From Thioalkalivibrio sp. ALE14 (GTDB lineage Bacteria; Pseudomonadota; Gammaproteobacteria; Ectothiorhodospirales; Ectothiorhodospiraceae): a stretch of DNA of 64,000 bases. A model generated the notes under the pieces. It had not been told where the DNA came from and did not search any database. It saw only the letters and a program-made list of their open reading frames with translations. Below, one piece after another: positions 1 to 64,000 of the stretch; within the stretch, counting starts at the first letter, position 1, and every line of letters starts with the position of its first letter. Both the position numbers and the translations under genes were made by a program. The stretch lies in assembly GCF_000376845.1 (NCBI RefSeq), contig NZ_AQXY01000031.1, forward strand, positions 124,001-188,000, written 5' to 3'.

Positions 1-737
1 ATGGCGACCGCATCACCCGCTATGCTCACCTGGGAACCGGCAACTATCACTCCGGCACGGCCAAGGCCTACACCGATTTCGGCCTGCTGACGGCCGACCC
101 GGTGCTCACCGAGGACGTCCACCGCGTATTCCTGCAACTCACCGGCCTGGGCAAGGTGACCCGGCTGCGCCAACTGATTCAGGCGCCCTTCCGCCTGCAC
201 GACGCGATGCTGGAGAAGATCCAGCGCGAGATCGACCATCACCGGGCCGGGAAGCCCGCGCGCATCGTCGCACGCATGAATTCGCTCAACGAGGCGCGGA
301 TTATTCAGGCCCTGTACGAGGCCTCGCAGGCGGGTGTGCCCATCCAGCTGATCGTGCGCGGCATCTGCAGCCTGCGCCCGGGCGTCCCCGGCATCTCGGA
401 AACCATCGAGGTCCGCTCGGTGCTGGGCCGGTTCCTGGAGCACTCCCGCGTGTTCTATTTCGAGAACGGCGGCGATCCCGAGGTGTTCCTCTCCAGCGCG
501 GACTGGATGCCGCGCAATTTCTTCCGCCGGGTCGAGGTCGCCTTCCCTGTTCGCGATCCGGAACTGCGCGACCGGGTGGCAGAGGAATCCCTGTTCAACT
601 ACCTGCGCGACACCTCCACCGCCTGGTCCCTTCAACCGGACGGCAGCTACACCCGCATTCGACCCGCCGACGACCAGGCACCCTACTCCGCGCAGGAGGC
701 CCTGACAGCCGGACTGGCGGGGTCTACCTCTGGCTGA
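1..737 (+). CDS. ppk1: Polyphosphate kinase 1, C-terminal fragment
   Basis: The last 244 codons of polyphosphate kinase, which reversibly polymerises the gamma phosphate of ATP into polyphosphate. The reading frame is open from base 3, so the gene begins outside the window and the first in-window start codons are internal. The fragment opens with the conserved YAHLGTGNYHSGTAKAYTDF block and carries the SSADWMPRNFFRRVEV block typical of the C-terminal phospholipase-D-like domain that holds the phospho-histidine. It ends normally at a TGA. The exopolyphosphatase gene ppx lies about 2.3 kb away in convergent orientation, so synthesis and breakdown of polyphosphate are encoded close together. Confidence 0.95.
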   Translation, partial: GDRITRYAHLGTGNYHSGTAKAYTDFGLLTADPVLTEDVHRVFLQLTGLGKVTRLRQLIQAPFRLHDAMLEKIQREIDHHRAGKPARIVARMNSLNEARIIQALYEASQAGVPIQLIVRGICSLRPGVPGISETIEVRSVLGRFLEHSRVFYFENGGDPEVFLSSADWMPRNFFRRVEVAFPVRDPELRDRVAEESLFNYLRDTSTAWSLQPDGSYTRIRPADDQAPYSAQEALTAGLAGSTSG

Positions 738-866
738 CGCGACACCCATGGGCAACGCGGGGGCACCTGGGCCCGGGATTGCGCCGGTCCCCGCTTGACC
801 CCGTTCTTCGGACAACCGAACCTGAGAATCACAACCTCCCTGTGGGCGCGAGCATCCGGACCCCCT

Positions 867-2078
867 ATGAAGATCCTGATACTGGAAGACGAAGATCTCA
901 TGGCGGATCTCCTGAAGACGCTCGTTCGCGGCCTTTATCCCGATTCCGACATCTTCCACGCGCGCTCCATTACCGAGGCCCTGCGACGGTGGCGCGAGAC
1001 ACACCACGACCTCGTGCTGTCGGACCTGTCGCTGCCCGACGGGAACGGGCTGGACTTCCTGCGACGGGCGGCCATCGATGGCCGCGTCACGCCCATCGTC
1101 ATCATCACCGCAAACCCGGACCGTAAGAGCGTCCAGCGCGCCGCTCGCTACGGCGTCCGGGGTTTTATCTCCAAGCCGTTCGAGGCGGAACTGGTGCATG
1201 ACCGTCTGCAAGCGATACTGGCCACGGGAGCGACTACCGCCGAGTCCCGCGAAGAAGCCGAGGGCGAGCCAGAGGCGCCCGCCCTGGAAAACGCCCTGCA
1301 ACAAGCCGAATCCGGTGAGCTGAGACTGCCTACACCGATCGATCTTGACGCACTGCGGGAACTGAGGGCGCGGGCCGACACACTCTCGCTGTCCGAACTG
1401 GAGAAGGCCTGGCAGGACATTCCATCCCTGGTCACGCGCCTGATCGATGCATCCAACGGCAGTGCACTGCGGCGCACCGACACCCCCAATACCTCGCTAC
1501 GCGACGCCCTGCAGGTTCTGGGCATCCCCACCGCCCTGAATCTGGCAATGGCCATGGCCCTCGATCTCACCACCACACTTCAGGACCCCACCCTCCAGAC
1601 CCGCGCCCGGCATTACCAGGAACAGAGCGAGCGCATGGCCCACCAGGCCGCAGCCCTGGGTCGCAGCCTGCGGGCGGACGCCAGCCTTTGCTTTACCGCC
1701 GGACTGATGCATCGCCTGGGCGAGCTCGCGGTCATCGCCACGGCACAGCGCTGCGTCCTTCAGGGCTGCAGCCTCGACCCAGCCGCCCTGGATACGGCGC
1801 TTGCGGGGGACTGGCCCGCTCGAATGGCCGTAGCGCTGAAATCGCGTCTGCGGCTTTCTCTCCCGTTAAAGCAGATGATTGGGGCCGCCCACGGCTTCGG
1901 TCTGGGCAGCGGCCACATTCATCTCCCCATCATGCGCACCGCCTTCTTGCTGACCAATGGGGCGGCGGACTCCGCCGAATGCCAGAAGCTACTGGGGCGC
2001 CTTGGTCTGTCGGACCAGGACACAACAGGCGACATACCCGCTCAGCAGGTCTCGCTCCAGAGAAATGCTGATGGGTGA
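867..2078 (+). CDS. Response regulator with HDOD output domain
   Basis: A 403-residue two-domain signalling protein. Residues 1 to about 120 form a receiver domain: acidic pocket LEDED, phosphoacceptor Asp53 in LVLSDLSLPDG, and the switch lysine in GFISKPF. Residues from about 190 onward resemble an HDOD domain (degenerate HD-like helical fold used in signalling). I start it at the ATG giving MKILILEDED rather than 72 bases upstream because a receiver domain begins there. No kinase gene is adjacent, so the input is unknown. The stop codon is followed at once by an eroded copy of the repeated element found elsewhere in this window. Confidence 0.85.
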   Translation: MKILILEDEDLMADLLKTLVRGLYPDSDIFHARSITEALRRWRETHHDLVLSDLSLPDGNGLDFLRRAAIDGRVTPIVIITANPDRKSVQRAARYGVRGFISKPFEAELVHDRLQAILATGATTAESREEAEGEPEAPALENALQQAESGELRLPTPIDLDALRELRARADTLSLSELEKAWQDIPSLVTRLIDASNGSALRRTDTPNTSLRDALQVLGIPTALNLAMAMALDLTTTLQDPTLQTRARHYQEQSERMAHQAAALGRSLRADASLCFTAGLMHRLGELAVIATAQRCVLQGCSLDPAALDTALAGDWPARMAVALKSRLRLSLPLKQMIGAAHGFGLGSGHIHLPIMRTAFLLTNGAADSAECQKLLGRLGLSDQDTTGDIPAQQVSLQRNADG

Positions 2079-2226
2079 ACACGCTCGCGTGGGCACCCCG
2101 AGCCCCCCGAGGCAGGGGTCACACAGCCGTTAGCGCCTCTACCCCCCGTTCTATAAACACTCGGGGCGCAATGCAGGGTCGGGGAACCTGGAGTACAAGC
2201 CCCAAACGTGAGTGAATACAGGGGCA
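2079..2226 (+). repeat. Eroded copy of the 270-bp miniature inverted-repeat element
   Basis: Starts directly after the HDOD stop codon. It reproduces the left half of the element seen intact at 6899, 20498 and 24768: an ACACGCTCGCG-like end, a GGCACCCC arm, then CGCAATGCAGGGTCGGGGAA and a CCTGGAGT arm. It then jumps to a decayed right end (CGTGAGTGAATACA). The right-half hairpin is missing and many positions have drifted, so this is an old, internally deleted relic. Bases 2227 to 2364 contain nothing I recognise. Confidence 0.7.
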
Positions 2227-2364
2227 AACGCGCCGCACACCATCGGGCCGCACACGCGTGCGGCATCCTCCCGGAACCGAGGCGCTCCTGAACCCAATCC
2301 TCTTGTTCCCGATGCAGAGGGTCGCTGGGTTCCCTACCCGTTCACAACACCCCCGGTAAGCGCC

Positions 2365-2955
2365 TCAGCTCCCGCGGTTTTCTGTATCCACTTCACTTGG
2401 ACGCTCGGAGCGCGGCACATCATGCAGCCCGCCCAGCAGGGTGACCTCGGCGTCGCCATGACGCAGCAGGTCCTGCAACAGCACCACGATCCCGGCCACG
2501 CAGAGGAACAGCCCGAAGTTCAGTCCGATCGACTGCACATGGCGGAGCACAAAGAAGAACTCCGCCTCCTGCGCCGGAATCCACAGGATCGGCGCCATCA
2601 CCCCCAACAGCGCCACGAAGGCATACACCATGAAGCGGATGAAGTGCACCGGTACCCGCCGGATGCTCAGGCCGTACACAATGGTGGCCACGATCAGTAC
2701 ACTCGCTGTCGCCTGAACCGCGATCATGGCCCGGTCGGTGATGAACACGTAGCGGCCTTCCTCGTAGGTGGCTTCGCTGAGTCCGCCGAACATGGCCACC
2801 AGCAGGGCGTTTCCGACCACATACACCAGACTGAGCAGGAAGGGCAGTGCCAGCAACCGGTTGTGGCGCATCAACCGGAAACCGGTCGCCGACCACCAGA
2901 TACCAATCCATACCGGCACCGCAAGCACGTAGATCCAGACCACCAGCGTCAGCAT
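2365..2955 (-). CDS. Polytopic inner-membrane protein of unknown function
   Basis: A 196-residue protein with about five hydrophobic segments: near residues 3-24, 38-56, 72-100, 108-128 and 145-163. A hydrophilic tail of about 30 residues (DLLRHGDAEVTLLGG onward) follows. I recognise no catalytic motif and assign no family. It begins behind a GGGAGGCAGG ribosome-binding site. It is the last gene of the leftward set egtD-sixA-ppx, 34 bases after the ppx stop, so it may share a transcript with the polyphosphate gene. Confidence 0.7.
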   Translation of the reverse strand: MLTLVVWIYVLAVPVWIGIWWSATGFRLMRHNRLLALPFLLSLVYVVGNALLVAMFGGLSEATYEEGRYVFITDRAMIAVQATASVLIVATIVYGLSIRRVPVHFIRFMVYAFVALLGVMAPILWIPAQEAEFFFVLRHVQSIGLNFGLFLCVAGIVVLLQDLLRHGDAEVTLLGGLHDVPRSERPSEVDTENRGS

Positions 2956-2989
2956 CCTGCCTCCCTTTCATTCGTTCCCGCACACGGCA

Positions 2990-4495
2990 TCACTGGAACT
3001 CCAGCACCCGCTCGTGCCGCACCCACTCCTCGCGTTCGGCCTCCAGATCCGCACGCGTGAGCGGGTGCGCATCCAGCCAGCCGCTCGCAAAGGCCAGGGT
3101 CAGGCCCTCCGCCGTCGCCTCGATGCGCTCCAGCGGGACCGGATCCGGCGACCGCGAGCGATGCAGCAACACCCCCAGGCGCAACAGAGACGCCATGCAG
3201 AGTAAGCTCCCGGAGCGCCCCTCGTGGACGCCGGACAGCAGCTTGGGTTTAAAAGACCGCCGGTGCATCCTCACCAGCAGCGCCAGTTCGGCCTGCTCGG
3301 GCTGCGAGAACCCCGGCAGGTCGGCCCAGGCAAGGATGTATTCGCCGTGCTTGTGGTACTTGCTGTGCGCCAGCGCCAGCCCGATCTCATGCAGTTCGGC
3401 CGCCCACTCCAGGCGTTCGGCATCCTCTTCGTCGAGCCCCCAGGCCGCGCGTACCGCGGTCACCAGGCGCGCCACCGTCGCCTGGACCCGCTCGGCTTGT
3501 GCGGCGTCGACCGCGAAGCGCCGGCGCAAGTTGTGAATGGTCTGGCCACGGACGTCCTCATGCCGGAAACGGCCCAGCAGATCGTGCACAACCCCCTCGC
3601 GCAGAGCCCCGTCCGAGGGGTGCAGGCGTTCGATGCCCAGGGCCTCGAACGCGCCCAGCAGGACGGCCAGCCCGCCCGCGATCACGGGTGCCCGATCCTC
3701 CGCCAGCCCGGGGAACTTCAACCCTTCGACGGTGCCGTGTTCAATCAGACCGTCCCGCAGGGCCTCAAGGCTCTCGCGGCCGATACCCGGCGCCTCTTCG
3801 AGCCGCGCCTCGTGCACCATGCTGTCCAGCGCAAGGATGGTGCCGGAGGCCCCCAGCGCCTGATCCCAGCCTTGCTGGCGGTAGGCACTGGCGATCGGTT
3901 GCAGCTCCTGCTCGGCCCGCAGCTGTGCGGCGGCGAAGGCCTTGCGGCTCAATTTCCCGTCGGCAAAGAAACGCCGGGTGAAGGTCACGCAGCCCATCTC
4001 GAGGCTCTCGGCCAGGATCGGCTCGAAGCGCTCGCCGATGATGAACTCCGTGCTCCCCCCGCCGATATCCATCACCAGCCGGCGACCGCTGTCATCCGCC
4101 AGCGTATGCGCCACACCAAGATAGATCAGCCGCGCCTCCTCGCGCCCGGCAATGATCTCCACCGGGTGCCCCAGCGCCTCCTCCGCGGCGTGCAGGAACC
4201 CACGGCTGTCGTGCATCTGGCGCAGGGTGTTCGTCCCGACCACACGCACGTGCCCCCGCGGCAACTGGCGCAATCGCTGGCCAAAGCGGTCCAGGCAGTC
4301 CAGGGCCCGCTGGGCAACCTCTGGATCCAGCCGACCCTCCGGGTCGAGACCGCTGGCGAGCCGCACCATCTCCTTGAGCCGGTCGACCTTCAGGACTTCG
4401 CCATCCTCGCGCCGGGACACGATCATATGGAAGCTGTTGGAACCCAGATCAACGGCCGCGACCGTCTGCGCATCATTCTCCGACTGTGCCGTCAA
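2990..4495 (-). CDS. ppx: Exopolyphosphatase (Ppx/GppA family)
   Basis: Hydrolyses terminal phosphates from polyphosphate. The 501-residue protein has the actin-like ATPase-fold signatures VDLGSNSFHM near the N-terminus and DIGGGSTEFI about 120 residues later. It also has a C-terminal HD-like helical region (ELHEIGLALAHSKYHKHGEY), giving the usual full length for the family. I choose a TTG start at 4495: it gives the expected N-terminus, follows a GGGGGAGAG ribosome-binding site, and overlaps the sixA stop codon as TTGA, which implies translational coupling. The longer open frame upstream runs antiparallel through sixA and looks spurious. Gene order egtD-sixA-ppx suggests a co-transcribed unit. 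Confidence 0.93.
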   Translation of the reverse strand: MTAQSENDAQTVAAVDLGSNSFHMIVSRREDGEVLKVDRLKEMVRLASGLDPEGRLDPEVAQRALDCLDRFGQRLRQLPRGHVRVVGTNTLRQMHDSRGFLHAAEEALGHPVEIIAGREEARLIYLGVAHTLADDSGRRLVMDIGGGSTEFIIGERFEPILAESLEMGCVTFTRRFFADGKLSRKAFAAAQLRAEQELQPIASAYRQQGWDQALGASGTILALDSMVHEARLEEAPGIGRESLEALRDGLIEHGTVEGLKFPGLAEDRAPVIAGGLAVLLGAFEALGIERLHPSDGALREGVVHDLLGRFRHEDVRGQTIHNLRRRFAVDAAQAERVQATVARLVTAVRAAWGLDEEDAERLEWAAELHEIGLALAHSKYHKHGEYILAWADLPGFSQPEQAELALLVRMHRRSFKPKLLSGVHEGRSGSLLCMASLLRLGVLLHRSRSPDPVPLERIEATAEGLTLAFASGWLDAHPLTRADLEAEREEWVRHERVLEFQ

Positions 4496-5004
4496 TGCCG
4501 CTCTCCCCCGGCCATCCGTTCGAGTACCTTTCGGGGCAGATGCCACTCCAGTTGCATCGGCCCCGGCAGTGGGCCCGTCAACCCACAGGCATCCCCCTTG
4601 CCCATGCGCAGGAGACTCCGGCCGCCCGTCGCGCCCAGGAGACAGCTGGCCAGCAGCGACAGATCGGGTTCGTGCCCCACCAGCACCAGACCGCCATGCC
4701 CCGGGAGGCTGCGGGCCAGGGCCTCGATCTCCAGCCCAGCCGGTTGCCCGGGCGCCAGCCATTTCTTCTGCCGCACGGGCACATCCAGCGCCTGCGAGAG
4801 CGGAATGGCCGTCTGCCGGGCCCGCAGGTAGGGACTGCTCAGGAGTTCCACCGATTCCGGCAGCAGCTCGCCGAGGGCCTGTGCCATGCGGACCGCACTG
4901 ACCTGACCCTTCGCGGTAAGCGGGCGGTCGCGGTCCGCGCCGTCCCAGTCGCCGGGATTACCGGCCTGGGCGTGCCGGACCAGCACCAGACGCGGGGCCC
5001 GCAT
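4492..5004 (-). CDS. sixA: SixA-type phosphohistidine phosphatase (histidine phosphatase superfamily)
   Basis: A 170-residue histidine phosphatase. It shows the N-terminal LVLVRHAQAG signature (RHA instead of the common RHG) and the second catalytic histidine in LVLVGHEPDL. SixA proteins remove phosphate from phospho-histidine in signalling or phosphotransfer proteins; the local target is unknown. The start is the ATG giving MRAPRLVLVRHA, six bases after the egtD stop. Its own stop overlaps the TTG start of ppx, so the two are probably translated together. A link between SixA and polyphosphate or histidine metabolism is only suggested by position. Confidence 0.88.
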   Translation of the reverse strand: MRAPRLVLVRHAQAGNPGDWDGADRDRPLTAKGQVSAVRMAQALGELLPESVELLSSPYLRARQTAIPLSQALDVPVRQKKWLAPGQPAGLEIEALARSLPGHGGLVLVGHEPDLSLLASCLLGATGGRSLLRMGKGDACGLTGPLPGPMQLEWHLPRKVLERMAGGERH

Positions 5005-5009
5005 TGGAC

Positions 5010-6032
5010 TCAGCCCGCGCCCGGCCGCAGCAGAAACAACGAATACCACTCCTCGGGGGCCGACCACTCGGTCTCATGTTCCAGCCCTGCGGCGGCCAGC
5101 AGGCGATCGACGGCCTCGCGGCTGAACTTGCGCGAGATCTCGGTACGGATCGCCTCGCCCTCCGCGATCTCGAGCCGTGCCTCGGGTTCCGACACATGCA
5201 CCACCTGGTCGCGTCGCGCCACCAGGTGCATCTCGATCCGCGAGTGTTCCTCCACGAAGGGCGCCCGATGTTCGAAGCCATCGGCATCGAAATCCGCCCC
5301 GAGCTCGGTATTCAGCACCGACAGCAGGTTCAGATTGAACGCTGCCGTCACCCCCGCCGCATCGTTGTAGGCCGCCTCCAGCACCGGACGCGGCTTGACC
5401 CGGTCCAGTCCCAGCAGCAACCGGTCTTCCGGATTCATGGTCTCGCGGATCCGTTGGAGCAACCCGGCCGCCTCGGCATCTTCGAAATTCCCCAGGCTGC
5501 TGCCGAGAAAGGCGAACAGCCGCGGGCCGTCGGCCGGCGAACCGGACACATCCCCGAGGTGCGCCAGTGCCGCCGCGTAGTCCCCGCACAGGCTGTCCAC
5601 CTGCAAGTGCCCGAAGCGCTGCAACAGACGCCCGCCCGCCTCGTCCAGGATCTCGGCACAGACATCGTTCGCGATGTAGTGGGGTTGTGCGATTCGGCCT
5701 TCCAGGGCCGCCAGCAGGTATTCGGTCTTGCGCGAGGTCCCGCTGCCCAGCTCGAACAGTGTGCGCGCCCCTGAGGCCTCCAAGATCGCGTCCGCGTGGC
5801 GCTCCAGAAGATCCGCCTCCAGGCGCGTGGGGTAGTATTCCGGGGTGTCGCAAATGGCATCGAACAACTGGGATCCGCGCGCATCGTAGAAGTACTTGGG
5901 CGGAAGGGTCCGCGGGGCTTCGAGCATGCCCGCCCGGAAATCGGCCAGTAACTCGGCGTGGGCGTCCCGTTCCTCCACCACCCGGCGGCTGTAGCGAGGC
6001 AAGGCGGACACAGAGCTGGGGTCGGCGGACAT
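5010..6032 (-). CDS. egtD: L-histidine N-alpha-methyltransferase EgtD
   Basis: Trimethylates L-histidine to hercynine with three S-adenosylmethionine, the first committed step of ergothioneine synthesis. The 340-residue protein contains the conserved DTPEYYPTR substrate-binding block, the SAM-binding loop LFELGSGTSRKTEYLL, and FAFLGSSLGNFE in the middle of the Rossmann fold. Length is normal for the family. It is transcribed away from egtC and egtB, with 83 bases between the divergent starts, which must contain promoters for both directions. sixA and ppx follow closely in the same direction. Confidence 0.95.
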   Translation of the reverse strand: MSADPSSVSALPRYSRRVVEERDAHAELLADFRAGMLEAPRTLPPKYFYDARGSQLFDAICDTPEYYPTRLEADLLERHADAILEASGARTLFELGSGTSRKTEYLLAALEGRIAQPHYIANDVCAEILDEAGGRLLQRFGHLQVDSLCGDYAAALAHLGDVSGSPADGPRLFAFLGSSLGNFEDAEAAGLLQRIRETMNPEDRLLLGLDRVKPRPVLEAAYNDAAGVTAAFNLNLLSVLNTELGADFDADGFEHRAPFVEEHSRIEMHLVARRDQVVHVSEPEARLEIAEGEAIRTEISRKFSREAVDRLLAAAGLEHETEWSAPEEWYSLFLLRPGAG

Positions 6033-6115
6033 GCGGGCTTCCGTATCGAGTGGGTTTGCGGCACGCTAGCACGAAACCCCCGACGCCCCAACTGCCCCCA
6101 GGGAAGCGCTGATCA

Positions 6116-6898
6116 ATGTGCCGACATCTCGCCTATCTGGGTCCTCCGATCACGCTGCGCCGCCTGATCCTGGACCCGCCGCACAACCTGGTTGAACAGG
6201 CCATGGCCCCGCAGGAGCTGGTGTATGCCCGGGTCAATGTCGATGGCTTCGGCTTCGGCTGGTTCGGTGAAGGCGGCGTGGCACGTCATTACCGGCGGGC
6301 CGACCCGCTCTGGCAGGACCCGAACCTCATGGATCTGGCCAGCGACATGATCCAGCCCCTGTGGGTCGCGGCCATCCGCAGCGCCACTCCCGGATTTGGT
6401 GGCGACACGGTCAACGCCCAGCCCTTCGCGCGCGACGGTCTACTGTACAGCCACAACGGTCTGATCGGTCGCTTCCGCCCGGATATCCGGCGCCAGATCC
6501 AGAACATCCTCAGCCAGGAGATCGAGGCCAGCATCGAGGGCACCACCGACTCCGAATACCTGTTCGCGCTGGTACGGCAATACCTCGCCGACGACGACAA
6601 CGCCACACTGGAAGGGGCCCTGGGTGAGGCCTTCTCCACGATCGAGGCCTGGCTGGGCGAAGACACCGCGCTGCTGAATGTCATCCTCTCCGACGGGCGC
6701 CGGCTCATCGCCAGCCGCCACGCGGTCAATGCGCCCTGCCCCAGCCTCTACTACACCACGGATGACGAGACCTTCCCCGATGGCGGTGTGGTCGTTTCCT
6801 CCGAATCCCTGACCGACCGCGAACGCTGGCGCCCCGTCCCGCCCGGCCACCTGCTGATCCTCGATCCCGACGAACCGCCGGAACTTTTGGCGCTCTAG
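6116..6898 (+). CDS. egtC: Gamma-glutamyl hercynylcysteine S-oxide hydrolase EgtC
   Basis: Class II glutamine-amidotransferase fold enzyme that removes the glutamate from the EgtB product. Cys2 in MCRHLAYLG is the expected N-terminal nucleophile after Met removal. VDGFGFGWF and LLYSHNGLIGRF are conserved amidotransferase blocks. At 260 residues it is full length. Its presence implies the mycobacterial-type route in which EgtB uses gamma-glutamylcysteine. The TAG stop lies inside a CTAG tetranucleotide that is duplicated on the far side of the inserted miniature element. EgtE, needed for the last step, is not in the window. Confidence 0.93.
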   Translation: MCRHLAYLGPPITLRRLILDPPHNLVEQAMAPQELVYARVNVDGFGFGWFGEGGVARHYRRADPLWQDPNLMDLASDMIQPLWVAAIRSATPGFGGDTVNAQPFARDGLLYSHNGLIGRFRPDIRRQIQNILSQEIEASIEGTTDSEYLFALVRQYLADDDNATLEGALGEAFSTIEAWLGEDTALLNVILSDGRRLIASRHAVNAPCPSLYYTTDDETFPDGGVVVSSESLTDRERWRPVPPGHLLILDPDEPPELLAL

Positions 6899-7161
6899 GG
6901 ACACACTGACTAATGTACGCACTCGCGTTGGCACCCCGGGTTTTCCGAGACAAGGCGCGTCGCGCAGCGGGTAGTGGTTCTACCCGCAAGCGGCGCAACG
7001 CAGGATCGGGGAACCTGGGGTGCCAACCCCAAGGGGCTCGGCCGCTTTTGCGTGGGAACGGCGTTGCGGCTCCCTTGTTCAGAATGCTGCACGGCGGTCA
7101 CCGCGCCTTGTTCGCACGCAAAAGCGACTCGAGCGCGAGTGTGTACACTAGTCAGTGTGCC
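6899..7161 (+). mobile_element. Miniature inverted-repeat element, copy 1 (263 bp, IS5-like ends)
   Basis: Bounded by CTAG at 6895-6898 and 7162-7165. The ends are near-perfect inverted repeats of about 30 bp (three mismatches) beginning GGacACACTGACTA. Inside, a GTTGGCACCCC arm pairs with a GGGGTGCCAAC arm. A second set of arms (CGCTTTTGCGTG against CGCACGCAAAAGCG) forms a right-hand hairpin. No transposase is encoded. It separates egtC from egtB and lies within 16 bases of the egtB start region. Orientation is given relative to the upstream gene. Confidence 0.88.
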
Positions 7162-7181
7162 CCTAGAGTGCTCCACTGGAC

Positions 7182-8366
7182 ATGAACGCCGTCCATCCGC
7201 TGTCACACTCGCCCGAATCGGACCTCCTGGAATGCCTGGCCGCCCAGCACGACCGCCTGAACGCGGCGCTTAGGGCCACGCCGGCGTACGAGTGGCGTAA
7301 CCAGTACCACCGGGACCTCAGCCCCATCGGCTGGCATTACGCCCACTGCCATTTCATCGAGGCCGTGTGGTTGCACGAACGCATCCTGGGCGAACCGACG
7401 CCCACCCGGCGCGACTGGCACGACCTGTACTTTCCGGAACAAAGCCCAAAATGGCGACGGGGTGGCCGGCTCCCGCCCCGTGACGCCCTGCTCGAGTGGG
7501 GCCTGGCGTGCCAGCACCACCACATGGAGCTCTTGCGCGCCCACCCGGACGTGCGCCGTCACCCTCTGCTCGAAAACGACTACCTGAGCGGCTTTCTCGC
7601 GCAGCACCACGCGATGCACCTGGAAAGCCTCGAACAGGTCCGCTGGTTCGCACGTCTGCGACGTCCCGAACCCCCAGGGGTGCAGACGCCCGGACCCGCT
7701 CCCCATACCAGCGGTGACTGGATCGAGTGCATGGGGGGCGAATACATCGTCGGCAGCGAGGCTGCCACGGCCTTCGACAACGAGCGCGGGCGGCACACGG
7801 TGTGCCTGGCACCCCACGCCCTCCGCTCGCAGCCAGTCTCGAATGCCGAGATCGCCGCCTTTGTCGAGGCCGGAGGCTATCGCCCGGGGCCACACTGGGA
7901 CGCCGCTGGTCGGGCCTGGCTGGAACACACGGGGATCACCGCCCCGCTGGGCTGGTCGCGCCTGCCCGACGGCACACGGGTACAGACCCTGCCGGAGGGA
8001 ACCCGGCTGCTGGATCCACAGGCCCCCGCCGTCGGCCTCTCATGGTTCGAGGCATCGGCGTACGCCCGCTGGGTGGGTGCCCGACTGCCCCACGAACACG
8101 AATGGGAACACGCCGCCCGGGCCGGCCGGTTGCGAGGCACGGGGGCAGTATGGGAATGGTGCGGAAACGACTTTCGTCCGTATCCGGGGTTTCGCCCCTA
8201 CCCATACGATGAATACTCCATGCCCTGGTTCGACGGCGAGCACTACGTCCTGCGCGGCGGCAGTGCCTGGAGCGACCCGCTGCTCAAACGATCTACAATG
8301 CGAAACTTCTTTACCCCGGAAAAACGCCACGTGTTCGCCGGGGTCCGGCTTGCGCGCGACCTGTAG
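7182..8366 (+). CDS. egtB: Hercynine oxygenase EgtB (non-haem iron sulfoxide synthase)
   Basis: Joins hercynine to a cysteine thiol with O2 to form the C-S bond of ergothioneine. Residues 1 to about 165 are a DinB-like helical domain carrying the likely iron ligands in WHYAHCHFIE (52-60) and HHAMHLE (142-148). Residues about 180-394 are a formylglycine-generating-enzyme-type domain, with WIECMGGEYIVGSE at its start and YVLRGGSAWSD and FAGVRLARDL at its end. It is slightly shorter (394 residues) than many EgtB proteins but both domains are complete. No good ribosome-binding site precedes the ATG. The inserted element upstream may have displaced the original one. Confidence 0.93.
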   Translation: MNAVHPLSHSPESDLLECLAAQHDRLNAALRATPAYEWRNQYHRDLSPIGWHYAHCHFIEAVWLHERILGEPTPTRRDWHDLYFPEQSPKWRRGGRLPPRDALLEWGLACQHHHMELLRAHPDVRRHPLLENDYLSGFLAQHHAMHLESLEQVRWFARLRRPEPPGVQTPGPAPHTSGDWIECMGGEYIVGSEAATAFDNERGRHTVCLAPHALRSQPVSNAEIAAFVEAGGYRPGPHWDAAGRAWLEHTGITAPLGWSRLPDGTRVQTLPEGTRLLDPQAPAVGLSWFEASAYARWVGARLPHEHEWEHAARAGRLRGTGAVWEWCGNDFRPYPGFRPYPYDEYSMPWFDGEHYVLRGGSAWSDPLLKRSTMRNFFTPEKRHVFAGVRLARDL

Positions 8367-8378
8367 AGGCTACTGATC

Positions 8379-9128
8379 ATGCAACCGAAAGGCATTCCAC
8401 TCGCTCCCCGGCCGTCCTGGCTCCTCGCGGCCCTGGCCGCGCTGACCCTGGCACTACCGGGCGCCGCGCTCGCCGCCGATGGCAGCACCACCCTGACCGT
8501 GACGGGCAAGACCGAACGCGAAGTCGCCAACGACCACATGACGGTCCTGATGACCACCGAGGCTCGAGCCCCCGAGGCCGCGACTGCGGCCGCGACCGTC
8601 AACCGCAACATGGAGGCCGCCCTGGAACGCGCCGCCGAACACGACGCCATCGACGCCCGGACCATCGGCTATTCCACCCACGCGATTCACGACTCCGATG
8701 ATCGAAGCCGCATCAACGCCTGGCAGGTCCGCCAGAACCTGGAACTGACCAGCGGCGATTTCGACCGCCTCGGCGAGCTGGTCGGCAGCCTGCAGCAACA
8801 CGATCTCACCGTCAGCCAGATCCGCTTTTCGCTGAGTCCAGAGGCACGCAAGGAACACCGCGAGGCCATGATGGAGGAGGCCATGGAGGACCTGAAGGAA
8901 CAGGCGCGCGTGATCGCCCGCTCACTGGGGGCCACGCACCTGCGCGTTCTGGAAGTGGAACTGCCGGAAGACCCCTACAGCGGCCCGCAGCCCATGATGG
9001 CCATGCGGGCGATGGACGAATCGGCCAGCCAGCCAGCGCTGGAGGCGGGACACTCCACCCTGAGCCTCAGCGTACGCGGCCGTCTGCAGGCCCTGGGCGC
9101 CGAAACCCTGCGCGTCGGCCCGCGCTGA
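8379..9128 (+). CDS. Periplasmic SIMPL-domain (DUF541) protein
   Basis: A 249-residue exported protein. Residues 1-31 form a Sec signal peptide (hydrophobic run LLAALAALTLALPGAALA, cleavage near ALA-AD). The rest matches the SIMPL/DUF541 family, seen in TLTVTGKTEREVANDHMTV at the start and LSLSVRGRL near the end. Members of this family (for example YggE) are linked to oxidative-stress tolerance, but the molecular activity is not established. It starts 12 bases after the egtB stop, so it is probably co-transcribed with the ergothioneine genes, consistent with a shared redox-stress role. Confidence 0.8.
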   Translation: MQPKGIPLAPRPSWLLAALAALTLALPGAALAADGSTTLTVTGKTEREVANDHMTVLMTTEARAPEAATAAATVNRNMEAALERAAEHDAIDARTIGYSTHAIHDSDDRSRINAWQVRQNLELTSGDFDRLGELVGSLQQHDLTVSQIRFSLSPEARKEHREAMMEEAMEDLKEQARVIARSLGATHLRVLEVELPEDPYSGPQPMMAMRAMDESASQPALEAGHSTLSLSVRGRLQALGAETLRVGPR

Positions 9129-9278
9129 CACCGTCGCTGGCGCACCCGTTGCCCTGAAGGCGGCCCGGCGCGGATTCTTCCGAGGGGATCGGCGACCCTG
9201 CCGTATCCTTCGGCTCGCCCCGTCGAGGACCGATCGAGAGACCCAATCTAGCCGATACAACCCGGCCCGACGAAGGGC

Positions 9279-9310
9279 ATCCCGGCCGGAGCGAAGCGGA
9301 GAACCGGGAT
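9279..9310. repeat. REP-like palindrome, first of an inverted pair
   Basis: A 32-base imperfect palindrome with outer arms ATCCCGG and CCGGGAT and a core containing GCGAAGCG. The same unit occurs inverted at 9357-9388. It sits in a 380-base gap between two convergent genes, a usual place for repetitive extragenic palindromes. Confidence 0.55.
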
Positions 9311-9356
9311 TCCCCCCCCGAACACCCCCAACCCCTTGCCAACTCCAACGTTGTAG

Positions 9357-9388
9357 ATCCCGGATCACCGCTTCGCGGTTTCCGGGAT
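9357..9388. repeat. REP-like palindrome, second of an inverted pair
   Basis: A 32-base imperfect palindrome, arms ATCCCGG and CCGGGAT around CGCTTCGCG, the inverse of the unit at 9279-9310. A further imperfect palindrome (GTGTC near 9398, GGTGTCAC near 9415) follows immediately. The rest of 9129-9508 holds no gene that I can support. The pair could act as a bidirectional transcription stop between the SIMPL gene and the leftward gene at 9509. Confidence 0.55.
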
Positions 9389-9508
9389 GACACACCGTGT
9401 CGAGTTCGCGAAGCGGGTGTCACATGCGAGGCCCAAGCCCCCTCAGCGTCGCGCCCGCCCCAAAGAAGCCATCAGTCTCGGACGAGGTGCATTACCCCGC
9501 TACCCCCC

Positions 9509-10198
9509 TCAGCGGGCGAGCTCCAGGGCCAGCTCGCCGTCGCGCACCTCGATGGACTCGATCCCGGCGCGCAGTTGCTGGAAGGGCTCCAGCGCGAGCA
9601 GGTCCTCGTCTTTCAACCCACCGAGCCAGGCGTCCGGCAACGGGATTCCGGCGACGCTGACGCCCACCAGCCGCGCATGTACCCGCCCATCTTCGGTTCC
9701 GAAACGCACGCCCGAGCGCACGTTGAGCACACGCCCGCCGAGCAGGGGGATATCGGCCGGCACATGGATGCGCACCCGCGTGCTGACCTGCCCCGGTGTC
9801 AGGCGAATCGCCACCCGCCCTGCAAGGCCCGGGTCCTGGGCGATCAGCGCATTCAGCTCGCGCTCGCTGAAACGTACGACCCGCGCCTCGGCCCGCTCCT
9901 CGTAGAGTTCCGGCACCAGTGGCTCGGCCTCGGCATCGAGATCGATGATCGGCTCGCCCGGTGCACCATCGGGGCGAGGCTCGGCATCACGCGGACCCAG
10001 TGCCCGCAGCTTGGCCTCCAGCTCGGCCTGCTCCTGAACGTTCAGGGTGACCGCCTCGGGCTCGCCCGACTGCAGGTGGATCACCCCCCAGAAACCCGCC
10101 CACAACGCGGCCAGGATCAACAGGACAATCAGGTAGCGCGGGGGCCGTCCGGTGGAACGGTACTGGATGGGTGCGGAAGGTTCGTTGTTCTTCGCCAT
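9509..10198 (-). CDS. Membrane-anchored periplasmic protein of unknown function
   Basis: A 229-residue protein with a short basic N-terminus, one transmembrane anchor at residues 24-45 (YLIVLLILAALWAGFWGVIH), an acidic linker rich in Glu and Asp to about residue 105, and a globular C-terminal domain. The domain begins FSERELNALIAQDPGLAGRV, a pattern reminiscent of YpmS/DUF2140-like anchored proteins, but I cannot assign a family with confidence. It lies 76 bases downstream of flgL in the same direction and may be the last gene of the flagellar operon. No flagellar role is shown by the sequence. Confidence 0.65.
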   Translation of the reverse strand: MAKNNEPSAPIQYRSTGRPPRYLIVLLILAALWAGFWGVIHLQSGEPEAVTLNVQEQAELEAKLRALGPRDAEPRPDGAPGEPIIDLDAEAEPLVPELYEERAEARVVRFSERELNALIAQDPGLAGRVAIRLTPGQVSTRVRIHVPADIPLLGGRVLNVRSGVRFGTEDGRVHARLVGVSVAGIPLPDAWLGGLKDEDLLALEPFQQLRAGIESIEVRDGELALELAR

Positions 10199-10274
10199 GC
10201 CGGACTCTCGCAGGTCACAATGACGTCATGGTCGCACAAAGGCACGACCATGATCCGCCCAGCCGGGGCGCTGA

Positions 10275-11531
10275 TCAGAGGAAGTCGAACAGGGACAGTC
10301 GATTGACCTGGGTATAGGTCTGCTGCGCGGCCTGCAACGCCACCTGCTGCTGGTTGAAGCGGCTGATCGCCTCGGCATAATCCAGGTCGCGGATCTCGGA
10401 GACCGCACTGTTCAGGTCCACCAGGCGGTCCTCGTTCAGATCCTTTTGCTGGTCAAAGCTCTTCAGGCGCGAACCGACCTCGGCCCGGATGTCGCTGAAG
10501 TTGCCCAGCACGGCATCCAGATCGGCCAGCGCGGTGTTGCTGGCCGTCGCCAGGTTGGCCCGGCTATTGCCGCTGGCGCCACCCTCTTCCAGGGCCGCAA
10601 TGATCGCGTCCAGGGTCTCGAACACGCTCTTGTTTTCGGCGGCGCGGGACAAGACCTGATCCCCCACCTGAGGTGTGCCACTCAGGGTGATACTCCGCCC
10701 CTCAAAAAGGACGGATTCACCGGCCACAAAAGGCCGATCTTCCATCGGAGTCCCGGAATCGTCTTCGGCGAACTGGGTATCTCCATTCTCGTCCTCATAG
10801 GTGACGGAAAACTGGACGTTCCCGTCGGCGTCCTCAGAGAATTCAATAGTGTAGTCGCGCTCATCCAGCCCACCAACGTCGCTTACGCCGGTTTGCTCCA
10901 CAACAAGGGTACTGCCCGGTTCCCGATTGAGCACCTCGGCCCCGACACGCCCGTCATTCTCCGGGATGTCCATGAACACCCGGGCGCCGGTGTCGCCCAC
11001 CGGGATCTTCCGGTTGGGCGAGACGGCAACCTCGCGGATGCTGCCCGTGCCTTCCGCCCCCTCGTAGCGCACCGCACCCGTGCCATCCTGCTGGAAGGGC
11101 TGCTGCAACGACTTCGTACCGGCGAAGAGGTATTCGCCGTTCGGGTCCTTGGTGTTCGCGATGTCGAACATCCCGTCACGCAGCTGACGCAGCTCGCCGG
11201 CGATATAACTGCGGGTCTCGTTGGTCTGGCTGTCGTTGTTGCCGGCTACCACCAGTTCGCGCGCACGCTGCAGCAGGTCGGTCCCGCCCTGCAGGGCCGA
11301 TTCTTCTTGTTGCAGGCGTGGCTGGGTGTTGTCGATGTTGCGCTGGTATTGCTTGGTCGCCTGGATAATGCGCTCGAACTGATTGACCTGGGTGGCACCG
11401 CTCGGGTCATCCGATGGCGACAGGATGCGCTCCCCCCGGCCCATCTGCAGCGAGGTCCGGTTCAGCTCGGTCTGCCCGCGCTGGATCTGGTCGATCCCGC
11501 TCTGGAAGATCTGGGTGGTCGAGATGCGCAT
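10275..11531 (-). CDS. flgL: Flagellar hook-filament junction protein FlgL (HAP3)
   Basis: A 418-residue junction protein between hook and filament, exported by the flagellar type III system. The N-terminus (MRISTTQIFQSGIDQIQRGQ) and the C-terminus (LDYAEAISRFNQQQVALQAA then SLFDFL) are the conserved flagellin-like helical regions that form the D0/D1 core. The middle (about residues 190-285, bases 10680-10965) is a variable surface domain and is visibly more A/T-rich than the ends. It starts 21 bases after the flgK stop and is presumably co-transcribed with it. Confidence 0.93.
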   Translation of the reverse strand: MRISTTQIFQSGIDQIQRGQTELNRTSLQMGRGERILSPSDDPSGATQVNQFERIIQATKQYQRNIDNTQPRLQQEESALQGGTDLLQRARELVVAGNNDSQTNETRSYIAGELRQLRDGMFDIANTKDPNGEYLFAGTKSLQQPFQQDGTGAVRYEGAEGTGSIREVAVSPNRKIPVGDTGARVFMDIPENDGRVGAEVLNREPGSTLVVEQTGVSDVGGLDERDYTIEFSEDADGNVQFSVTYEDENGDTQFAEDDSGTPMEDRPFVAGESVLFEGRSITLSGTPQVGDQVLSRAAENKSVFETLDAIIAALEEGGASGNSRANLATASNTALADLDAVLGNFSDIRAEVGSRLKSFDQQKDLNEDRLVDLNSAVSEIRDLDYAEAISRFNQQQVALQAAQQTYTQVNRLSLFDFL

Positions 11532-11552
11532 GTTCGTGTCTCCGGATCGACG

Positions 11553-13430
11553 TTAGCGGCGGACCGCACCGAGCAATGTATCGAACAGCGAATTGCTGAC
11601 CGATATGACCTGGGCCGCCGCCTGATAGGCCTGCTGGTAGCGGATGAGATCGGCCGCCTCTTCGTCCAGGTTTACGCCGGACACCGCCTCGCGCTGGGCG
11701 CGCGCCTGTGCCAGCTGCGCATCGGCCGATTCCTGTGCGACCTGGGCCTGGCGGGTGCGTGTACCAACATTGGCCAGCAGGCTGTTATAACCATCCCCGA
11801 ATGTCCGATCGCCGCCGACCAGGCGTTCGTCCGACAGGTCATTCATCGCCAGCATGTTGCGGTTATCGCCCGGGTGATCAACATTGCTGCTCACCACAAA
11901 GGTGTCCCCGTCCTCGGGGGTGCCCCTGATCTCCATTTCCCAGCCGTTAAACTCGATGGTTGTTATCCCGTCACCATCGGGATCTAGTGGGAAAGCGCTT
12001 CCATTGATCTCAAACTGATCCGTATTACCGTCAAATTCAACGGTGACCTCAGCCAAATCCAGGTTATCCCGATCCACAGCCCGAACAGACGCGATCGATG
12101 CGTCTCCAACATTGTCCTCGCCAAGGTCCGCCCTAACGGCGCTGGCTGCGGCGATACCCGAAGGGTCCGTCATCTCCACCGAGAGATCCCGTGCGCCATT
12201 GCGAGTCGGCTGGATCAACCAGCCATCCCCTTCCTCCTGTCCGCCAATCGTTGCGGTATCCACAATGATCCCGTCCGCCTCAAGAACTCCATTGCCACTC
12301 GCTACGACCCCACCATCCGACAGCTTCCGTAGTTCATAGTCCGTACCGTTATAATTCAGGCGGTAATCGGACGTGGTCAGGTCGCGCACGTCGCCGAATT
12401 CGACAGACGGAACATCATCAGACTCATTGCCGGGGAATCCACGGACCGCCGGATCGCCGATCCCGAAGATATCCGCGCCCTGCTGGCCGTTCAGGTCCAG
12501 GCCGAGCCGGTTCTGCTGGTTGTATTCCGCCCCGATGCTGATCGCGAGCCGGCCCAGGGTGTTCTGGGCCTCGTCGATGATCCCGGTCCGGGTCTCCAGC
12601 AGTGCACCCAGCTCGCCGCCCTGGATGAAGCGGGAGATGTTGACCGGATCGCCGCTGGTGGCCAGCCCGATGTCAGGAGAACGCGGATCACCAGTCAGTG
12701 ACTCCGCCACCAGTTCGCGGTTATTGCCCCCGAGCACCAGCGCCTGGCCGTTGCCCACAAATACGTTGACCGCGCCGTCATCCTGCTCGGTGATGCGGAC
12801 GTTGACCTTCTCCGCCAGCTGGTTCAACACGCGGTCGCGCTGGTCCAGCAGGTCGTTCGGAGTGCCCTGGGTGGACTTCGACACGATCTCGCGGTTAAGC
12901 CCGGCGATCGCATCGGTCAGGGAGTTGATCTCCTCGACGTTGGTGCGAATCTGGCCATTGATGATGTCGCGCTGCTCCTCGATGCGCCGGTCGATGGAGG
13001 CGAAGCGTTCGGCCAGGGATTCCGCCTCGGTCAGGAAGACCGTGCGCGCGGCGCTGGAGGTGGGGTCGTTGGCCAGATCCTGGCCGGCGTCGAAGAAGTC
13101 CTGCAGCACCGGCGTCAGCCCGGAGCTGGAACTGCCCAGCAGGTCATCGATGCGTCCGGCCAGCGACGCCTTCAGCTCGGCATTCGACTGATCGGAGATC
13201 GAGTTGCGCAGCTGGGTGTTCACGAAGTCGTCGGAGATCCGCCGGATCGTGTCCACCTGCACGCCCTGGCCCTGGAAGCTGCCTCCAAGGAACTGCGGCG
13301 TCAGGTTGGACAGCTCGGTGCGCTGGCGGCTGTAGCCTTCGGTCGCCGAGTTCGCGATGTTGTTGCTGGTGGTGCCGATCGCGCGCTGGAACGCCAGCAG
13401 CGCGGATGTACCGATCCCGGACGCGCTCAT
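11553..13430 (-). CDS. flgK: Flagellar hook-associated protein FlgK (HAP1)
   Basis: First hook-filament junction protein, 625 residues. Conserved ends are visible: ALLAFQRAIGTTSNNIANSA with the typical NIAN motif at the N-terminus, and SGVNLDEEAADLIRYQQAYQ with AAQVISVSNSLFDTLL at the C-terminus. A GGGAGG ribosome-binding site precedes the ATG. The stretch encoding about residues 330-510 (roughly 11900-12440) is a variable surface domain of different base composition. It follows flgJ with a 62-base gap in which I see no clear sigma-54 or sigma-28 promoter. Confidence 0.95.
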   Translation of the reverse strand: MSASGIGTSALLAFQRAIGTTSNNIANSATEGYSRQRTELSNLTPQFLGGSFQGQGVQVDTIRRISDDFVNTQLRNSISDQSNAELKASLAGRIDDLLGSSSSGLTPVLQDFFDAGQDLANDPTSSAARTVFLTEAESLAERFASIDRRIEEQRDIINGQIRTNVEEINSLTDAIAGLNREIVSKSTQGTPNDLLDQRDRVLNQLAEKVNVRITEQDDGAVNVFVGNGQALVLGGNNRELVAESLTGDPRSPDIGLATSGDPVNISRFIQGGELGALLETRTGIIDEAQNTLGRLAISIGAEYNQQNRLGLDLNGQQGADIFGIGDPAVRGFPGNESDDVPSVEFGDVRDLTTSDYRLNYNGTDYELRKLSDGGVVASGNGVLEADGIIVDTATIGGQEEGDGWLIQPTRNGARDLSVEMTDPSGIAAASAVRADLGEDNVGDASIASVRAVDRDNLDLAEVTVEFDGNTDQFEINGSAFPLDPDGDGITTIEFNGWEMEIRGTPEDGDTFVVSSNVDHPGDNRNMLAMNDLSDERLVGGDRTFGDGYNSLLANVGTRTRQAQVAQESADAQLAQARAQREAVSGVNLDEEAADLIRYQQAYQAAAQVISVSNSLFDTLLGAVRR

Positions 13431-13492
13431 GCCTGCGCCTCCCGCAATGCCGCTCGCTCACTAACCGGATTAGGCCATTTGTGCTTCATGCT

Positions 13493-14521
13493 CTACCCCT
13501 CGGTACGGGTAACGGCCGCCTCGGCCGCGACTTGAGTCGATCCACTGCCCTGGTGGGCGGCCAGTTGATCCCGCACCCGCAGAACCTTGTCCGCATAGGT
13601 CGGATCCGTCGCATACCCGGCATCCTGCAGCTCGCGGATGTACTGGGCGTCATCCCCGGCCTGCAGGGCCCGTTGGTAACGCGGATTGTTGCGAATGAAC
13701 TCGACGTAATCGGAGAACGACTCCGACGGATCAGCATAAGCTCGGAAGCGCGCCTGCTCCCGTTGGGCCACCCCGTCGCGGAACTCCAGCGTACCCACGG
13801 AGACATGATCCCCGCTCCAGCGACTGTCCGCCTTGATCCCGAACAGGTTGAAGCTCGGCTGGCCGTCGGCACGCGACGGCACATGTTGCCCCCAGCCGGT
13901 CTCCAGCGCGCTCTGCGCCAGCAGGATCCCGGGCTCAACCCCGAGCTCGGCCGCGGCGTCGCGCGCCAGCGGCTCCAGGGTCTGCACAAACTCGGCGGCA
14001 TCCCTCGGTGGCCAGGCAATCGGGGCCGGCCGGGCGCCCTGCAGTCCGGTGGGCTCGGGCCGCTGTGGACCAACCGGCTGCAACTCCGGTCCGGAGTCGC
14101 CCTGCAATACGCTCAGGGTATCCAGCTCCGAGCGTCGGCGTGGCAGCTCCAGCGCGGCCTGCCTGTCCGGATCGTCGTTCAGCGTCTCCGGGTCGGCGGG
14201 CTGCTGCGCGGAGAGCTGGCGCATCAGGGCATCGCGCAGGCCGATGCCGTCGCCCTGGCTCATGGCCTTGGCGAACTCCTGATCCTGCATCTCCAGGTAC
14301 ATCTTGCTCTGGTCATTGTCGAACAGGCCGTCACCCAGCGAGGCCTCGCGCATCTGCTTGAGCATCTGCCCGATCAGCATCGCCTCGAATTCGCGGGCGA
14401 CGGCCTCCAGGCCCTTCTGATCCCCCGCACGCGCGCCCCGGGCCAGGTCCTGCAGACCGCTGGGGTCCGAGGCCATGGCCGCGCGGGCCTGCATCTGGGT
14501 ATCGACGCCCGGCCCGATCAT
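13493..14521 (-). CDS. flgJ: Peptidoglycan hydrolase FlgJ (rod-capping protein with muramidase domain)
   Basis: A 342-residue two-domain protein. The N-terminal part (LEAVAREFEAMLIGQMLKQM) is the rod-cap/scaffold domain. The C-terminal half is a glycoside-hydrolase-73 type muramidase with the catalytic region LLAQSALETGWGQHVP, which opens peptidoglycan for rod passage. Its ATG overlaps the flgI stop as ATGA, so translation is coupled. Dual-domain FlgJ is typical of beta- and gammaproteobacteria. Confidence 0.93.
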   Translation of the reverse strand: MIGPGVDTQMQARAAMASDPSGLQDLARGARAGDQKGLEAVAREFEAMLIGQMLKQMREASLGDGLFDNDQSKMYLEMQDQEFAKAMSQGDGIGLRDALMRQLSAQQPADPETLNDDPDRQAALELPRRRSELDTLSVLQGDSGPELQPVGPQRPEPTGLQGARPAPIAWPPRDAAEFVQTLEPLARDAAAELGVEPGILLAQSALETGWGQHVPSRADGQPSFNLFGIKADSRWSGDHVSVGTLEFRDGVAQREQARFRAYADPSESFSDYVEFIRNNPRYQRALQAGDDAQYIRELQDAGYATDPTYADKVLRVRDQLAAHQGSGSTQVAAEAAVTRTEG

Positions 14522-15738
14522 CAGATGACCACCAACTCCGCGCGCAACGCACCGGCCTCGCGCAGGGCCTCCAGGATCGCGACCAGATCGCCGGGGGCGG
14601 CCCCCACGTTATTCACCGCGCGGACGATCTCGTCCAGCGAGGTGCCCGGGTCGAACAGGAACATGGTGTTGTCACCCTCCTCGATCGCGATGTCGGTATC
14701 CGGCTGGATCGCGGTCTCGCCCTCGCCGAAGGGGGCGGGCTGCACCACCTGCGGCGCCTCGCTGATGGTCACTGTCAGGCTGCCATGCGAGACGGCGGCC
14801 GGCGTCACCTGAACACTGGAGCCGATCACCACGGTCCCGGTACGCGAGTTCACGATAACCCGCGCCGGTGGTGCGCCACGTTCGATCGGAAGCCGTTCCA
14901 GCTCCGCCACAAAGCCGACCCGGTGATCCGGGTTGGAGGGCGCGCGCACGCGCACGGAAGAGCCGTCCAGGGCATGGGCGACGCCCTGGCCGAAGGTATC
15001 GTTCACCGTCTGCACCAGGCGATTGGCGGTGGTGAAATCCGGGCGGTGCAGATTCAGGGTCACGTGATCGCCCTGGGCAAAGGCCGTGGGGACCTCGCGC
15101 TCGACCGTCGCCCCGTTGGGGATGCGCCCCACACTCGGTACGTTCACGGTGATGCGCGAGCCATCGGTGCCCTCGGCCCCGAAGCCCCCGACCACCAGGT
15201 TGCCCTGCGCAATGCTGTAGGTCTGGCCGTCCGCGCCCTTGAGAGGCGTCATGAGCAGCGTTCCGCCACGCAGACTGGTCGCGTTACCCATGGACGACAC
15301 GGTCACGTCGATGCGCTGCCCGGCCTTGGCGAACGGCGGCAATTCGGCGGTCACCATCACGGCGGCCACGTTCCGCAGCTGCGGGTTGCCGGCATCCGGC
15401 GTCAGGCCCAGCTGCCCGAGCATGTTGTTCAGGCTCTGCACCGTGAACGGGGTCTGGGTGGTCTGGTCCCCCGTGCCGTCAAGGCCCACGACCAGGCCGT
15501 AGCCGATCAACTGGTTGTCACGGACACCGGAGACACTGGCCACATCCTTGACCCGCTCCATGTAGCTGCGCTCCTGCATGGCCACTTGCTGCTGGATCGC
15601 GGTCTGCGCGGACACGCTGGCGCTTCCGATCCCCATCACCATGAGCACCGTCAGGAGCAAGAGCCCCAGCCGCCGCCAACCGCCAAAAGGCGTCGCGGGA
15701 ACGTCCGGGTTGCGTTGCTTCGGGGATTTGGGATCCAT
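14521..15738 (-). CDS. flgI: Flagellar P-ring protein FlgI
   Basis: Forms the periplasmic P-ring around the rod. The 405-residue protein has a Sec signal peptide (hydrophobic run [21 protein letters not shown]) and the conserved mature start [20 protein letters not shown] plus [21 protein letters not shown] start it at the ATG at 15738 because GAGG lies six bases upstream. The ATG 21 bases earlier lacks a ribosome-binding site. Its stop overlaps the flgJ start, and it lies 27 bases after flgH. Confidence 0.95.
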
Positions 15739-15765
15739 GTCGTACCTCGCCGCGGGCATGCCGGG

Positions 15766-16467
15766 TCAGAAGGGCCAGATCGGGCTGTTGAAGAAGCGCG
15801 TGATCCAGCCGGGGGTATTGCTGTCGGCCAGCACGCCGGAGCCGCCGTAGTACACGCGGGCGTTGGCCACCTGCGTCGAAAGCACAGTGTTGTTGGTAGT
15901 CACATCCACCGGGCGCACGATGCCGCGAAAGCGCACGTACTCCTCGCCCTGGTTGATACCCAGCCACTTCTCGCCCTGCACCACCAGATTGCCGTTCGGC
16001 AGCACCTCGGCGACGGTCACGGTGATCTCGCCATCCAGCTGATTGCTCTGCGAGGAATCGCCGGAGCCGTCAAAGTCGCGCGAGCTCGAGTTGCTGGCCC
16101 CGAACAGCGGGCGCCCGTTGAAGGTGGCATCGCGGCCGAAGGCCGACAGGTTCCCCAATTCGAGATTGGAATCCTTGCCGGTGGAGGTCGACGCCGACTT
16201 CTGCGCGTTGGTGCTCTCCGCGAGGATCACGGTCAGGATGTCGCCGACGTTGCGCGCCTTGTAGTCCTCGAACAGGCCCTGGGAATGCGCGGCCTGGTAG
16301 ATGCCGCCATTGTTCTGGGACTGCGGGACCGGCTGCGCCGGCATCACCGGCTGGTAGTCCGGGTTGTCGTCCGGCTTGGTCGTCTGGGTGGCGGCGCAGG
16401 CGGACAGCAGCAATGCGGCGGTCATGGCCAGGGCCGGGCGGAGAACGGTTCCGAGACGCGTCATCAC
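15766..16467 (-). CDS. flgH: Flagellar L-ring lipoprotein FlgH
   Basis: Outer-membrane L-ring protein, 233 residues. The N-terminus is a lipoprotein signal with lipobox LLSAC (Cys24), so the mature protein is anchored by acylated cysteine. Conserved blocks include DYKARNVGDILTVILAE and GEKWLGINQGEEYVRFRGIV. The final residues GWITRFFNSPIWPF are also typical. It is encoded immediately after flgG with no real gap, inside the flgB-to-flgL gene run. Confidence 0.95.
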   Translation of the reverse strand: MMTRLGTVLRPALAMTAALLLSACAATQTTKPDDNPDYQPVMPAQPVPQSQNNGGIYQAAHSQGLFEDYKARNVGDILTVILAESTNAQKSASTSTGKDSNLELGNLSAFGRDATFNGRPLFGASNSSSRDFDGSGDSSQSNQLDGEITVTVAEVLPNGNLVVQGEKWLGINQGEEYVRFRGIVRPVDVTTNNTVLSTQVANARVYYGGSGVLADSNTPGWITRFFNSPIWPF

Positions 16468-16468
16468 A

Positions 16469-17257
16469 TCACCCGATGGTCTGGTTGACGAACTGCAGCG
16501 ACTGGTCGGCCGCGGAGATCGCCTTGGAGTTGACCTCGTAGGCGCGCTGGGTCTCGATCATGTTGACCAGCTCCTCGGCGATATTCACGTTCGAGGTCTC
16601 CAACGAGCCCTGCACCACGGTACCGGTGCCGTTCAGGCCCGGCAGGGACTGCTGCGCCACACCCGAGGCCGCCGTCTCGCGGAACAGGTTTTCGCCCACC
16701 GCCTGCAGCCCAGCCGGATTCACGAAGTCCGCCAACTGGATGTTGCCCAGCTCCACCGGCGCGGCCTGCCCCGGGATCTGTGCGGTCACCGTCCCGTCCT
16801 TCCCGATCGCCAGGGACTGGGTGTCCTCCGGCACGAACAGACCCGGCTGCAGCGGATAGCCGTTGGACATCACCACCTGGCCGTCCGAGTTCAGCTGGAA
16901 GCTGCCGTCACGGGTGTAGCCGACGTTGCCGTCGGGCAGCAGGATCTGGAAGAAGCCGCGACCCTCGATGGCGATATCCAGCGAGTTGTCCGTCTGCTGC
17001 AGGTTGCCCTGCGCGAACATCTTCTCGGTGGACACGGCGCGCACGCCGGTACCGATCTGCAGGCCCGAGGGCAGCTGCTGATCCTGGGTGGCCTGGGCGC
17101 CGGGCTGGCGCACCGTCTGGTAGATCAGGTCCTCGAATACCGCCCGGTCCTTCTTGAAGCCCGTGGTATTCACGTTGGCCAGGTTGTTCGAGACCGTCGA
17201 CATGCGCGTGTGCTGCGCGTCGAGGCCGGTCTTGGCGATCCACAGTGCCTGGTTCAT
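16469..17257 (-). CDS. flgG: Flagellar distal rod protein FlgG
   Basis: Distal rod subunit, 262 residues, the normal length. The N-terminus MNQALWIAKTGLDAQHTRMS with TVSNNLANVNTTGFKKDRAV and the C-terminus EELVNMIETQRAYEVNSKAI are the conserved helical ends of the flagellar axial family. VEGRGFF-type motif IEGRGFFQILLPDGN is present. It lies between flgF and flgH in the same direction. Confidence 0.96.
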   Translation of the reverse strand: MNQALWIAKTGLDAQHTRMSTVSNNLANVNTTGFKKDRAVFEDLIYQTVRQPGAQATQDQQLPSGLQIGTGVRAVSTEKMFAQGNLQQTDNSLDIAIEGRGFFQILLPDGNVGYTRDGSFQLNSDGQVVMSNGYPLQPGLFVPEDTQSLAIGKDGTVTAQIPGQAAPVELGNIQLADFVNPAGLQAVGENLFRETAASGVAQQSLPGLNGTGTVVQGSLETSNVNIAEELVNMIETQRAYEVNSKAISAADQSLQFVNQTIG

Positions 17258-17302
17258 GGTGTTCTCCTGTTTTCTCTCAAGTGCCGCGCGAGTCCCGGGA
17301 AA

Positions 17303-18049
17303 TTACCCGAGGCCCAGCAAGCGGTTACTGCTTTGTTCCAGCGTGTTGGCGCTGTCCATCATCTTCACCTGCATCTCGAAGTGGCGGGACAGCTCGATCA
17401 TCCGCGTGAGCGCCTCGATGGTGTTCACGTTGCTGCCCTCCAGCATCCCCGAGACGATACGCACCTCGGCATCGGCCGGTGCCTCGCCCCCTTCCGCCAG
17501 GCGGAACAGGCCGTCATCCCCACGCTGGAGCTGATCCGTGTCCGGGTTGACCAGCCGGATACGCTCCACTGCCGCCAGGGCCTCCGGACCCACGCCCAAA
17601 GGCCGCACGCTGATGGTGCCGTCGGTGCCGATCTCGATCTGCTCCGCCGGCGGGATGGCGATCGGACCGCCATCCCCCAGTACCTGGTGACCCTGCGCGG
17701 TGCGCAGCAGCCCAAAGGCATCCACATGCAGCGAGCCGGCGCGGGTGTAGCCTTCCTCCCCGTCCGGGCCCTGCACCGCGATAAAGCCTTCGCCCTCGAT
17801 GGCGATATCCATATCGCGCCCGGTGCTCTGCATCTTGCCCTTGCTGAAGTCCACCGCCTCGTTGCCCACCTGGGTGTAGTCGCGCGAGGCATAGCCCGGG
17901 CCGCGCACCGGTACGGTATCCGCCGTGGCCAGCGCCTGGCGGAAGCCATCGGTGTTGGCATTGGCCAGGTTGTGGTTGTTGATGGCCTGTGCGTGCATCG
18001 TCTCCTTCGCACCGGACATCGCGATGTACAGAAATCGATCCATGCTCAA
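17303..18049 (-). CDS. flgF: Flagellar proximal rod protein FlgF
   Basis: Proximal rod subunit, 248 residues. It begins MDRFLYIAMSGAKETMHAQA after an MS dipeptide and carries the axial-family motifs NNHNLANANTDGFRQ and DIAIEGEGFIAVQ. The C-terminal helix NTIEALTRMIELSRHFEMQV is conserved. It starts about 26 bases after flgE and precedes flgG by 45 bases. Confidence 0.95.
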   Translation of the reverse strand: MSMDRFLYIAMSGAKETMHAQAINNHNLANANTDGFRQALATADTVPVRGPGYASRDYTQVGNEAVDFSKGKMQSTGRDMDIAIEGEGFIAVQGPDGEEGYTRAGSLHVDAFGLLRTAQGHQVLGDGGPIAIPPAEQIEIGTDGTISVRPLGVGPEALAAVERIRLVNPDTDQLQRGDDGLFRLAEGGEAPADAEVRIVSGMLEGSNVNTIEALTRMIELSRHFEMQVKMMDSANTLEQSSNRLLGLG

Positions 18050-18075
18050 GCCCTCTTCAGCGTGTCATCCGCGAC

Positions 18076-19323
18076 TTAACGGATGTTGATGATCGTCTGG
18101 GTGACCTGATCGGCCGTCGAGATCGTCTGCGCGTTCGCCTGGAAGTTGCGCTGCGCAGTGATCAGATTCACCAGCTCCTGGGCGATATCCACGTTGGAGG
18201 CCTCAAGCGCACCGGCCTGGATGGTCCCCAGGTTGCCGGTCCCGGGCGCCGCAAACACTGGCTCACCAGCGGCAAAGGTCTCGGCCCAGTTGTTGTTCCC
18301 CAGCTGCTCCAGCCCCTGCGGATTGGTGAAGTTGGCCATCGCCACCTGACCCAGCACCGTCGACTGACCATTGGTAAAGCGGGCGAACACCACACCTGAG
18401 TCGTCGATGTCCACACCGGTCAAGCGCCCCGAGGCAAAGCCGTCTTGATTCAGGTCGTTGACCGAATAGTCACCGCCATACTGGGTGGTTCCGGCAAAGT
18501 CGATATCAACGTCCAGACCCGCCGCACCATTCGGAAAATCAGGCGTGGTGAAACCGAATTCGGTCGGATCGTCCAGCGTTCCAGAATCATTAAACGTTAG
18601 GTCGAACGGCCCCGCATCGAAGACCACTGGGTCACCCGCAGCATCTACCCCTGCATTGATCCGAGTGTGGGCCTCCCACTGCAGATCGCCGGTCTTGACG
18701 AAAAACACATTCGCATCGCGGGCAGTCCCGAGCGAGTCATACGCTGTCAGGGCCGTTGAGAAGCTATAAGTCTCGGGGTCCGCCGGATCGAACAACGCGG
18801 GGTCAAGGTCCTCGGCATCGGAACGCAGATTAACAAGGGCCTCGATCTCGCTTGTTGCCTGCGGGGCTGCATCGCCCGTTTGCAGGCGAATATCCTCGAG
18901 CTGCCCCGTGTTGAAGCTCGGGTCCGCGCTGTTGGGGTTCTGCGGTGGATACCCCTGCAGCTGTTGCCCCTGGTTATTCACCAAGAACCCGTCGCGATTG
19001 ACCTGGAATTCACCGGCGCGGGTATAGGCGGTGCTGCCCTGGTCGTTCAGGACGAAGAAGCCCTCGCCGTTGATGGCCAGGTCCAGGCCGTTCTCGGTGA
19101 ACTCGGTCCGGCCTTGCGAGAACTGCTGCGTCACGGCCTGCAACCGCGTGCCGGAACCGATCGCCGTCTGGCTGATGCCGCCAAAGCTCTGGGCGAACAC
19201 ATCGCCGAACTCGGCACGCGAGCGCTTGAAGCCGGTGGTCCCCGAGTTCGAGACGTTATTGCCGGTGGTTTGCAGGTCGGCCTGGGCCGCGTTGAGTCCG
19301 CTCAATCCAATATTGAAGGGCAT
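18076..19323 (-). CDS. flgE: Flagellar hook protein FlgE
   Basis: Hook subunit, 415 residues. Conserved ends are MPFNIGLSGLNAAQADLQTT with NNVSNSGTTGFKRSRAEFGD, the LAINGEGFFVL block, and C-terminal NVDIAQELVNLITAQRNFQA. The central part (about residues 150-330, bases 18340-18870) is the variable surface domain and is more A/T-rich and irregular in codon choice than the ends. It lies between flgD and flgF. Confidence 0.95.
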   Translation of the reverse strand: MPFNIGLSGLNAAQADLQTTGNNVSNSGTTGFKRSRAEFGDVFAQSFGGISQTAIGSGTRLQAVTQQFSQGRTEFTENGLDLAINGEGFFVLNDQGSTAYTRAGEFQVNRDGFLVNNQGQQLQGYPPQNPNSADPSFNTGQLEDIRLQTGDAAPQATSEIEALVNLRSDAEDLDPALFDPADPETYSFSTALTAYDSLGTARDANVFFVKTGDLQWEAHTRINAGVDAAGDPVVFDAGPFDLTFNDSGTLDDPTEFGFTTPDFPNGAAGLDVDIDFAGTTQYGGDYSVNDLNQDGFASGRLTGVDIDDSGVVFARFTNGQSTVLGQVAMANFTNPQGLEQLGNNNWAETFAAGEPVFAAPGTGNLGTIQAGALEASNVDIAQELVNLITAQRNFQANAQTISTADQVTQTIINIR

Positions 19324-19360
19324 GGGGTGTTTCCTCCATCAGGGTTCTTGTTGCGGGGCG

Positions 19361-20035
19361 TCAGCCGCCGATCCGCCGTACATCCGAAAAGCTGATCTCG
19401 CCCAGGCCCTGCACGGTCAGTGCCAGGCCGGAATCACTGCCAACCGCGACGCTCTCCACGCGGGCATCCAGAAAGGTATCCACGGCCTCGGACTGGGTCC
19501 CGGAGCGGGCCGTGGCCTTGAATTCGTAAACGCCCGGGGGCGCTAAGGTCCCGTCGTCGCGCATGCCGTTCCAGCTGAACTCCTGCAGGCCACTGCCGGC
19601 CGCCCCGAGATTCATGCGGCGGATGCGCTCGCCGCTCGGGCTGTACACGTCAATCTGCAGTTCTTCTGTGGACCGCTGCAGGTCCACCGCACCCTTGACC
19701 GTGCCGTCCGGTGTCAGCTCGCCAAATTCCACCGGCACCAGCACATCCTTGCCGACCAGCGAGGCGGCCTGCAGCGTCTGGTTCTGCCCCAGCGACTGCG
19801 CCAGCTTCTCGAAGGACTTGGAGAGCTGCTCGATCCCGGTCACGGTGGAGAACTGCGCCATCTGGCCAAGGAAGTCACCGTTGTCCATCGGCTCCATCGG
19901 GTCCTGGTTTTCCAGCTGGGTCGTCATCAGCTTGAGGAAATCCGACTGCCCGAGGCGGTCCATACCACCTTCCTGTTGCTGTTGCGGACGCGAGAGCCCC
20001 AGGCGGTCCAGCAATTCGGGGGAAATCTGTGTCAT
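19361..20035 (-). CDS. flgD: Flagellar hook-cap protein FlgD
   Basis: Scaffold that caps the growing hook, 224 residues. The N-terminal region has the hallmark LGQSDFLKLMTTQLENQDPM followed by NGDFLGQMAQFSTVTGIEQL. The rest is a Tudor-like/FlgD-Ig region ending GSDSGLALTVQGLGEISFSD. It is 11 bases downstream of flgC and 37 upstream of flgE, consistent with one transcript. Confidence 0.95.
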   Translation of the reverse strand: MTQISPELLDRLGLSRPQQQQEGGMDRLGQSDFLKLMTTQLENQDPMEPMDNGDFLGQMAQFSTVTGIEQLSKSFEKLAQSLGQNQTLQAASLVGKDVLVPVEFGELTPDGTVKGAVDLQRSTEELQIDVYSPSGERIRRMNLGAAGSGLQEFSWNGMRDDGTLAPPGVYEFKATARSGTQSEAVDTFLDARVESVAVGSDSGLALTVQGLGEISFSDVRRIGG

Positions 20036-20046
20036 GGCGAGCTCCT

Positions 20047-20466
20047 CTAGCCTTGGCCGATCTGCAATGTGCGCTGGAGCAGCTGACGCGAGGTCTCCAT
20101 CACCTCGACGTTCGCTTCGTAGTTACGCGAGGCGGACATCATGTTGGCCATCTCCTCGACCACGCTGATCGCAGGCCGGAAGATGTAGCCCTCCTCGTTC
20201 GCCTGCGGATGGTGCGGCTCGTAATGCGCGTGCGGCGCCGCCTGCGATTCGGTGACACCGGCGACCCGCACGGCCGTCGCCGAGCCGTTGGGACTGGCCT
20301 GGTCCATCACGCTCTGGAACAGCACCTGCTTGGCGCGGTAGGCCTCGTCCGGGTTGGTCGCCGCCGTGTTCGCGTTGGCCAGGTTGGAGGCCACGGTGTT
20401 CAGGCGCACCGACTGCGCCGACAGCGCCGAGGCGGAGGTATTGAACAGACTGAACATATTGCTCAC
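20047..20466 (-). CDS. flgC: Flagellar proximal rod protein FlgC
   Basis: Proximal rod subunit, 139 residues. It starts at GTG with GGGAG about nine bases upstream. Axial-family motifs are LNTVASNLANANTAATNPDE and the C-terminal VVEEMANMMSASRNYEANVE. It normally follows flgB directly, but here a 266-bp miniature element lies between them, so flgC expression from the flgB promoter requires transcription through that structured insertion. Confidence 0.94.
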   Translation of the reverse strand: MSNMFSLFNTSASALSAQSVRLNTVASNLANANTAATNPDEAYRAKQVLFQSVMDQASPNGSATAVRVAGVTESQAAPHAHYEPHHPQANEEGYIFRPAISVVEEMANMMSASRNYEANVEVMETSRQLLQRTLQIGQG

Positions 20467-20497
20467 GACATCGATCTCCCGATCAGGCCCGTGTTAA

Positions 20498-20763
20498 GGA
20501 AACACTGATTGATGTACACGCTCGCGCTCGAGTCGCTTTTGCGTGCGAACAAGGCGCGGTGACTGCCGTGCAGTCATTCTGCACAAGGGAACCGCAACGC
20601 CGTGCGCGCGCAAAAGCGGCCGAGCCCCTTCGGGGTTGGCACCCCAGGTTCCCCGATCCTGCGTTGCGGCCCTTGCCGGTAGAACCACTACCGACTGCGC
20701 ACCGCGCCTGGTCTCGGAAAACCTGGGGTATCAACGCGAGTGTGTACATTAATCAGTGTTTCC
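20498..20763 (-). mobile_element. Miniature inverted-repeat element, copy 2 (266 bp, IS5-like ends)
   Basis: Flanked by TTAA at 20494-20497 and 20764-20767. Ends are inverted repeats beginning GGAAACACTGATT. It has the same two internal hairpins as copies 1 and 3. It is read in the minus direction so that the GTTGATACCCC arm is next to the flgB stop codon, the same orientation relative to the upstream gene as the other copies. The flgB TAA stop lies within the duplicated TTAA. No coding capacity. Confidence 0.88.
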
Positions 20764-21171
20764 TTAACGGTCGCCCCGCAGGGCTTCGCGGATGCCGGAG
20801 ACCCGGCGGTTAAGGAATTCCAGACTGCTCTGATACTGGATCGCGTTCTCGGCGAAGGCGGCGCGTTCCATCTGCGGGTCCACCGTGTTGCCGTCCAGCG
20901 ACGCCTGCGAGGGAACGCGATAGAGCGCCTCGGCCTGCCCGTTCATCGCACCGGCATTGGGGTCGATGTGCGCCGCCTGGCTGCGGGCCATGGGCAAGGT
21001 ATTGCCGCCGCCGGCCGCGGATTCGAGCACGGCGCGGAAGTCGATGTCCCGCGCCTTGTAGTTGGGGGTATCCGCATTGGCGATGTTGGACGCCAGCAGC
21101 TCCATGCGTTGCGCCCGCACATTCACCGCCTGGGGCAGAATGCCCATCGCCTTATCGAGAGAGAGACTCAT
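20764..21171 (-). CDS. flgB: Flagellar proximal rod protein FlgB
   Basis: First gene of the rod-hook operon, 135 residues. I start it at the ATG giving MSLSLDKAMGILPQAVNVRA, with AGGACGG upstream; the open frame extends further but without family-like sequence. Conserved rod motif: RMELLASNIANADTPNYKAR. A well-formed sigma-54 site lies about 85 bases upstream (21255-21269). The stop codon TAA is part of the TTAA target of the adjacent element. Confidence 0.94.
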   Translation of the reverse strand: MSLSLDKAMGILPQAVNVRAQRMELLASNIANADTPNYKARDIDFRAVLESAAGGGNTLPMARSQAAHIDPNAGAMNGQAEALYRVPSQASLDGNTVDPQMERAAFAENAIQYQSSLEFLNRRVSGIREALRGDR

Positions 21172-21254
21172 CGCTTCCGTCCTGCCCGCCCGCGGCGGAC
21201 CCTCGCTTCGTGAACCGGGACGCAACCGTTGCGGCCCTTTGCGAGAAAGACGAT

Positions 21255-21269
21255 GCAATCGTTATGCCA
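21255..21269 (-). promoter_or_regulatory. Sigma-54 promoter for flgB
   Basis: On the minus strand the sequence reads TGGCA-TAACGA-TTGC, an exact match to the -24/-12 consensus core TGGCA-N6-TTGC. The predicted start is near 21243, about 70 bases before the flgB ATG. In polarly flagellated gammaproteobacteria the rod-hook operon is a sigma-54 class controlled by FleQ or FlrC, which fits. Confidence 0.82.
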
Positions 21270-21389
21270 GCCCCACGAGCCGGCCAGAAGGGGAAGGAAG
21301 CTCAGGGATACGCAAAAGAACGGGGAAACGCATGTCTCGCCCGCATTGCACGGGCGTTTCGAGGCATTCGCCTCGGGAGCTGGATCGCG

Positions 21390-22223
21390 TCAGGACTTCA
21401 GCCGGAGAACCGAGCCGTACTCGGTGCGGACGGCCTCGAAGGCCTTGGTGTAGGGCCCTGCAGTCTCCGAAGCGCCAAGAAACAGATAACCCCCCGGATT
21501 CATCTGCCGGGCAATACCGTCAAGAACCTGTCGCTTGGTCTCGCCAGAGAAATAGATCAGCACGTTGCGGCAGAACACCAGATCGAACTTGCCCAAGGCA
21601 GCATAGCTGTCGATCAGGTTGAGCTTCTGGAAGCGGCAGCGCCGCTGGACCTCCGGGATCACCTTGTGGCCATCGGCCACGGTTTCGAAGAACCGTGCCC
21701 GCCGGCTCTCGCTCAGCCCGCGCACAATACTCAGGCCGTCGTACACGGCCCGCCGGGCATCCTCAACGATCTTCTCGGAGAGATCCGTCCCGAGGATGGA
21801 CACCGGGACCTTGCGGGCGGGACGCGACTCCTCCCACTCCGAGACCACCATCGAGATGCTGTAGGCCTCCTGCCCACTGGAGCACCCCGATGACCAGACC
21901 TTGATGCTACTGCCCTTCGCGGCCAGTTCCGGAAGCAGCACATGACGCAGGATCTCGAACGGGAATCCGTCCCGAAACCAGGAGGTTTCGTTGGTGGTCA
22001 TTGCATCGATGACGCGGGTGCGCAACCGCGGATTCGGGGACTGCCGCATGGCATGCAGCAGCTCCGGAACGGTCTTGAAGTTGAACTCGTCGAGCAACCG
22101 CGACAGACGGCTGGACACCAGATACTGGCGGCTGTCGCCCAGCACGAGGCCACAGCAGTCCTGCAGGAAGCGGGAAAACTCCTCGTAATCGCGGGAATCG
22201 ATCACCCGTTCATCCCCAAGCAC
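21390..22223 (-). CDS. cheR: Chemotaxis receptor methyltransferase CheR
   Basis: Methylates glutamates of chemoreceptors using S-adenosylmethionine. The 277-residue protein has the N-terminal CheR helical domain and the methyltransferase core. Diagnostic blocks are TTNETSWFRD, VWSSGCSSGQEAYSISM, FDLVFCRNVLIYF and GGYLFLGASE. It is between cheV (upstream) and flgB (downstream), the usual gammaproteobacterial arrangement. The 166 bases to flgB hold a separate sigma-54 promoter, so flgB is not dependent on the cheR transcript. Confidence 0.95.
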   Translation of the reverse strand: MLGDERVIDSRDYEEFSRFLQDCCGLVLGDSRQYLVSSRLSRLLDEFNFKTVPELLHAMRQSPNPRLRTRVIDAMTTNETSWFRDGFPFEILRHVLLPELAAKGSSIKVWSSGCSSGQEAYSISMVVSEWEESRPARKVPVSILGTDLSEKIVEDARRAVYDGLSIVRGLSESRRARFFETVADGHKVIPEVQRRCRFQKLNLIDSYAALGKFDLVFCRNVLIYFSGETKRQVLDGIARQMNPGGYLFLGASETAGPYTKAFEAVRTEYGSVLRLKS

Positions 22224-22409
22224 GGTCCATCGTGATTAGCATCCTGCTGACGAATCCTTGACAGCGGCACCGGCGCCGCAAGACGGGGTACATCCCCGCC
22301 ACCCGGGCTTCAGTATACGGCGTCGCGTCTGCAACACTACACACGCCCGTTCCCGGCCATTTGCCGCCGCGCGGCCCTTGCCGGACGGCAATCCCGTTCC
22401 GCGGACCCG

Positions 22410-23348
22410 TCATTCGCCCTGCCGTTCCTCGCGCCCGGTCTGGTTCAGCACCGCATTGGCGAGTTCGTCGGGATCGAATTTGGACAGGAAGGCATCGGCG
22501 CCAGCGCGCTTGACCATGTCGGTGTTGAACTCGCCGCTCAGCGAGGAGTGCAGCAGTACCTTGAGGTCCTTCAGTGCAGCGTCGTCGCGGATCTGCGCGG
22601 TCAGGGTGTAGCCATCCATCCGCGGCATTTCGATATCCGAGATCACCAGCTCGATCTGGTCGCCCACCGGCCCCTCTGCGGCTTTCTGCGTCAAAAAATC
22701 CAGCGCTTCCTGGCCGTCCTTGAACACTTCGTACTCGAACCCGAGCCCGCGGATCGCGCCCTCGATCTGCTTGCGGGCGACCACCGAGTCGTCGACGATC
22801 ACGACCTTGCGTCCACCTTCCACGGTGGCGTCCGCGCGAATCGACTCCGAAACTTCGGTCGGTAACGGATTCACGATGGATAGCACCCGCTCGACATCGA
22901 TAATTTCCACCAGCTTGTCATCGATCTCCGTGACCGCCACCAGGAAAGACTCTCGACCGGTGCCGCGCGGGGGCGACTTCACATCCTGCCAGTTCACGTT
23001 GACGATGCGGTCCACAGCCGACACCCAGAATCCCTGCACCGAACGATTGAACTCGGTGACCACCACTTTCTGTTCGCCGCTGTCGGTCGAACCCGCCCCA
23101 CCGCGCAGGCCCATTGCGCGGGCCAGATCGATGATGGGCACGGTACCGCCGCGCAGCGTGGCCACACCGCGCACCACGCTCATCGAACCCGGAATCTGTC
23201 GCAACGGCGGCGACGGGATCACTTCACGCACCTTGAACACGTTGATCCCGAAGGTCTGCGACCCGCCCAGATGAAACAGCAGCAGTTCCATCCGGTTCTG
23301 ACCCACCAGCTGCGTTCGCTGATTCACATCGTCAATGAATTGACTCAT
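22410..23348 (-). CDS. cheV: Chemotaxis coupling protein CheV (CheW-REC)
   Basis: A 312-residue adaptor with an N-terminal CheW-like domain (residues 15-165, FGINVFKVREVIPSPPLRQI) that links receptors to CheA, and a C-terminal receiver domain (about 175-300). The receiver phosphoacceptor is in LVISDIEMPRMDGYTL and the acidic pocket is in VVIVDDSVV. Normal length. It precedes cheR by 186 bases and diverges from flgA. I could not find a convincing sigma-54 site for it in the intergenic region. Confidence 0.95.
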   Translation of the reverse strand: MSQFIDDVNQRTQLVGQNRMELLLFHLGGSQTFGINVFKVREVIPSPPLRQIPGSMSVVRGVATLRGGTVPIIDLARAMGLRGGAGSTDSGEQKVVVTEFNRSVQGFWVSAVDRIVNVNWQDVKSPPRGTGRESFLVAVTEIDDKLVEIIDVERVLSIVNPLPTEVSESIRADATVEGGRKVVIVDDSVVARKQIEGAIRGLGFEYEVFKDGQEALDFLTQKAAEGPVGDQIELVISDIEMPRMDGYTLTAQIRDDAALKDLKVLLHSSLSGEFNTDMVKRAGADAFLSKFDPDELANAVLNQTGREERQGE

Positions 23349-23522
23349 GGTGCTGCTCTCCTTGGTCCCGAAGCCACGCGCTCCGGGCAGATCCCGAAGA
23401 CCAAGTGTGCACCGCGCACCCCCGGCCTGTCATTTGCAATGGCGTGCATGCGCCACCTGGCGCCGCCTCACCGGGATAACGGCGGCGGCCGCCCGGGCTT
23501 GAATGGCGGATGCAGGCCCGAA

Positions 23523-23537
23523 TGGCATCAAAACTGC
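23523..23537 (+). promoter_or_regulatory. Sigma-54 promoter for flgA
   Basis: Reads TGGCA-TCAAAA-CTGC, matching TGGCA-N6-YTGC. The predicted transcription start is near 23549, about 66 bases before the flgA ATG. It is consistent with sigma-54 control of flgA, as in Pseudomonas and Vibrio flagellar hierarchies. Confidence 0.75.
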
Positions 23538-23614
23538 ATGACATCGGGTCCACAACCCGGAACCGCCCCGCGGCAACCGGAAGTCATTCGACCCGGGGGG
23601 GCGAGGACACACAC

Positions 23615-24346
23615 ATGAATCTGCAACCCACCTGCACAGCGCGGACGCCCCTCATGGGGATCCTGATATTCGTGGCATTGCTCGCACTGGCCACGGCCGC
23701 CCGCGCGGGGGAAATCCACCCGGTCTCGGAGATTCGGGAGGCGGCACAGGCATTCCTGCTGCAGGAACTGGAGGCCGACCGGGCCGACGACATCAACATC
23801 GAGATCGGCCAACTCGACAACCGTTTGCGCCTGGCCTATTGCCACGACGGCCTCGATGCCCGCTTCCCGCCCGGTGGTCGACGCGACGGGAACACCGCCG
23901 TCCACATCCAGTGCGCGGGCCCGGTCACCTGGCAGCTGTATGTCCCCGCCACGGTGGAACGCTACACCCAGGTGCTGGTGGCCAGCCGCACCCTGCCGCG
24001 CCAGCACACGCTGACCAGTGGCGACCTGCGCTTCCAGCGTATCGAGACGTCGCGTCACGCGGGCAGTTATCATGAAGACAAGTCCGCGCTGATCGGGCAG
24101 CAGACCCGGCGCAGTATCCGGCCGGGACAGATCATTGGCACCCAGCATGTGACGCAGCGCGAGATCGTCAGCCGCGGCCAACGCGTGACGATTTTGGCCG
24201 AGAATGGCTCGATCGCCATCCGCATGCAGGGCGAGGCGCTGGAAAACGGCACCCTGGGGGATCGCATCCGCGTAAAGAACACCTCGTCCGGGCGTGTCGT
24301 GGAGGGCGAAATCCAGCCTTCCGGGCATATCCGGGTCGCGCTTTGA
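23615..24346 (+). CDS. flgA: P-ring assembly chaperone FlgA
   Basis: Periplasmic chaperone for P-ring formation, 243 residues. It has a Sec signal peptide (MGILIFVALLALATAARA) and the SAF-type C-terminal domain with the typical VLVASRTLPRQHTLTSGDLR and GQQTRRSIRPGQII blocks, ending in a beta-rich segment. I start it at the ATG giving MNLQPTCT because it places the signal peptide properly. The longer open frame upstream overlaps the sigma-54 site. It is followed by flgM, which has its own sigma-28 site. Confidence 0.92.
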   Translation: MNLQPTCTARTPLMGILIFVALLALATAARAGEIHPVSEIREAAQAFLLQELEADRADDINIEIGQLDNRLRLAYCHDGLDARFPPGGRRDGNTAVHIQCAGPVTWQLYVPATVERYTQVLVASRTLPRQHTLTSGDLRFQRIETSRHAGSYHEDKSALIGQQTRRSIRPGQIIGTQHVTQREIVSRGQRVTILAENGSIAIRMQGEALENGTLGDRIRVKNTSSGRVVEGEIQPSGHIRVAL

Positions 24347-24390
24347 AACCCGGCCTGTGACGATCGTTCCAGAATCGTCACTTTCAGGGC

Positions 24391-24417
24391 TACAGTTTCA
24401 GGGATTCCGGCCGTAAA
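24391..24417 (+). promoter_or_regulatory. Sigma-28 (FliA) promoter for flgM
   Basis: TACAGTTT-N11-GCCGTAAA, matching TAAAGTTT at seven of eight positions, with correct 11-base spacing and a recognisable GCCGATAA-type -10. It lies 36 bases before the flgM ATG. FliA-dependent flgM expression is the classical feedback loop with its anti-sigma factor. Confidence 0.7.
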
Positions 24418-24452
24418 CAATTGCAGCACAGTTACAACGACAGGACGGCATC

Positions 24453-24767
24453 ATGGATATCAAGGGCCTCAACTCGAACAGTCTGCGCCCCGACAGCCAG
24501 AGCTCCACGGTCAAGGGCCGCGAGGACAGCAACGGGGCATCCGACCGTACTCAAGGCTCGGGGAACGCTTCGGCGTCGAGCAACGACTCGCTCACCCTGA
24601 CCGGCGCCGCGCAGGCCATGAGTTCAGCCGCGAGTGCCGGCGAGAACGCCCCGTTCGATGCGGCACGGGTTGCCGAGCTGCGCGAGGCGATCTCCAACGG
24701 CAACTATCCCGTGGACAACGAACAGCTGGCCGACCGTATGATCGACCTCGAGCGCCTACTGCGTTAA
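24453..24767 (+). CDS. flgM: Anti-sigma-28 factor FlgM
   Basis: Binds and inhibits FliA until the hook is complete and FlgM is exported. The 104-residue protein has a low-complexity Ser/Asn/Gly-rich N-terminal half and the conserved C-terminal sigma-binding region FDAARVAELREAISNGNYPV followed by ADRMIDLERLL. A sigma-28 promoter is upstream. The stop codon TAA lies in a TTAA that is duplicated at the far side of an inserted miniature element separating it from flgN. Confidence 0.93.
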   Translation: MDIKGLNSNSLRPDSQSSTVKGREDSNGASDRTQGSGNASASSNDSLTLTGAAQAMSSAASAGENAPFDAARVAELREAISNGNYPVDNEQLADRMIDLERLLR

Positions 24768-25048
24768 GGAAACACTGATCAATGTACACGCTCGCGTTGG
24801 CACCCCAGGTTTTCCGAGACAAGGCGCGTCGTGCAGCGGGTAGTGGTTCTACCCGCAAGCGGCGCAACGCAGGATCGGGGAACCTGGGGTGCCAACCCCA
24901 CAAGCCATTGAATGCAAGGGGCTCGGTCGCTTTTGCGCGCGCACGGCGTTGCGGCTCCCTTGTGCAGAGTGACTGCACGGCAGTCGCCGCGCCTTGTTCG
25001 CACGAAAAAGCGACTCGAGCGCGAGTGTGTACATTGATCAGTGTTTCC
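24768..25048 (+). mobile_element. Miniature inverted-repeat element, copy 3 (281 bp, IS5-like ends)
   Basis: Flanked by TTAA at 24764-24767 and 25049-25052. The 29-base ends, beginning GGAAACACTGATCAATGTAC, are inverted repeats with one mismatch. A perfect 16-base inverted repeat (GTTGGCACCCCAGGTT at 24796-24811, its complement at 24881-24896) forms the left hairpin. A second hairpin fills the right half. It is about 20 bases longer than copies 1 and 2 because of an insertion at about 24900-24920. It is the best preserved copy at the ends. No transposase. Confidence 0.92.
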
Positions 25049-25077
25049 TTAACGCCCCACTGCCCGGACCCGACATC

Positions 25078-25563
25078 ATGAATGCCGACACGCGCCATCG
25101 CCTGCAGCGCTCTCTCGAGACCTCCATCCGGCTGGCTCATCAGCTGGAAGAGGCATTGATGCAGGAGACGCGCGCCGTCGAGGCGCGCACGCCCGAGGCA
25201 CTGCAGGAAGTGGTCGCGACCAAGCAGGGGCTGCTGCAGGAGCTGGAGACCGAAACCCGCCAGCAGCGGGAAATCGCCGAGGCAGAAGACGTCGCCTTCA
25301 CACCGGAGGGCATGGCCCGGCTCCTGTCGCGCATGGACGATGGAGCCGTACTCAACGACCACTGGCAGGCGCTCCGCCAGTCCATCGAGCGCTGCAACAC
25401 CCTCAACCAGGGCAACGCCCGCCTGATCGACCGCGATCGCCAGCGCGTGGAACTCTCCATGCAGATCCTGCGCGGCGAGGAGGCCGGACCGGCCGCGACC
25501 TACGACCCCTACGGTCGTACCCGTCCCAACAGCCGTGGCGGACGCCGTATCACGCAAGCCTGA
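25078..25563 (+). CDS. flgN: Flagellar export chaperone FlgN
   Basis: Chaperone that keeps FlgK and FlgL competent for export. The 161-residue protein is almost wholly helical, with the family-like segment LLQELETETRQQREIAEAE and a tail RPNSRGGRRITQA. I start at the ATG giving MNADTRHRLQ; the longer open frame runs back into the inserted element. No strong ribosome-binding site remains before it. It is 29 bases from the end of the miniature element and is normally co-transcribed with flgM. Confidence 0.85.
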   Translation: MNADTRHRLQRSLETSIRLAHQLEEALMQETRAVEARTPEALQEVVATKQGLLQELETETRQQREIAEAEDVAFTPEGMARLLSRMDDGAVLNDHWQALRQSIERCNTLNQGNARLIDRDRQRVELSMQILRGEEAGPAATYDPYGRTRPNSRGGRRITQA

Positions 25564-25646
25564 TGCAGCTTTTTCGTACCGGTGCTGGCATTTCGGATCC
25601 TCGACCAGTACCTTGCGTGCTCACACCTCACTAACGCCACGGACGC

Positions 25647-26363
25647 ATGGACGAAACCGACTACACGGTCGACAAGCCGGACCGGATCGCCGGCATCCTC
25701 AAGGATCTCGATCACAAGCTTACTCTCGTCAGCGTACGTCTTGACGCCGACGGTCCCCTGTACACCTCCGCGCTGGTCCGACTCGACCCCGGCGCCAGGG
25801 AGCTGTTCCTCGACGAGCTGAACCCGTCCCACGCGCACCAGCACGTCACCACGGGTATATCGCTGCGGGTCTTCGCGGCCCTGCGCGGTGTCGCGGTCCG
25901 GTTCACCACCACGGTGACCCGCATCGAACACGAAGAGGGAGGCGCCCTTTACGCCTGCCCCTACCCCGAAACGCTGCAGTACCTCCAGCGCCGCGAGACC
26001 TTCCGGGTCCATATCCCCATGGCCCAGCGCCCGCAGATCGAATTGCGTGCTCCATCCTGGAAAGATCCGGTTATCGGCGAGCTGGTCGATCTGTCCGGCC
26101 AGGGAATGTGCATCGAGCTGCCGACATCGATCCTGGATACGCTGGAAACCGGTACCACCCTGGCCTTCGCCAACCTTTTGCTGCCCGACGTCAGCGAACG
26201 GCTCTCGGGCGACCTGCGCCTGGCCAACCGTCGACGCAGCACGCGTGACGGCTTCGAATACGCGGGCTTCGAGGTCGTCGGGATGACCCAGTGGCTGGAG
26301 CGCCAGACCAACATCGCCCTGCTCTACTACCAGCGCGAGGCCCGCCGTCGCTCGATGGAGTAG
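25647..26363 (+). CDS. ycgR: Cyclic-di-GMP binding flagellar brake protein YcgR (PilZ)
   Basis: A 238-residue protein with an N-terminal YcgR domain (residues 1-110) and a C-terminal PilZ domain. The c-di-GMP binding signature is complete: QRRETFRVHIP (RxxxR) followed by DLSGQGMCIE (D/NxSxxG). Such proteins slow or bias the flagellar motor at high c-di-GMP. It lies 83 bases downstream of flgN in the same direction and ends just before a strong terminator. Confidence 0.9.
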   Translation: MDETDYTVDKPDRIAGILKDLDHKLTLVSVRLDADGPLYTSALVRLDPGARELFLDELNPSHAHQHVTTGISLRVFAALRGVAVRFTTTVTRIEHEEGGALYACPYPETLQYLQRRETFRVHIPMAQRPQIELRAPSWKDPVIGELVDLSGQGMCIELPTSILDTLETGTTLAFANLLLPDVSERLSGDLRLANRRRSTRDGFEYAGFEVVGMTQWLERQTNIALLYYQREARRRSME

Positions 26364-26393
26364 GCCCGGACCCAGGCCGAACCTCCAGACACG

Positions 26394-26420
26394 AAAAAGG
26401 CCGCATCAAGCGGCCTTTTT
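26394..26420. terminator. Bidirectional rho-independent terminator
   Basis: AAAAAGGCCGC-ATCAA-GCGGCCTTTTT: six GC pairs extended by A/T pairs, with T-runs in both directions. It ends the flgA-to-ycgR unit on the plus strand and the tRNA-Pro transcript on the minus strand. Confidence 0.9.
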
Positions 26421-26434
26421 CAATCATTCAATTT

Positions 26435-26511
26435 TGGTCGGGACGGCAGGATTTGAACCTGCGACCCTCTGCACCCCATGCAGATGCGCTACCAGACTGC
26501 GCCACGCCCCG
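26435..26511 (-). tRNA. tRNA-Pro (anticodon GGG)
   Basis: 77 bases including an encoded CCA. The minus strand reads CGGGGCGTGGCGCAGTCTGG at the 5' end, has the anticodon stem TCTGC/GCAGA around loop ATGGGGT (anticodon GGG), and ends with GGTTCAAATCC in the T arm and CCGACCA. All four arms pair. Confidence 0.97.
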
Positions 26512-26627
26512 AAGCCGCGAACTATATCCGATTCCCCGCCTTCACGAAAGCGCCAACCACCGTCATGGATAACTTATCGGCCCATGAAGTAACCATGGCA
26601 GTGATTGCCATACGCCAGGCTGTTTGA

Positions 26628-26827
26628 TTTCACCGCAGAGGGCACGGAGGACACAGAGAAAAGCGTTAGAAAGACGGGACACCGATAGGAAGTGGGTTCG
26701 GAGGAGGAGGAGTGCTCGCCAGTTGCGCAGAACCAACCTCGCGGAAAGGCCACTCAGAACTCAGGGCATCCATCCCTGATCCAACCCTGACGATTTCCTC
26801 CGTGGACTCTGTGCCCTCTGTGGTTCA
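26628..26827. repeat. Interspersed inverted-repeat element with CCGCAGAGGGCAC-type arms
   Basis: About 200 bases bounded by long imperfect inverted arms. The left arm (26631-26661) starts CACCGCAGAGGGCACGGAGG and the right arm (26795-26826) ends TGTGCCCTCTGTGG. Similar ACCGCAGAGG...CCTCTGTGGT sequences are common interspersed repeats in many proteobacteria. The arms are purine-rich on one strand and lie between tRNA-Pro and merR. The interior and the rest of 26512-26859 show no gene. Confidence 0.65.
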
Positions 26828-26859
26828 AGAATGCTCACGAACCCCGGGAACGAAGAGCC

Positions 26860-27216
26860 TCAGGCGCGCAATACGCGCAGAACCGATTCAAGCTCGGAGA
26901 TGGTGTCCTGGATGATCTGCTGCGCCTGGTGGCGGTCACCCTTCGCCTCGTCACCGGAGAGCTTCTGGCGCGCACCGTTGATCGTGTAGCCCTCTTCGTA
27001 CAGCAGGGCCCGGATCTGGCGAATCAGGATGACGTCCTGGCGCTGATAGTAGCGCCGGTTTCCACGCCGCTTGACCGGCGCCAGCATCGGGAACTCCTGC
27101 TCCCAGTAGCGCAGCACGTGCGGCTTGACCTGGCACAGCTCCGCCACCTCGCCGATGGTGAAGTAGCGCTTGCCCGGGATCGCGGGCAATTCCTGGTGAT
27201 TACTCGCCTCCAGCAT
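26860..27216 (-). CDS. MerR-family transcriptional regulator
   Basis: A 118-residue small regulator with an N-terminal winged-helix: [20 protein letters not shown], then [21 protein letters not shown] helical region follows. It lacks a long effector-binding domain. The gene overlaps the end of ihfA by 17 bases, the conserved pheST-ihfA-merR arrangement of many gammaproteobacteria. The target promoters are unknown. Confidence 0.9.
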
Positions 27217-27499
27217 AGCTCTCTACCCGCTCGCGCAGCTTCTGTCCCGGGCGGAAGGTCACCACACGGCGCGCGGATACCGGGATCTCCTCGCCCGTCT
27301 TGGGATTGCGTCCCGGCCGCTGGTTCTTGTCGCGGAGGATGAAGTTGCCGAAACCGGAGAGCTTCACGCCCTCGCCCGACTCCAGCGACTGCCGCATCTC
27401 CTCGAAGAACATCTCGACGAATTCCTTGGCCTCGCGCTTGTTGAGACCCAGTTCCTCGTTTAGCACGGCGGCAAGATCCGCCTTGGTTACAGCTGCCAT
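27200..27499 (-). CDS. ihfA: Integration host factor alpha subunit
   Basis: DNA-bending protein, 99 residues, heterodimer with IhfB. The signature [20 protein letters not shown] with the proline that intercalates DNA is present, and the N-terminus [19 protein letters not shown] is typical. It is encoded right after pheT, as is usual. IHF is commonly needed at sigma-54 promoters, several of which are in this window. Confidence 0.97.
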
Positions 27500-27502
27500 C
27501 GG

Positions 27503-29862
27503 CTATTGTCTCAGCGTTGCGTTGAACCGGGCCCGGAGATGCTGCACCACCGCATCGGTGACGCCAGCCACATCCTGTTCGCCTAGGGTGCGATCAAAAG
27601 CCCGCAAAATCAAGCCCAAAGCCAGGCTCTTTTCGTCCGGATTCAAGCCTTTGCCCTGGTACACATCGAACAGGCGAACGTCCTGGACCAGCTCCAGGCC
27701 CAGCTCGTCGATCGCCGCGAGCACGTCGCCCGCCGGCACCGACTCGGCCACCACCAGCGCCAGGTCGCGACGGATCGACGGATACGGTGACAGTGGCGCG
27801 AACTGCGCCACCGGCGCCCGAACCACGGCCGCGGCATCCAGATCGAACAGATAAACGGGATCCACGTCGAAACGCTCGCACAGGGCGGGATGCAGGCGCC
27901 CCACCCAGCCGATGGCCTGACCGTCGGCCAGCACGCGGGCGGACTGGCCATCATGCAGCGCGGGGTGCCGTTCGGCGCGGAAGGCGAGCGCGCCCGCGAC
28001 GTGCTGGCACAGCCCCTCCACGACCCCCTTGGCATCGAAGAAGTCCAGGGACCGGGCCCCGCCTTCCCAGAACTCGGGGCGCGCCCGTCCGCCGAGCAGC
28101 CCCGCGAGTCGGGCCTCCTGGCGCAGCCCGGAGGCATCCGGCACGAACCGCAGGCCATGCTCGAACAGGCGCAGGTCCGATTGCTGACGCGCCTGGTTGT
28201 AGGCCGCAGTGGTTACCAGCCCCGGCCACAATCCCGGGCGCATCACCGCCAGGTCCGACGAGATCGGATTGGCCAGCGCCAGCGGCTCCACATCGGGATA
28301 GAAGGCCTGCGCCGCCTCGCGCGCGACAAAACTGAAGCTGATGATCTCGTGAAAACCCTGACGTGCAAGGCCCGTGCGCAGCGACCGCAGGCCAGCATCC
28401 GGGCTTACGGGCGCCACCGGCTTCGGCAAGGTCTGCGGCAGGGCATCGTAGCCATGCACTCGCGCCAGCTCCTCGATCAGGTCCTCCTCGCGTTCAAGGT
28501 CGAAACGTGCGCGGGGAGCGTGCACCGACCAACCGTTGCCGGTCGGGGCCACCTGGCAGTCCAGGGCGCGCAGGATGCGCTCGATCTCGGCCGCGTCGAG
28601 CGCCACTCCGAGCAGGCGCTGAACCCTTTCAGGCCGCAGGACGATCGCGGACTCCCCGTGCGACGCCGGCGTCTCGCCATTTTGCTCGACCGGGCCGCAC
28701 TGCCCCCCGCAGATCTCCAGCAGGAGCTGCGTGGCGCGCTCCATGGCCCGGGGCACCAGAGTGGGGTCGACACCCCGCTCGAAGCGATGCGAGGCATCGG
28801 TGTGCATCCCGTGCGCCCGGGCCCGGCCGGCCAGGGCGCGCGGGGTGAAATGGGCACATTCGAGGATCACCCGTGTGGTGGCGTCGTCGACCGCACTGGC
28901 GGCCCCGCCCATCACGCCCGCCAGGGCCAGCGGAGCCTCCTTTCCGGCAATCACCAGGTCCTGCGGCGACAGCTTCACGGTCTGCTCGCCCCCGAGCAGG
29001 GTCAGGGATTCACCCTCTTCCCCGCGGCGCACGACGATGCGCCCGCCCGCGCGCCCGGCATCAAAGGCATGCAGTGGCTGGCCCAGCTCCAGCATGACGT
29101 AGTTGGTCACATCCACGATGGCGCTCAGCGGGCGTACCCCGGCGCGGCGCAGGCGTTCCGTCATCCACAGGGGCGTGACCGCCTTCGCGTCCAGCCCGTC
29201 CAGCACCCGCGCCGCATACAGCGGGCAAGCCTCCGGATCACGAACCTCGACGTCCACGCGGGCATCGCAGGCGACCGGGACAGCCGGCGTATCCATTGCC
29301 TGCAGCGGCCGATCCAGCAAGGCCGAGCATTCCCGGGCAATACCCCGCATCCCCAGGCAATCAGCCCGGTTCGGGGTCAGGTCCACCTCGAGGATGGTGT
29401 CGTCGAGCCCCAGGGCCGCGCGCAGATCCTGGCCGGCCTCCAGGGTCTCCGGCAGCGCCATCAACCCCGCGGCATCGTCGGCCAGACCCAGTTCGCGCGC
29501 CGAGCAGAGCATGCCTTCGGAGGCCACCCCGCGCAGCTTCGAGCGCTTGATCCGGAAATCGCCGGGCAGCACCGCGCCGACCACGGCCACCGGTGCCCGC
29601 ATGCCCTCATGGACATTGGGCGCCCCGCAAACGATGGTCAGGGGCTCCGCCTCGCCGGCCTCCACGCGGCACACGCGCAGGCGATCGGCATCCGGATGCG
29701 GCTCCACCGAAAGCACATGCCCCACCCGTACCCCGCTGAAGTCCGGGGCGGCGGGCTCCAGGGCATCCAGCTCCAGGCCCGCCATCGTCAGGCGGTGACC
29801 CAGCTCTTCCGGGGTCTCGTCGATCTGCAGCCATTCCTGCAGCCACTGCACACTGATACGCA

Positions 29863-29863
<1 letters not shown>
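27503..29863 (-). CDS. pheT: Phenylalanyl-tRNA synthetase beta subunit
   Basis: A 786-residue subunit of the alpha2-beta2 enzyme. Domains are visible in order: EMAP-like tRNA-binding domain (about 40-150, HPDADRLRVCRVEAG), B3/B4 editing domain (about 210-380, VVDVTNYVMLELGQPLHAFD), B5 domain, catalytic-like core (YPSIRRDLALVV) and a C-terminal anticodon-binding domain ending RFNATL. It starts at an ATG overlapping the pheS stop codon. Confidence 0.97.
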
Positions 29864-31074
<1,211 letters not shown>

Positions 31075-31434
31075 TCAGGCCGGCAGGGCGGCCTTGGCCT
31101 TCTCCGCGATCTTGCCGAACGCGGTCAGGTCATGAACGGCCAGATCGGCCAGGGTCTTGCGGTCGATCTCGATCTCGGCCTTTTTCAGACCGCTCATCAG
31201 GCGGCTGTAGGACAGATCGAACTGGCGGGCCGCCGCATTGATGCGGACGATCCACAGCGACCGGAACTGGCGCTTCTTCTGGCGACGGTCACGGTAGGCG
31301 TACTGGCCGGCCTTGATGACGGCCTGGTTGGCAACGCGGAAGACGTTCTTCCGGGCGCCGTAATAGCCCTTGGCCTGCTTCAGGACCTTCTTGTGACGGG
31401 CGTGAGCGGTTACACCGCGCTTGACTCGTGGCAT
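31075..31434 (-). CDS. rplT: Ribosomal protein L20 (bL20)
   Basis: 119 residues, the standard length. The opening [20 protein letters not shown] and [20 protein letters not shown] are highly conserved. A large-subunit protein that in many bacteria also represses translation of its own operon by binding rpmI mRNA. It follows rpmI after 20 bases in the usual infC-rpmI-rplT order. Confidence 0.98.
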
Positions 31435-31454
31435 GTCTCGATTCCTCGGTCAGT

Positions 31455-31652
31455 TCAACGGTACGGCAGCAGCTTGCGCACGGCCGGGGCATCCGACTCG
31501 TGCACCATCGCCGGACTGCGCAGGTGACGCTTACGCTTGGTAGGCTTCTTGGTCAGGATGTGGCTGCGGTGCGACTGGAACCGCTTGAACTTCCCCGACC
31601 CGGTTCGGGTGAAGCGCTTGGCCGCACCCCGATTGGTCTTGATCTTTGGCAT
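31455..31652 (-). CDS. rpmI: Ribosomal protein L35 (bL35)
   Basis: 65 residues beginning [20 protein letters not shown], the conserved L35 start, with the KAHILTKK-like [15 protein letters not shown] region. I use the ATG at 31652, preceded by GGAGAG, rather than the one 15 bases earlier. It lies about 100 bases downstream of infC. Confidence 0.97.
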
Positions 31653-31754
31653 TGCTCTCTCCGGCATTTGGGGCCGTGCCCGACTGGGGCCGACCGTTTA
31701 TGGGAGGACCGGCAGGTATGCGGAGACCTGCGCGATCCTTGTCGTCTGACGGAC

Positions 31755-32273
31755 CTACTTCTTCTTGCCCGTCAGCACCATGATCATCTGGCGCCCCTCC
31801 ATCTTCGGGCGCTGTTCCACGACCGCAATATCGGCCATGTCCTGCTCGATCTTGTCGAGCAGTTCGCCACCGAGCTCCTGGTGGCGCATCTCGCGCCCGC
31901 GGAAACGGATGGTGACCTTGCCCTTGTCGCCCGCCTCGATGAAGCGACGCAGGTTGCGAAGCTTGACGTTGTAGTCGCCCTCGTCCGTACCCGGACGAAA
32001 CTTCACTTCCTTGATCTGGATCTGTTTCTGCTTCTTCTTGGCTTCCTGCGCCTTCTTCGCCTGCTCGAACTTGAACTTGCCGTAGTCCATGATCCGGGCC
32101 ACGGGTGGCTCGGCATTGGGCGAGATCTCGACCAGATCCAGACCGCTTTCGGCGGCCATTTCCAGGGCCTCTGCAGTACTGCAGACACCGCGATTCTCGC
32201 CTTCGGCGTCGATCAGCCGGATTTGCGGACAGTTGATCTGATCGTTCAGGCGGACCGTTTTCGCTGCGCTAAT
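31755..32273 (-). CDS. infC: Translation initiation factor IF-3 with ATT start codon
   Basis: Dissociates 70S ribosomes and proofreads start codons. Reading from the ATT at 32273 gives 172 residues, beginning [19 protein letters not shown] and ending VLTGKKK. The conserved ICRVISPD-like region is [20 protein letters not shown], and [19 protein letters not shown] is also present. GGAGAGAAGG lies just upstream. The rare ATT start is conserved in infC because IF-3 discriminates against it, giving autoregulation. A first-ATG annotation would lose the first 38 residues. Confidence 0.95.
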
Positions 32274-32294
32274 AGCCTTCTCTCCAGTTCAGGT

Positions 32295-34211
32295 TCAGTG
32301 TTGGCGACTGGCAACCTCCTCCCGGAGGCGCTCGCCGAAGGCCTCGACGCTCATGACGCCGAGGTCTTCCCCGCTTCGTGTACGCACCGCGACCTGCCCG
32401 TTTTCCATTTCCTTGTCGCCAAGGACCAGCAGATACGGCACGCGCTTGAGCGTGTGCTCGCGAATCTTAAAGCCGATCTTCTCGTTTCTCAAGTCGGACT
32501 CGACCCGGAAGCCCTTGTCCCGCAGCGTCTTCGTGACCTCGCGGGCGTAGTCGTCCTGGCGTTCGGTGATGGTCAGCACCTCGGCTTGTACCGGGGCCAG
32601 CCAGGTCGGGAAGTGCCCCGCGTAGTGCTCGATCAGCACACCAAAGAAGCGCTCCACCGAACCCAGCAGCGCGCGATGGATCATGATCGGACGGCGGCGT
32701 TCGTTGTCCTCGGCGACATACTCCATGTCGAAGCGTTCCGGCAGGTTGAAATCCAGCTGTACGGTGGAGCACTGCCATTCGCGGCCGATCGCGTCGTGGA
32801 TCTTGATGTCGATCTTCGGGCCGTAGAACGCACCACCGCCCTCGTCCACCGAGTATTCCAGCCCCTTCTTCTCGATCGCCGAACGCAGCGAGGCGGTCGC
32901 ATGTTCCCAGATCTCGTCGGAGCCGACCGCATCCTCCGGTTTGGTCGAGAGATTCACGTCGAATTTCTCGAAGCCGAAGGTCTGCAGGACCTCGAGGGTC
33001 AGGTCGATCACACCCATCACCTCGGCCTCGATCTGGTCCTCGCGGCAGAAGATGTGGGCATCGTCCTGGGTGAAGCCGCGTACGCGCATCAGCCCGTGCA
33101 GCGCACCGGACATCTCGCGGCGGTAGACCGTGCCCATCTCCGCCCAGCGCAGCGGCAGGTCGCGGTAGGAGTGCAGCCGGTCCTTGTACATCAGCACATG
33201 GAACGGGCAGTTCATCGGCTTTAGCTGGAAGGCCTGGTGCTCGTCCTCCATCGGCTCATACATGGACTCGGCGTAGAAGTCCGCGTGGCCGGAGGTCTTC
33301 CACAGCTCCAGGTTCGCGATGTGCGGCGAGACGACGAAGTCGTAACCCGCCTTCTCGTGCATGTCGTACCAGTACTTCTCGATCTCGCGGCGAATGCGCG
33401 CGCCCTTCGGGTGCCAGAACACCAGGCCGCCGCCGGCCTCGTCCTGAATCGAGAACAGATCCAGCTCCTGGCCGATCTTGCGGTGATCGCGGCGCTCGGC
33501 CTCTTTCAGGCGTTCCAGGTATTCCTTCAGCTGGTCCTTGTTCGGCCAGGCGGTGCCGTAGATGCGCTGCAGCATCTCGTTGTCGGAATCGCCGCGCCAG
33601 TAGGCGCCCGCCACCTTGGTCAGCTTGAAGGCCTTCAGCTTGCCGGTGGACGGGATATGCGGACCGCGGCAGAGATCGACGAAGTCGCCCTGCTTGTACA
33701 GCGAAATGTTCTCGCCCTGCGGGATGCTCGCGATGATCTCGGCCTTGTACGCCTCGCCCATGTCGCGGAAGTACTTCACGGCCTCGTCGCGATCCATCAG
33801 CGAGCGTTCCACCGGCAGGTCCTGCTTGGCCAGCTCCTTCATCCGCTTCTCGATCTTTTCCAGATCCTCCGGCGTAAAGCCGCGGTCATAGGCAAAGTCG
33901 TAGTAGAAGCCGTTCTCGATGGTCGGGCCGATGGTCACCTGCGCGTCGGGAAAGAGCTGCTTGACCGCCTGCGCCATCAGGTGCGCGGTCGAATGCCGGA
34001 TGATCTCCACCCCCTCGGGGTCGCGGTCGGTGACGATCGCCAGCTCGGCGTCGTCGTCGATCTGGTGGCGGGCATCCACCAACTGGCCGTTGACCTTGCC
34101 GGCCAGGGTGGCCTTGGCGAGGCCGGGACCGATGTCCTTCGCCACGTCCAGCACGGTGACCGGGTGATCGAACTCGCGGCGGCTGCCGTCGGGGAGGGTT
34201 ACTGCGGGCAT
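32295..34211 (-). CDS. thrS: Threonyl-tRNA synthetase
   Basis: 638 residues. In order: TGS domain (1-62), second editing/additional domain with [20 protein letters not shown], class II catalytic core with [20 protein letters not shown] and [13 protein letters not shown], and the anticodon-binding domain from about residue 540. I start at the ATG giving [14 protein letters not shown], which has AAGGAG upstream. It is the first gene of the translation operon running to merR, 22 bases before infC. Confidence 0.97.
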
Positions 34212-34361
34212 TGCGAGGCTCCTTCGCCGACCCATACGCGGGGTCGAACGTCGCGTATCAAAATTGGGAATTGCCGGAAACGACAACGGCGCGAAGCGTA
34301 CCACACGCCCCGCGCCGTCGGCAGCTTTCCCGGCCTGCAGCCGGGATTCCCGTGCGACTGC

Positions 34362-35345
34362 TTACATGTTGCTTTCGATGAACAGGTAGGTCCGGTTCAC
34401 GTTCGGACGGTGCCAGTCATCGTAGTGGCGCAGGTGGCGGAACTGTTCCAGATCCTCGAGCCGGTCCACCACTTCGCCCAGGGATTCCCAGTCCTCGATG
34501 CCCGCGCGCACTTCGCGCACCAGGAGCTCGAGGTAGTCACCCGTGTCCCGGCGCGCCTCGGCCATATCGGTCGCGCGGCCATGGCCGGGCACGACGATCT
34601 CCGGATCGATGGATTCCAGATGGCGAAAGGCCTCCAGATTCTCCACCGGGTTGCTGAACGGATGAATGCCGAGCATGCGCTCGGTATAGACGATGTCACC
34701 GGTGAAGACGACGTCCTCACCCGGCAGATGGACCATGATGTCCCCCGGGAAATGGGCATCCCCGGCGTAGATCAGCTCGAAATCCACGCCACCCACGGTC
34801 AGGGTGTACTCATCGGCGTCGATCGGGTTGGGCGCCGGAACCGGCTCGGTTCCCTCCATCGCTTCTTCGCCCACCGAGTTGGCCAGCGACGCGATCTGGC
34901 CCTCGCCTCGCTCGGCCTGGGTGCTAGCCGTGCGCTGCAGCGCCACAAGTTCGGCGCCCTGCTCGTGGAAGTACTCGTTGCCCAGCCAGCGGTGGTCCTG
35001 CGAACCCACGGAGATCACGTGCGTGATCGGCTTGTCGGTCACCCCGGCGATCGCCTTCTCCATGCGCTGGGCGACCTTGTAACTCGGGCCCGCATCGATC
35101 AGCACTACGCCCTCGTCCGTGACCACAAAGCCGGTGTTATTGGTAAACCCCAGATTGACCGGCGTGCGGTTCTCGAGCGACCCGTAGAAATAATGGACCC
35201 GGTCGGTCAGCTGAATCGACTCCAGCACCTTCTCGATCGGACGATCCAGCGCCTCTTCCTCCGCCTGGGCGGCGAACCCGAGCCCCATCAGGCCCAGCGC
35301 GAGGAATGCCGCCTGACCCTGGCGCACCAGAACATTCAATGTCAT
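34362..35345 (-). CDS. Secreted metallo-beta-lactamase-fold protein with altered metal site
   Basis: A 327-residue exported protein: signal peptide at residues 1-28 (ending FAAQA-EE), then an MBL fold. The usual H-x-H-x-D-H metal motif reads V-G-S-Q-D-H (residues 113-118), so the first two histidines are replaced by Val and Ser. Asp117, His118, the HFPGD and FTGD blocks and the VVPGHGR histidine remain. It resembles SoxH-like / quinoprotein-associated MBL proteins of sulfur oxidisers. With one metal site incomplete, its activity cannot be inferred. It is encoded downstream of thrS in the same direction, with 150 bases between. Confidence 0.75.
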   Translation of the reverse strand: MTLNVLVRQGQAAFLALGLMGLGFAAQAEEEALDRPIEKVLESIQLTDRVHYFYGSLENRTPVNLGFTNNTGFVVTDEGVVLIDAGPSYKVAQRMEKAIAGVTDKPITHVISVGSQDHRWLGNEYFHEQGAELVALQRTASTQAERGEGQIASLANSVGEEAMEGTEPVPAPNPIDADEYTLTVGGVDFELIYAGDAHFPGDIMVHLPGEDVVFTGDIVYTERMLGIHPFSNPVENLEAFRHLESIDPEIVVPGHGRATDMAEARRDTGDYLELLVREVRAGIEDWESLGEVVDRLEDLEQFRHLRHYDDWHRPNVNRTYLFIESNM

Positions 35346-35507
35346 GGAAAACTCCTTGTGAGGCCGTCGCCCAAGGCCTGGCGGCCAACGCGGTGCCATG
35401 GCCAGCGGATCGACTTGAGCATCAGACTGAAACCGGCGGTACACGTTCCCGAGCCACAGTCCGACGGACTCCCGATTATATACGAATTCGCAGATACTGA
35501 AGCCGCG

Positions 35508-36218
35508 TCAGAGCGACCCCGGCCCGCCGCTCCGGGCCCGCCGAGCGCGCATGAGCTGCACAACCCAGCGGGCCAGAAGCGGAAACACCCCCGTGGCGAC
35601 CAGAGACAGGACCAGGACCGGCGACAGAATCCCGTCCAGCCCCTGCAACTGGCCTAGCTGCGTACCCGCGTTCGCGAAAACGACCGTCGCTGGCAGCATC
35701 CCCAGCAGCGACACCCAGAAATAGGTCCAGGTCCGGATCGGCAACAGCCCCATCCCCGCGTTTACCAGCAGGAACGGGAAGACCGGGATCATGCGCAACG
35801 CGAAGAGATAGAACGCACCCTCGCGGACAAAGCCTTCGTTAATCCGCCCCATCTGCCGCCCGTAATGACGCTGAACGGCATCGCGCGCCAGCGCCCGGGC
35901 CACCAGGAAGGTCAGGGTTGCACCCAGCGTGGAGGCCAGTGAAGACAGCAAGGTCCCCCAGACCACTCCGAACAGGGCCCCGCCCGCCAGGGTCATCACC
36001 ACAATGCCCGGCACGGAGAACGCGGCCACCGCCGCGTACAGCAGAAAGAACAGCATGGCGGTGACCAGTGGCCTCGCTTGCCGCCACTCATCCACCTGCT
36101 CGCGGCCTGCGATCAGGCGCTCGACGTCCAGTCCCGGCCCCACGCCCGCCAGCAGCCAGGCGCCGACAAGACCCGCCAGTGCCAGCAGCAGCCCCCAGTA
36201 ATAGCGGTTCAAATCCAT
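35508..36218 (-). CDS. TVP38/TMEM64 (SNARE-associated/DedA-like) membrane protein
   Basis: A 236-residue inner-membrane protein with about five to six hydrophobic segments. The family-like core is PGIVVMTLAGGALFGVVWGT followed by GATLTFLVARALARD and FALRMIPVFPFLLVNAGMGL. Related DedA-superfamily proteins are implicated in lipid (for example undecaprenyl phosphate) translocation, but its substrate is not shown. I start at the ATG giving MDLNRYYWGLL; the open frame extends upstream antisense to srkA and is spurious there. It diverges from srkA with only 54 bases between starts. Confidence 0.85.
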   Translation of the reverse strand: MDLNRYYWGLLLALAGLVGAWLLAGVGPGLDVERLIAGREQVDEWRQARPLVTAMLFFLLYAAVAAFSVPGIVVMTLAGGALFGVVWGTLLSSLASTLGATLTFLVARALARDAVQRHYGRQMGRINEGFVREGAFYLFALRMIPVFPFLLVNAGMGLLPIRTWTYFWVSLLGMLPATVVFANAGTQLGQLQGLDGILSPVLVLSLVATGVFPLLARWVVQLMRARRARSGGPGSL

Positions 36219-36272
36219 CTCCCCACGCGACCCGGCCCGGAACCATGCGTGGCAAACCCGTACACTGCAACC

Positions 36273-37292
36273 ATGGATCCACACCCCTACGACGAACTGA
36301 AGCCCGGCATCATCCTCGACGCGGTCGAGACCACCGGCCTGCGCTGCGACGGACGCCTGCTGGCACTGAACAGCTACGAAAACCGTGTCTACCAGGTCGG
36401 CATCGAGGACACCACACCGGTCATCGCCAAGTTCTACCGCCCGCAGCGCTGGACGCCGGCCGCGATCCGCGAGGAACATGCCTTCAGTCTGGAGCTGGCC
36501 GGACACGAGGTGCCGGTGGTCGCCCCGCTGGTGGACGGGCACGGCGAGACGCTGCACGAGCACACGGGCTTCCTGTTCGCGGTCTACCCGCGCTGCGGTG
36601 GTCGCGCACCGGATCTGGAGCAGCGCGACACCCTGGTCCGCATCGGCCGCTTCATCGCCCGCATCCACGAGGTCGGACGCGCCGCACGTTTTCACGAACG
36701 CCCGGCGCTGGACCCCGTCCCGCGTGGCGAGGAGGCCCGCCAGGCCGTGCTCGCCTCCGGCTTTCTGCCCCTGGAGCTGGAATCCGTGTATCGCGATCTC
36801 AGCGCCGACCTGCTGGGGCGGATCCAGCGAGACCTCGATACCATCGGACCGGTCCCGCAGCTACGCCTGCACGGCGACACCCACCCCGGCAACATCCTGT
36901 GGACCGACGAAGGCCCGCACTTCGTGGATCTCGACGACGCCTGTACCGGCCCGGCCATGCAGGATCTATGGATGTTCCTCTCCGGCGAGCCCCCCGAGAT
37001 GGCCTGGCAGATGCAGGCCCTGCTGGAGGGCTACGAGACCTTCGTGCCGCTGGACCGCCGCCAGCTTGGTCTGATCGCCCCGCTACGCACCCTTCGCATC
37101 CTGCGCCACGCCGCCTGGCTGGCACGGCGCGCCGACGATCCGGCCTTTGTCGATGGCTTCCCGATCTTCTACACGCCGCGCTTCTGGGAGGATCACATCC
37201 TCACCCTGCGCGAGCAGGCCGCCGCCCTCGACGAACCCGCCCTGGTACTGGATGGCATGCCCCACGTCGCACACGACTACTGGGATCTGTAG
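36273..37292 (+). CDS. srkA: Stress response kinase A (SrkA/YihE family)
   Basis: A 339-residue aminoglycoside-phosphotransferase-fold Ser/Thr kinase. The catalytic loop LHGDTHPGNIL and the metal-binding HFVDLDDACTGPAMQDLWMF block are intact, as is the N-terminal LNSYENRVYQVG. In E. coli SrkA counters stress-induced death and is linked to Cpx and to protection from oxidative damage. I use the ATG at 36273 (MDPHPYDELKPG). It is convergent with bufC, whose stop lies 60 bases away on the other strand. Confidence 0.93.
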   Translation: MDPHPYDELKPGIILDAVETTGLRCDGRLLALNSYENRVYQVGIEDTTPVIAKFYRPQRWTPAAIREEHAFSLELAGHEVPVVAPLVDGHGETLHEHTGFLFAVYPRCGGRAPDLEQRDTLVRIGRFIARIHEVGRAARFHERPALDPVPRGEEARQAVLASGFLPLELESVYRDLSADLLGRIQRDLDTIGPVPQLRLHGDTHPGNILWTDEGPHFVDLDDACTGPAMQDLWMFLSGEPPEMAWQMQALLEGYETFVPLDRRQLGLIAPLRTLRILRHAAWLARRADDPAFVDGFPIFYTPRFWEDHILTLREQAAALDEPALVLDGMPHVAHDYWDL

Positions 37293-37352
37293 CGATACGC
37301 GCGCTCAAGCGCGCGCACGTTGCGTGTCCAATGCGCGGGCCGTCCCTCTTTT

Positions 37353-38123
37353 TCAGGAAGACGCGCAGTCAAGCCGGGTCCCGGTGATGGCGCCCAGCCC
37401 GCGGTAGTGCTCCAGCAAATGGCGCCCACTGGCGACCAGTTCATCGGTGACCTCCAGCCCGAAATCGCCGGCCACCCGGCGAATCTGTTCGTCACCGGTC
37501 GCCGGCGTCTCGATCACCCGCCACAACAGGCGGGCGCCCAGCGGGTTCAGTTCGGCAAACCGCACTCGCTCTTCTCCGCTGCGGTACGCCAGAAGGTAGG
37601 TGGGCACCTCTCCGGGTTGTTCGGGCTGGAAATCGGGCCCGATCCGGTGTACCGGATACTCGTAGGCGAGTAGCCGCGCCGCAGCGGAAAACACCGGCAC
37701 CTCGACCATCAGGTCGCCGTCCGGCGTCGCATCCGAAGGGTGCGCGGCATCCGCGTAGACCAGCTCGGTCTCCACCCGCTCGTAGTGGGCCAGCTCGGCC
37801 ATAAAGGGGAGGTCGCCGGGCTGCGCCGAGCGTTCCTCCGCCAGATAACCCACGAACTCCGCCGCCAGCTGCGGGAAGTACGGGGTTTCGCTGCCATGAT
37901 CGCGATAGAAATCGCGTACCAGTTGTTCCCAGGCGGCCGCCTCCATCAGCCCGCGCAGGACCGGGAAACCCTTGCCCAGCAGATTCGCCACGTTATTGAA
38001 AAACAGCCGCCGATAGATCGCCAGGCGCCGGCCCTCGATCCCCTGCGGAGCCGGATAGCGTTCCGGGTCGCGCAGGTGACGCGCGAAGGCCTCCTGCACC
38101 TTCTGGAAATCCGCCTCAGGCAT
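37353..38123 (-). CDS. bufC: Bufferin/oxazolin cluster partner protein BufC (DUF2063)
   Basis: A 256-residue DNA-binding-like DUF2063 protein (N-terminal QEAFARHLRDPERYPAPQGI, then RLAIYRRLFFNNVANLLGKG). In bufferin/HvfABC systems this partner delivers the precursor peptide to the MNIO enzyme. It overlaps the end of bufB by 8 bases, so translation is coupled. The start is the ATG giving MPEADFQKVQEAF. Gene order doxX-bufA-bufB-bufC is the standard one. Confidence 0.88.
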   Translation of the reverse strand: MPEADFQKVQEAFARHLRDPERYPAPQGIEGRRLAIYRRLFFNNVANLLGKGFPVLRGLMEAAAWEQLVRDFYRDHGSETPYFPQLAAEFVGYLAEERSAQPGDLPFMAELAHYERVETELVYADAAHPSDATPDGDLMVEVPVFSAAARLLAYEYPVHRIGPDFQPEQPGEVPTYLLAYRSGEERVRFAELNPLGARLLWRVIETPATGDEQIRRVAGDFGLEVTDELVASGRHLLEHYRGLGAITGTRLDCASS

Positions 38124-39000
38124 GCAGGATCCGCTCCTCCTGGCCCGCGCGCGCCTGCAACTGCAGGTCCCGGATCCGGTCGGTCTCGGCCAGCAGTTCC
38201 TCCAGCGGCGGAAAGTTGAAGTCACGCTCGAGCAGGGTCGGAACCGGCCCGATGCGGGCATAGGTCGCCTCCAGCAGCGCCCAGACATCCGGGCAGATTG
38301 CCTGGCCGTGGGTGTCGACGCGCAGGTCCGGGGCCTCCTCCTCGTGCCCGGCGATATGCAGGTAGCGCACTCGCTCCAGCGGCATCGCATCCAGGAATTC
38401 AGTCGGCTCGTAGCCGTGGTTGATGCTGTTGACGACGATGTTGTTCACGTCGAGCAGGAGGTCGCAGTCGGCCTCTTCCAGCACCGCGCGCACGAAGCTG
38501 ATCTCATCCAGCTCCGCCCCCACCGGCGTGTAATAGGAGACATTCTCCAGCGCCATCCGGCGCCCGAGGATTTCCTGCACCTGGCGCACGCGATCGGCCA
38601 CGTAGTGCACCGCCTCCTCGGTAAACGGGATCGGCATCAGATCGTAGAGATGCCCCTGGGCGTCGCCACAGGCGGAGAGATGCTCGCTGTAGTCCTCGAT
38701 CCCGTGGGTATCCAGGAACGCACGCAGGTCCTGCAGGAAGGTCTTGTCCAGCGGGCGCGGCCCGCCGATGTCGAGAGACAGCCCATGGCAGACAAAGGGC
38801 TGGGCCTCGGTGTATTCGCGAAAGATACGTCCCAGGCGTCCGCCCAGGTGCATCCAGTTTTCCGGCGCGGCCTCGAAGAACCCCAGGCGCTCCGTCGCCT
38901 CCGGGGCCTCGGCCAGCGGGCCCAGCAGGGCCCGCCGCAGACCGAGCCCGGCACCGCTGACGCGGGCCGGGTTGACGGGCCTGACGCTCCTAGCCGCCAC
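38116..39000 (-). CDS. bufB: Multinuclear non-haem iron oxidase BufB (MNIO, DUF692)
   Basis: A 294-residue TIM-barrel iron enzyme that modifies cysteines of the BufA precursor. Family blocks are FFEAAPENWMHLGG, CHGLSLDIGG, ALENVSYYTPVG and LLLDVNNIVVNSINHGYEP. I start it at GTG 39000: AGGGG lies before it, and it overlaps the bufA stop codon. The open frame continues upstream for 62 codons, but that part only re-reads the bufA repeats in another frame (Ala/Arg-rich) and is unlikely to be translated. Confidence 0.9.
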   Translation of the reverse strand: MAARSVRPVNPARVSGAGLGLRRALLGPLAEAPEATERLGFFEAAPENWMHLGGRLGRIFREYTEAQPFVCHGLSLDIGGPRPLDKTFLQDLRAFLDTHGIEDYSEHLSACGDAQGHLYDLMPIPFTEEAVHYVADRVRQVQEILGRRMALENVSYYTPVGAELDEISFVRAVLEEADCDLLLDVNNIVVNSINHGYEPTEFLDAMPLERVRYLHIAGHEEEAPDLRVDTHGQAICPDVWALLEATYARIGPVPTLLERDFNFPPLEELLAETDRIRDLQLQARAGQEERILHA

Positions 39001-39340
39001 AGGTCCCCTCGCCACAGGCGCCCTCGGAATCCTTGTCGTCGTTGCCGGAGCCGCCGCAAGTGCCCTCGCCACAGCTGCCTTCGCTGTCCTTGGTGTCACT
39101 CGCGCCGCCGCAGGTCCCTTCACCGCAGCTGCCTTCGTTGTCCTTGGTTTCGGCCGCCCCGCCGCAAGTACCTTCACCGCAGGCACCCTCGGCCAGCATG
39201 AGCGCCGACTGCCCGGACTGCTGGTACCCGTGATTCAGATCGGCCGATGCGAACACCGGACTGGTCGCCATGGCCATGCCGATTGCCGCGCTGCCGACGG
39301 CGCCGGCCAGGGTCTTGGTGGAAAACAGATCGTTCTTCAT
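38990..39340 (-). CDS. bufA: Bufferin precursor BufA with four CGEGTCGG repeats
   Basis: A 116-residue exported precursor. Residues 1-33 form a signal peptide (VGSAAIGMAMATSPVFASA). The mature part contains four copies of the core CGEGTCGG, each preceded by EGA or EGS and separated by acidic linkers such as AAETKDN and SGNDDKD. It has eight cysteines, all within the cores, and ends on CGG. This matches BufA-type peptides whose EGxCG cysteines become thiooxazole-type copper ligands. The start is the ATG with MKNDLFSTK. It is encoded between doxX and bufB. Confidence 0.92.
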   Translation of the reverse strand: MKNDLFSTKTLAGAVGSAAIGMAMATSPVFASADLNHGYQQSGQSALMLAEGACGEGTCGGAAETKDNEGSCGEGTCGGASDTKDSEGSCGEGTCGGSGNDDKDSEGACGEGTCGG

Positions 39341-39414
39341 GGTCTTACTCCTCGTCTTGCGATTATGGATCCGCTGGACCCGTTGTGTAATGGCTGCTGA
39401 AACAGCTCTTGGAG

Positions 39415-40050
39415 TTATCCCCTGCTCATCATCCTCCGACGGATGTAATAGTCGATGCTGACATAGCGTCCCGCTCCCCAGAAGAACAGAACCAGCAGCA
39501 TCACGAAAAAGGTCGCGGCCATCTCGATCCCGTTGTTCACGATCGCGAAGTTTCCGGTCTCGGTCAGCCAATTGTAGTTGCCGTGCTCCTGCAAAATGGA
39601 CTTGGCGCGATCCAGGCGCATCTGTGCCGCCTCGATCCCGGAACAGTTGAACAGGCACATCATCGGATCGGAGATCCGTTGCCAGCCATGTTCAATATGT
39701 ACGGTCAAGGCCGCCACGACCATCGTGATCATCAGCGGTATCGAGAACCAGCGCGTCGCCAGTCCGAGCAGCAGCGCGATGGCACCCAGGACCTCGGCAT
39801 AGGCCGACAGCAGCACCATCAGGTAGGGGAACGGCATGCCCAGCCCCCAGTCGGCGTTGCCGTACCACATCACCACGTTCTCTTTCGGCAGCAGCCCGTC
39901 CAGCTTATTGGTCCCGGCCATCCAGAACACCGGGGCGAGATAGAGCCGCAACAGCAACGGCGCCAGAAAGTCCGCGCCACGCGTCCAGTCCAGCCAGCCC
40001 TGAGCCCGTACTGCCAGTGTCGCCATCATGCTCATCGTCCTGATCTCCAT
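39415..40050 (-). CDS. DoxX-family membrane protein of the bufferin cluster
   Basis: A 211-residue protein with about four transmembrane helices. It has the DoxX-like LLLRLYLAPVFWMAGTNKL and an AYAEVLGAIALLLGLATRWF block. A hydrophilic insertion around residues 120-165 contains two cysteines (MMCLFNCSG). DoxX homologues are regular members of bufferin/Hvf operons, with a possible redox role. It starts the doxX-bufA-bufB-bufC operon and diverges from an AraC-type gene across about 178 bases that must hold the promoters. ATG choice between 40050 and 40035 is uncertain. Confidence 0.88.
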   Translation of the reverse strand: MEIRTMSMMATLAVRAQGWLDWTRGADFLAPLLLRLYLAPVFWMAGTNKLDGLLPKENVVMWYGNADWGLGMPFPYLMVLLSAYAEVLGAIALLLGLATRWFSIPLMITMVVAALTVHIEHGWQRISDPMMCLFNCSGIEAAQMRLDRAKSILQEHGNYNWLTETGNFAIVNNGIEMAATFFVMLLVLFFWGAGRYVSIDYYIRRRMMSRG

Positions 40051-40228
40051 TCCGTCCTCGACTTGCTAACAAGCCTAGTCCCTTGCTCCCCAGGGGTCGC
40101 GGGGCAATCCGCCGGCATTTATGTCCGATCGTCCGGAGCCCATACCCCGGTGCGCGGGAACCCCGGAAAACCGGGACCAGAACGTTTAAGGTGAGCATCA
40201 ACCGGTAACGGACAACGAGGATGGTTTG

Positions 40229-41155
40229 ATGGACATCAGCCCCCACGAAGACGTGCTGTCGACGGTCCTGGCGGCCTACAACCTGCGCGCCCGCATCGAC
40301 ACCAATCCGCGCCTGTGCGGGGAGTGGCAGCTCAGTACGGCGGGCTCGGGCAATGCCAGCTTTCACCTGGTCGGGGAAGGCGGCTGCTATCTGCACATGG
40401 AGGACATCGCCCCCGTCTGGATGGAGGCCGGGGACCTGTTGCTGCTCCCGCACGACGACTGGCACCTGATGTCCAGTCGCGACACTGTCCCCGACCGCGA
40501 CAACCATCTGACGCTGGTGGAAGGCGAGGATCCGCCGGACACTCCGGTGACCCAGCTCCTGTGCGGCCACTTCGAGTTCGACTCCGGCCGGCGCAACCCG
40601 ATCCTGGCCGCCCTCCCGGGCCATATCATTATCCGCCGCCGCGAATCGGGCGAACGCCTGGCGCATCTGGCCGACCTGATGAACATCGAGCTCGCGGAGC
40701 GCTCCTCGGGCTACCGCCCCGTCCTGGACCGACTGGCCGACACCCTTTTCGTGATGGCTGTGCGCCACCACATCTGCTCGCAACGCGAACACTCGGAGGG
40801 ATCCTTGATCGCCGCCCTGGCGGACGACCGCATCCGACGGGCACTGGATGCCCTGCATGCCCACCCGGAAGCGGCCTGGACCCTGGAAGGGCTGGCCAGC
40901 GAGGCGGCGATGTCGCGCAGCAGTTTCGCGGAGCGCTTTCACACCCTGGTCGGACAGACGCCCATCGACTACCTGACGCAGTGGCGCATGGTCCTGGCGG
41001 AGCGCCTGCTGCGCGACGGACGGGAGTCGGTCGCGGGCGTGATGGATGCGGTGGGGTATACCTCGGAGGCGGCCTTTCGCAAGGCCTTCAAGCGGGTACA
41101 CGGGTTCGGGCCGGGGCGCATCCGGCAGCTGCTGCGCCGAATCGCCGCCGGGTGA
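40229..41155 (+). CDS. AraC-family regulator with cupin sensor domain
   Basis: A 308-residue regulator: N-terminal cupin (AraC-binding, cupin_6 type, residues 1-180, GEGGCYLHMEDIAPVWMEAG then LLLLPHDDWH) and a C-terminal double helix-turn-helix (about 205-305) with ASEAAMSRSSFAERFHTLVG and VGYTSEAAFRKAFKRVHGF. The start is the ATG at 40229 (GAGGA upstream); a TTG lies immediately before. It is divergent from the doxX-bufA operon, so it is a candidate local regulator. The ligand is unknown. Confidence 0.88.
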   Translation: MDISPHEDVLSTVLAAYNLRARIDTNPRLCGEWQLSTAGSGNASFHLVGEGGCYLHMEDIAPVWMEAGDLLLLPHDDWHLMSSRDTVPDRDNHLTLVEGEDPPDTPVTQLLCGHFEFDSGRRNPILAALPGHIIIRRRESGERLAHLADLMNIELAERSSGYRPVLDRLADTLFVMAVRHHICSQREHSEGSLIAALADDRIRRALDALHAHPEAAWTLEGLASEAAMSRSSFAERFHTLVGQTPIDYLTQWRMVLAERLLRDGRESVAGVMDAVGYTSEAAFRKAFKRVHGFGPGRIRQLLRRIAAG

Positions 41156-41174
41156 TCGGGAAGAAGCGCCTCGT

Positions 41175-41588
41175 TCAGAACGTATTGGCGACGCTGGCCA
41201 CGCCCGGTGCGTGCGACCGGACCAGGCGCTCAACCACGTTCTTGAGATCCAGTGTCGAACGCGGACAACCGACACAGGCGCCCTTGAGCCGGACGCGCAC
41301 GGTGCGACCGTCCAGTTCCACGAACTCGATGTCACCCCCGTCCTGCATCAGGATTCGCCGGGCCTCCTCGATCGCGGCGCGCACCGCATCCTCGTCGATC
41401 GGGCCGTCGGCCGGCACGTCCGCCGCCTCGCGTTGCGCATGGGTCTGGGCCCGATCCAGGCGCAGCGCGAGCTCCGGATCGAGTTCCTCGATCGCGTCCA
41501 GTTCCTCCTCGCTGTACACGTGATCGGGCTCGTCGCTCAGCAGATGCGACACGTCCACCATCACCTGCGCATTGTCGGGTCCAGCCAT
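41175..41588 (-). CDS. NifU-like Fe-S cluster scaffold protein (internal start)
   Basis: Alternative product of the frame above: 137 residues starting MAGPDNAQVMVDVSHLLSDE, with GGAGG seven bases upstream. Residues 70-137 are the NifU C-terminal domain with the cluster-binding pair GACVGC. Fe-S scaffolds near sdhB fit the need to load succinate dehydrogenase clusters. I think this start is used whether or not the fusion is also made. Confidence 0.65.
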   Translation of the reverse strand: MAGPDNAQVMVDVSHLLSDEPDHVYSEEELDAIEELDPELALRLDRAQTHAQREAADVPADGPIDEDAVRAAIEEARRILMQDGGDIEFVELDGRTVRVRLKGACVGCPRSTLDLKNVVERLVRSHAPGVASVANTF

Positions 41589-42131
41589 GTTCGGGCCTCC
41601 GGGTACTCGGCTTTTCGCCAGTATAGCAACGCCCCGCTCCACCCCCGCGCGAAGCCGCACCCGCCAGCCGGGATCCGCGACCTCGCGCGCCGGCGACCAG
41701 CGCAGACGCACGCGCAACCGGCGCAGGTCCTCGGCATCCATGCGCCCGGCGTGCAGCCACAGCCGCCAGACCTGTCCGCTGCCCTGCACCCGGACCACCA
41801 GCACCACGAGGCGTCGCAGCACCCGCGAGTCAGGCAGCACTTCGACCCAGTCCACCTGCTCCTGACGCAGGCCCTCGGCGGTGGCCAGCCAGGTCACGCC
41901 CTCGGGCGTCTGCCCCAGCCAGTCCCAGCCCGGCGGTCGCGACCGCCACTGCCACCACCACCCGGCCACGGCCAGACCGAAGACCGGAGCCAGCGTCCAC
42001 AGCGGGCTGTACGCCAGCACATAGGCAACTACCAGGACGAGCAACAGGATCTGGCCCGCGAGCGCGAGCCGAGGCAGAAGCGGATCAGCCCGGATTCGAA
42101 GCCTGAGCGGCGGCGCGGATCGCCGGGACAA
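41175..42131 (-). CDS. YgfX-like membrane domain fused in frame to a NifU-type Fe-S scaffold domain
   Basis: One uninterrupted 318-codon frame. Residues 1 to about 170 look like YgfX (the usual sdhE partner): two transmembrane helices near 22-58, then a basic beta-rich cytoplasmic part. Residues about 183-318 are a NifU C-terminal domain (GACVGCPRST, CxxC) that ends normally. The first codon is TTG overlapping the sdhE stop by 47 bases, so the precise N-terminus is uncertain. No stop separates the two halves, but a strong GGAGG lies before an internal ATG (41588), so a separate NifU protein could also be made. Confidence 0.7.
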   Translation of the reverse strand: MSRRSAPPLRLRIRADPLLPRLALAGQILLLVLVVAYVLAYSPLWTLAPVFGLAVAGWWWQWRSRPPGWDWLGQTPEGVTWLATAEGLRQEQVDWVEVLPDSRVLRRLVVLVVRVQGSGQVWRLWLHAGRMDAEDLRRLRVRLRWSPAREVADPGWRVRLRAGVERGVAILAKSRVPGGPNMAGPDNAQVMVDVSHLLSDEPDHVYSEEELDAIEELDPELALRLDRAQTHAQREAADVPADGPIDEDAVRAAIEEARRILMQDGGDIEFVELDGRTVRVRLKGACVGCPRSTLDLKNVVERLVRSHAPGVASVANTF

Positions 42132-42339
42132 GGCGGGCTATCCCCTCGTCCACCGTGGTCTGGCGTCCCATAACCACGTCCAGCAGCACGTTGTCGGGGT
42201 AGTCGAGCAGGCGCTCGAAGGCATCGCGACCCTCCTGGTCCAGTTGCGCATATCCCTGCGCGAGAAACTGCCCGAGCAGCCAGTCGTTCTCCAGCATGCC
42301 GCGACGGCAGCGCCAACGTGTGCGGCTGTCGGGTTCCAT
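42085..42339 (-). CDS. sdhE: FAD assembly factor SdhE
   Basis: 84 residues. The hallmark RRGMLENDWLLG (RGxxE motif) is intact. It promotes covalent flavinylation of SdhA. I start it at the ATG giving MEPDSRTRWRCRRG; the longer open frame enters a REP palindrome. It follows sdhB in the same direction with an intervening repeat, and its 3' end overlaps the start of the ygfX-like frame. Confidence 0.93.
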   Translation of the reverse strand: MEPDSRTRWRCRRGMLENDWLLGQFLAQGYAQLDQEGRDAFERLLDYPDNVLLDVVMGRQTTVDEGIARLVPAIRAAAQASNPG

Positions 42340-42362
42340 CACCCAAACACCCGTCCAGGTCC

Positions 42363-42447
42363 CCCGTAGGAGCCTGCTCGCAGGCGAAGCCCCTGCCCAC
42401 GTCCGACTTTGGCAGGGGCATTCGCCTGCAAGCAGGCTCCTACCGGG
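42363..42447. repeat. REP palindrome between sdhB and sdhE
   Basis: A long imperfect palindrome: CCCGTAGGAGCCTGCTCGCA at one end and the complementary GCAAGCAGGCTCCTACCGGG at the other, with an inner CCCCTGCC...GGCAGGGG pair. The GTAGGAGCCTGC...GCAGGC outer arms are the type seen in many gammaproteobacterial REP elements. It overlaps the spurious upstream extension of sdhE. Confidence 0.8.
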
Positions 42448-42475
42448 GTGGAACAACCTTTGGGGGTCGCGCCGA

Positions 42476-43177
42476 TCACAGCGATTTCTTCAGCATCGTG
42501 CGGCGGATATCACTGATCGCCCGGCTCGGGTTCAGGCCCTTCGGGCACACCTGGGTGCAGTTCATGATGGTGTGGCAGCGGTAAAGCTTCCAGGCATCAT
42601 CCAGCTGTGTCAGACGATGCTCCGTGGCCTCGTCGCGGCTGTCCTGGATAAAGCGCGCGGCCTGCAGCAAGGCCGCCGGGCCCAGAAACTTGTCCGGGTT
42701 CCACCAGTAGGACGGGCAGGCCGCGGAGCAGCAGCCGCAAAGGATGCACTCGTACAGGCCATCCAGTTGCTCACGATCCTCCGGGCTCTGCTTGCGCTCG
42801 ACCTCGGGCTCGGGGCTGTCGTTGACCAGCCAGGGCTCGGCCTTGCGGTACTGCTCCCAGAAGTTGTCCATGTCCACGATCAGATCGCGGATTACCGGCA
42901 TGCCCGGGAACGGCCGCAGCGTCACGGGTGCATCCAGGTCCGCCAGCGGGGTGATGCACGCCAGGCCATTGGTGCCGTTGATGTTCATGCCGTCGGAGCC
43001 GCAGACCCCGTGCTGGCAGGAGCGACGAAAGCCCAGTGAGTCATCCTGCTCCTTCAACAGCAACAGCGCATCCAGCAGCATCATCCCCGGCTCGACCTGG
43101 TCGTCGGGCAGGGTAAAGCGCTGCATCTTCGGCAGCGTGTCCGTCTCCGGGTTGAAGCGGTAGATCGAGAACTCCAT
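42476..43177 (-). CDS. sdhB: Succinate dehydrogenase iron-sulfur subunit
   Basis: 233 residues. Cluster motifs are complete: CQHGVCGSDGMNINGTNGLAC ligands of the 2Fe-2S cluster in the N-terminal ferredoxin domain, and CILCGCCSAACPSYWW with CHTIMNCTQVCPKGLNP for the 4Fe-4S and 3Fe-4S clusters. Carries electrons from SdhA to ubiquinone. It is separated from sdhA by a DksA-like gene, an unusual insertion in the operon, and is followed by sdhE. Confidence 0.97.
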   Translation of the reverse strand: MEFSIYRFNPETDTLPKMQRFTLPDDQVEPGMMLLDALLLLKEQDDSLGFRRSCQHGVCGSDGMNINGTNGLACITPLADLDAPVTLRPFPGMPVIRDLIVDMDNFWEQYRKAEPWLVNDSPEPEVERKQSPEDREQLDGLYECILCGCCSAACPSYWWNPDKFLGPAALLQAARFIQDSRDEATEHRLTQLDDAWKLYRCHTIMNCTQVCPKGLNPSRAISDIRRTMLKKSL

Positions 43178-43233
43178 CCGTATCTCCTGTCGGCGACCGC
43201 GGCCGCCTTGTCACACGCGTCGATAAGCTCCAA

Positions 43234-43596
43234 TCAACCCTGTTCCTGCGCCTCGGCACAGGCAATGCAGCGCTCGGCCGACGGGTCGACCTCCAGCCGC
43301 GATTTCGCGATGGGTTCCAGGCAGTCGATGCACAGGCCACCCTCGCCCTCCTCCAGCCGCTTCAGCGCCCTCCGCGCACGGGCTCGCTGCGCCTCGCGAC
43401 GCTGCTGGCTCGCCTTGGCCATTGCCTAACCCTGCAGCGCATCCATCCTCGAGAGCCGCCCGGTACGCTGCTGGTCCAGCTCCACGGTCGCACCGCCGTC
43501 GGCGCCGCCTTCCAGCGCGGCATCCAGCTCCGTCACCAGTGCCTCCAGCCGTTCGCGCAGCCACGCCTCGGGTACGGGTTCGGTGGGGTTGCTCAT
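43234..43596 (-). pseudogene. TraR/DksA-family zinc-finger gene interrupted by an in-frame amber codon
   Basis: A DksA-like protein of about 120 codons interrupted by TAG at 43426-43428. Upstream of the stop: ELDQQRTGRLSRMDALQG. Downstream in the same frame, after one codon: MAKASQQRREAQRARARRAL, then the zinc finger CIDCLEPIAK...CIAC. Normal relatives read RLSRMDALQ(x)QAMA across this point, so a CAG to TAG change would explain it. The first part begins at ATG 43596 (MSNPTEPVPEAW) and the second could reinitiate at the ATG three bases after the stop. It lies between sdhA and sdhB. It may be a recent null or a two-piece gene. Confidence 0.8.
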
Positions 43597-43654
43597 TGCT
43601 CGTCTCCCATTGGGCACAATGCCCATGGTTGAACGCGCGAGCTGCCATGCCCCC

Positions 43655-43685
43655 TGATGCGATTCGCTGCGCTCATCGGCATCCT
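43655..43685. repeat. 31-base direct repeat, copy 1
   Basis: Begins TGATGCGATTCGCTGCGCTC and is repeated without change at 43768-43798. On the opposite strand it reads as the GTAGGATGCCGATGAGCGCA-type sequence common in interspersed proteobacterial repeats. It lies in the gap between the DksA-like gene and sdhA. Confidence 0.75.
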
Positions 43686-43715
43686 GCGGCCTGTATTGAC
43701 GCACCGCTGTCGTAG

Positions 43716-43742
43716 GGTGCGTTGACCATCGCGAAACGCACC
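43716..43742. repeat. GGTGCGTT / AACGCACC inverted repeat
   Basis: Arms GGTGCGTT (43716-43723) and AACGCACC (43735-43742), part of the widespread TAGGGTGCGTT...AACGCACC interspersed repeat. It sits between the two 31-base direct repeats, suggesting a composite extragenic repeat cluster in 43597-43828. Confidence 0.65.
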
Positions 43743-43767
43743 GATCCCGGTGGGACCACCCACCTCG

Positions 43768-43798
43768 TGATGCGATTCGCTGCGCTCATCGGCATCCT
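43768..43798. repeat. 31-base direct repeat, copy 2
   Basis: Identical to 43655-43685. Together with the GGTGCGTT hairpin it fills most of the spacer between sdhA and the DksA-like gene. Confidence 0.75.
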
Positions 43799-43828
43799 AC
43801 GATCCTTCCCTGCAGTCGCCTCGAGCCA

Positions 43829-45604
43829 TCAATAGACGCGTTCCTTCGGGGGGAACGAGGCCACGGTGTTCGGCTGCGTCCGCACCGGCTTGTAGTCGAG
43901 GCTGTCGTCCGCCAGCGAGTACAGGCTGTGCTTGAGCCAGTGCTGGTCGTCCCGCTCGGGAAAGTCGATCCGCGAGTGCGCCCCGCGGCTCTCCTCGCGC
44001 CCCAGCGCGGAGCGGATCGTCGCGATCGCGCAGTCCATCAGGTTCTCCAGCTCCATCGCCTCCACCCGCGCGGTGTTGAAGGTGCTGGAGTGGTCCCCGA
44101 TCACGGCATGATCGAGCCGCTCGCGCAGGGCGCGGACCTTCTCCACCCCCTCGCGCATCACCTCGTCGGTGCGGAATACCGAACAGTGGTCCTCCATCAC
44201 CTTGCGCAGTTCGCGCTTGAGCGGCTCGATCTGCTCGGCCGAGCCATCGCCCGGATCCTTGCGGTCCCAGCGCGTGAGCCGGGCCATCGCCTGTTCCACG
44301 GCCGACTCGTCCAGCGGCCGGTGGTAACGGTTCTCGGCCAGGTACTCGAGGATGTGATTGGCCGCCGCGCGCCCGAACACCAGGATGTCCAGCAGGGAAT
44401 TGCCGCCCAGGCGATTGGCCCCGTGCACCGAGACACAGGCCGTCTCGCCGGCCGCGTACAGCCCGGGGACCGGGTCCTCCGGCGTGTCCTTCTCCGGCGC
44501 CACCACCTGCCCGAAGCGATTGGTCGGGATGCCACCCATGCTGTAGTGGCAGGGGGGGAAGATCGGGATCGGCGCCTCGATCGGATCGACCCCGAGAAAG
44601 GTCATGCTCGTCTCGCGAATGCCCGGCAGGCGCTGCATGATCGTATCGGCCCCGAGATGGCGCAGGTCCAGCAGCACGTGGTCCGCATTGCGCCCGCAGC
44701 CGCGCCCCTCGCGCACCTCGGTAGCGATGGACCGGCTGACCACGTCGCGCGAGGCCAGGTCCTTCGCCCGCGGGGCGTAGCGCTCCATGAAACGCTCGCC
44801 CTCGGAGTTGATCAGGAACCCACCCTCGCCGCGGGCACCCTCGGTAATCAGCATCCCGCGCCCGGCGATGCCGGTCGGGTGGAACTGCACGAACTCCATG
44901 TCCTCCAGCGGCACCCCGGCGCGCAGGGCCATCGCCATGCCGTCACCGGTGTTGATCAGGGCATTGGTGGTGGTGCGGAACAGCTGCCCCGCCCCGCCCG
45001 TCGCGATCAGCGTGGTCTTGGCCTCGATGACGATGGGCTCGCCGGTCAGGATCTCGAACGCCAGTACGCCGAGCACATAGCCCTGCGCGTCGCGCAGCAG
45101 GTCCACCGCAAAGTACTCGTCGAAGAAGTGCGTTCGCGCACGCAGATTCTGCTGGTACAGCGAGTGCAGGATGGCGTGGCCGGTGCGGTCGGCCGCGGCA
45201 CAGGTGCGCGCGGCCTGATCCTGGCCGAAATTCTGGCTCTGCCCGCCGAACGCCCGCTGGTAGATGTTGCCATTGTCCAGGCGCGAGAACGGCACGCCGA
45301 AGTGGTCCAGCTCGTAGACGACCTTGGGTGCCGCACGACACATGTACTCGATCGCGTCCTGGTCGCCCAGATAGTCCGAACCCTTCACGGTATCGAACAT
45401 GTGCCAGTGCCAGGAGTCCGGCAGCACGTTGGCCAGCGCGGCGTTCACCCCGCCCTGCGCCGCCACCGTGTGCGAGCGCGTGGGGAAAACCTTGGACACC
45501 ACCGCGACCTGGGCATCGCCGTTGGACAGCTGCAGGGCCGCGCGCAGGCCGGCGCCACCGGCCCCGATGATCAGGGCGTCGAACTTGCGTCGCGCCACGT
45601 TCAT
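43829..45604 (-). CDS. sdhA: Succinate dehydrogenase flavoprotein subunit
   Basis: 591 residues, the normal size. FAD-binding [11 protein letters not shown] near the N-terminus, [14 protein letters not shown] with the histidine that covalently binds FAD, the active-site HPTGI and the [16 protein letters not shown]-like substrate region ([18 protein letters not shown]), and [20 protein letters not shown]. It oxidises succinate to fumarate and feeds complex II. Ten bases separate it from sdhD upstream. Confidence 0.98.
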
Positions 45605-45614
45605 GCCAGTTCCT

Positions 45615-45953
45615 TCATGCGAGTCCCGCCCGAATCAGAATGAAGAAGGCCCACAGGCCCGTCACAAGAAGCCCGCCGGCCGCCAGTACAAGCACCGTGA
45701 GCCGCGTACCCGGCGCATGCACGTAGTCCATCACCACGTCGCGCAGCCCGATCCACGCGTGCAACAGCAACAACAAAACGAAAACGGCCGTCAGCAACCC
45801 GGTCAGCGGGTGCCCCATCACCGCCAGCCAGGCCGCATGGTCCGCTGGCGCGGCCAGTACGAAGAACCCGAGGGCGAAGATCACGTACACACCCACGTAC
45901 GCCGCCGTGATGCGCTGCAGCAGCCAGGCGCGCTGTCCGCTCAGGAGCCTCAC
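45615..45953 (-). CDS. sdhD: Succinate dehydrogenase membrane anchor subunit SdhD
   Basis: 112 residues with three transmembrane helices (about 17-38, 50-75 and 86-108). It contains the haem/quinone-region [15 protein letters not shown] block. The start is GTG at 45953, overlapping the sdhC stop as GTGA. The longer open frame upstream is antiparallel to nothing useful and would overlap sdhC completely. Together with SdhC it anchors complex II and forms the ubiquinone site. Confidence 0.92.
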
Positions 45954-46330
45954 AGCACCAGCCCCAGCCACACCAGAACCGTGCCGAGGATCCCCGCGTA
46001 GAGGGCGTCGCGCGCCGTGCGCAGCGAGCCCTCGCGGTCCTCGCCGATACCGAATTCCATCAGCAGGTAGCGAATGCCGGCAAACAGGTGATGCAACAGC
46101 CACCACAGGCCCAGGGCCAGCGCGACCAGACCCGCCGGGTGATGGATGATCGCCACGACCTGTGCAAAGCCCTCGGGGCTGGCCAGCGAGCGGTCCAGCA
46201 GCCAAAGCAGCACAGGAATCGACAGAATCAGGAAGACACCGGTAATCCGGTGCAGAATAGAGACCACGGCATTCAGCGGCAGTCGGATCTTGCGCAAATC
46301 CAGAAAGACGGGACGTCCCTGCCGAGTCAT
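45950..46330 (-). CDS. sdhC: Succinate dehydrogenase cytochrome b556 subunit SdhC
   Basis: 126 residues, three transmembrane helices. The hallmark SILHRITGVFLILSIPVLLW and the haem-ligand region WWLLHHLFAGIRYLLMEFG are present. I start it at the ATG giving MTRQGRPVFLDL (AAGGGGG upstream). First gene of the sdhC-sdhD-sdhA-(dksA-like)-sdhB-sdhE operon, divergent from ygfZ with 176 bases between them. Confidence 0.94.
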   Translation of the reverse strand: MTRQGRPVFLDLRKIRLPLNAVVSILHRITGVFLILSIPVLLWLLDRSLASPEGFAQVVAIIHHPAGLVALALGLWWLLHHLFAGIRYLLMEFGIGEDREGSLRTARDALYAGILGTVLVWLGLVL

Positions 46331-46506
46331 GCCACCCCCTTGAACAGAGATAAAGAATCCAGGGCTGACACCCTGCAAATGGTTCGTCTACTATCGAGCC
46401 GCTTGGTTCAGCTTACCACCTCAAACCTTGGCCGTGCGCCCCGGACACCGATGCCGAATCGGCTCCGGCGGCGGACGGCAGCGAGCGCTTCCACGGGAGA
46501 CTTCCG

Positions 46507-47553
46507 ATGCGCGAAGACTGGAAAAACCACTTGATCGACGCCGGCGCCGAGTTCGAGGAGGACGACCTCCTGCACTACGGCAACCCGGAGCGCGAACGCC
46601 GCATGGCCGTTAACGGCGAGGTGATCTGCGACCTCTCCCATCGCGGCCTGCTGGAGGTGCGCGGCGACGATGCGACCGACTTCCTGCAGGGGCAGTTCGG
46701 CAATGACATCCACGCCGTGGATGCCAACCATAGCCAGATCTCCAGCTACTCCAGCCCCAAGGGACGCGCCTACGCCGTCTTCCGCGTGCTGCCCACCCAA
46801 GACGGCTATCTGCTGGAGATGCCCGCCGACCGGATCGAGCCGGTGGCCAAGCGCCTGCAGATGTTCGTCTTGCGAGCCAACGTCATCATCGAACAGGCCG
46901 GCGATTCACGCATCCACTTCGGCTTCTCCGGCCCGGATGCCGAGAAGGAGCTGAAAAGCGCCCTGGGTGCCTGCCCCGAAGCACCGGAAGAGGTCATCGA
47001 GAAGGGCGGCGTGACCATCGTCCGGGTGCGCGGGCTGCATCCGCGCTTTGAACTGTTCGGCGAGATCGACGCGATGCGCAAGGCCTGGGACAGCCTCAAT
47101 GTCCACGCGGCCCCGGTGGGCCCGCGCGACTGGGCCCTGCTGGACATCCTCGCCGGCGTACCCACCGTGGTGGAGGAAACCACCGAGATGTTCGTCCCGC
47201 AGATGCTGAACCTGCACGCTCTCGGCGCGATCAGCTTCGAGAAGGGCTGCTACCCGGGTCAGGAGGTCGTGGCGCGCATGCACTACCTGGGCAAGCTCAA
47301 GCGGCGTATGTTCCGCCTGGCCATCCATGCCCAGACGCCGCCTCAGCCCGGCTCGCCGGTCTTTCGCGCGGACGGCAACCCCGACCAGTCCGACGGCGAG
47401 ATCGTGGCCGCCGAGCTGCACCCGGACGGCCTCTACTCCGCCCTTGCGGTGGTACAGGTCAACGCCGCCGAGGGCGAACTGCGCTGGGGCGCGCGGGACG
47501 GTGCGAAGGCCGAGGTGGTCGAGCTCCCCTACGCGGTCCCGGAAGGAGCCTGA
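46507..47553 (+). CDS. ygfZ: Folate-binding Fe-S maintenance protein YgfZ
   Basis: 348 residues of the GcvT-like tetrahydrofolate-binding family. The diagnostic motif KGCYPGQEVVARMHY (KGCYxGQE) with the conserved cysteine is present. YgfZ supports assembly or repair of certain Fe-S enzymes under oxidative stress. Location beside sdhC fits because complex II carries three Fe-S clusters. Four bases separate its stop from a small membrane-protein gene. Confidence 0.93.
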   Translation: MREDWKNHLIDAGAEFEEDDLLHYGNPERERRMAVNGEVICDLSHRGLLEVRGDDATDFLQGQFGNDIHAVDANHSQISSYSSPKGRAYAVFRVLPTQDGYLLEMPADRIEPVAKRLQMFVLRANVIIEQAGDSRIHFGFSGPDAEKELKSALGACPEAPEEVIEKGGVTIVRVRGLHPRFELFGEIDAMRKAWDSLNVHAAPVGPRDWALLDILAGVPTVVEETTEMFVPQMLNLHALGAISFEKGCYPGQEVVARMHYLGKLKRRMFRLAIHAQTPPQPGSPVFRADGNPDQSDGEIVAAELHPDGLYSALAVVQVNAAEGELRWGARDGAKAEVVELPYAVPEGA

Positions 47554-47556
47554 CGC

Positions 47557-47721
47557 ATGCGTTTCCTGTTCTTCTTTTTCGTCCTGATCCTGCTGGCGCT
47601 GTGGGCCGCCTTCTTCAGCCGCCCCGACAACCCCACGCTGTCCAACTGGCTCTACGTGCTGGCCGGCGTGCTGGCGGTGCTGTTCCTGATCGGCTATCTC
47701 CGGCTCGACGGCGTCATATAA
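47557..47721 (+). CDS. Small two-helix membrane protein, 54 residues
   Basis: A short frame that starts MRFLFFFFVLILLALWAAFF and ends LIGYLRLDGVI. Two hydrophobic segments (residues 3-20 and 31-49) are joined by a polar hairpin SRPDNPTLSN. GGAAGGAG lies 9-16 bases before the ATG, inside the end of ygfZ, and the frames are closely linked. This strongly suggests a real co-translated gene. No family recognised. Bases 47722-47783 contain nothing else. Confidence 0.7.
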   Translation: MRFLFFFFVLILLALWAAFFSRPDNPTLSNWLYVLAGVLAVLFLIGYLRLDGVI

Positions 47722-47783
47722 CCGCCCCGCCCGGCCGGCGTTACCACCGTCCGGGCCCGTGGCCCGGTGTCACGCGGGCCCAA

Positions 47784-49217
47784 TCACGAAGCCAGACGTG
47801 TGCGGGTATCCGCCACCGGCCCGCCCAGGCGGGTCTCCAGCTCGCGCGCCCGCCGCGCATAACGCCCGGACAGGGCAAACCCGGCGAGCTGTCCAATGGC
47901 GTGATACTCCAGATGCCGGCCCTCGGCGTCGGACGCAATCTCGATCCACTCGCCACCACTCGTCTGCGGCGGACAGACATTCAGCGGCAGGCTGGCGGTC
48001 TTGACCTGCACCACCCCGGCATCCGGCCGGTACACCGTCGCCTCGCCCGCCAGGGTGCGCGCCAGCGCCGCTGCCTGGCCGCGCAGCGTCTCCACATACG
48101 GCCGTAGCCGGCCTTCGAACTCGCAACCATCCCCCAGGGCAAAGATCGTCGGATCGGTCGTACGCAGCAGCGCATCCACCTCGATCCCCTGGTGACAAGC
48201 CAGACCGATCCGCTCGGCCAGCTCGCGATTCGGTTCCAGGCCCAGGGCCGTGATCACGACCTCGGCCTCCAGTGACTCGCCACCGGCCAGGGCCAGGCGC
48301 TGCGTGCCCTCGGCAACCGGCTCGATCCGCTCGACCGTCGCCCCGGTATGCCACTGCACACCGTGGCCCGCGAGGGCCTGCACCAGGTCGTCCCCCAGCG
48401 GCGCCGGCAGCAGACCCGACAGCGGGCCCGGCGCGCACTCGACCAGATGCACCGGGTACCCCCCTGCGGCGAGGTCATCGGCCAGCTCGCAGCCCACCAG
48501 CCCCGCGCCGATGATGGCCACCCGTGTGTGGGCGGGTGAACCGTCACGGCCCTCGAGTGCCGTACGCAGGGCGCGATAATCCTCCAGCGTGTTCACCGCC
48601 AGCGGCGCCGGGGCCCCGCCCGGGAACGGAACCCGGCGCGGACGGGCACCGGTGGCCAGCACCAGCTGACCGTACGGCACCCCACCGCGCGCTGTAATGA
48701 GCCGTTGCTGCTCCCGATGGATATCCAGCACACGGACGAACGGCATCAGCTCGATGCCAAGCCGGGCGGCACGTGCCGGACCGCTCTCCTCGACCAGGTC
48801 CTCGACCGCCACACCGCGGGCGAAGGCGTTGGAGATACGCGGCTTGGTGTAATAGTCCCCGGAATCGGCGGTCAGCAGGCGGATCGTGCGCCGCGGATCC
48901 CGCTCGCGCAGGGCCTCGGCCAGGGCCCAGCCCGCCATGCCGCCACCGACGATCACCACCGCGTCCGGATCGGCCGCGCCGGCTCCGGCACTCCAGGCCA
49001 TCGCGGCGGCACCGGCGTCCGCGGTCTCGGCGCGCGGCTCCAGCGCGGTGAAATCCGCCTTGGTCACATTACAGTCGGGGCAGTACCAGTCGTCGGGGAT
49101 ATCCTCGAAGCGGGTCCCAGGTGCCAGACCGGAATCCGGGTCGCCCTTGGCCTCGTCGTAGATATACCCGCAGACCTTGCAGATATAGCGCTTGAATTCG
49201 TCGGTTTCAGTGCTCAT
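47784..49217 (-). CDS. Rubredoxin-rubredoxin reductase fusion (FAD/NAD(P)H-dependent)
   Basis: A 477-residue fusion. Residues 1-55 are a rubredoxin with iron ligands in YICKVCGY and WYCPDCNV. From residue 85 a pyridine-nucleotide-disulfide-type reductase follows: FAD-binding [17 protein letters not shown] and NAD-binding [20 protein letters not shown]-closing [10 protein letters not shown]. It passes electrons from NAD(P)H to its own rubredoxin. The start overlaps the DUF302 stop as ATGA. It ends the leftward operon driven by the sigma-54 site at 51441-51455, so it is probably the electron source for that operon's oxidoreductase. Confidence 0.9.
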
Positions 49218-49597
49218 CACGCGACCTCCACGGCGTCGAGAATGGCCTTCAGCTTCGGGTCCAGCTCGGATCCGATGGCGTCCAGGTCGGGGTTGGCCCA
49301 CGGCGCGAACACGTCCCGCGCGGAGCGCGTGCTGATACGCAGGACGCCGCCATCACCGGAGACGTGGATGCGCAGGGGGATGTCGATGCCGGCCGGCTTG
49401 CAGGCCTCCCAGACGCGCACCGCATAGCTCGGATGAAAAACCTCCAGGATCTGGTCGGTCGGGACTTCTACCCCGATCTTCGCGGCATTGGCCTGCCCAT
49501 TGATGTGGGAGACCAGTTTGAGGCCCTGGGCATCGATCGCCTCCTTCAGGGTCGCGACCGCAGTCTCGGGATCCAGTCGTGTAATGGTTTCCAGCAT
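49217..49597 (-). CDS. DUF302 family protein
   Basis: 126 residues. DUF302 family core, for example [20 protein letters not shown] and [20 protein letters not shown]. The function of DUF302 is unknown. The N-terminus starts [20 protein letters not shown]. It lies between the flavoprotein (59 bases upstream) and the rubredoxin reductase (overlapping by one base), so it belongs to the same transcript. Confidence 0.8.
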
Positions 49598-49655
49598 GAC
49601 GATTCCTTCGTTCGGCGAGGGGTCACGCGGACCCCGGCCGTGGGTGGTGAGGGTT

Positions 49656-50804
49656 TCAGTGCGCGTGGATCCGCGCCAGCTCCTTGCGCAGGTGCTTGAT
49701 CGCCGGGGTCACGATGGCGACGAAGTAGGACTCGCGCAGCTTGCGCTGGGCCGCCGCGTTGGCGAGATACCCACGCGCACCGGCGTGCAGCAGCGCCGAT
49801 TGCGAGGCCCGCAGCGAGAGCTCGGAACCGGTCAGGCGCATCTGCAGCACGTCCGCGAAGAAGCGCTCGGACTCGTCGAATGGCGTCTCCGAGAGGGCAT
49901 AGCAAGCGGCACGACCATCCTCCAGTGCCTCTTCCAGCTCGCCCACCTGGTCATCCAGATAGCCATTCACATGGGCCAGCGTCTCGTTGGCCTCGCGCAT
50001 GGTCTGGATGCACCCATCGATCAGCCCCAGCCCCATGCCCATCTGCAGAAGCACAAAGCCCGGACGGATGCGGCGGATGTATTCGGGCAACGAGTCCGCC
50101 AGTACGTGTTCATCCGGCACGAACACCCGGTCGAAATGGCAACCGAAGGTGCGCGAGCCCTCCAGGGCCGTGAACTCGGGACAGGCCGTCAGGCTGAAGC
50201 CCGGATCGGCGCAGTTGATGAGCGCCATCACCGGCCGCGGGTTCGCGCCGGTGGTCCGGAAGATCGCGCCGAAGTAGTGGTCCTCGCCCAGGTTGGATAC
50301 CCAGGGGAGTGCACCGGAGACTACATAGCCGCCGTCCACACGTTCGGCGGACAGCTTAAGGTCCTCGATATTGGCGAACCATTTCATCGGGTTTGACAGC
50401 GCCGTGGCGCCCAGCGCCTCCGCATTGGCCAGCTTCGGCAGGGCGTCACGTTTCAGGGTGTCCGAGGCACTGTTCTCCACGTACCAGGCACAGGCGTTCT
50501 GGCACCAGGCGACAAAACCGGTGGTCATGCATTCGGCCGATATCACCTCGGTGGCTCGGATCGCCCCGGCGATGTCGGTGGTGCCGGTCGCATTCTGGCT
50601 GGCCAGGTGACGGTTGAAGGCGCCGAGGCGACCGGCCTCGCGCAGAAAGTCTTCGGGGTACAGGCCTTCGCGGTCGATACGGGCGGTCAGTGGTGCGAGG
50701 TCGCGTTCCACCAGCGCCTGCAGCGCGGCATCGGCATCCGCCGGCCCTGCGGCCGGCGACACCCCCGTCACGTCTTGAGTGCGGGTTTCAAGCATTGGAT
50801 TCAC
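49656..50804 (-). CDS. Acyl-CoA-dehydrogenase-family flavoprotein lacking the usual catalytic glutamate context
   Basis: 382 residues with the acyl-CoA dehydrogenase fold: helical N-domain, middle beta domain (GATALSNPMKWFANIEDLKL, GGYVVSGALPWVSNLGED) and C-terminal helical bundle. The C-terminal region ends GARGYLANAAAQRKLRESYF and VAIVTPAIKHLRKEL. It lacks the RlyRDakv...YEGT signature that carries the active-site Glu in true dehydrogenases, so it may be a monooxygenase-like member (DszC/SfnB type). A substrate cannot be named. It lies 24 bases after the osmC gene in the sigma-54-driven operon. Confidence 0.8.
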   Translation of the reverse strand: MNPMLETRTQDVTGVSPAAGPADADAALQALVERDLAPLTARIDREGLYPEDFLREAGRLGAFNRHLASQNATGTTDIAGAIRATEVISAECMTTGFVAWCQNACAWYVENSASDTLKRDALPKLANAEALGATALSNPMKWFANIEDLKLSAERVDGGYVVSGALPWVSNLGEDHYFGAIFRTTGANPRPVMALINCADPGFSLTACPEFTALEGSRTFGCHFDRVFVPDEHVLADSLPEYIRRIRPGFVLLQMGMGLGLIDGCIQTMREANETLAHVNGYLDDQVGELEEALEDGRAACYALSETPFDESERFFADVLQMRLTGSELSLRASQSALLHAGARGYLANAAAQRKLRESYFVAIVTPAIKHLRKELARIHAH

Positions 50805-50828
50805 TCCCTTCGGGATCCAGGGATCGGT

Positions 50829-51377
50829 TCAGGCCAGCTCGACGCTGACGTTGACCGGATTGCGCATGGTGTTGGCGACCGGCGACCAGAAGTCGGCGTG
50901 GGCGACCAGCTCCTTCAGCTGTTCCTCGCTGGCATCGCCTTCCAGGTGGGCCTTCACGCGAATATCGGAAAAGCCGAGATGCTTGTTCACGTCGGTATCC
51001 CCGACGCCCCAGACGGCGGTCACGTTGATATCGCCTTCCAGCGTCAGCTCGAGCTTGGTCAAGGTGATACCGCGGTCGATCGCGTTGGCATGCATCCCCA
51101 CCGACAGGCAGGCGCCCAGGCTGGCCAGTACCGCCTCGGAGGGATTCGGCGCGGTGTCGTCCCCCAGCAGGTGCGGCGGTTCGTCGATCACGTGGGCGTC
51201 CAGATCGCGGACGTAAGTCAGGTTGCGGAACTTGCCCTCGCAGACCGTGGTGGCCTTCAGGGTCACGATGCTCTCGGGGTTGGCCTTGCCCTTGGCGGCC
51301 AGGCCGTTCAGGCCGTCCTGGTCGATCGGCTCCAGGCCGTTGATGGACAGGGAGGTGGTGGCTTCGGCTGCAGACAT
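50829..51377 (-). CDS. OsmC-family peroxidase-like protein
   Basis: 182 residues. Conserved OsmC cysteines are in KATTVCEGKFRN and ASLGACLSVGMHANA, the latter being the usual catalytic motif. Such proteins reduce organic hydroperoxides or bind acidic thiols. First gene of the leftward operon (osmC, flavoprotein, DUF302, rubredoxin reductase). A sigma-54 site ends about 64 bases upstream. The adjacent flavin chemistry makes a peroxide-scavenging or sulfur-handling role plausible but unproven. Confidence 0.85.
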   Translation of the reverse strand: MSAAEATTSLSINGLEPIDQDGLNGLAAKGKANPESIVTLKATTVCEGKFRNLTYVRDLDAHVIDEPPHLLGDDTAPNPSEAVLASLGACLSVGMHANAIDRGITLTKLELTLEGDINVTAVWGVGDTDVNKHLGFSDIRVKAHLEGDASEEQLKELVAHADFWSPVANTMRNPVNVSVELA

Positions 51378-51440
51378 GATGATGCTCCTCGCGTTGGGAT
51401 TCGTGGATCACCGGCATTCGGCCGGGTCGCCCATCCCAGT

Positions 51441-51455
51441 GCAGAAGCCGTGCCA
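51441..51455 (-). promoter_or_regulatory. Sigma-54 promoter for the osmC operon
   Basis: On the minus strand: TGGCA-CGGCTT-CTGC, matching TGGCA-N6-YTGC. The predicted start is near 51429, about 52 bases before the osmC ATG. It is divergent from the plus-strand site at 51701-51715, with the proposed activator motifs in between. Confidence 0.78.
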
Positions 51456-51521
51456 GAACCGTGCAAACCGCACCAGCACGCCGTTTCCGGACGATTCGGT
51501 GGAATGCACCACCTCCCCCAA

Positions 51522-51544
51522 CGGACAATCCGTCCACTTTGTCC
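51522..51544 (+). promoter_or_regulatory. Proposed activator-binding motif, site 1
   Basis: CGGAC-AATC-CGTCC-AC-TTTGTCC. The 3' 13 bases recur exactly 31 bp downstream (51563-51575). Shares CGGAC-N4-CGTCC-N2-TTTGTCC with site 56670-56692. It also contains the inverted pair CGGACAA/TTGTCCG. It lies between two divergent sigma-54 promoters. Confidence 0.6.
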
Positions 51545-51556
51545 GCTCCGGTCGGC

Positions 51557-51575
51557 CGGATTGTCCACTTTGTCC
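51557..51575 (+). promoter_or_regulatory. Proposed activator-binding motif, site 2
   Basis: CGGATT-GTCCACTTTGTCC: the last 13 bases are identical to those of site 1 and lie three helical turns (31 bp) downstream. The tandem spacing is typical of enhancer-binding proteins. The rest of 51378-51790 outside the promoters has no gene. Confidence 0.55.
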
Positions 51576-51700
51576 CGTGATCGCGGGGGGCGGGAAATTC
51601 CGGATCCGCGTTGCCGCTCTCTTCTCCTCCCACCGCATCCCGCTTCAGGACGCCGTTTCCGCACCATGGAGACGGAAATATCCAAGGTCCGACCGGGATT

Positions 51701-51715
51701 TGGCACGCCCCTTGT
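51701..51715 (+). promoter_or_regulatory. Sigma-54 promoter for the first ABC importer operon
   Basis: TGGCA-CGCCCC-TTGT: perfect -24 (TTGGCACG) with a TTGT variant at -12. The predicted start is near 51727, about 64 bases before the ATPase ATG. Confidence 0.72.
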
Positions 51716-51790
51716 AAGGAACCTCCGTGAACGCGCCGCCGAAACACTGCACCCGGCGGCTCATGAACGAAGGATCAAGAGGGACACGCC

Positions 51791-52651
51791 ATGGGCGCCG
51801 CCATCTCCATCGACTACATCACCCATCACTATCCCGGGCAGGAAGAGCCCACGCTGAAAGACATCGAGGTCAACGTCGCACCGGGCGAGACCGTGGCCCT
51901 GATCGGCCAGAGTGGCTGCGGCAAGTCGACCCTGCTGCACATGCTCGCGGGCCTGTTGATCCCCAGCGACGGCTGCGTACGCATTAATGGCCATCAGGTC
52001 ATCAAGCCGAGCCCGCGCTGGAACATGATGTTCCAGAAGCCCTCGCTCTACCCCTGGATGACCGTGCGCAAGAATGCCTCGCTGGGCCTGATCTTCCAGG
52101 GCCGCAAGCGCGACATGCGCGAGCGCATCGATCAGCTGCTCGAGACGGTCGGCCTGACCGACAAGGCCGAAGTCAACGTGCAGTCCCTCTCCGGCGGGCA
52201 GCAGCAACGCGTTGCCCTGGCGCGCAGCCTGGCCACCGACCCCGAGCTGCTGCTGCTCGATGAACCGTTTTCCGCCCTAGATGCCTTCACCCGGGTGGCC
52301 CTGCAAGACGAGGTCACCCGTCTCGCCCGCGAGCGTGGCATCTCCGTGGTCTTCGTCACCCACGACATCGAAGAGGCCGTCGCCATGGCCGACCGCGTGC
52401 TGGTCATGGGCTCCAATCCGGGCACGATCACGGCCGAGCTCCGCATCGACATCGACCACCCGCGCGACCGCAACAGCCAGCCCTTTGTCGACCGCAAGGC
52501 CGAACTGATGGGCTACTTCGGGGCCACCCGAACCCCGGCGGCCGACCCCGAACCGGCCGGCTCCGAACCCCCGTCACCTGAAGCCGAGAGCGAAATCCAG
52601 GCGGCCGACCCGGCCGCAACCGAATCCCGGGCGCGCGTACGCGCTGCCTGA
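51791..52651 (+). CDS. ABC importer ATPase, first system (NrtD/SsuB/CynD type)
   Basis: 286 residues. Walker A GQSGCGKST, signature LSGGQQQRVALARSL, Walker B LLLLDEPFSALD and switch histidine VTHDIEEAVAMADR are complete. An acidic Ala/Pro/Glu-rich extension of about 40 residues follows the domain. It energises the permease and Tat-exported binding protein that follow. Unusual order: ATPase first. A sigma-54 site lies upstream. The substrate is unknown; homologues of this family move nitrate, sulfonates, cyanate or similar small anions. Confidence 0.92.
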   Translation: MGAAISIDYITHHYPGQEEPTLKDIEVNVAPGETVALIGQSGCGKSTLLHMLAGLLIPSDGCVRINGHQVIKPSPRWNMMFQKPSLYPWMTVRKNASLGLIFQGRKRDMRERIDQLLETVGLTDKAEVNVQSLSGGQQQRVALARSLATDPELLLLDEPFSALDAFTRVALQDEVTRLARERGISVVFVTHDIEEAVAMADRVLVMGSNPGTITAELRIDIDHPRDRNSQPFVDRKAELMGYFGATRTPAADPEPAGSEPPSPEAESEIQAADPAATESRARVRAA

Positions 52652-52694
52652 ACCTCCGCCCCCACTACCCGACCCCGACCGAGGAACCGCCACC

Positions 52695-53978
52695 ATGTGC
52701 AACTGCGACAACCACCACGACATCGACCGCGAGCTGGACAGCCTGCTGGATCGCAGCTTTTCCCGCCGCAACTTCCTGCGCACCGCCGCCGTGGGCGGGC
52801 TGGCCGGCACCGGACTGGCCCTGCCGGGCTCGCTGTTCGGCGCCGAGCCCGGCAGCCTCGGCGAGCCCGAGGCTGCCACCCGCGACTTCGACGGGGTCGT
52901 ACGCATCGGCTACATCCCGATCACCGACGCGGCCGCGTTGCTGGTCGCCCACTCCGAGGGTTACTTCGAGGACGAAGGGCTGGAGGTCGCCGATCCGACC
53001 CTGATCCGCGGCTGGTCGCCGCTGATCGAGTCCTTCGCCGCCAACCGCTTCAACCTGGTGCACCTGCTCAAGCCCATCCCCCTGTGGATGCGCTACCAGA
53101 ACGACTTCCCGGTGAAGATCATGTCCTGGGCCCACACGAACGGCTCGGCGGTGGTCACCGGACGTCACGTCGACGTGCAGAGCTTCGCCGATCTCGGCGG
53201 CAAGAGCGTGGCCGTCCCCTATTGGTACTCGATGCACAACGTGGTCATGCAGATGGCCCTGCGCGATGCCGGCCTGACGCCGGTGATCCGCGATCAGGGC
53301 TCGGCCCTGGAGGCGCACGAGGTCAACCTGATGATCATGCCGCCGCCGGACATGCCGCCGGCGCTGGCCGCCCGTTCCATCGATGCCTACATCGTGGCCG
53401 AGCCCTTCAACGCCGCCGGCGAACTGCTGGCACGCGGCAACGTGCTGCGCTTTACCGGCGATATCTGGAAGAATCACCCCTGCTGTGTGGTCTGCATGAA
53501 CGAGCGCCTGACCAACCGCGAGCCGGAGTGGACGCAGAAGGTGATGAACGCGGTGGTCCGCGCCCAGGGCACGATCCAGGAAGACAAGAAGAGTGTCGCC
53601 ACCATGCTCTCGCGCGATGGCAAGGGCTACCTGCCGATGCCCGCCAACGTGGTGGAACGCGCAATGACCAACTATCACGATGACAGCACCTACGCCGACA
53701 GCGGCGCGATCCGTCACCCCGAATGGGAGAACGGGCGCATCGACTTCTCGCCCTGGCCCTACCCGTCCGCCACCAAGATGCTGGTCGGCGCGATGAACGA
53801 GACGCTGGTCGGTGGCGACACCACGTTCCTCGCCGGCCTGGACCCGGACTTCGTGAGTGATGACCTGGTGAACTACGACTTCGTGCGCAAGGCGATGGAG
53901 ACGCATACCGCGTGGCAGGGAGCCCCGGGCGTGGACATGGATTCGCCGTTCGCCCGCGAGGAGGTGGTGGCCCTATGA
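52695..53978 (+). CDS. Tat-exported ABC substrate-binding protein, first system (NrtA/CmpA-like)
   Basis: 427 residues. A short Cys/His-rich lead (MCNCDNHHD) precedes a Tat signal SRRNFLRTAAVGGLAGTG (residues 23-40). The mature part begins VRIGYIPITDAAALLVAHSE and includes a conserved PYWYSMHNVVMQMAL segment. HPCCVVCMNE corresponds to GHPCCAFAC in the second system's protein. Tat export suggests folding or cofactor loading before secretion. It ends overlapping the permease ATG. No specific ligand can be assigned. Confidence 0.88.
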   Translation: MCNCDNHHDIDRELDSLLDRSFSRRNFLRTAAVGGLAGTGLALPGSLFGAEPGSLGEPEAATRDFDGVVRIGYIPITDAAALLVAHSEGYFEDEGLEVADPTLIRGWSPLIESFAANRFNLVHLLKPIPLWMRYQNDFPVKIMSWAHTNGSAVVTGRHVDVQSFADLGGKSVAVPYWYSMHNVVMQMALRDAGLTPVIRDQGSALEAHEVNLMIMPPPDMPPALAARSIDAYIVAEPFNAAGELLARGNVLRFTGDIWKNHPCCVVCMNERLTNREPEWTQKVMNAVVRAQGTIQEDKKSVATMLSRDGKGYLPMPANVVERAMTNYHDDSTYADSGAIRHPEWENGRIDFSPWPYPSATKMLVGAMNETLVGGDTTFLAGLDPDFVSDDLVNYDFVRKAMETHTAWQGAPGVDMDSPFAREEVVAL

Positions 53979-54814
53979 ACCGCGAAGCCACCCTATCCAT
54001 CGACACCGGGACCGTGGAGCGGCTGATGCCGCTCCTGCGGTTCGCGGACCGCACACGCCGGGCGCTGCAATACCCGTTGCTGGGCATCGCCGGCCTGTTC
54101 GCCCTGTGGTACTGGGGCGGCTGGGCCATCGCCAATAACGAGGACACGATGGCCTTCGCGAGCTTCGCTCCGGGGCCCACGCTGGCGGCCTTCTGGGACA
54201 TCGTCAGCTCCGGCGCCGTATGGTCGCCGATCGAATCCAGCCTGTACCGCGTGGGCTGGGGTCTGGGCTACGCCATCGCCATCGGTGTGCCGCTGGGTGT
54301 GATGATCGGTTACTTCCTGACCCTGAAGCAGGTCACCCACGTACCCTTCCAGTTCCTGCGGATGATCTCGCCGCTGGCCTGGATGCCGATCGCGGTGCTG
54401 GCCTTCGCCACCTGGGACGCGGCCATCATCTTCCTCATCGCCATCGCCGCCGTCTGGCCGATCACCTACGCCACCGCGCACGGTGTGCAGCGCATCGACC
54501 CCATGTGGCTGAAGGTCGGCAACAACCTGGGCGCCAACCCGTACCACACCCTGCGCTACATCGTGATGCCCGCGATCGCCCAGGATGTGTTCGCCGGGAT
54601 CCGCCTGGCGGTGGGTGTGGCCTGGATCGTGCTGGTGCCGGCCGAGTACCTGGGCGTGACCTCGGGGCTGGGCTACGCGATCAACGATGCCCGCGACACC
54701 CTGGAGTACGACAAGCTGGCCGCCTTCGTGCTGGTGATCGGCATCATCGGCTACATGCTCGACGCCATCTGCGTACGCCTGATCAAACGCAGCAGCTACC
54801 ACGCCGAGGGATAA
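53975..54814 (+). CDS. ABC importer permease, first system
   Basis: 279 residues, about six transmembrane helices. The binding-protein-dependent transport inner-membrane motif is APAIAQDVFAGIRLAVGVAW-like (MPAIAQDVFAGIRLAVGVAW). Its ATG overlaps the preceding stop (ATGA). Downstream lies a GC-rich hairpin, then the sigma-54 activator gene. Similar in sequence style to the second permease (58295-59143), consistent with a duplicated transporter. Confidence 0.9.
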   Translation: MNREATLSIDTGTVERLMPLLRFADRTRRALQYPLLGIAGLFALWYWGGWAIANNEDTMAFASFAPGPTLAAFWDIVSSGAVWSPIESSLYRVGWGLGYAIAIGVPLGVMIGYFLTLKQVTHVPFQFLRMISPLAWMPIAVLAFATWDAAIIFLIAIAAVWPITYATAHGVQRIDPMWLKVGNNLGANPYHTLRYIVMPAIAQDVFAGIRLAVGVAWIVLVPAEYLGVTSGLGYAINDARDTLEYDKLAAFVLVIGIIGYMLDAICVRLIKRSSYHAEG

Positions 54815-54822
54815 CACACACC

Positions 54823-54845
54823 GGCCCGGCCACCCCGGCCGGGCC
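54823..54845 (+). terminator. GC-rich hairpin after the first transporter
   Basis: GGCCCGGCC-ACCCC-GGCCGGGCC, nine perfect base pairs without a T-run. It may limit read-through into the activator gene. Confidence 0.5.
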
Positions 54846-54973
54846 ACTTCCCTCCCTCCGAAAGCGTGCCCGTGCAAGCTAACGGTGCGAAGCCCCGCCC
54901 CGTCGCGAGGCAACGGCACCAGAACGGACCACCCGACCACCCCGTACCGCCGCAAAAACCGGGCTTTCCGCAC

Positions 54974-54988
54974 TGGCAGGCTTTCTGC
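54974..54988 (+). promoter_or_regulatory. Possible sigma-54 promoter for the activator gene
   Basis: TGGCA-GGCTTT-CTGC matches the consensus. The predicted start would be near 55000, only one base before the ATG at 55001, so the transcript would be leaderless. No ribosome-binding site precedes that ATG. This is either autoregulation with an unusual leader or a coincidence. Confidence 0.45.
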
Positions 54989-55000
54989 ATATCCCCACCC

Positions 55001-56650
<1,650 letters not shown>

Positions 56651-56669
56651 AGCGAGTCACGCGGCATTG

Positions 56670-56692
56670 CGGACGTTTCGTCCGATTTGTCC
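56670..56692 (+). promoter_or_regulatory. Proposed activator-binding motif, site 3
   Basis: CGGAC-GTTT-CGTCC-GA-TTTGTCC. It has the same composite pattern as 51522-51544 (17 of 23 positions agree by eye) and lies 67 bases upstream of the next sigma-54 site, a usual enhancer distance. Confidence 0.6.
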
Positions 56693-56758
56693 TCAATGGC
56701 GTCAAAGCGTCCCCACAGCCATCGGACCTCCGCGTTCCTGCACCCCGTTTCCGGGAGT

Positions 56759-56773
56759 TGGCATGGCACCTGC
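56759..56773 (+). promoter_or_regulatory. Sigma-54 promoter for the cyn operon
   Basis: TGGCA-TGGCAC-CTGC matches TGGCA-N6-YTGC. The predicted start is near 56785, about 52 bases before the ATG of the second binding protein. Confidence 0.75.
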
Positions 56774-56836
56774 AGAGACCCTCGGCATGCGCGGCAACGA
56801 CGCCCGCATCGATTCGATCCACGAGGAGAGCCGACC

Positions 56837-58291
56837 ATGCCGACCAAGAGTCTTCACGATCCCTTTGACGCCAAAGCCGACCTGCGCCACGGCTCCAGTT
56901 GCCGCCACGGGCACACGGGTCCGGGCAGCTGCAGCTGCTTCGACACCGCGTCCCCGGACCTGGAAGAAAAACTGGAACGACGCGCCACCCATGAGCCCGT
57001 TCAGGCCGACGCCCACACCACCGGCGAAGACCTGAGCGACGAGGCCATGGTCGATCGCGCGGTGGAAAGCGCCATCGTCCGCGGCATGTTCGGTCACAAC
57101 GAGATCAACCGCCGCCGTTTCCTGCAGATGCTGGGGGGCGGCACCGTGGCCGCAGCGCTGGGTTCCATCCTGCCGCTGGACAAGGTGAAGGCTGCAATCA
57201 AGGACGGCGGGCCGCTGGAAAAGACCAAGCTGCGCGTCGGCTTCGTCCCAATCACCTGCGCGACGCCGATCATCATGGCCCACCCGATGGGCTTCTACGA
57301 GCGCCATGGCCTGGACGTCGACGTGATCAAGACCGCCGGCTGGGCGGTGGCCCGCGACATGTCGCTGTCCGGTGAGTACGACGCCTCGCACATGCTCTCG
57401 CCGATGCCGCTGTCGATGACCCTCGGCTCCGGCTCCTCGCGTGAGCACTACATCATGCCGGCGGTGGAGAACATCAACGGCCAGGCCATCACCCTGCACA
57501 ACAAGCACAAGGACAAGCGCGATCCCAAAGACTGGAAGGGCTTCACCTTCGCCGTGCCCTTCGAGTACTCCATGCACAACTTCCTGCTGCGCTACCTGGT
57601 GGCCGAGCACGGGCTGGATCCCGATCGCGACATCAGCATCCGCGTCGTGCCGCCGCCGGAGATGGTCGCCAACCTGCGTGCCGAGAACGTCGACGGCTAC
57701 CTGGCTCCCGACCCGTTCAACCAGCGCGCAGTCTGGGACGGCATCGGCTTCATTCACATGCTGACCAAGGACATCTGGGACGGCCACCCGTGCTGCGCCT
57801 TCGCCTGCTCCGCGGCGTGGGCCGACGAGCATCCCAACACCTTCGGCGCCCTGTTCCGCGCTTTGATCGAGGCCACCCAGTACAGCTCGGATATCAACAA
57901 CCGCGCCGAGATCGCCGAGGCCATCTCCCCGCGTGCCTATCTGAACCAGCCGCAATCGGTGGTCGAGCAGGTCCTCACCGGTCGTTACGCCGACGGCCTG
58001 GGCAACGTCCAGAACGACCCGCACCGGATCGACTTCGACCCCTTCCCCTGGCACTCGATGGCCACCTGGATCCTCACCCAGATGAAGCGCTGGGGCTATG
58101 TGGATCGCGACTTTGACTACAACCGCCTGGCGGAAGACGTCTTCCTCGCCAGCGAGTGCGCCGAGGTCATGACCGAGCTGGGCTACGAGGCGCCAAGCAA
58201 GACCTACAAGAACTTCGAGATCATGGGGAAGGTGTTCGACTACACCGACCCGGAAGGCTATCTCGACAGCTTCGCAATCCGCAGGAGCTAA
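56837..58291 (+). CDS. cynA: Tat-exported ABC substrate-binding protein, cyanate type (CynA-like)
   Basis: 484 residues. A roughly 90-residue lead (GSSCRHGHTGPGSCSC, acidic stretch) precedes the Tat motif NRRRFLQMLGGGTVAAALGS at residues 91-110. The mature NrtA/CmpA/CynA-like domain begins LRVGFVPITCATPIIMAHPM, and PFEYSMHNFLLRYLV and GHPCCAFACSAAWADEHPN are recognisable. The gene is the head of an operon ending in cyanase, so cyanate is the likely ligand; bicarbonate or nitrate cannot be excluded. The start is the ATG at 56837 (GGAG upstream). Confidence 0.85.
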   Translation: MPTKSLHDPFDAKADLRHGSSCRHGHTGPGSCSCFDTASPDLEEKLERRATHEPVQADAHTTGEDLSDEAMVDRAVESAIVRGMFGHNEINRRRFLQMLGGGTVAAALGSILPLDKVKAAIKDGGPLEKTKLRVGFVPITCATPIIMAHPMGFYERHGLDVDVIKTAGWAVARDMSLSGEYDASHMLSPMPLSMTLGSGSSREHYIMPAVENINGQAITLHNKHKDKRDPKDWKGFTFAVPFEYSMHNFLLRYLVAEHGLDPDRDISIRVVPPPEMVANLRAENVDGYLAPDPFNQRAVWDGIGFIHMLTKDIWDGHPCCAFACSAAWADEHPNTFGALFRALIEATQYSSDINNRAEIAEAISPRAYLNQPQSVVEQVLTGRYADGLGNVQNDPHRIDFDPFPWHSMATWILTQMKRWGYVDRDFDYNRLAEDVFLASECAEVMTELGYEAPSKTYKNFEIMGKVFDYTDPEGYLDSFAIRRS

Positions 58292-58294
58292 GCC

Positions 58295-59143
58295 ATGTTG
58301 AGCAATCTCAACTTCCGGGCGACCGTTCTCTCGCTGGTGATGCTCGTGGTCTTCCTGGGCGTGTGGCAGCTGGCCACCGCCCCGGACGTCCTCGCACCGC
58401 AACAGGGCGAGCTGAGCGAATACGAACGGCTGATGGGGGGCGGAACCGACCGCACTTCGAGCAGCGGCATCCCGGCCCCCACCCAGGTGTTCAGCCACGC
58501 CTTCAGCGAACTGAGCAACCCGTTCTACGACGCGGGCCCGAACGACAAGGGCATCGGCATCCAGCTGGCCTACTCGATCTACCGCGTCCTGCTGGGCTTT
58601 GCCCTGGCCGCGCTGATCGCCATCCCGCTCGGTTTCGTGATCGGCATGTCGCCGCTGCTGAACAAGGCGTTCGATCCATACATCCAGATCCTCAAGCCGA
58701 TCTCGCCGCTGGCCTGGATGCCGCTTGCCCTGTTCGTGATCCGCGATTCCAACATGTCGGCGATCTTCGTGATCTTCATCTGCTCGATCTGGCCGATGCT
58801 CGTGAACACGGCCTACGGCGTCGCCTCGGTGCGGAATGACTGGCTGAACGTGGCCAAGACCCACCAGCTATCCAACCTGCGTACGGCATTCACGGTGATT
58901 CTGCCCGCCGCGGCCCCGACCATCCTGACCGGCATGCGCATCTCCATCGGCATTGCCTGGCTGGTCATCGTCGCCGCCGAGATGCTCGTGGGCGGCACCG
59001 GCATCGGCTACTACATCTGGAACGAGTGGAACAACCTCGATCTCGCCAGCGTGATCTTCGCGATCATCATGATCGGCATCGTCGGCTTCCTGCTCGATGC
59101 CTCCCTCGCCCAGGCCACCAAGTTCGTGCGCTACGCCGACTGA
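58295..59143 (+). CDS. cynB: ABC importer permease, cyanate type (CynB-like)
   Basis: 282 residues, about six transmembrane helices. The transporter-permease motif lies in LPAAAPTILTGMRISIGIAW followed by LVIVAAEMLVGGTGIGYYIW. A periplasmic stretch of about 40 residues follows the first helix. It starts three bases after cynA and ends 28 bases before the ATPase gene. Confidence 0.88.
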   Translation: MLSNLNFRATVLSLVMLVVFLGVWQLATAPDVLAPQQGELSEYERLMGGGTDRTSSSGIPAPTQVFSHAFSELSNPFYDAGPNDKGIGIQLAYSIYRVLLGFALAALIAIPLGFVIGMSPLLNKAFDPYIQILKPISPLAWMPLALFVIRDSNMSAIFVIFICSIWPMLVNTAYGVASVRNDWLNVAKTHQLSNLRTAFTVILPAAAPTILTGMRISIGIAWLVIVAAEMLVGGTGIGYYIWNEWNNLDLASVIFAIIMIGIVGFLLDASLAQATKFVRYAD

Positions 59144-59171
59144 GTCGGCGCGGCACCAAAGGAGACCAACC

Positions 59172-60095
59172 ATGAGCAAGGGATTCCTCGAAATCGAGAA
59201 CCTGAGCCAGCGCTTCCCGCAGCCCGATTCGAACGACCTGCTGACGGTGTTCGAGGGCGTGGATGTGACCATCGACAAGGGCGAGTTCGTCTGCCTGATC
59301 GGTCACTCCGGCTGTGGCAAATCCACCATCCTGAACGTGCTCGCCGGCCTGGCCACGCCTACCGACGGCAACGTGATCATGGACAACAAGGAGATCAAGG
59401 GCCCGAGCCTCGACCAGGGCGTGATCTTCCAGAACCACAGCCTGCTGCCCTGGCTGACAGCGCGGGACAACGTGATGTTCGCGGTGCGCGCCCGCTGGCC
59501 CAACTGGAGCAAGGCGAAACGCCGCGAGCACGCGGAGCGGTACCTGCACATGGTCGGACTGGACGATGCCATGGACCGCAAGCCGTCGCAGCTTTCCGGC
59601 GGGATGCGCCAGCGCGTCGGGATCGCCCGGGCCTTCGCCATCGAACCCAAGCTGCTGTTGATGGACGAGCCGTTCGGGGCCCTGGACGCCCTGACCCGCG
59701 GCGTGATCCAGGAGGAACTGCTGAAGATCTGGTCGGAGACCCACCAGACCGTGTTCATGATCACCCACGATGTCGACGAGGCGATCCTGCTCGCCGACCG
59801 CGTGCTGCTGATGACCAACGGCCCGCATGCCCAGGTGGCCGAGTCGGTGAAGATCGACATCCCGCGGCCGCGCACCCGGGCCACACTCCACCAGGAGGAG
59901 GCGTACTACCCGATCCGCAACCACCTGGTCGATTTCCTGGTCGAGGGCGCCAAGGTGATGTCCGCCAAGGCCCAGGAGGCCGCCGCCCGCGGCGACAACC
60001 CGCGCCACACCCCACGCATCGTCAACCCGGCGAGGCCCGAGGCCGAACCGGAACACAGTTCCCAACCGGGGCCGCGCATGGTGCGCGCGGTCTGA
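59172..60095 (+). CDS. cynD: ABC importer ATPase, cyanate type (CynD-like)
   Basis: 307 residues. Walker A IGHSGCGKST, signature LSGGMRQRVGIARAFA, Walker B LLLMDEPFGALD and the histidine switch ITHDVDEAILLADR are present. The start ATG is at 59172, preceded by AAAGGAG. The C-terminal extension of about 50 residues is rich in Pro/Arg. It is in the same transcript as cynA, cynB and cynS. Confidence 0.9.
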   Translation: MSKGFLEIENLSQRFPQPDSNDLLTVFEGVDVTIDKGEFVCLIGHSGCGKSTILNVLAGLATPTDGNVIMDNKEIKGPSLDQGVIFQNHSLLPWLTARDNVMFAVRARWPNWSKAKRREHAERYLHMVGLDDAMDRKPSQLSGGMRQRVGIARAFAIEPKLLLMDEPFGALDALTRGVIQEELLKIWSETHQTVFMITHDVDEAILLADRVLLMTNGPHAQVAESVKIDIPRPRTRATLHQEEAYYPIRNHLVDFLVEGAKVMSAKAQEAAARGDNPRHTPRIVNPARPEAEPEHSSQPGPRMVRAV

Positions 60096-60133
60096 CCCCT
60101 ACCTTTACCCATCGCATTCTAAGGAGCCAATTG

Positions 60134-60580
60134 ATGAGTCTCAGCAAGAGCGCCATGACCACCACCATCCTCGAGGCCAAGGAGAACCGCGGAACCACCT
60201 GGGCCGCGATCGCCGAGGCCACCGGGCTGCACGAGGTCTACGTAACCTCCGCCTGCTACGGCATGAACCACCTGGAGGGCGACCAGGCCGACAAGCTGGC
60301 GACCTTCCTCGGCCTTGGCCCCGAGGTCTCGCAGGCGCTCCAGGCCTTCCCGCACAAGGCCTGGGACAAGACCATCCCCACCGACCCGGTGATCTATCGC
60401 TTCTACGAGGCGATCAACGTCTACGGCGACACCATGAAGGCGCTGATCCACGAGAAATTCGGCGACGGCATCATGAGCGCGATCGACTTCACCATGGACA
60501 TCGACAAGGTCGAGGACCCCAAGGGCGACCGCGTGAAGATCACCTGGAACGGCAAGTTCCTGCCCTACAAGAGCTGGTAG
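60134..60580 (+). CDS. cynS: Cyanate hydratase (cyanase)
   Basis: Converts cyanate plus bicarbonate to ammonia and CO2. The protein is 148 residues. The catalytic residues are in place: Arg89 and Glu92 in YRFYEAINVYG and Ser115 in GIMSAIDFT, matching E. coli Arg96, Glu99, Ser122 with a shift of seven. N-terminal helix-turn-helix-like domain TTWAAIAEATGLHEVYVTSA. It starts at ATG 60134 (AAGGAG upstream), 38 bases after cynD. It provides nitrogen and detoxifies cyanate imported or made inside the cell. Confidence 0.97.
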   Translation: MSLSKSAMTTTILEAKENRGTTWAAIAEATGLHEVYVTSACYGMNHLEGDQADKLATFLGLGPEVSQALQAFPHKAWDKTIPTDPVIYRFYEAINVYGDTMKALIHEKFGDGIMSAIDFTMDIDKVEDPKGDRVKITWNGKFLPYKSW

Positions 60581-60593
60581 TCCACCCCTCCGG

Positions 60594-60624
60594 TCACGCG
60601 GCGGCGACCTTGCTTGCCGCGTGA
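60594..60624 (+). terminator. Hairpin after cynS
   Basis: TCACGCGGC...GCCGCGTGA perfect nine-base arms separated by 13 bases, directly after the cynS stop. It has no T-run, so its terminator role is uncertain. Confidence 0.5.
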
Positions 60625-60710
60625 TCGCCCCTCATCCACAGGCCGGTCAAGTACGGCCCTCCAGCCGGGAGCGTGTACGGCAAGTCCCTTCTCATAGTAG
60701 GCTCTTGCCG

Positions 60711-63163
60711 ATGCGCCTCCGGTCCCCCCTCTTCCGTCTGCTGGCCCTGCTCTCCGCGCTGTCCTTCGCCGCGCCGGCGATGGCCGGAGATCATGACGGT
60801 GCCGAGGTGTACACCATTGGCGTGCTGGCCTTCCTCGACGCCGGCCAGACCGCTGCCCAGTGGCAGCCCACCGCCGACTACCTGAGCGCGCAGATCGACT
60901 CGGCCGAATTCCGCATTCAGGCCTTGAACTACCCGGAACTGGATCGGGCCGTCGCCGCGCGCGACATCGATTTCGTCCTGACCAACACCGGACATTACGT
61001 ACGCCTGGAGGCCGAACAGGGCATTACCCGCCTGGCCACCCTGATCGCCGAGGAACAGGGCCAGCCTATCCGCCAGTTCGGCGGGACCGTCCTGGTGCGT
61101 GACGACCGCGCGGATCTTCAGTCCCTGGACGACCTGAGAGGCCAGCGACTGCTCGCCGTGGACGCGGACTCCCTGGGCGGCTGGCTGGCGGCCCACGAGG
61201 CGCTGCGTAACGCGGGCGTGGAGCCACAGGACGACCTGGCCGCCCTTGAATTCACCGGCATGCCACACCACCGCGTGATCGAGGGGCTGCTCGCCGGTGA
61301 CGCCGATGCCGGCATCGTGCGCACCGGCGTACTGGAGGGCCAGCTCCGGGCCGGCACCCTCGCCCCGGGGACACTGCGCGTGCTGGAGCCCCGGGAGACC
61401 GCGGAGTTCCCGTTCGCCCACTCCACCCGGCTGTATCCGGAATGGCCCTTCTCGCGCCTGGAACACACGCCGGACCCGCTGGCGGAGGCCGTCAGCATCG
61501 CCCTGCTGAGCCTGCCTTCCGACCATCCCGCGGTGCGCGCCGGCGGCTACCACGGCTGGTCGGCGCCGTTGTCCTATGCCGCGGTACACGCCCTGCTGGA
61601 AGAACTCGGCCGTCCGCCCTACGACCGTCCGGTGGTGGTGGACCTGCGCGCCTACTGGGAGGCCCGTCCCGAGGTTCTGCTGGGGTTTCTGGCGGGCCTG
61701 TTGCTGCTGAGCGGCCTCGCCGCGCTCTACTACCGGCGCCTCAACACGCGCCTGTCGCTGGAGGTCGAGCAGCGCCGGGCGGCCGAGGCCCGACTGCGCA
61801 CGCACGAGGCCGAACTGGCCTACCAGGCCGGCCACGACCCGCTTACCGGCCTGCCCAACCGCACGCTGCTGCAGGAGTGCCTGCACGATGCCATGCAGCA
61901 GGCCCGTGACGCGAACGGATGCCTGGCCATCCTGTTCGTCGATCTCGACCGCTTCAAGACCGTCAACGACAGCCTGGGTCACCGGGTCGGCGATGACATG
62001 CTGCAGATCCTCGGCGAGCGCCTGAAGACGCGTTTCGAGGCGCGCACCATCGCGCGCATCGGCGGCGACGAGTTCGTCGTGATCATCGAAGACGCAGCCG
62101 ATCACCGGGAACTCGAGGCGCGCGCCCGCCAGTTGCTGGCGCTGATTGCGGAACCCTTTGCCGTCGGGGGCTGGAGCGACCTCCAGGTGGGTGCAAGCAT
62201 CGGCATCGCCCTGTATCCCGACGACGCCACCGAGGCCGGCGAATTGATCACCCAGGCCGACGCCGCGATGTACGAGGCCAAGGACGCCGGACGCAATACC
62301 TTCCGCTTCTACCGCACCGCCCTAACCGATGCGGCCAGCCAGCGCCTGGAGATCGAAAACCGCCTGCGCCGCGCGCTGGCACAGGGCGAACTGGAGGTGT
62401 TCTACCAGCCCCAGATCCAGATGAAGTCCGGCGTGATCACCGGCATCGAGGCCCTGGTGCGCTGGCGCGACCCGGAACACGGCCTGGTCACGCCGGACGT
62501 GTTCATCCCGCTGGCCGAGGAGACCGGGCTCATTGTGGATGTCGGCGCGTTCGTCCTGCGCGAGGCCTGTCGTCAAGTCGTTGACTGGGACCGGGCCGGA
62601 CTGCCGCCGCTGGAGATCTCGGTCAACCTGTCGGCGCGCCAGGTCTCCGCACCGGGCCTGCTTCACCAAGTCCGACAGGTCCTGCAGGAAACCGGTCTCC
62701 CGGCCCGGCGCCTGACCCTCGAGCTAACCGAAAGCACGCTGATGGAACAGGCCGACACGACCCGCGGCACCCTGCAACAGCTCAAGCAACTGGGCGTGGC
62801 ACTGGCCATCGACGATTTCGGCACGGCTATTCGTCGCTGGCCTACCTGAAGGAATTCGCCATCGACATCCTGAAGATCGACCAGACGTTCGTGCGCGACC
62901 TGCCCGAGGACCGCAACGACGCCGAGCTGGCCGTGACCATCATCGGCATGGCGCACAACCTCGGACTGGACGTTCTCGCCGAGGGGGTGGAAAGCGCCGC
63001 ACAACTCGGATTTCTGGCGTCCCAGGGCTGCGACACCTGGCAGGGCTACCTGTGCAGCCCGCCCCTGCCGGCCGATGCCCTCGCCGAGCACGTGCGCCGG
63101 CATGCGCCAGAACACTTCGCCCGCCATCCTGCCGCGCCCGCCCGCCGCTGGGCGAACCCATAA
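60711..63163 (+). pseudogene. PhnD-GGDEF-EAL signalling protein with a one-base deletion in the EAL domain
   Basis: Signal peptide, periplasmic PhnD-like binding domain (residues 30-300), transmembrane helix (about 318-342), GGDEF domain with intact RIGGDEFVVIIED, and an EAL domain with GIEALVRWRDPEHG and LELTESTLMEQ. At 62825-62826 the reading frame breaks: IDDFGT is followed by an early stop at 62849. Restoring one G (ACGGGC for ACGGC) gives IDDFGTGYSSLAYLKEFAID and continues through AEGVESAAQ to the TAA at 63163 (817 residues). As sequenced, the diguanylate cyclase part remains while the phosphodiesterase is truncated. It could be a true mutation or a homopolymer sequencing error. Confidence 0.85.
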
Positions 63164-63174
63164 CCCGCAAAAAG

Positions 63175-63202
63175 AAAAAGGCCTGCGAAAGCAGGCCTTT
63201 TT
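63175..63202. terminator. Bidirectional rho-independent terminator
   Basis: AAAAAGGCCTGC-GAAA-GCAGGCCTTTTT. It serves the GGDEF-EAL gene on the plus strand and tRNA-Ala on the minus strand. Confidence 0.93.
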
Positions 63203-63211
63203 CACGGTGTC

Positions 63212-63287
<76 letters not shown>

Positions 63288-63535
63288 AAACAGGACGCGC
63301 ATTCTAGCAACTCCACCGGGTGGCGGGAAGCCCCGATCATGCAACTTTTGTTTTCCCCGACCTCTCGCGAAATTGCCTTTTCGCGCCACAGATCACGGAA
63401 GCCGAAGCTGGACCCGGTCTAGCATTGGCATATGTCCGTCACCCACCTCCAGCACTGCCGGGCGACCGGCCCCACCCCCCAACCCACCGGGCAGGCGGGG
63501 GGACGGCTCGCTGCGGGGTCGATATACTTCGCGAC

Positions 63536-64000
63536 ATGAGTTTGTCCGTTCGCATCCTGGGCGCCAGTGGCGGGATTGGCCCCGGCCGGCGCACTACGTC
63601 CATCCTCATCGATGACGACATCCTGATCGATGCCGGCAGCGGCGTGGGCGACCTGAGCCTGGACGAACTGCGCCGCATCCGTCACGTGTTCCTGACCCAT
63701 TCGCACCTCGACCATATCGCCTTCCTGCCCATGCTCGCGGACATGGTCTACAGCCCGAATGCCGAACCCATCCACGTGCACGGGCTACCCGCCACGCTGA
63801 AGGCCCTTTGCGATCACGTGTTCAACTGGGTGATCTGGCCGGACTTCACACGCCTGCCCCGTCCCGATCAGCCCCTGATCCGGCTGGAATCCCTGCAGCC
63901 CGGACAGACGCTCGCCGCCGGGGACCGCGAGATCCGCGTGTTGCCCGCCCGGCATACCGTACCCGCCGTGGGGTACAGCGTGACCAACCACGAAGGTGCC
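63536..64000 (+). CDS. MBL-fold cyclic-nucleotide phosphodiesterase-like protein, 5' part
   Basis: The first 155 codons; the gene continues past the window end. It begins MSLSVRILGASGGIGPGRRT. The class II cAMP phosphodiesterase / MBL metal site is seen in FLTHSHLDHIAFLPML, and a later His in VLPARHTVPAVGYSV matches the motif spacing of this family. The preceding 63288-63535 stretch holds no gene that I can support. The start has no strong ribosome-binding site, so it is somewhat tentative. Confidence 0.75.
   Translation, partial: MSLSVRILGASGGIGPGRRTTSILIDDDILIDAGSGVGDLSLDELRRIRHVFLTHSHLDHIAFLPMLADMVYSPNAEPIHVHGLPATLKALCDHVFNWVIWPDFTRLPRPDQPLIRLESLQPGQTLAAGDREIRVLPARHTVPAVGYSVTNHEGA

Follow-up and report, generated by a model that had tools for sequence, protein, structure and literature searches.

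A clade-specific DksA-like gene in the sdh operon of Thioalkalivibrio sp. ALE14 carries an in-frame amber codon, probably a recent null allele

Between sdhA and sdhB of Thioalkalivibrio sp. ALE14 lies a gene of the TraR/DksA type that is divided by one in-frame TAG, and the question is whether such a gene is dead, read through, or translated as two chains. The window is the whole stretch of DNA that was analysed, 64,000 nucleotides in length. A sequence-only reading had reported an amber codon inside this gene, and the stop, its frame and its place were all found again as described (Table 1). Read on the minus strand, the gene starts with ATG at 43596, continues through GGT (43431-43429), TAG (43428-43426), GCA and a second ATG from 43422, and closes at a TGA (43236-43234). 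The gene order on this strand is sdhC, sdhD, sdhA, the DksA-like gene and sdhB. Each of the four sdh names is backed by at least one NCBIfam model over its cut-off, and SdhA has a 94% match to Thioalkalivibrio sp. ALJ3.

Table 1. Coordinates in the window of the DksA-like gene, its parts and its neighbours.
Feature	Positions	Strand	Remarks
TraR/DksA-type gene, one in-frame stop	43234..43596	-	120 codons + final stop if read through
In-frame TAG	43426..43428	-	CAG in three same-genus orthologues; preceding GGT is GGC there
N-terminal open piece	43426..43596	-	56 codons + TAG; predicted to span helix 1 and the tip loop and to stop after ten residues of helix 2
C-terminal open piece	43234..43422	-	62 aa; predicted to hold the C4 zinc finger and what is left of helix 2; background-level Shine-Dalgarno score
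sdhB	42476..43177	-	NCBIfam model over cut-off
sdhA	43829..45604	-	NCBIfam model over cut-off
REP-like repeat copy 1	43650..43688	.	Spacer upstream of TraR/DksA-type gene
REP-like repeat copy 2	43763..43801	.	92% identical to copy 1

The two halves share one frame, and both are family-like, as had been proposed: by tblastn they are 88-90% identical to orthologues in three genomes of the same genus (G002, G009 and G011), far beyond chance, which rules out a pair of chance open frames. All three orthologues are intact open frames, 89-91% identical to the read-through protein; in G009 a flagged TGA precedes the start codon and the gene is intact. They run on past the site of the stop, and the refuting case that the sequence-only reading had named, orthologues all ending there, did not occur. 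Where the window reads GGT TAG GCA ATG, the three relatives read GGC CAG GC[AC] ATG, which bears out the suggested change from CAG to TAG.

The codon had been placed at the conserved RLSRMDALQ(x)Q position, with an ATG three bases on, and the wider family agrees with this. Glutamine stands at the stop position in 15/15 other rows of an alignment (A1) of 16 rows; the window row was entered with Q by choice, hence 15 independent rows. It also stands there in 32/32 other class-wide loci read (29 by motif, 3 by eye), with G038, G050 and G055 common to both sets. The family aligned in A1 is widespread and DksA-like, with the signature LDQ...GRLSRMDA[LM]QxQ, and was present in 65 of the 369 class genomes searched (E 1e-20 or better, up to 12 candidates scored per genome). 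Five of the class matches carry a stop; that of the window alone is internal, and the other four lie at the C-terminal end. The codon itself was read in 32 of the 64 other class genomes, and in the remaining 32 the search flagged no stop. A split conserved across the family is thereby ruled out, no other of the 65 class genomes having a split gene. Judged by these alignments, the stop probably arose when codon 57 changed from CAG to TAG on the branch that leads to the window genome.

We assign the protein to the TraR/DksA superfamily because its C4 zinc finger is over the PF01258 cut-off (24.9 bits; read-through protein 34.3, C-terminal piece 36.4) and because the predicted fold is a coiled coil plus finger. 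The N-terminal half alone matched no family in Pfam, and its membership comes through the orthologues. The four zinc-finger cysteines are invariant in 16/16 sequences of A1. In the AlphaFold2 prediction for the read-through protein (mean pLDDT 82, and 52-61 around the tip, blocks 31-50), helices at 10-40 and 47-82 precede the zinc-finger end. On this model the stop, at residue 57, falls just past the first ten residues of the coiled coil's second helix and parts the tip from the zinc finger. Among solved structures, the best match to the model is DksA2 (4ijj_B, Z 12.6 over 117 residues) and the second best is DksA (1tjl_A, Z 11.8 over 118). As helical bundles can commonly give Z values below about 13, the sequence match weighs more. 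The family sequence profile matches DksA of E. coli with E 2.6e-12 and DksA2 of P. aeruginosa with E 1.1e-12, and the TraR chains in the PDB with E 7.2e-4 and 8.9e-4. The equivalog cut-offs for DksA are missed (TIGR02420, 32.0 of 115.5 bits; NF033459, 37.9 of 105 bits), and the C-terminal piece misses that for TraR (TIGR02419, 33.9 of 59.7 bits, with model positions 10-64 matched). The pattern DxxDxA, located at the tip of the coiled coil in DksA and N-terminally in TraR, is absent from all 16 sequences of A1, anywhere in the sequence.

The position between sdhA and sdhB had been called unusual in itself, and it proved to be specific to one clade. A DksA-like gene occupies this spacer in 4/27 genus genomes. 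If the count begins at the last sense codon of sdhA, the spacer is 529-654 nt long in these four, and the spacers of the other 23/27 measure 2-384 nt. Three of the 30 genus loci were left out of this count: L143 and L145 as distant paralogues with 35-38% identity, and L144 for want of an sdhA or sdhB match. Among the best 80 further loci of a longer list, mostly titled Gammaproteobacteria, the spacer is 2-214 nt in 78/80 and so too short for the gene; L038 and L086 have no sdhB match. Neither sdhA nor sdhB was found within the flanks of 32 other class loci of the family (29 with about 1.5 kb of flank, 3 with about 150 bases). We suggest that the spacer between sdhA and sdhB gained a gene of the TraR/DksA family in a single Thioalkalivibrio clade, whether the gene came from elsewhere or originated there. 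The analysis brings to notice a clade-specific, constrained DksA-like gene in an sdh operon. The spacer holds other elements as well. REP-like repeats occur in several of the 15 genus spacers read, with two upstream of the DksA-like gene in the window, and L122 and L126 (G022 and G026) carry an insert of about 300 bases that resembles a MITE, with inverted ends by eye. A search of 42400-43900 for a consensus promoter or terminator found none, an uninformative result.

How long the gene has carried its stop can be approached through the changes private to the window when compared with the three relatives. These amount to 17 synonymous codons (a private silent change in 17 of 119 window codons), 4 amino-acid codons and the stop. 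As synonymous changes so outnumber amino-acid changes, we conclude that constraint on the gene lasted into the very recent past. G002 has 15 synonymous and 5 amino-acid private changes and is no different from the window (Fisher p 0.72). If the whole branch had been unconstrained, so few amino-acid changes would be expected with a probability of about 8e-8, and with a background w of 0.1 no more than about 0.13 of the branch can have been unconstrained (95% bound); the halves taken singly give looser bounds of 0.22 and 0.26. The C-terminal half alone has 8 synonymous and 2 amino-acid private codons. These counts are consistent with a stop too young for decay to show. Two readings fit them: a very young stop, or two pieces that both remain important.

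Could the codon be decoded as an amino acid? Glutamine tRNAs can misread UAG at a low level, and a suppressor or near-cognate tRNA that filled the codon would allow some full-length protein to be made. We regard such read-through as very improbable. None of the 43 tRNAs found in the genome of the window has a CUA anticodon (RNA family search, re-read with ARAGORN), although the list is incomplete, Ile-GAU and Ala-UGC being absent from it. Release factor RF1 is intact (548 bits, over cut-off) and PylS is under cut-off in this genome (19 of 178 bits), which rejects pyrrolysine or another recoded amber. A degenerate second tRNA-Gln was considered as a suppressor and rejected, as its anticodon is UUG and its T arm is broken, and tandem copies occur in at least G004, G026 and G029. 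A tandem pair of tRNA-Gln(UUG), the first with a broken T arm, was seen at L186:1285-1358 and 1501-1575 (G000 contig 13).

TAG also behaves as an ordinary stop in the window, where it ends 9 of the 49 genes whose end agrees with the G011 orthologue, 8 of these 9 having TAG in G011 too. These 49 belong to 56 genes kept by a third-position filter, and the other seven were flagged: 43240 (the DksA-like gene), 60585 (a deletion), 11221, 36587, 35593, 2530 and 7182. Those at 11221, 36587 and 35593 look like chance frames, and some relatives also have stops at 11221 and 36587. The frame at 35593-35808 (+), of 72 codons, is about 72% identical in three relatives and has an in-frame TAG in the window alone; it is a candidate gene only.

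A further reading is that of a working two-chain protein, in which termination at the TAG and reinitiation at the ATG would yield a helix-1 fragment and a TraR-sized zinc-finger chain of 62 residues, acting jointly or the second alone. An ATG does come straight after the stop, and reinitiation near stops in prokaryotes has been called frequent and strongly dependent on a motif of the Shine-Dalgarno type (PMC5972666, section 19). The C-terminal piece is of the size and order of TraR, a helix and then a C4 finger, as excerpts of PMC6970531 describe it, and it covers the matched positions of TIGR02419 given above. The Shine-Dalgarno pairing at the restart ATG is at background, at -3.3 kcal/mol against a mean of -3.4 at 109 internal ATGs, of which 41% are at least as good; it is nearly the same (-3.0 to -3.1) at this ATG in the intact relatives, and the gene's own start has -7.3 kcal/mol. 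Since 3/12 presumed real starts (-0.4, -1.5 and -3.1) do not outscore the restart ATG, initiation there is compatible with a weak Shine-Dalgarno, and some of the C-terminal piece may be made. Nothing suggests that the restart site has been shaped for reinitiation, and RNA structure at the stop does not go beyond that of shuffles (z 0.42). The undecayed C-terminal half speaks for two useful chains, but its low change count is also predicted by the youth of the stop. The piece moreover lacks DxxDxA, which excerpts of PMC9239242 give as required for TraR function, and the split is unshared among the 65 genomes. Taken together, we consider a working two-chain protein decidedly unlikely. Less probable still is a stronger version, in which a single nonsense change would have produced, by stop and restart, a TraR-sized zinc-finger chain and a helix-tip fragment, both with a continuing effect on RNA polymerase or on the expression of sdh; this would capture one way in which long DksA-type proteins could give rise to short TraR-type ones. 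A two-chain reading, if true, would show how a DksA-like protein can turn into a TraR-like one in a single step.

We favor a recent nonsense (null) allele of the clade-specific DksA-like gene, with a probability of roughly 0.6, an ordinary event seen here in a window that represents one strain of its species. This reading follows from constraint that held until recently, from the lack of a suppressor tRNA, and from a stop that no relative read shares. Of the three outcomes that the sequence-only reading had offered, a null allele, a suppressed stop and a two-chain protein, the first is thus the best, and the other two gained no positive support. In the proposed course of events, CAG would have become TAG at codon 57 very recently in the lineage of the window genome; translation would now end after 56 residues, leaving a helix-1-plus-tip fragment devoid of the zinc finger; any production of the 62-residue second half would be low and would depend on reinitiation; and the function of the gene would probably be lost. 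Against a null allele it can be said that no decay has followed the stop, so that nothing but its presumed young age distinguishes the allele from a split gene that is still useful, and that the weak Shine-Dalgarno leaves restart possible. If the gene is a plain null allele, the two open frames should not be annotated as two genes.

The change itself consists of two adjacent C to T changes (GGCCAG to GGTTAG), on the CC of a CCAGG present in the three relatives. In E. coli, CCAGG, a Dcm-type sequence, is a hotspot for amber mutations. A single gene for a C5 cytosine methylase was found, and by analogy we would guess that the stop originated by deamination at this site. Either a tandem change, or deamination of a methylated C together with an independent silent change, would do.

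The next-best explanation after a recent null allele is a sequencing or assembly error, under which the genome would truly read CAG and the gene would be intact. The assembly is a draft of 31 contigs, and apart from the stop neither half shows damage. The difference from the three relatives extends over two neighbouring bases, which goes beyond a single miscall, yet the first may be independent, given the frequency of private silent codons. The window has a second broken gene, a GGDEF-EAL gene at 60585..about 63190 (+), in which one base is missing after 62824 in comparison with G002, G009 and G011, breaking the frame within the EAL part. Its GGDEF domain model is over cut-off and its EAL part is recognized by below-cut-off matches only; the deletion could reflect either another null allele or a fault of the assembly. 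Its presence in the same window counts for an error at the amber codon and against the null allele. We consider an error unlikely.

The closest known proteins are DksA of E. coli and DksA2 of P. aeruginosa, which the DksA-like protein resembles in predicted fold, sequence profile and its four cysteines, whereas it has 120 aa, falls far under the DksA model cut-offs and has no DxxDxA; according to excerpts of PMC9239242, the matching aspartates are essential in DksA. TraR of the F plasmid and its phage homologues are like the C-terminal piece in size and layout, but the piece is under the TIGR02419 cut-off and is likewise devoid of the pattern. Nearer in length are the intermediate-length homologues RSP0166 and SMc00049, which we liken by description to the protein of the window; they too have no DxxDxA, and according to the same excerpts these two do not work in the manner of DksA or TraR. 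In R. sphaeroides, FnrL targets RSP0166 (excerpt of PMC2908626), and CrpK binds it too (excerpt of PMC4263372). As an allele, the gene can be set beside the nonsense pseudogenes of bacteria. It differs from them in that there is as yet no decay beyond the stop and in that a start codon happens to come next, and it is like them in that one stop interrupts a frame with no other damage, while the gene is intact in relatives.
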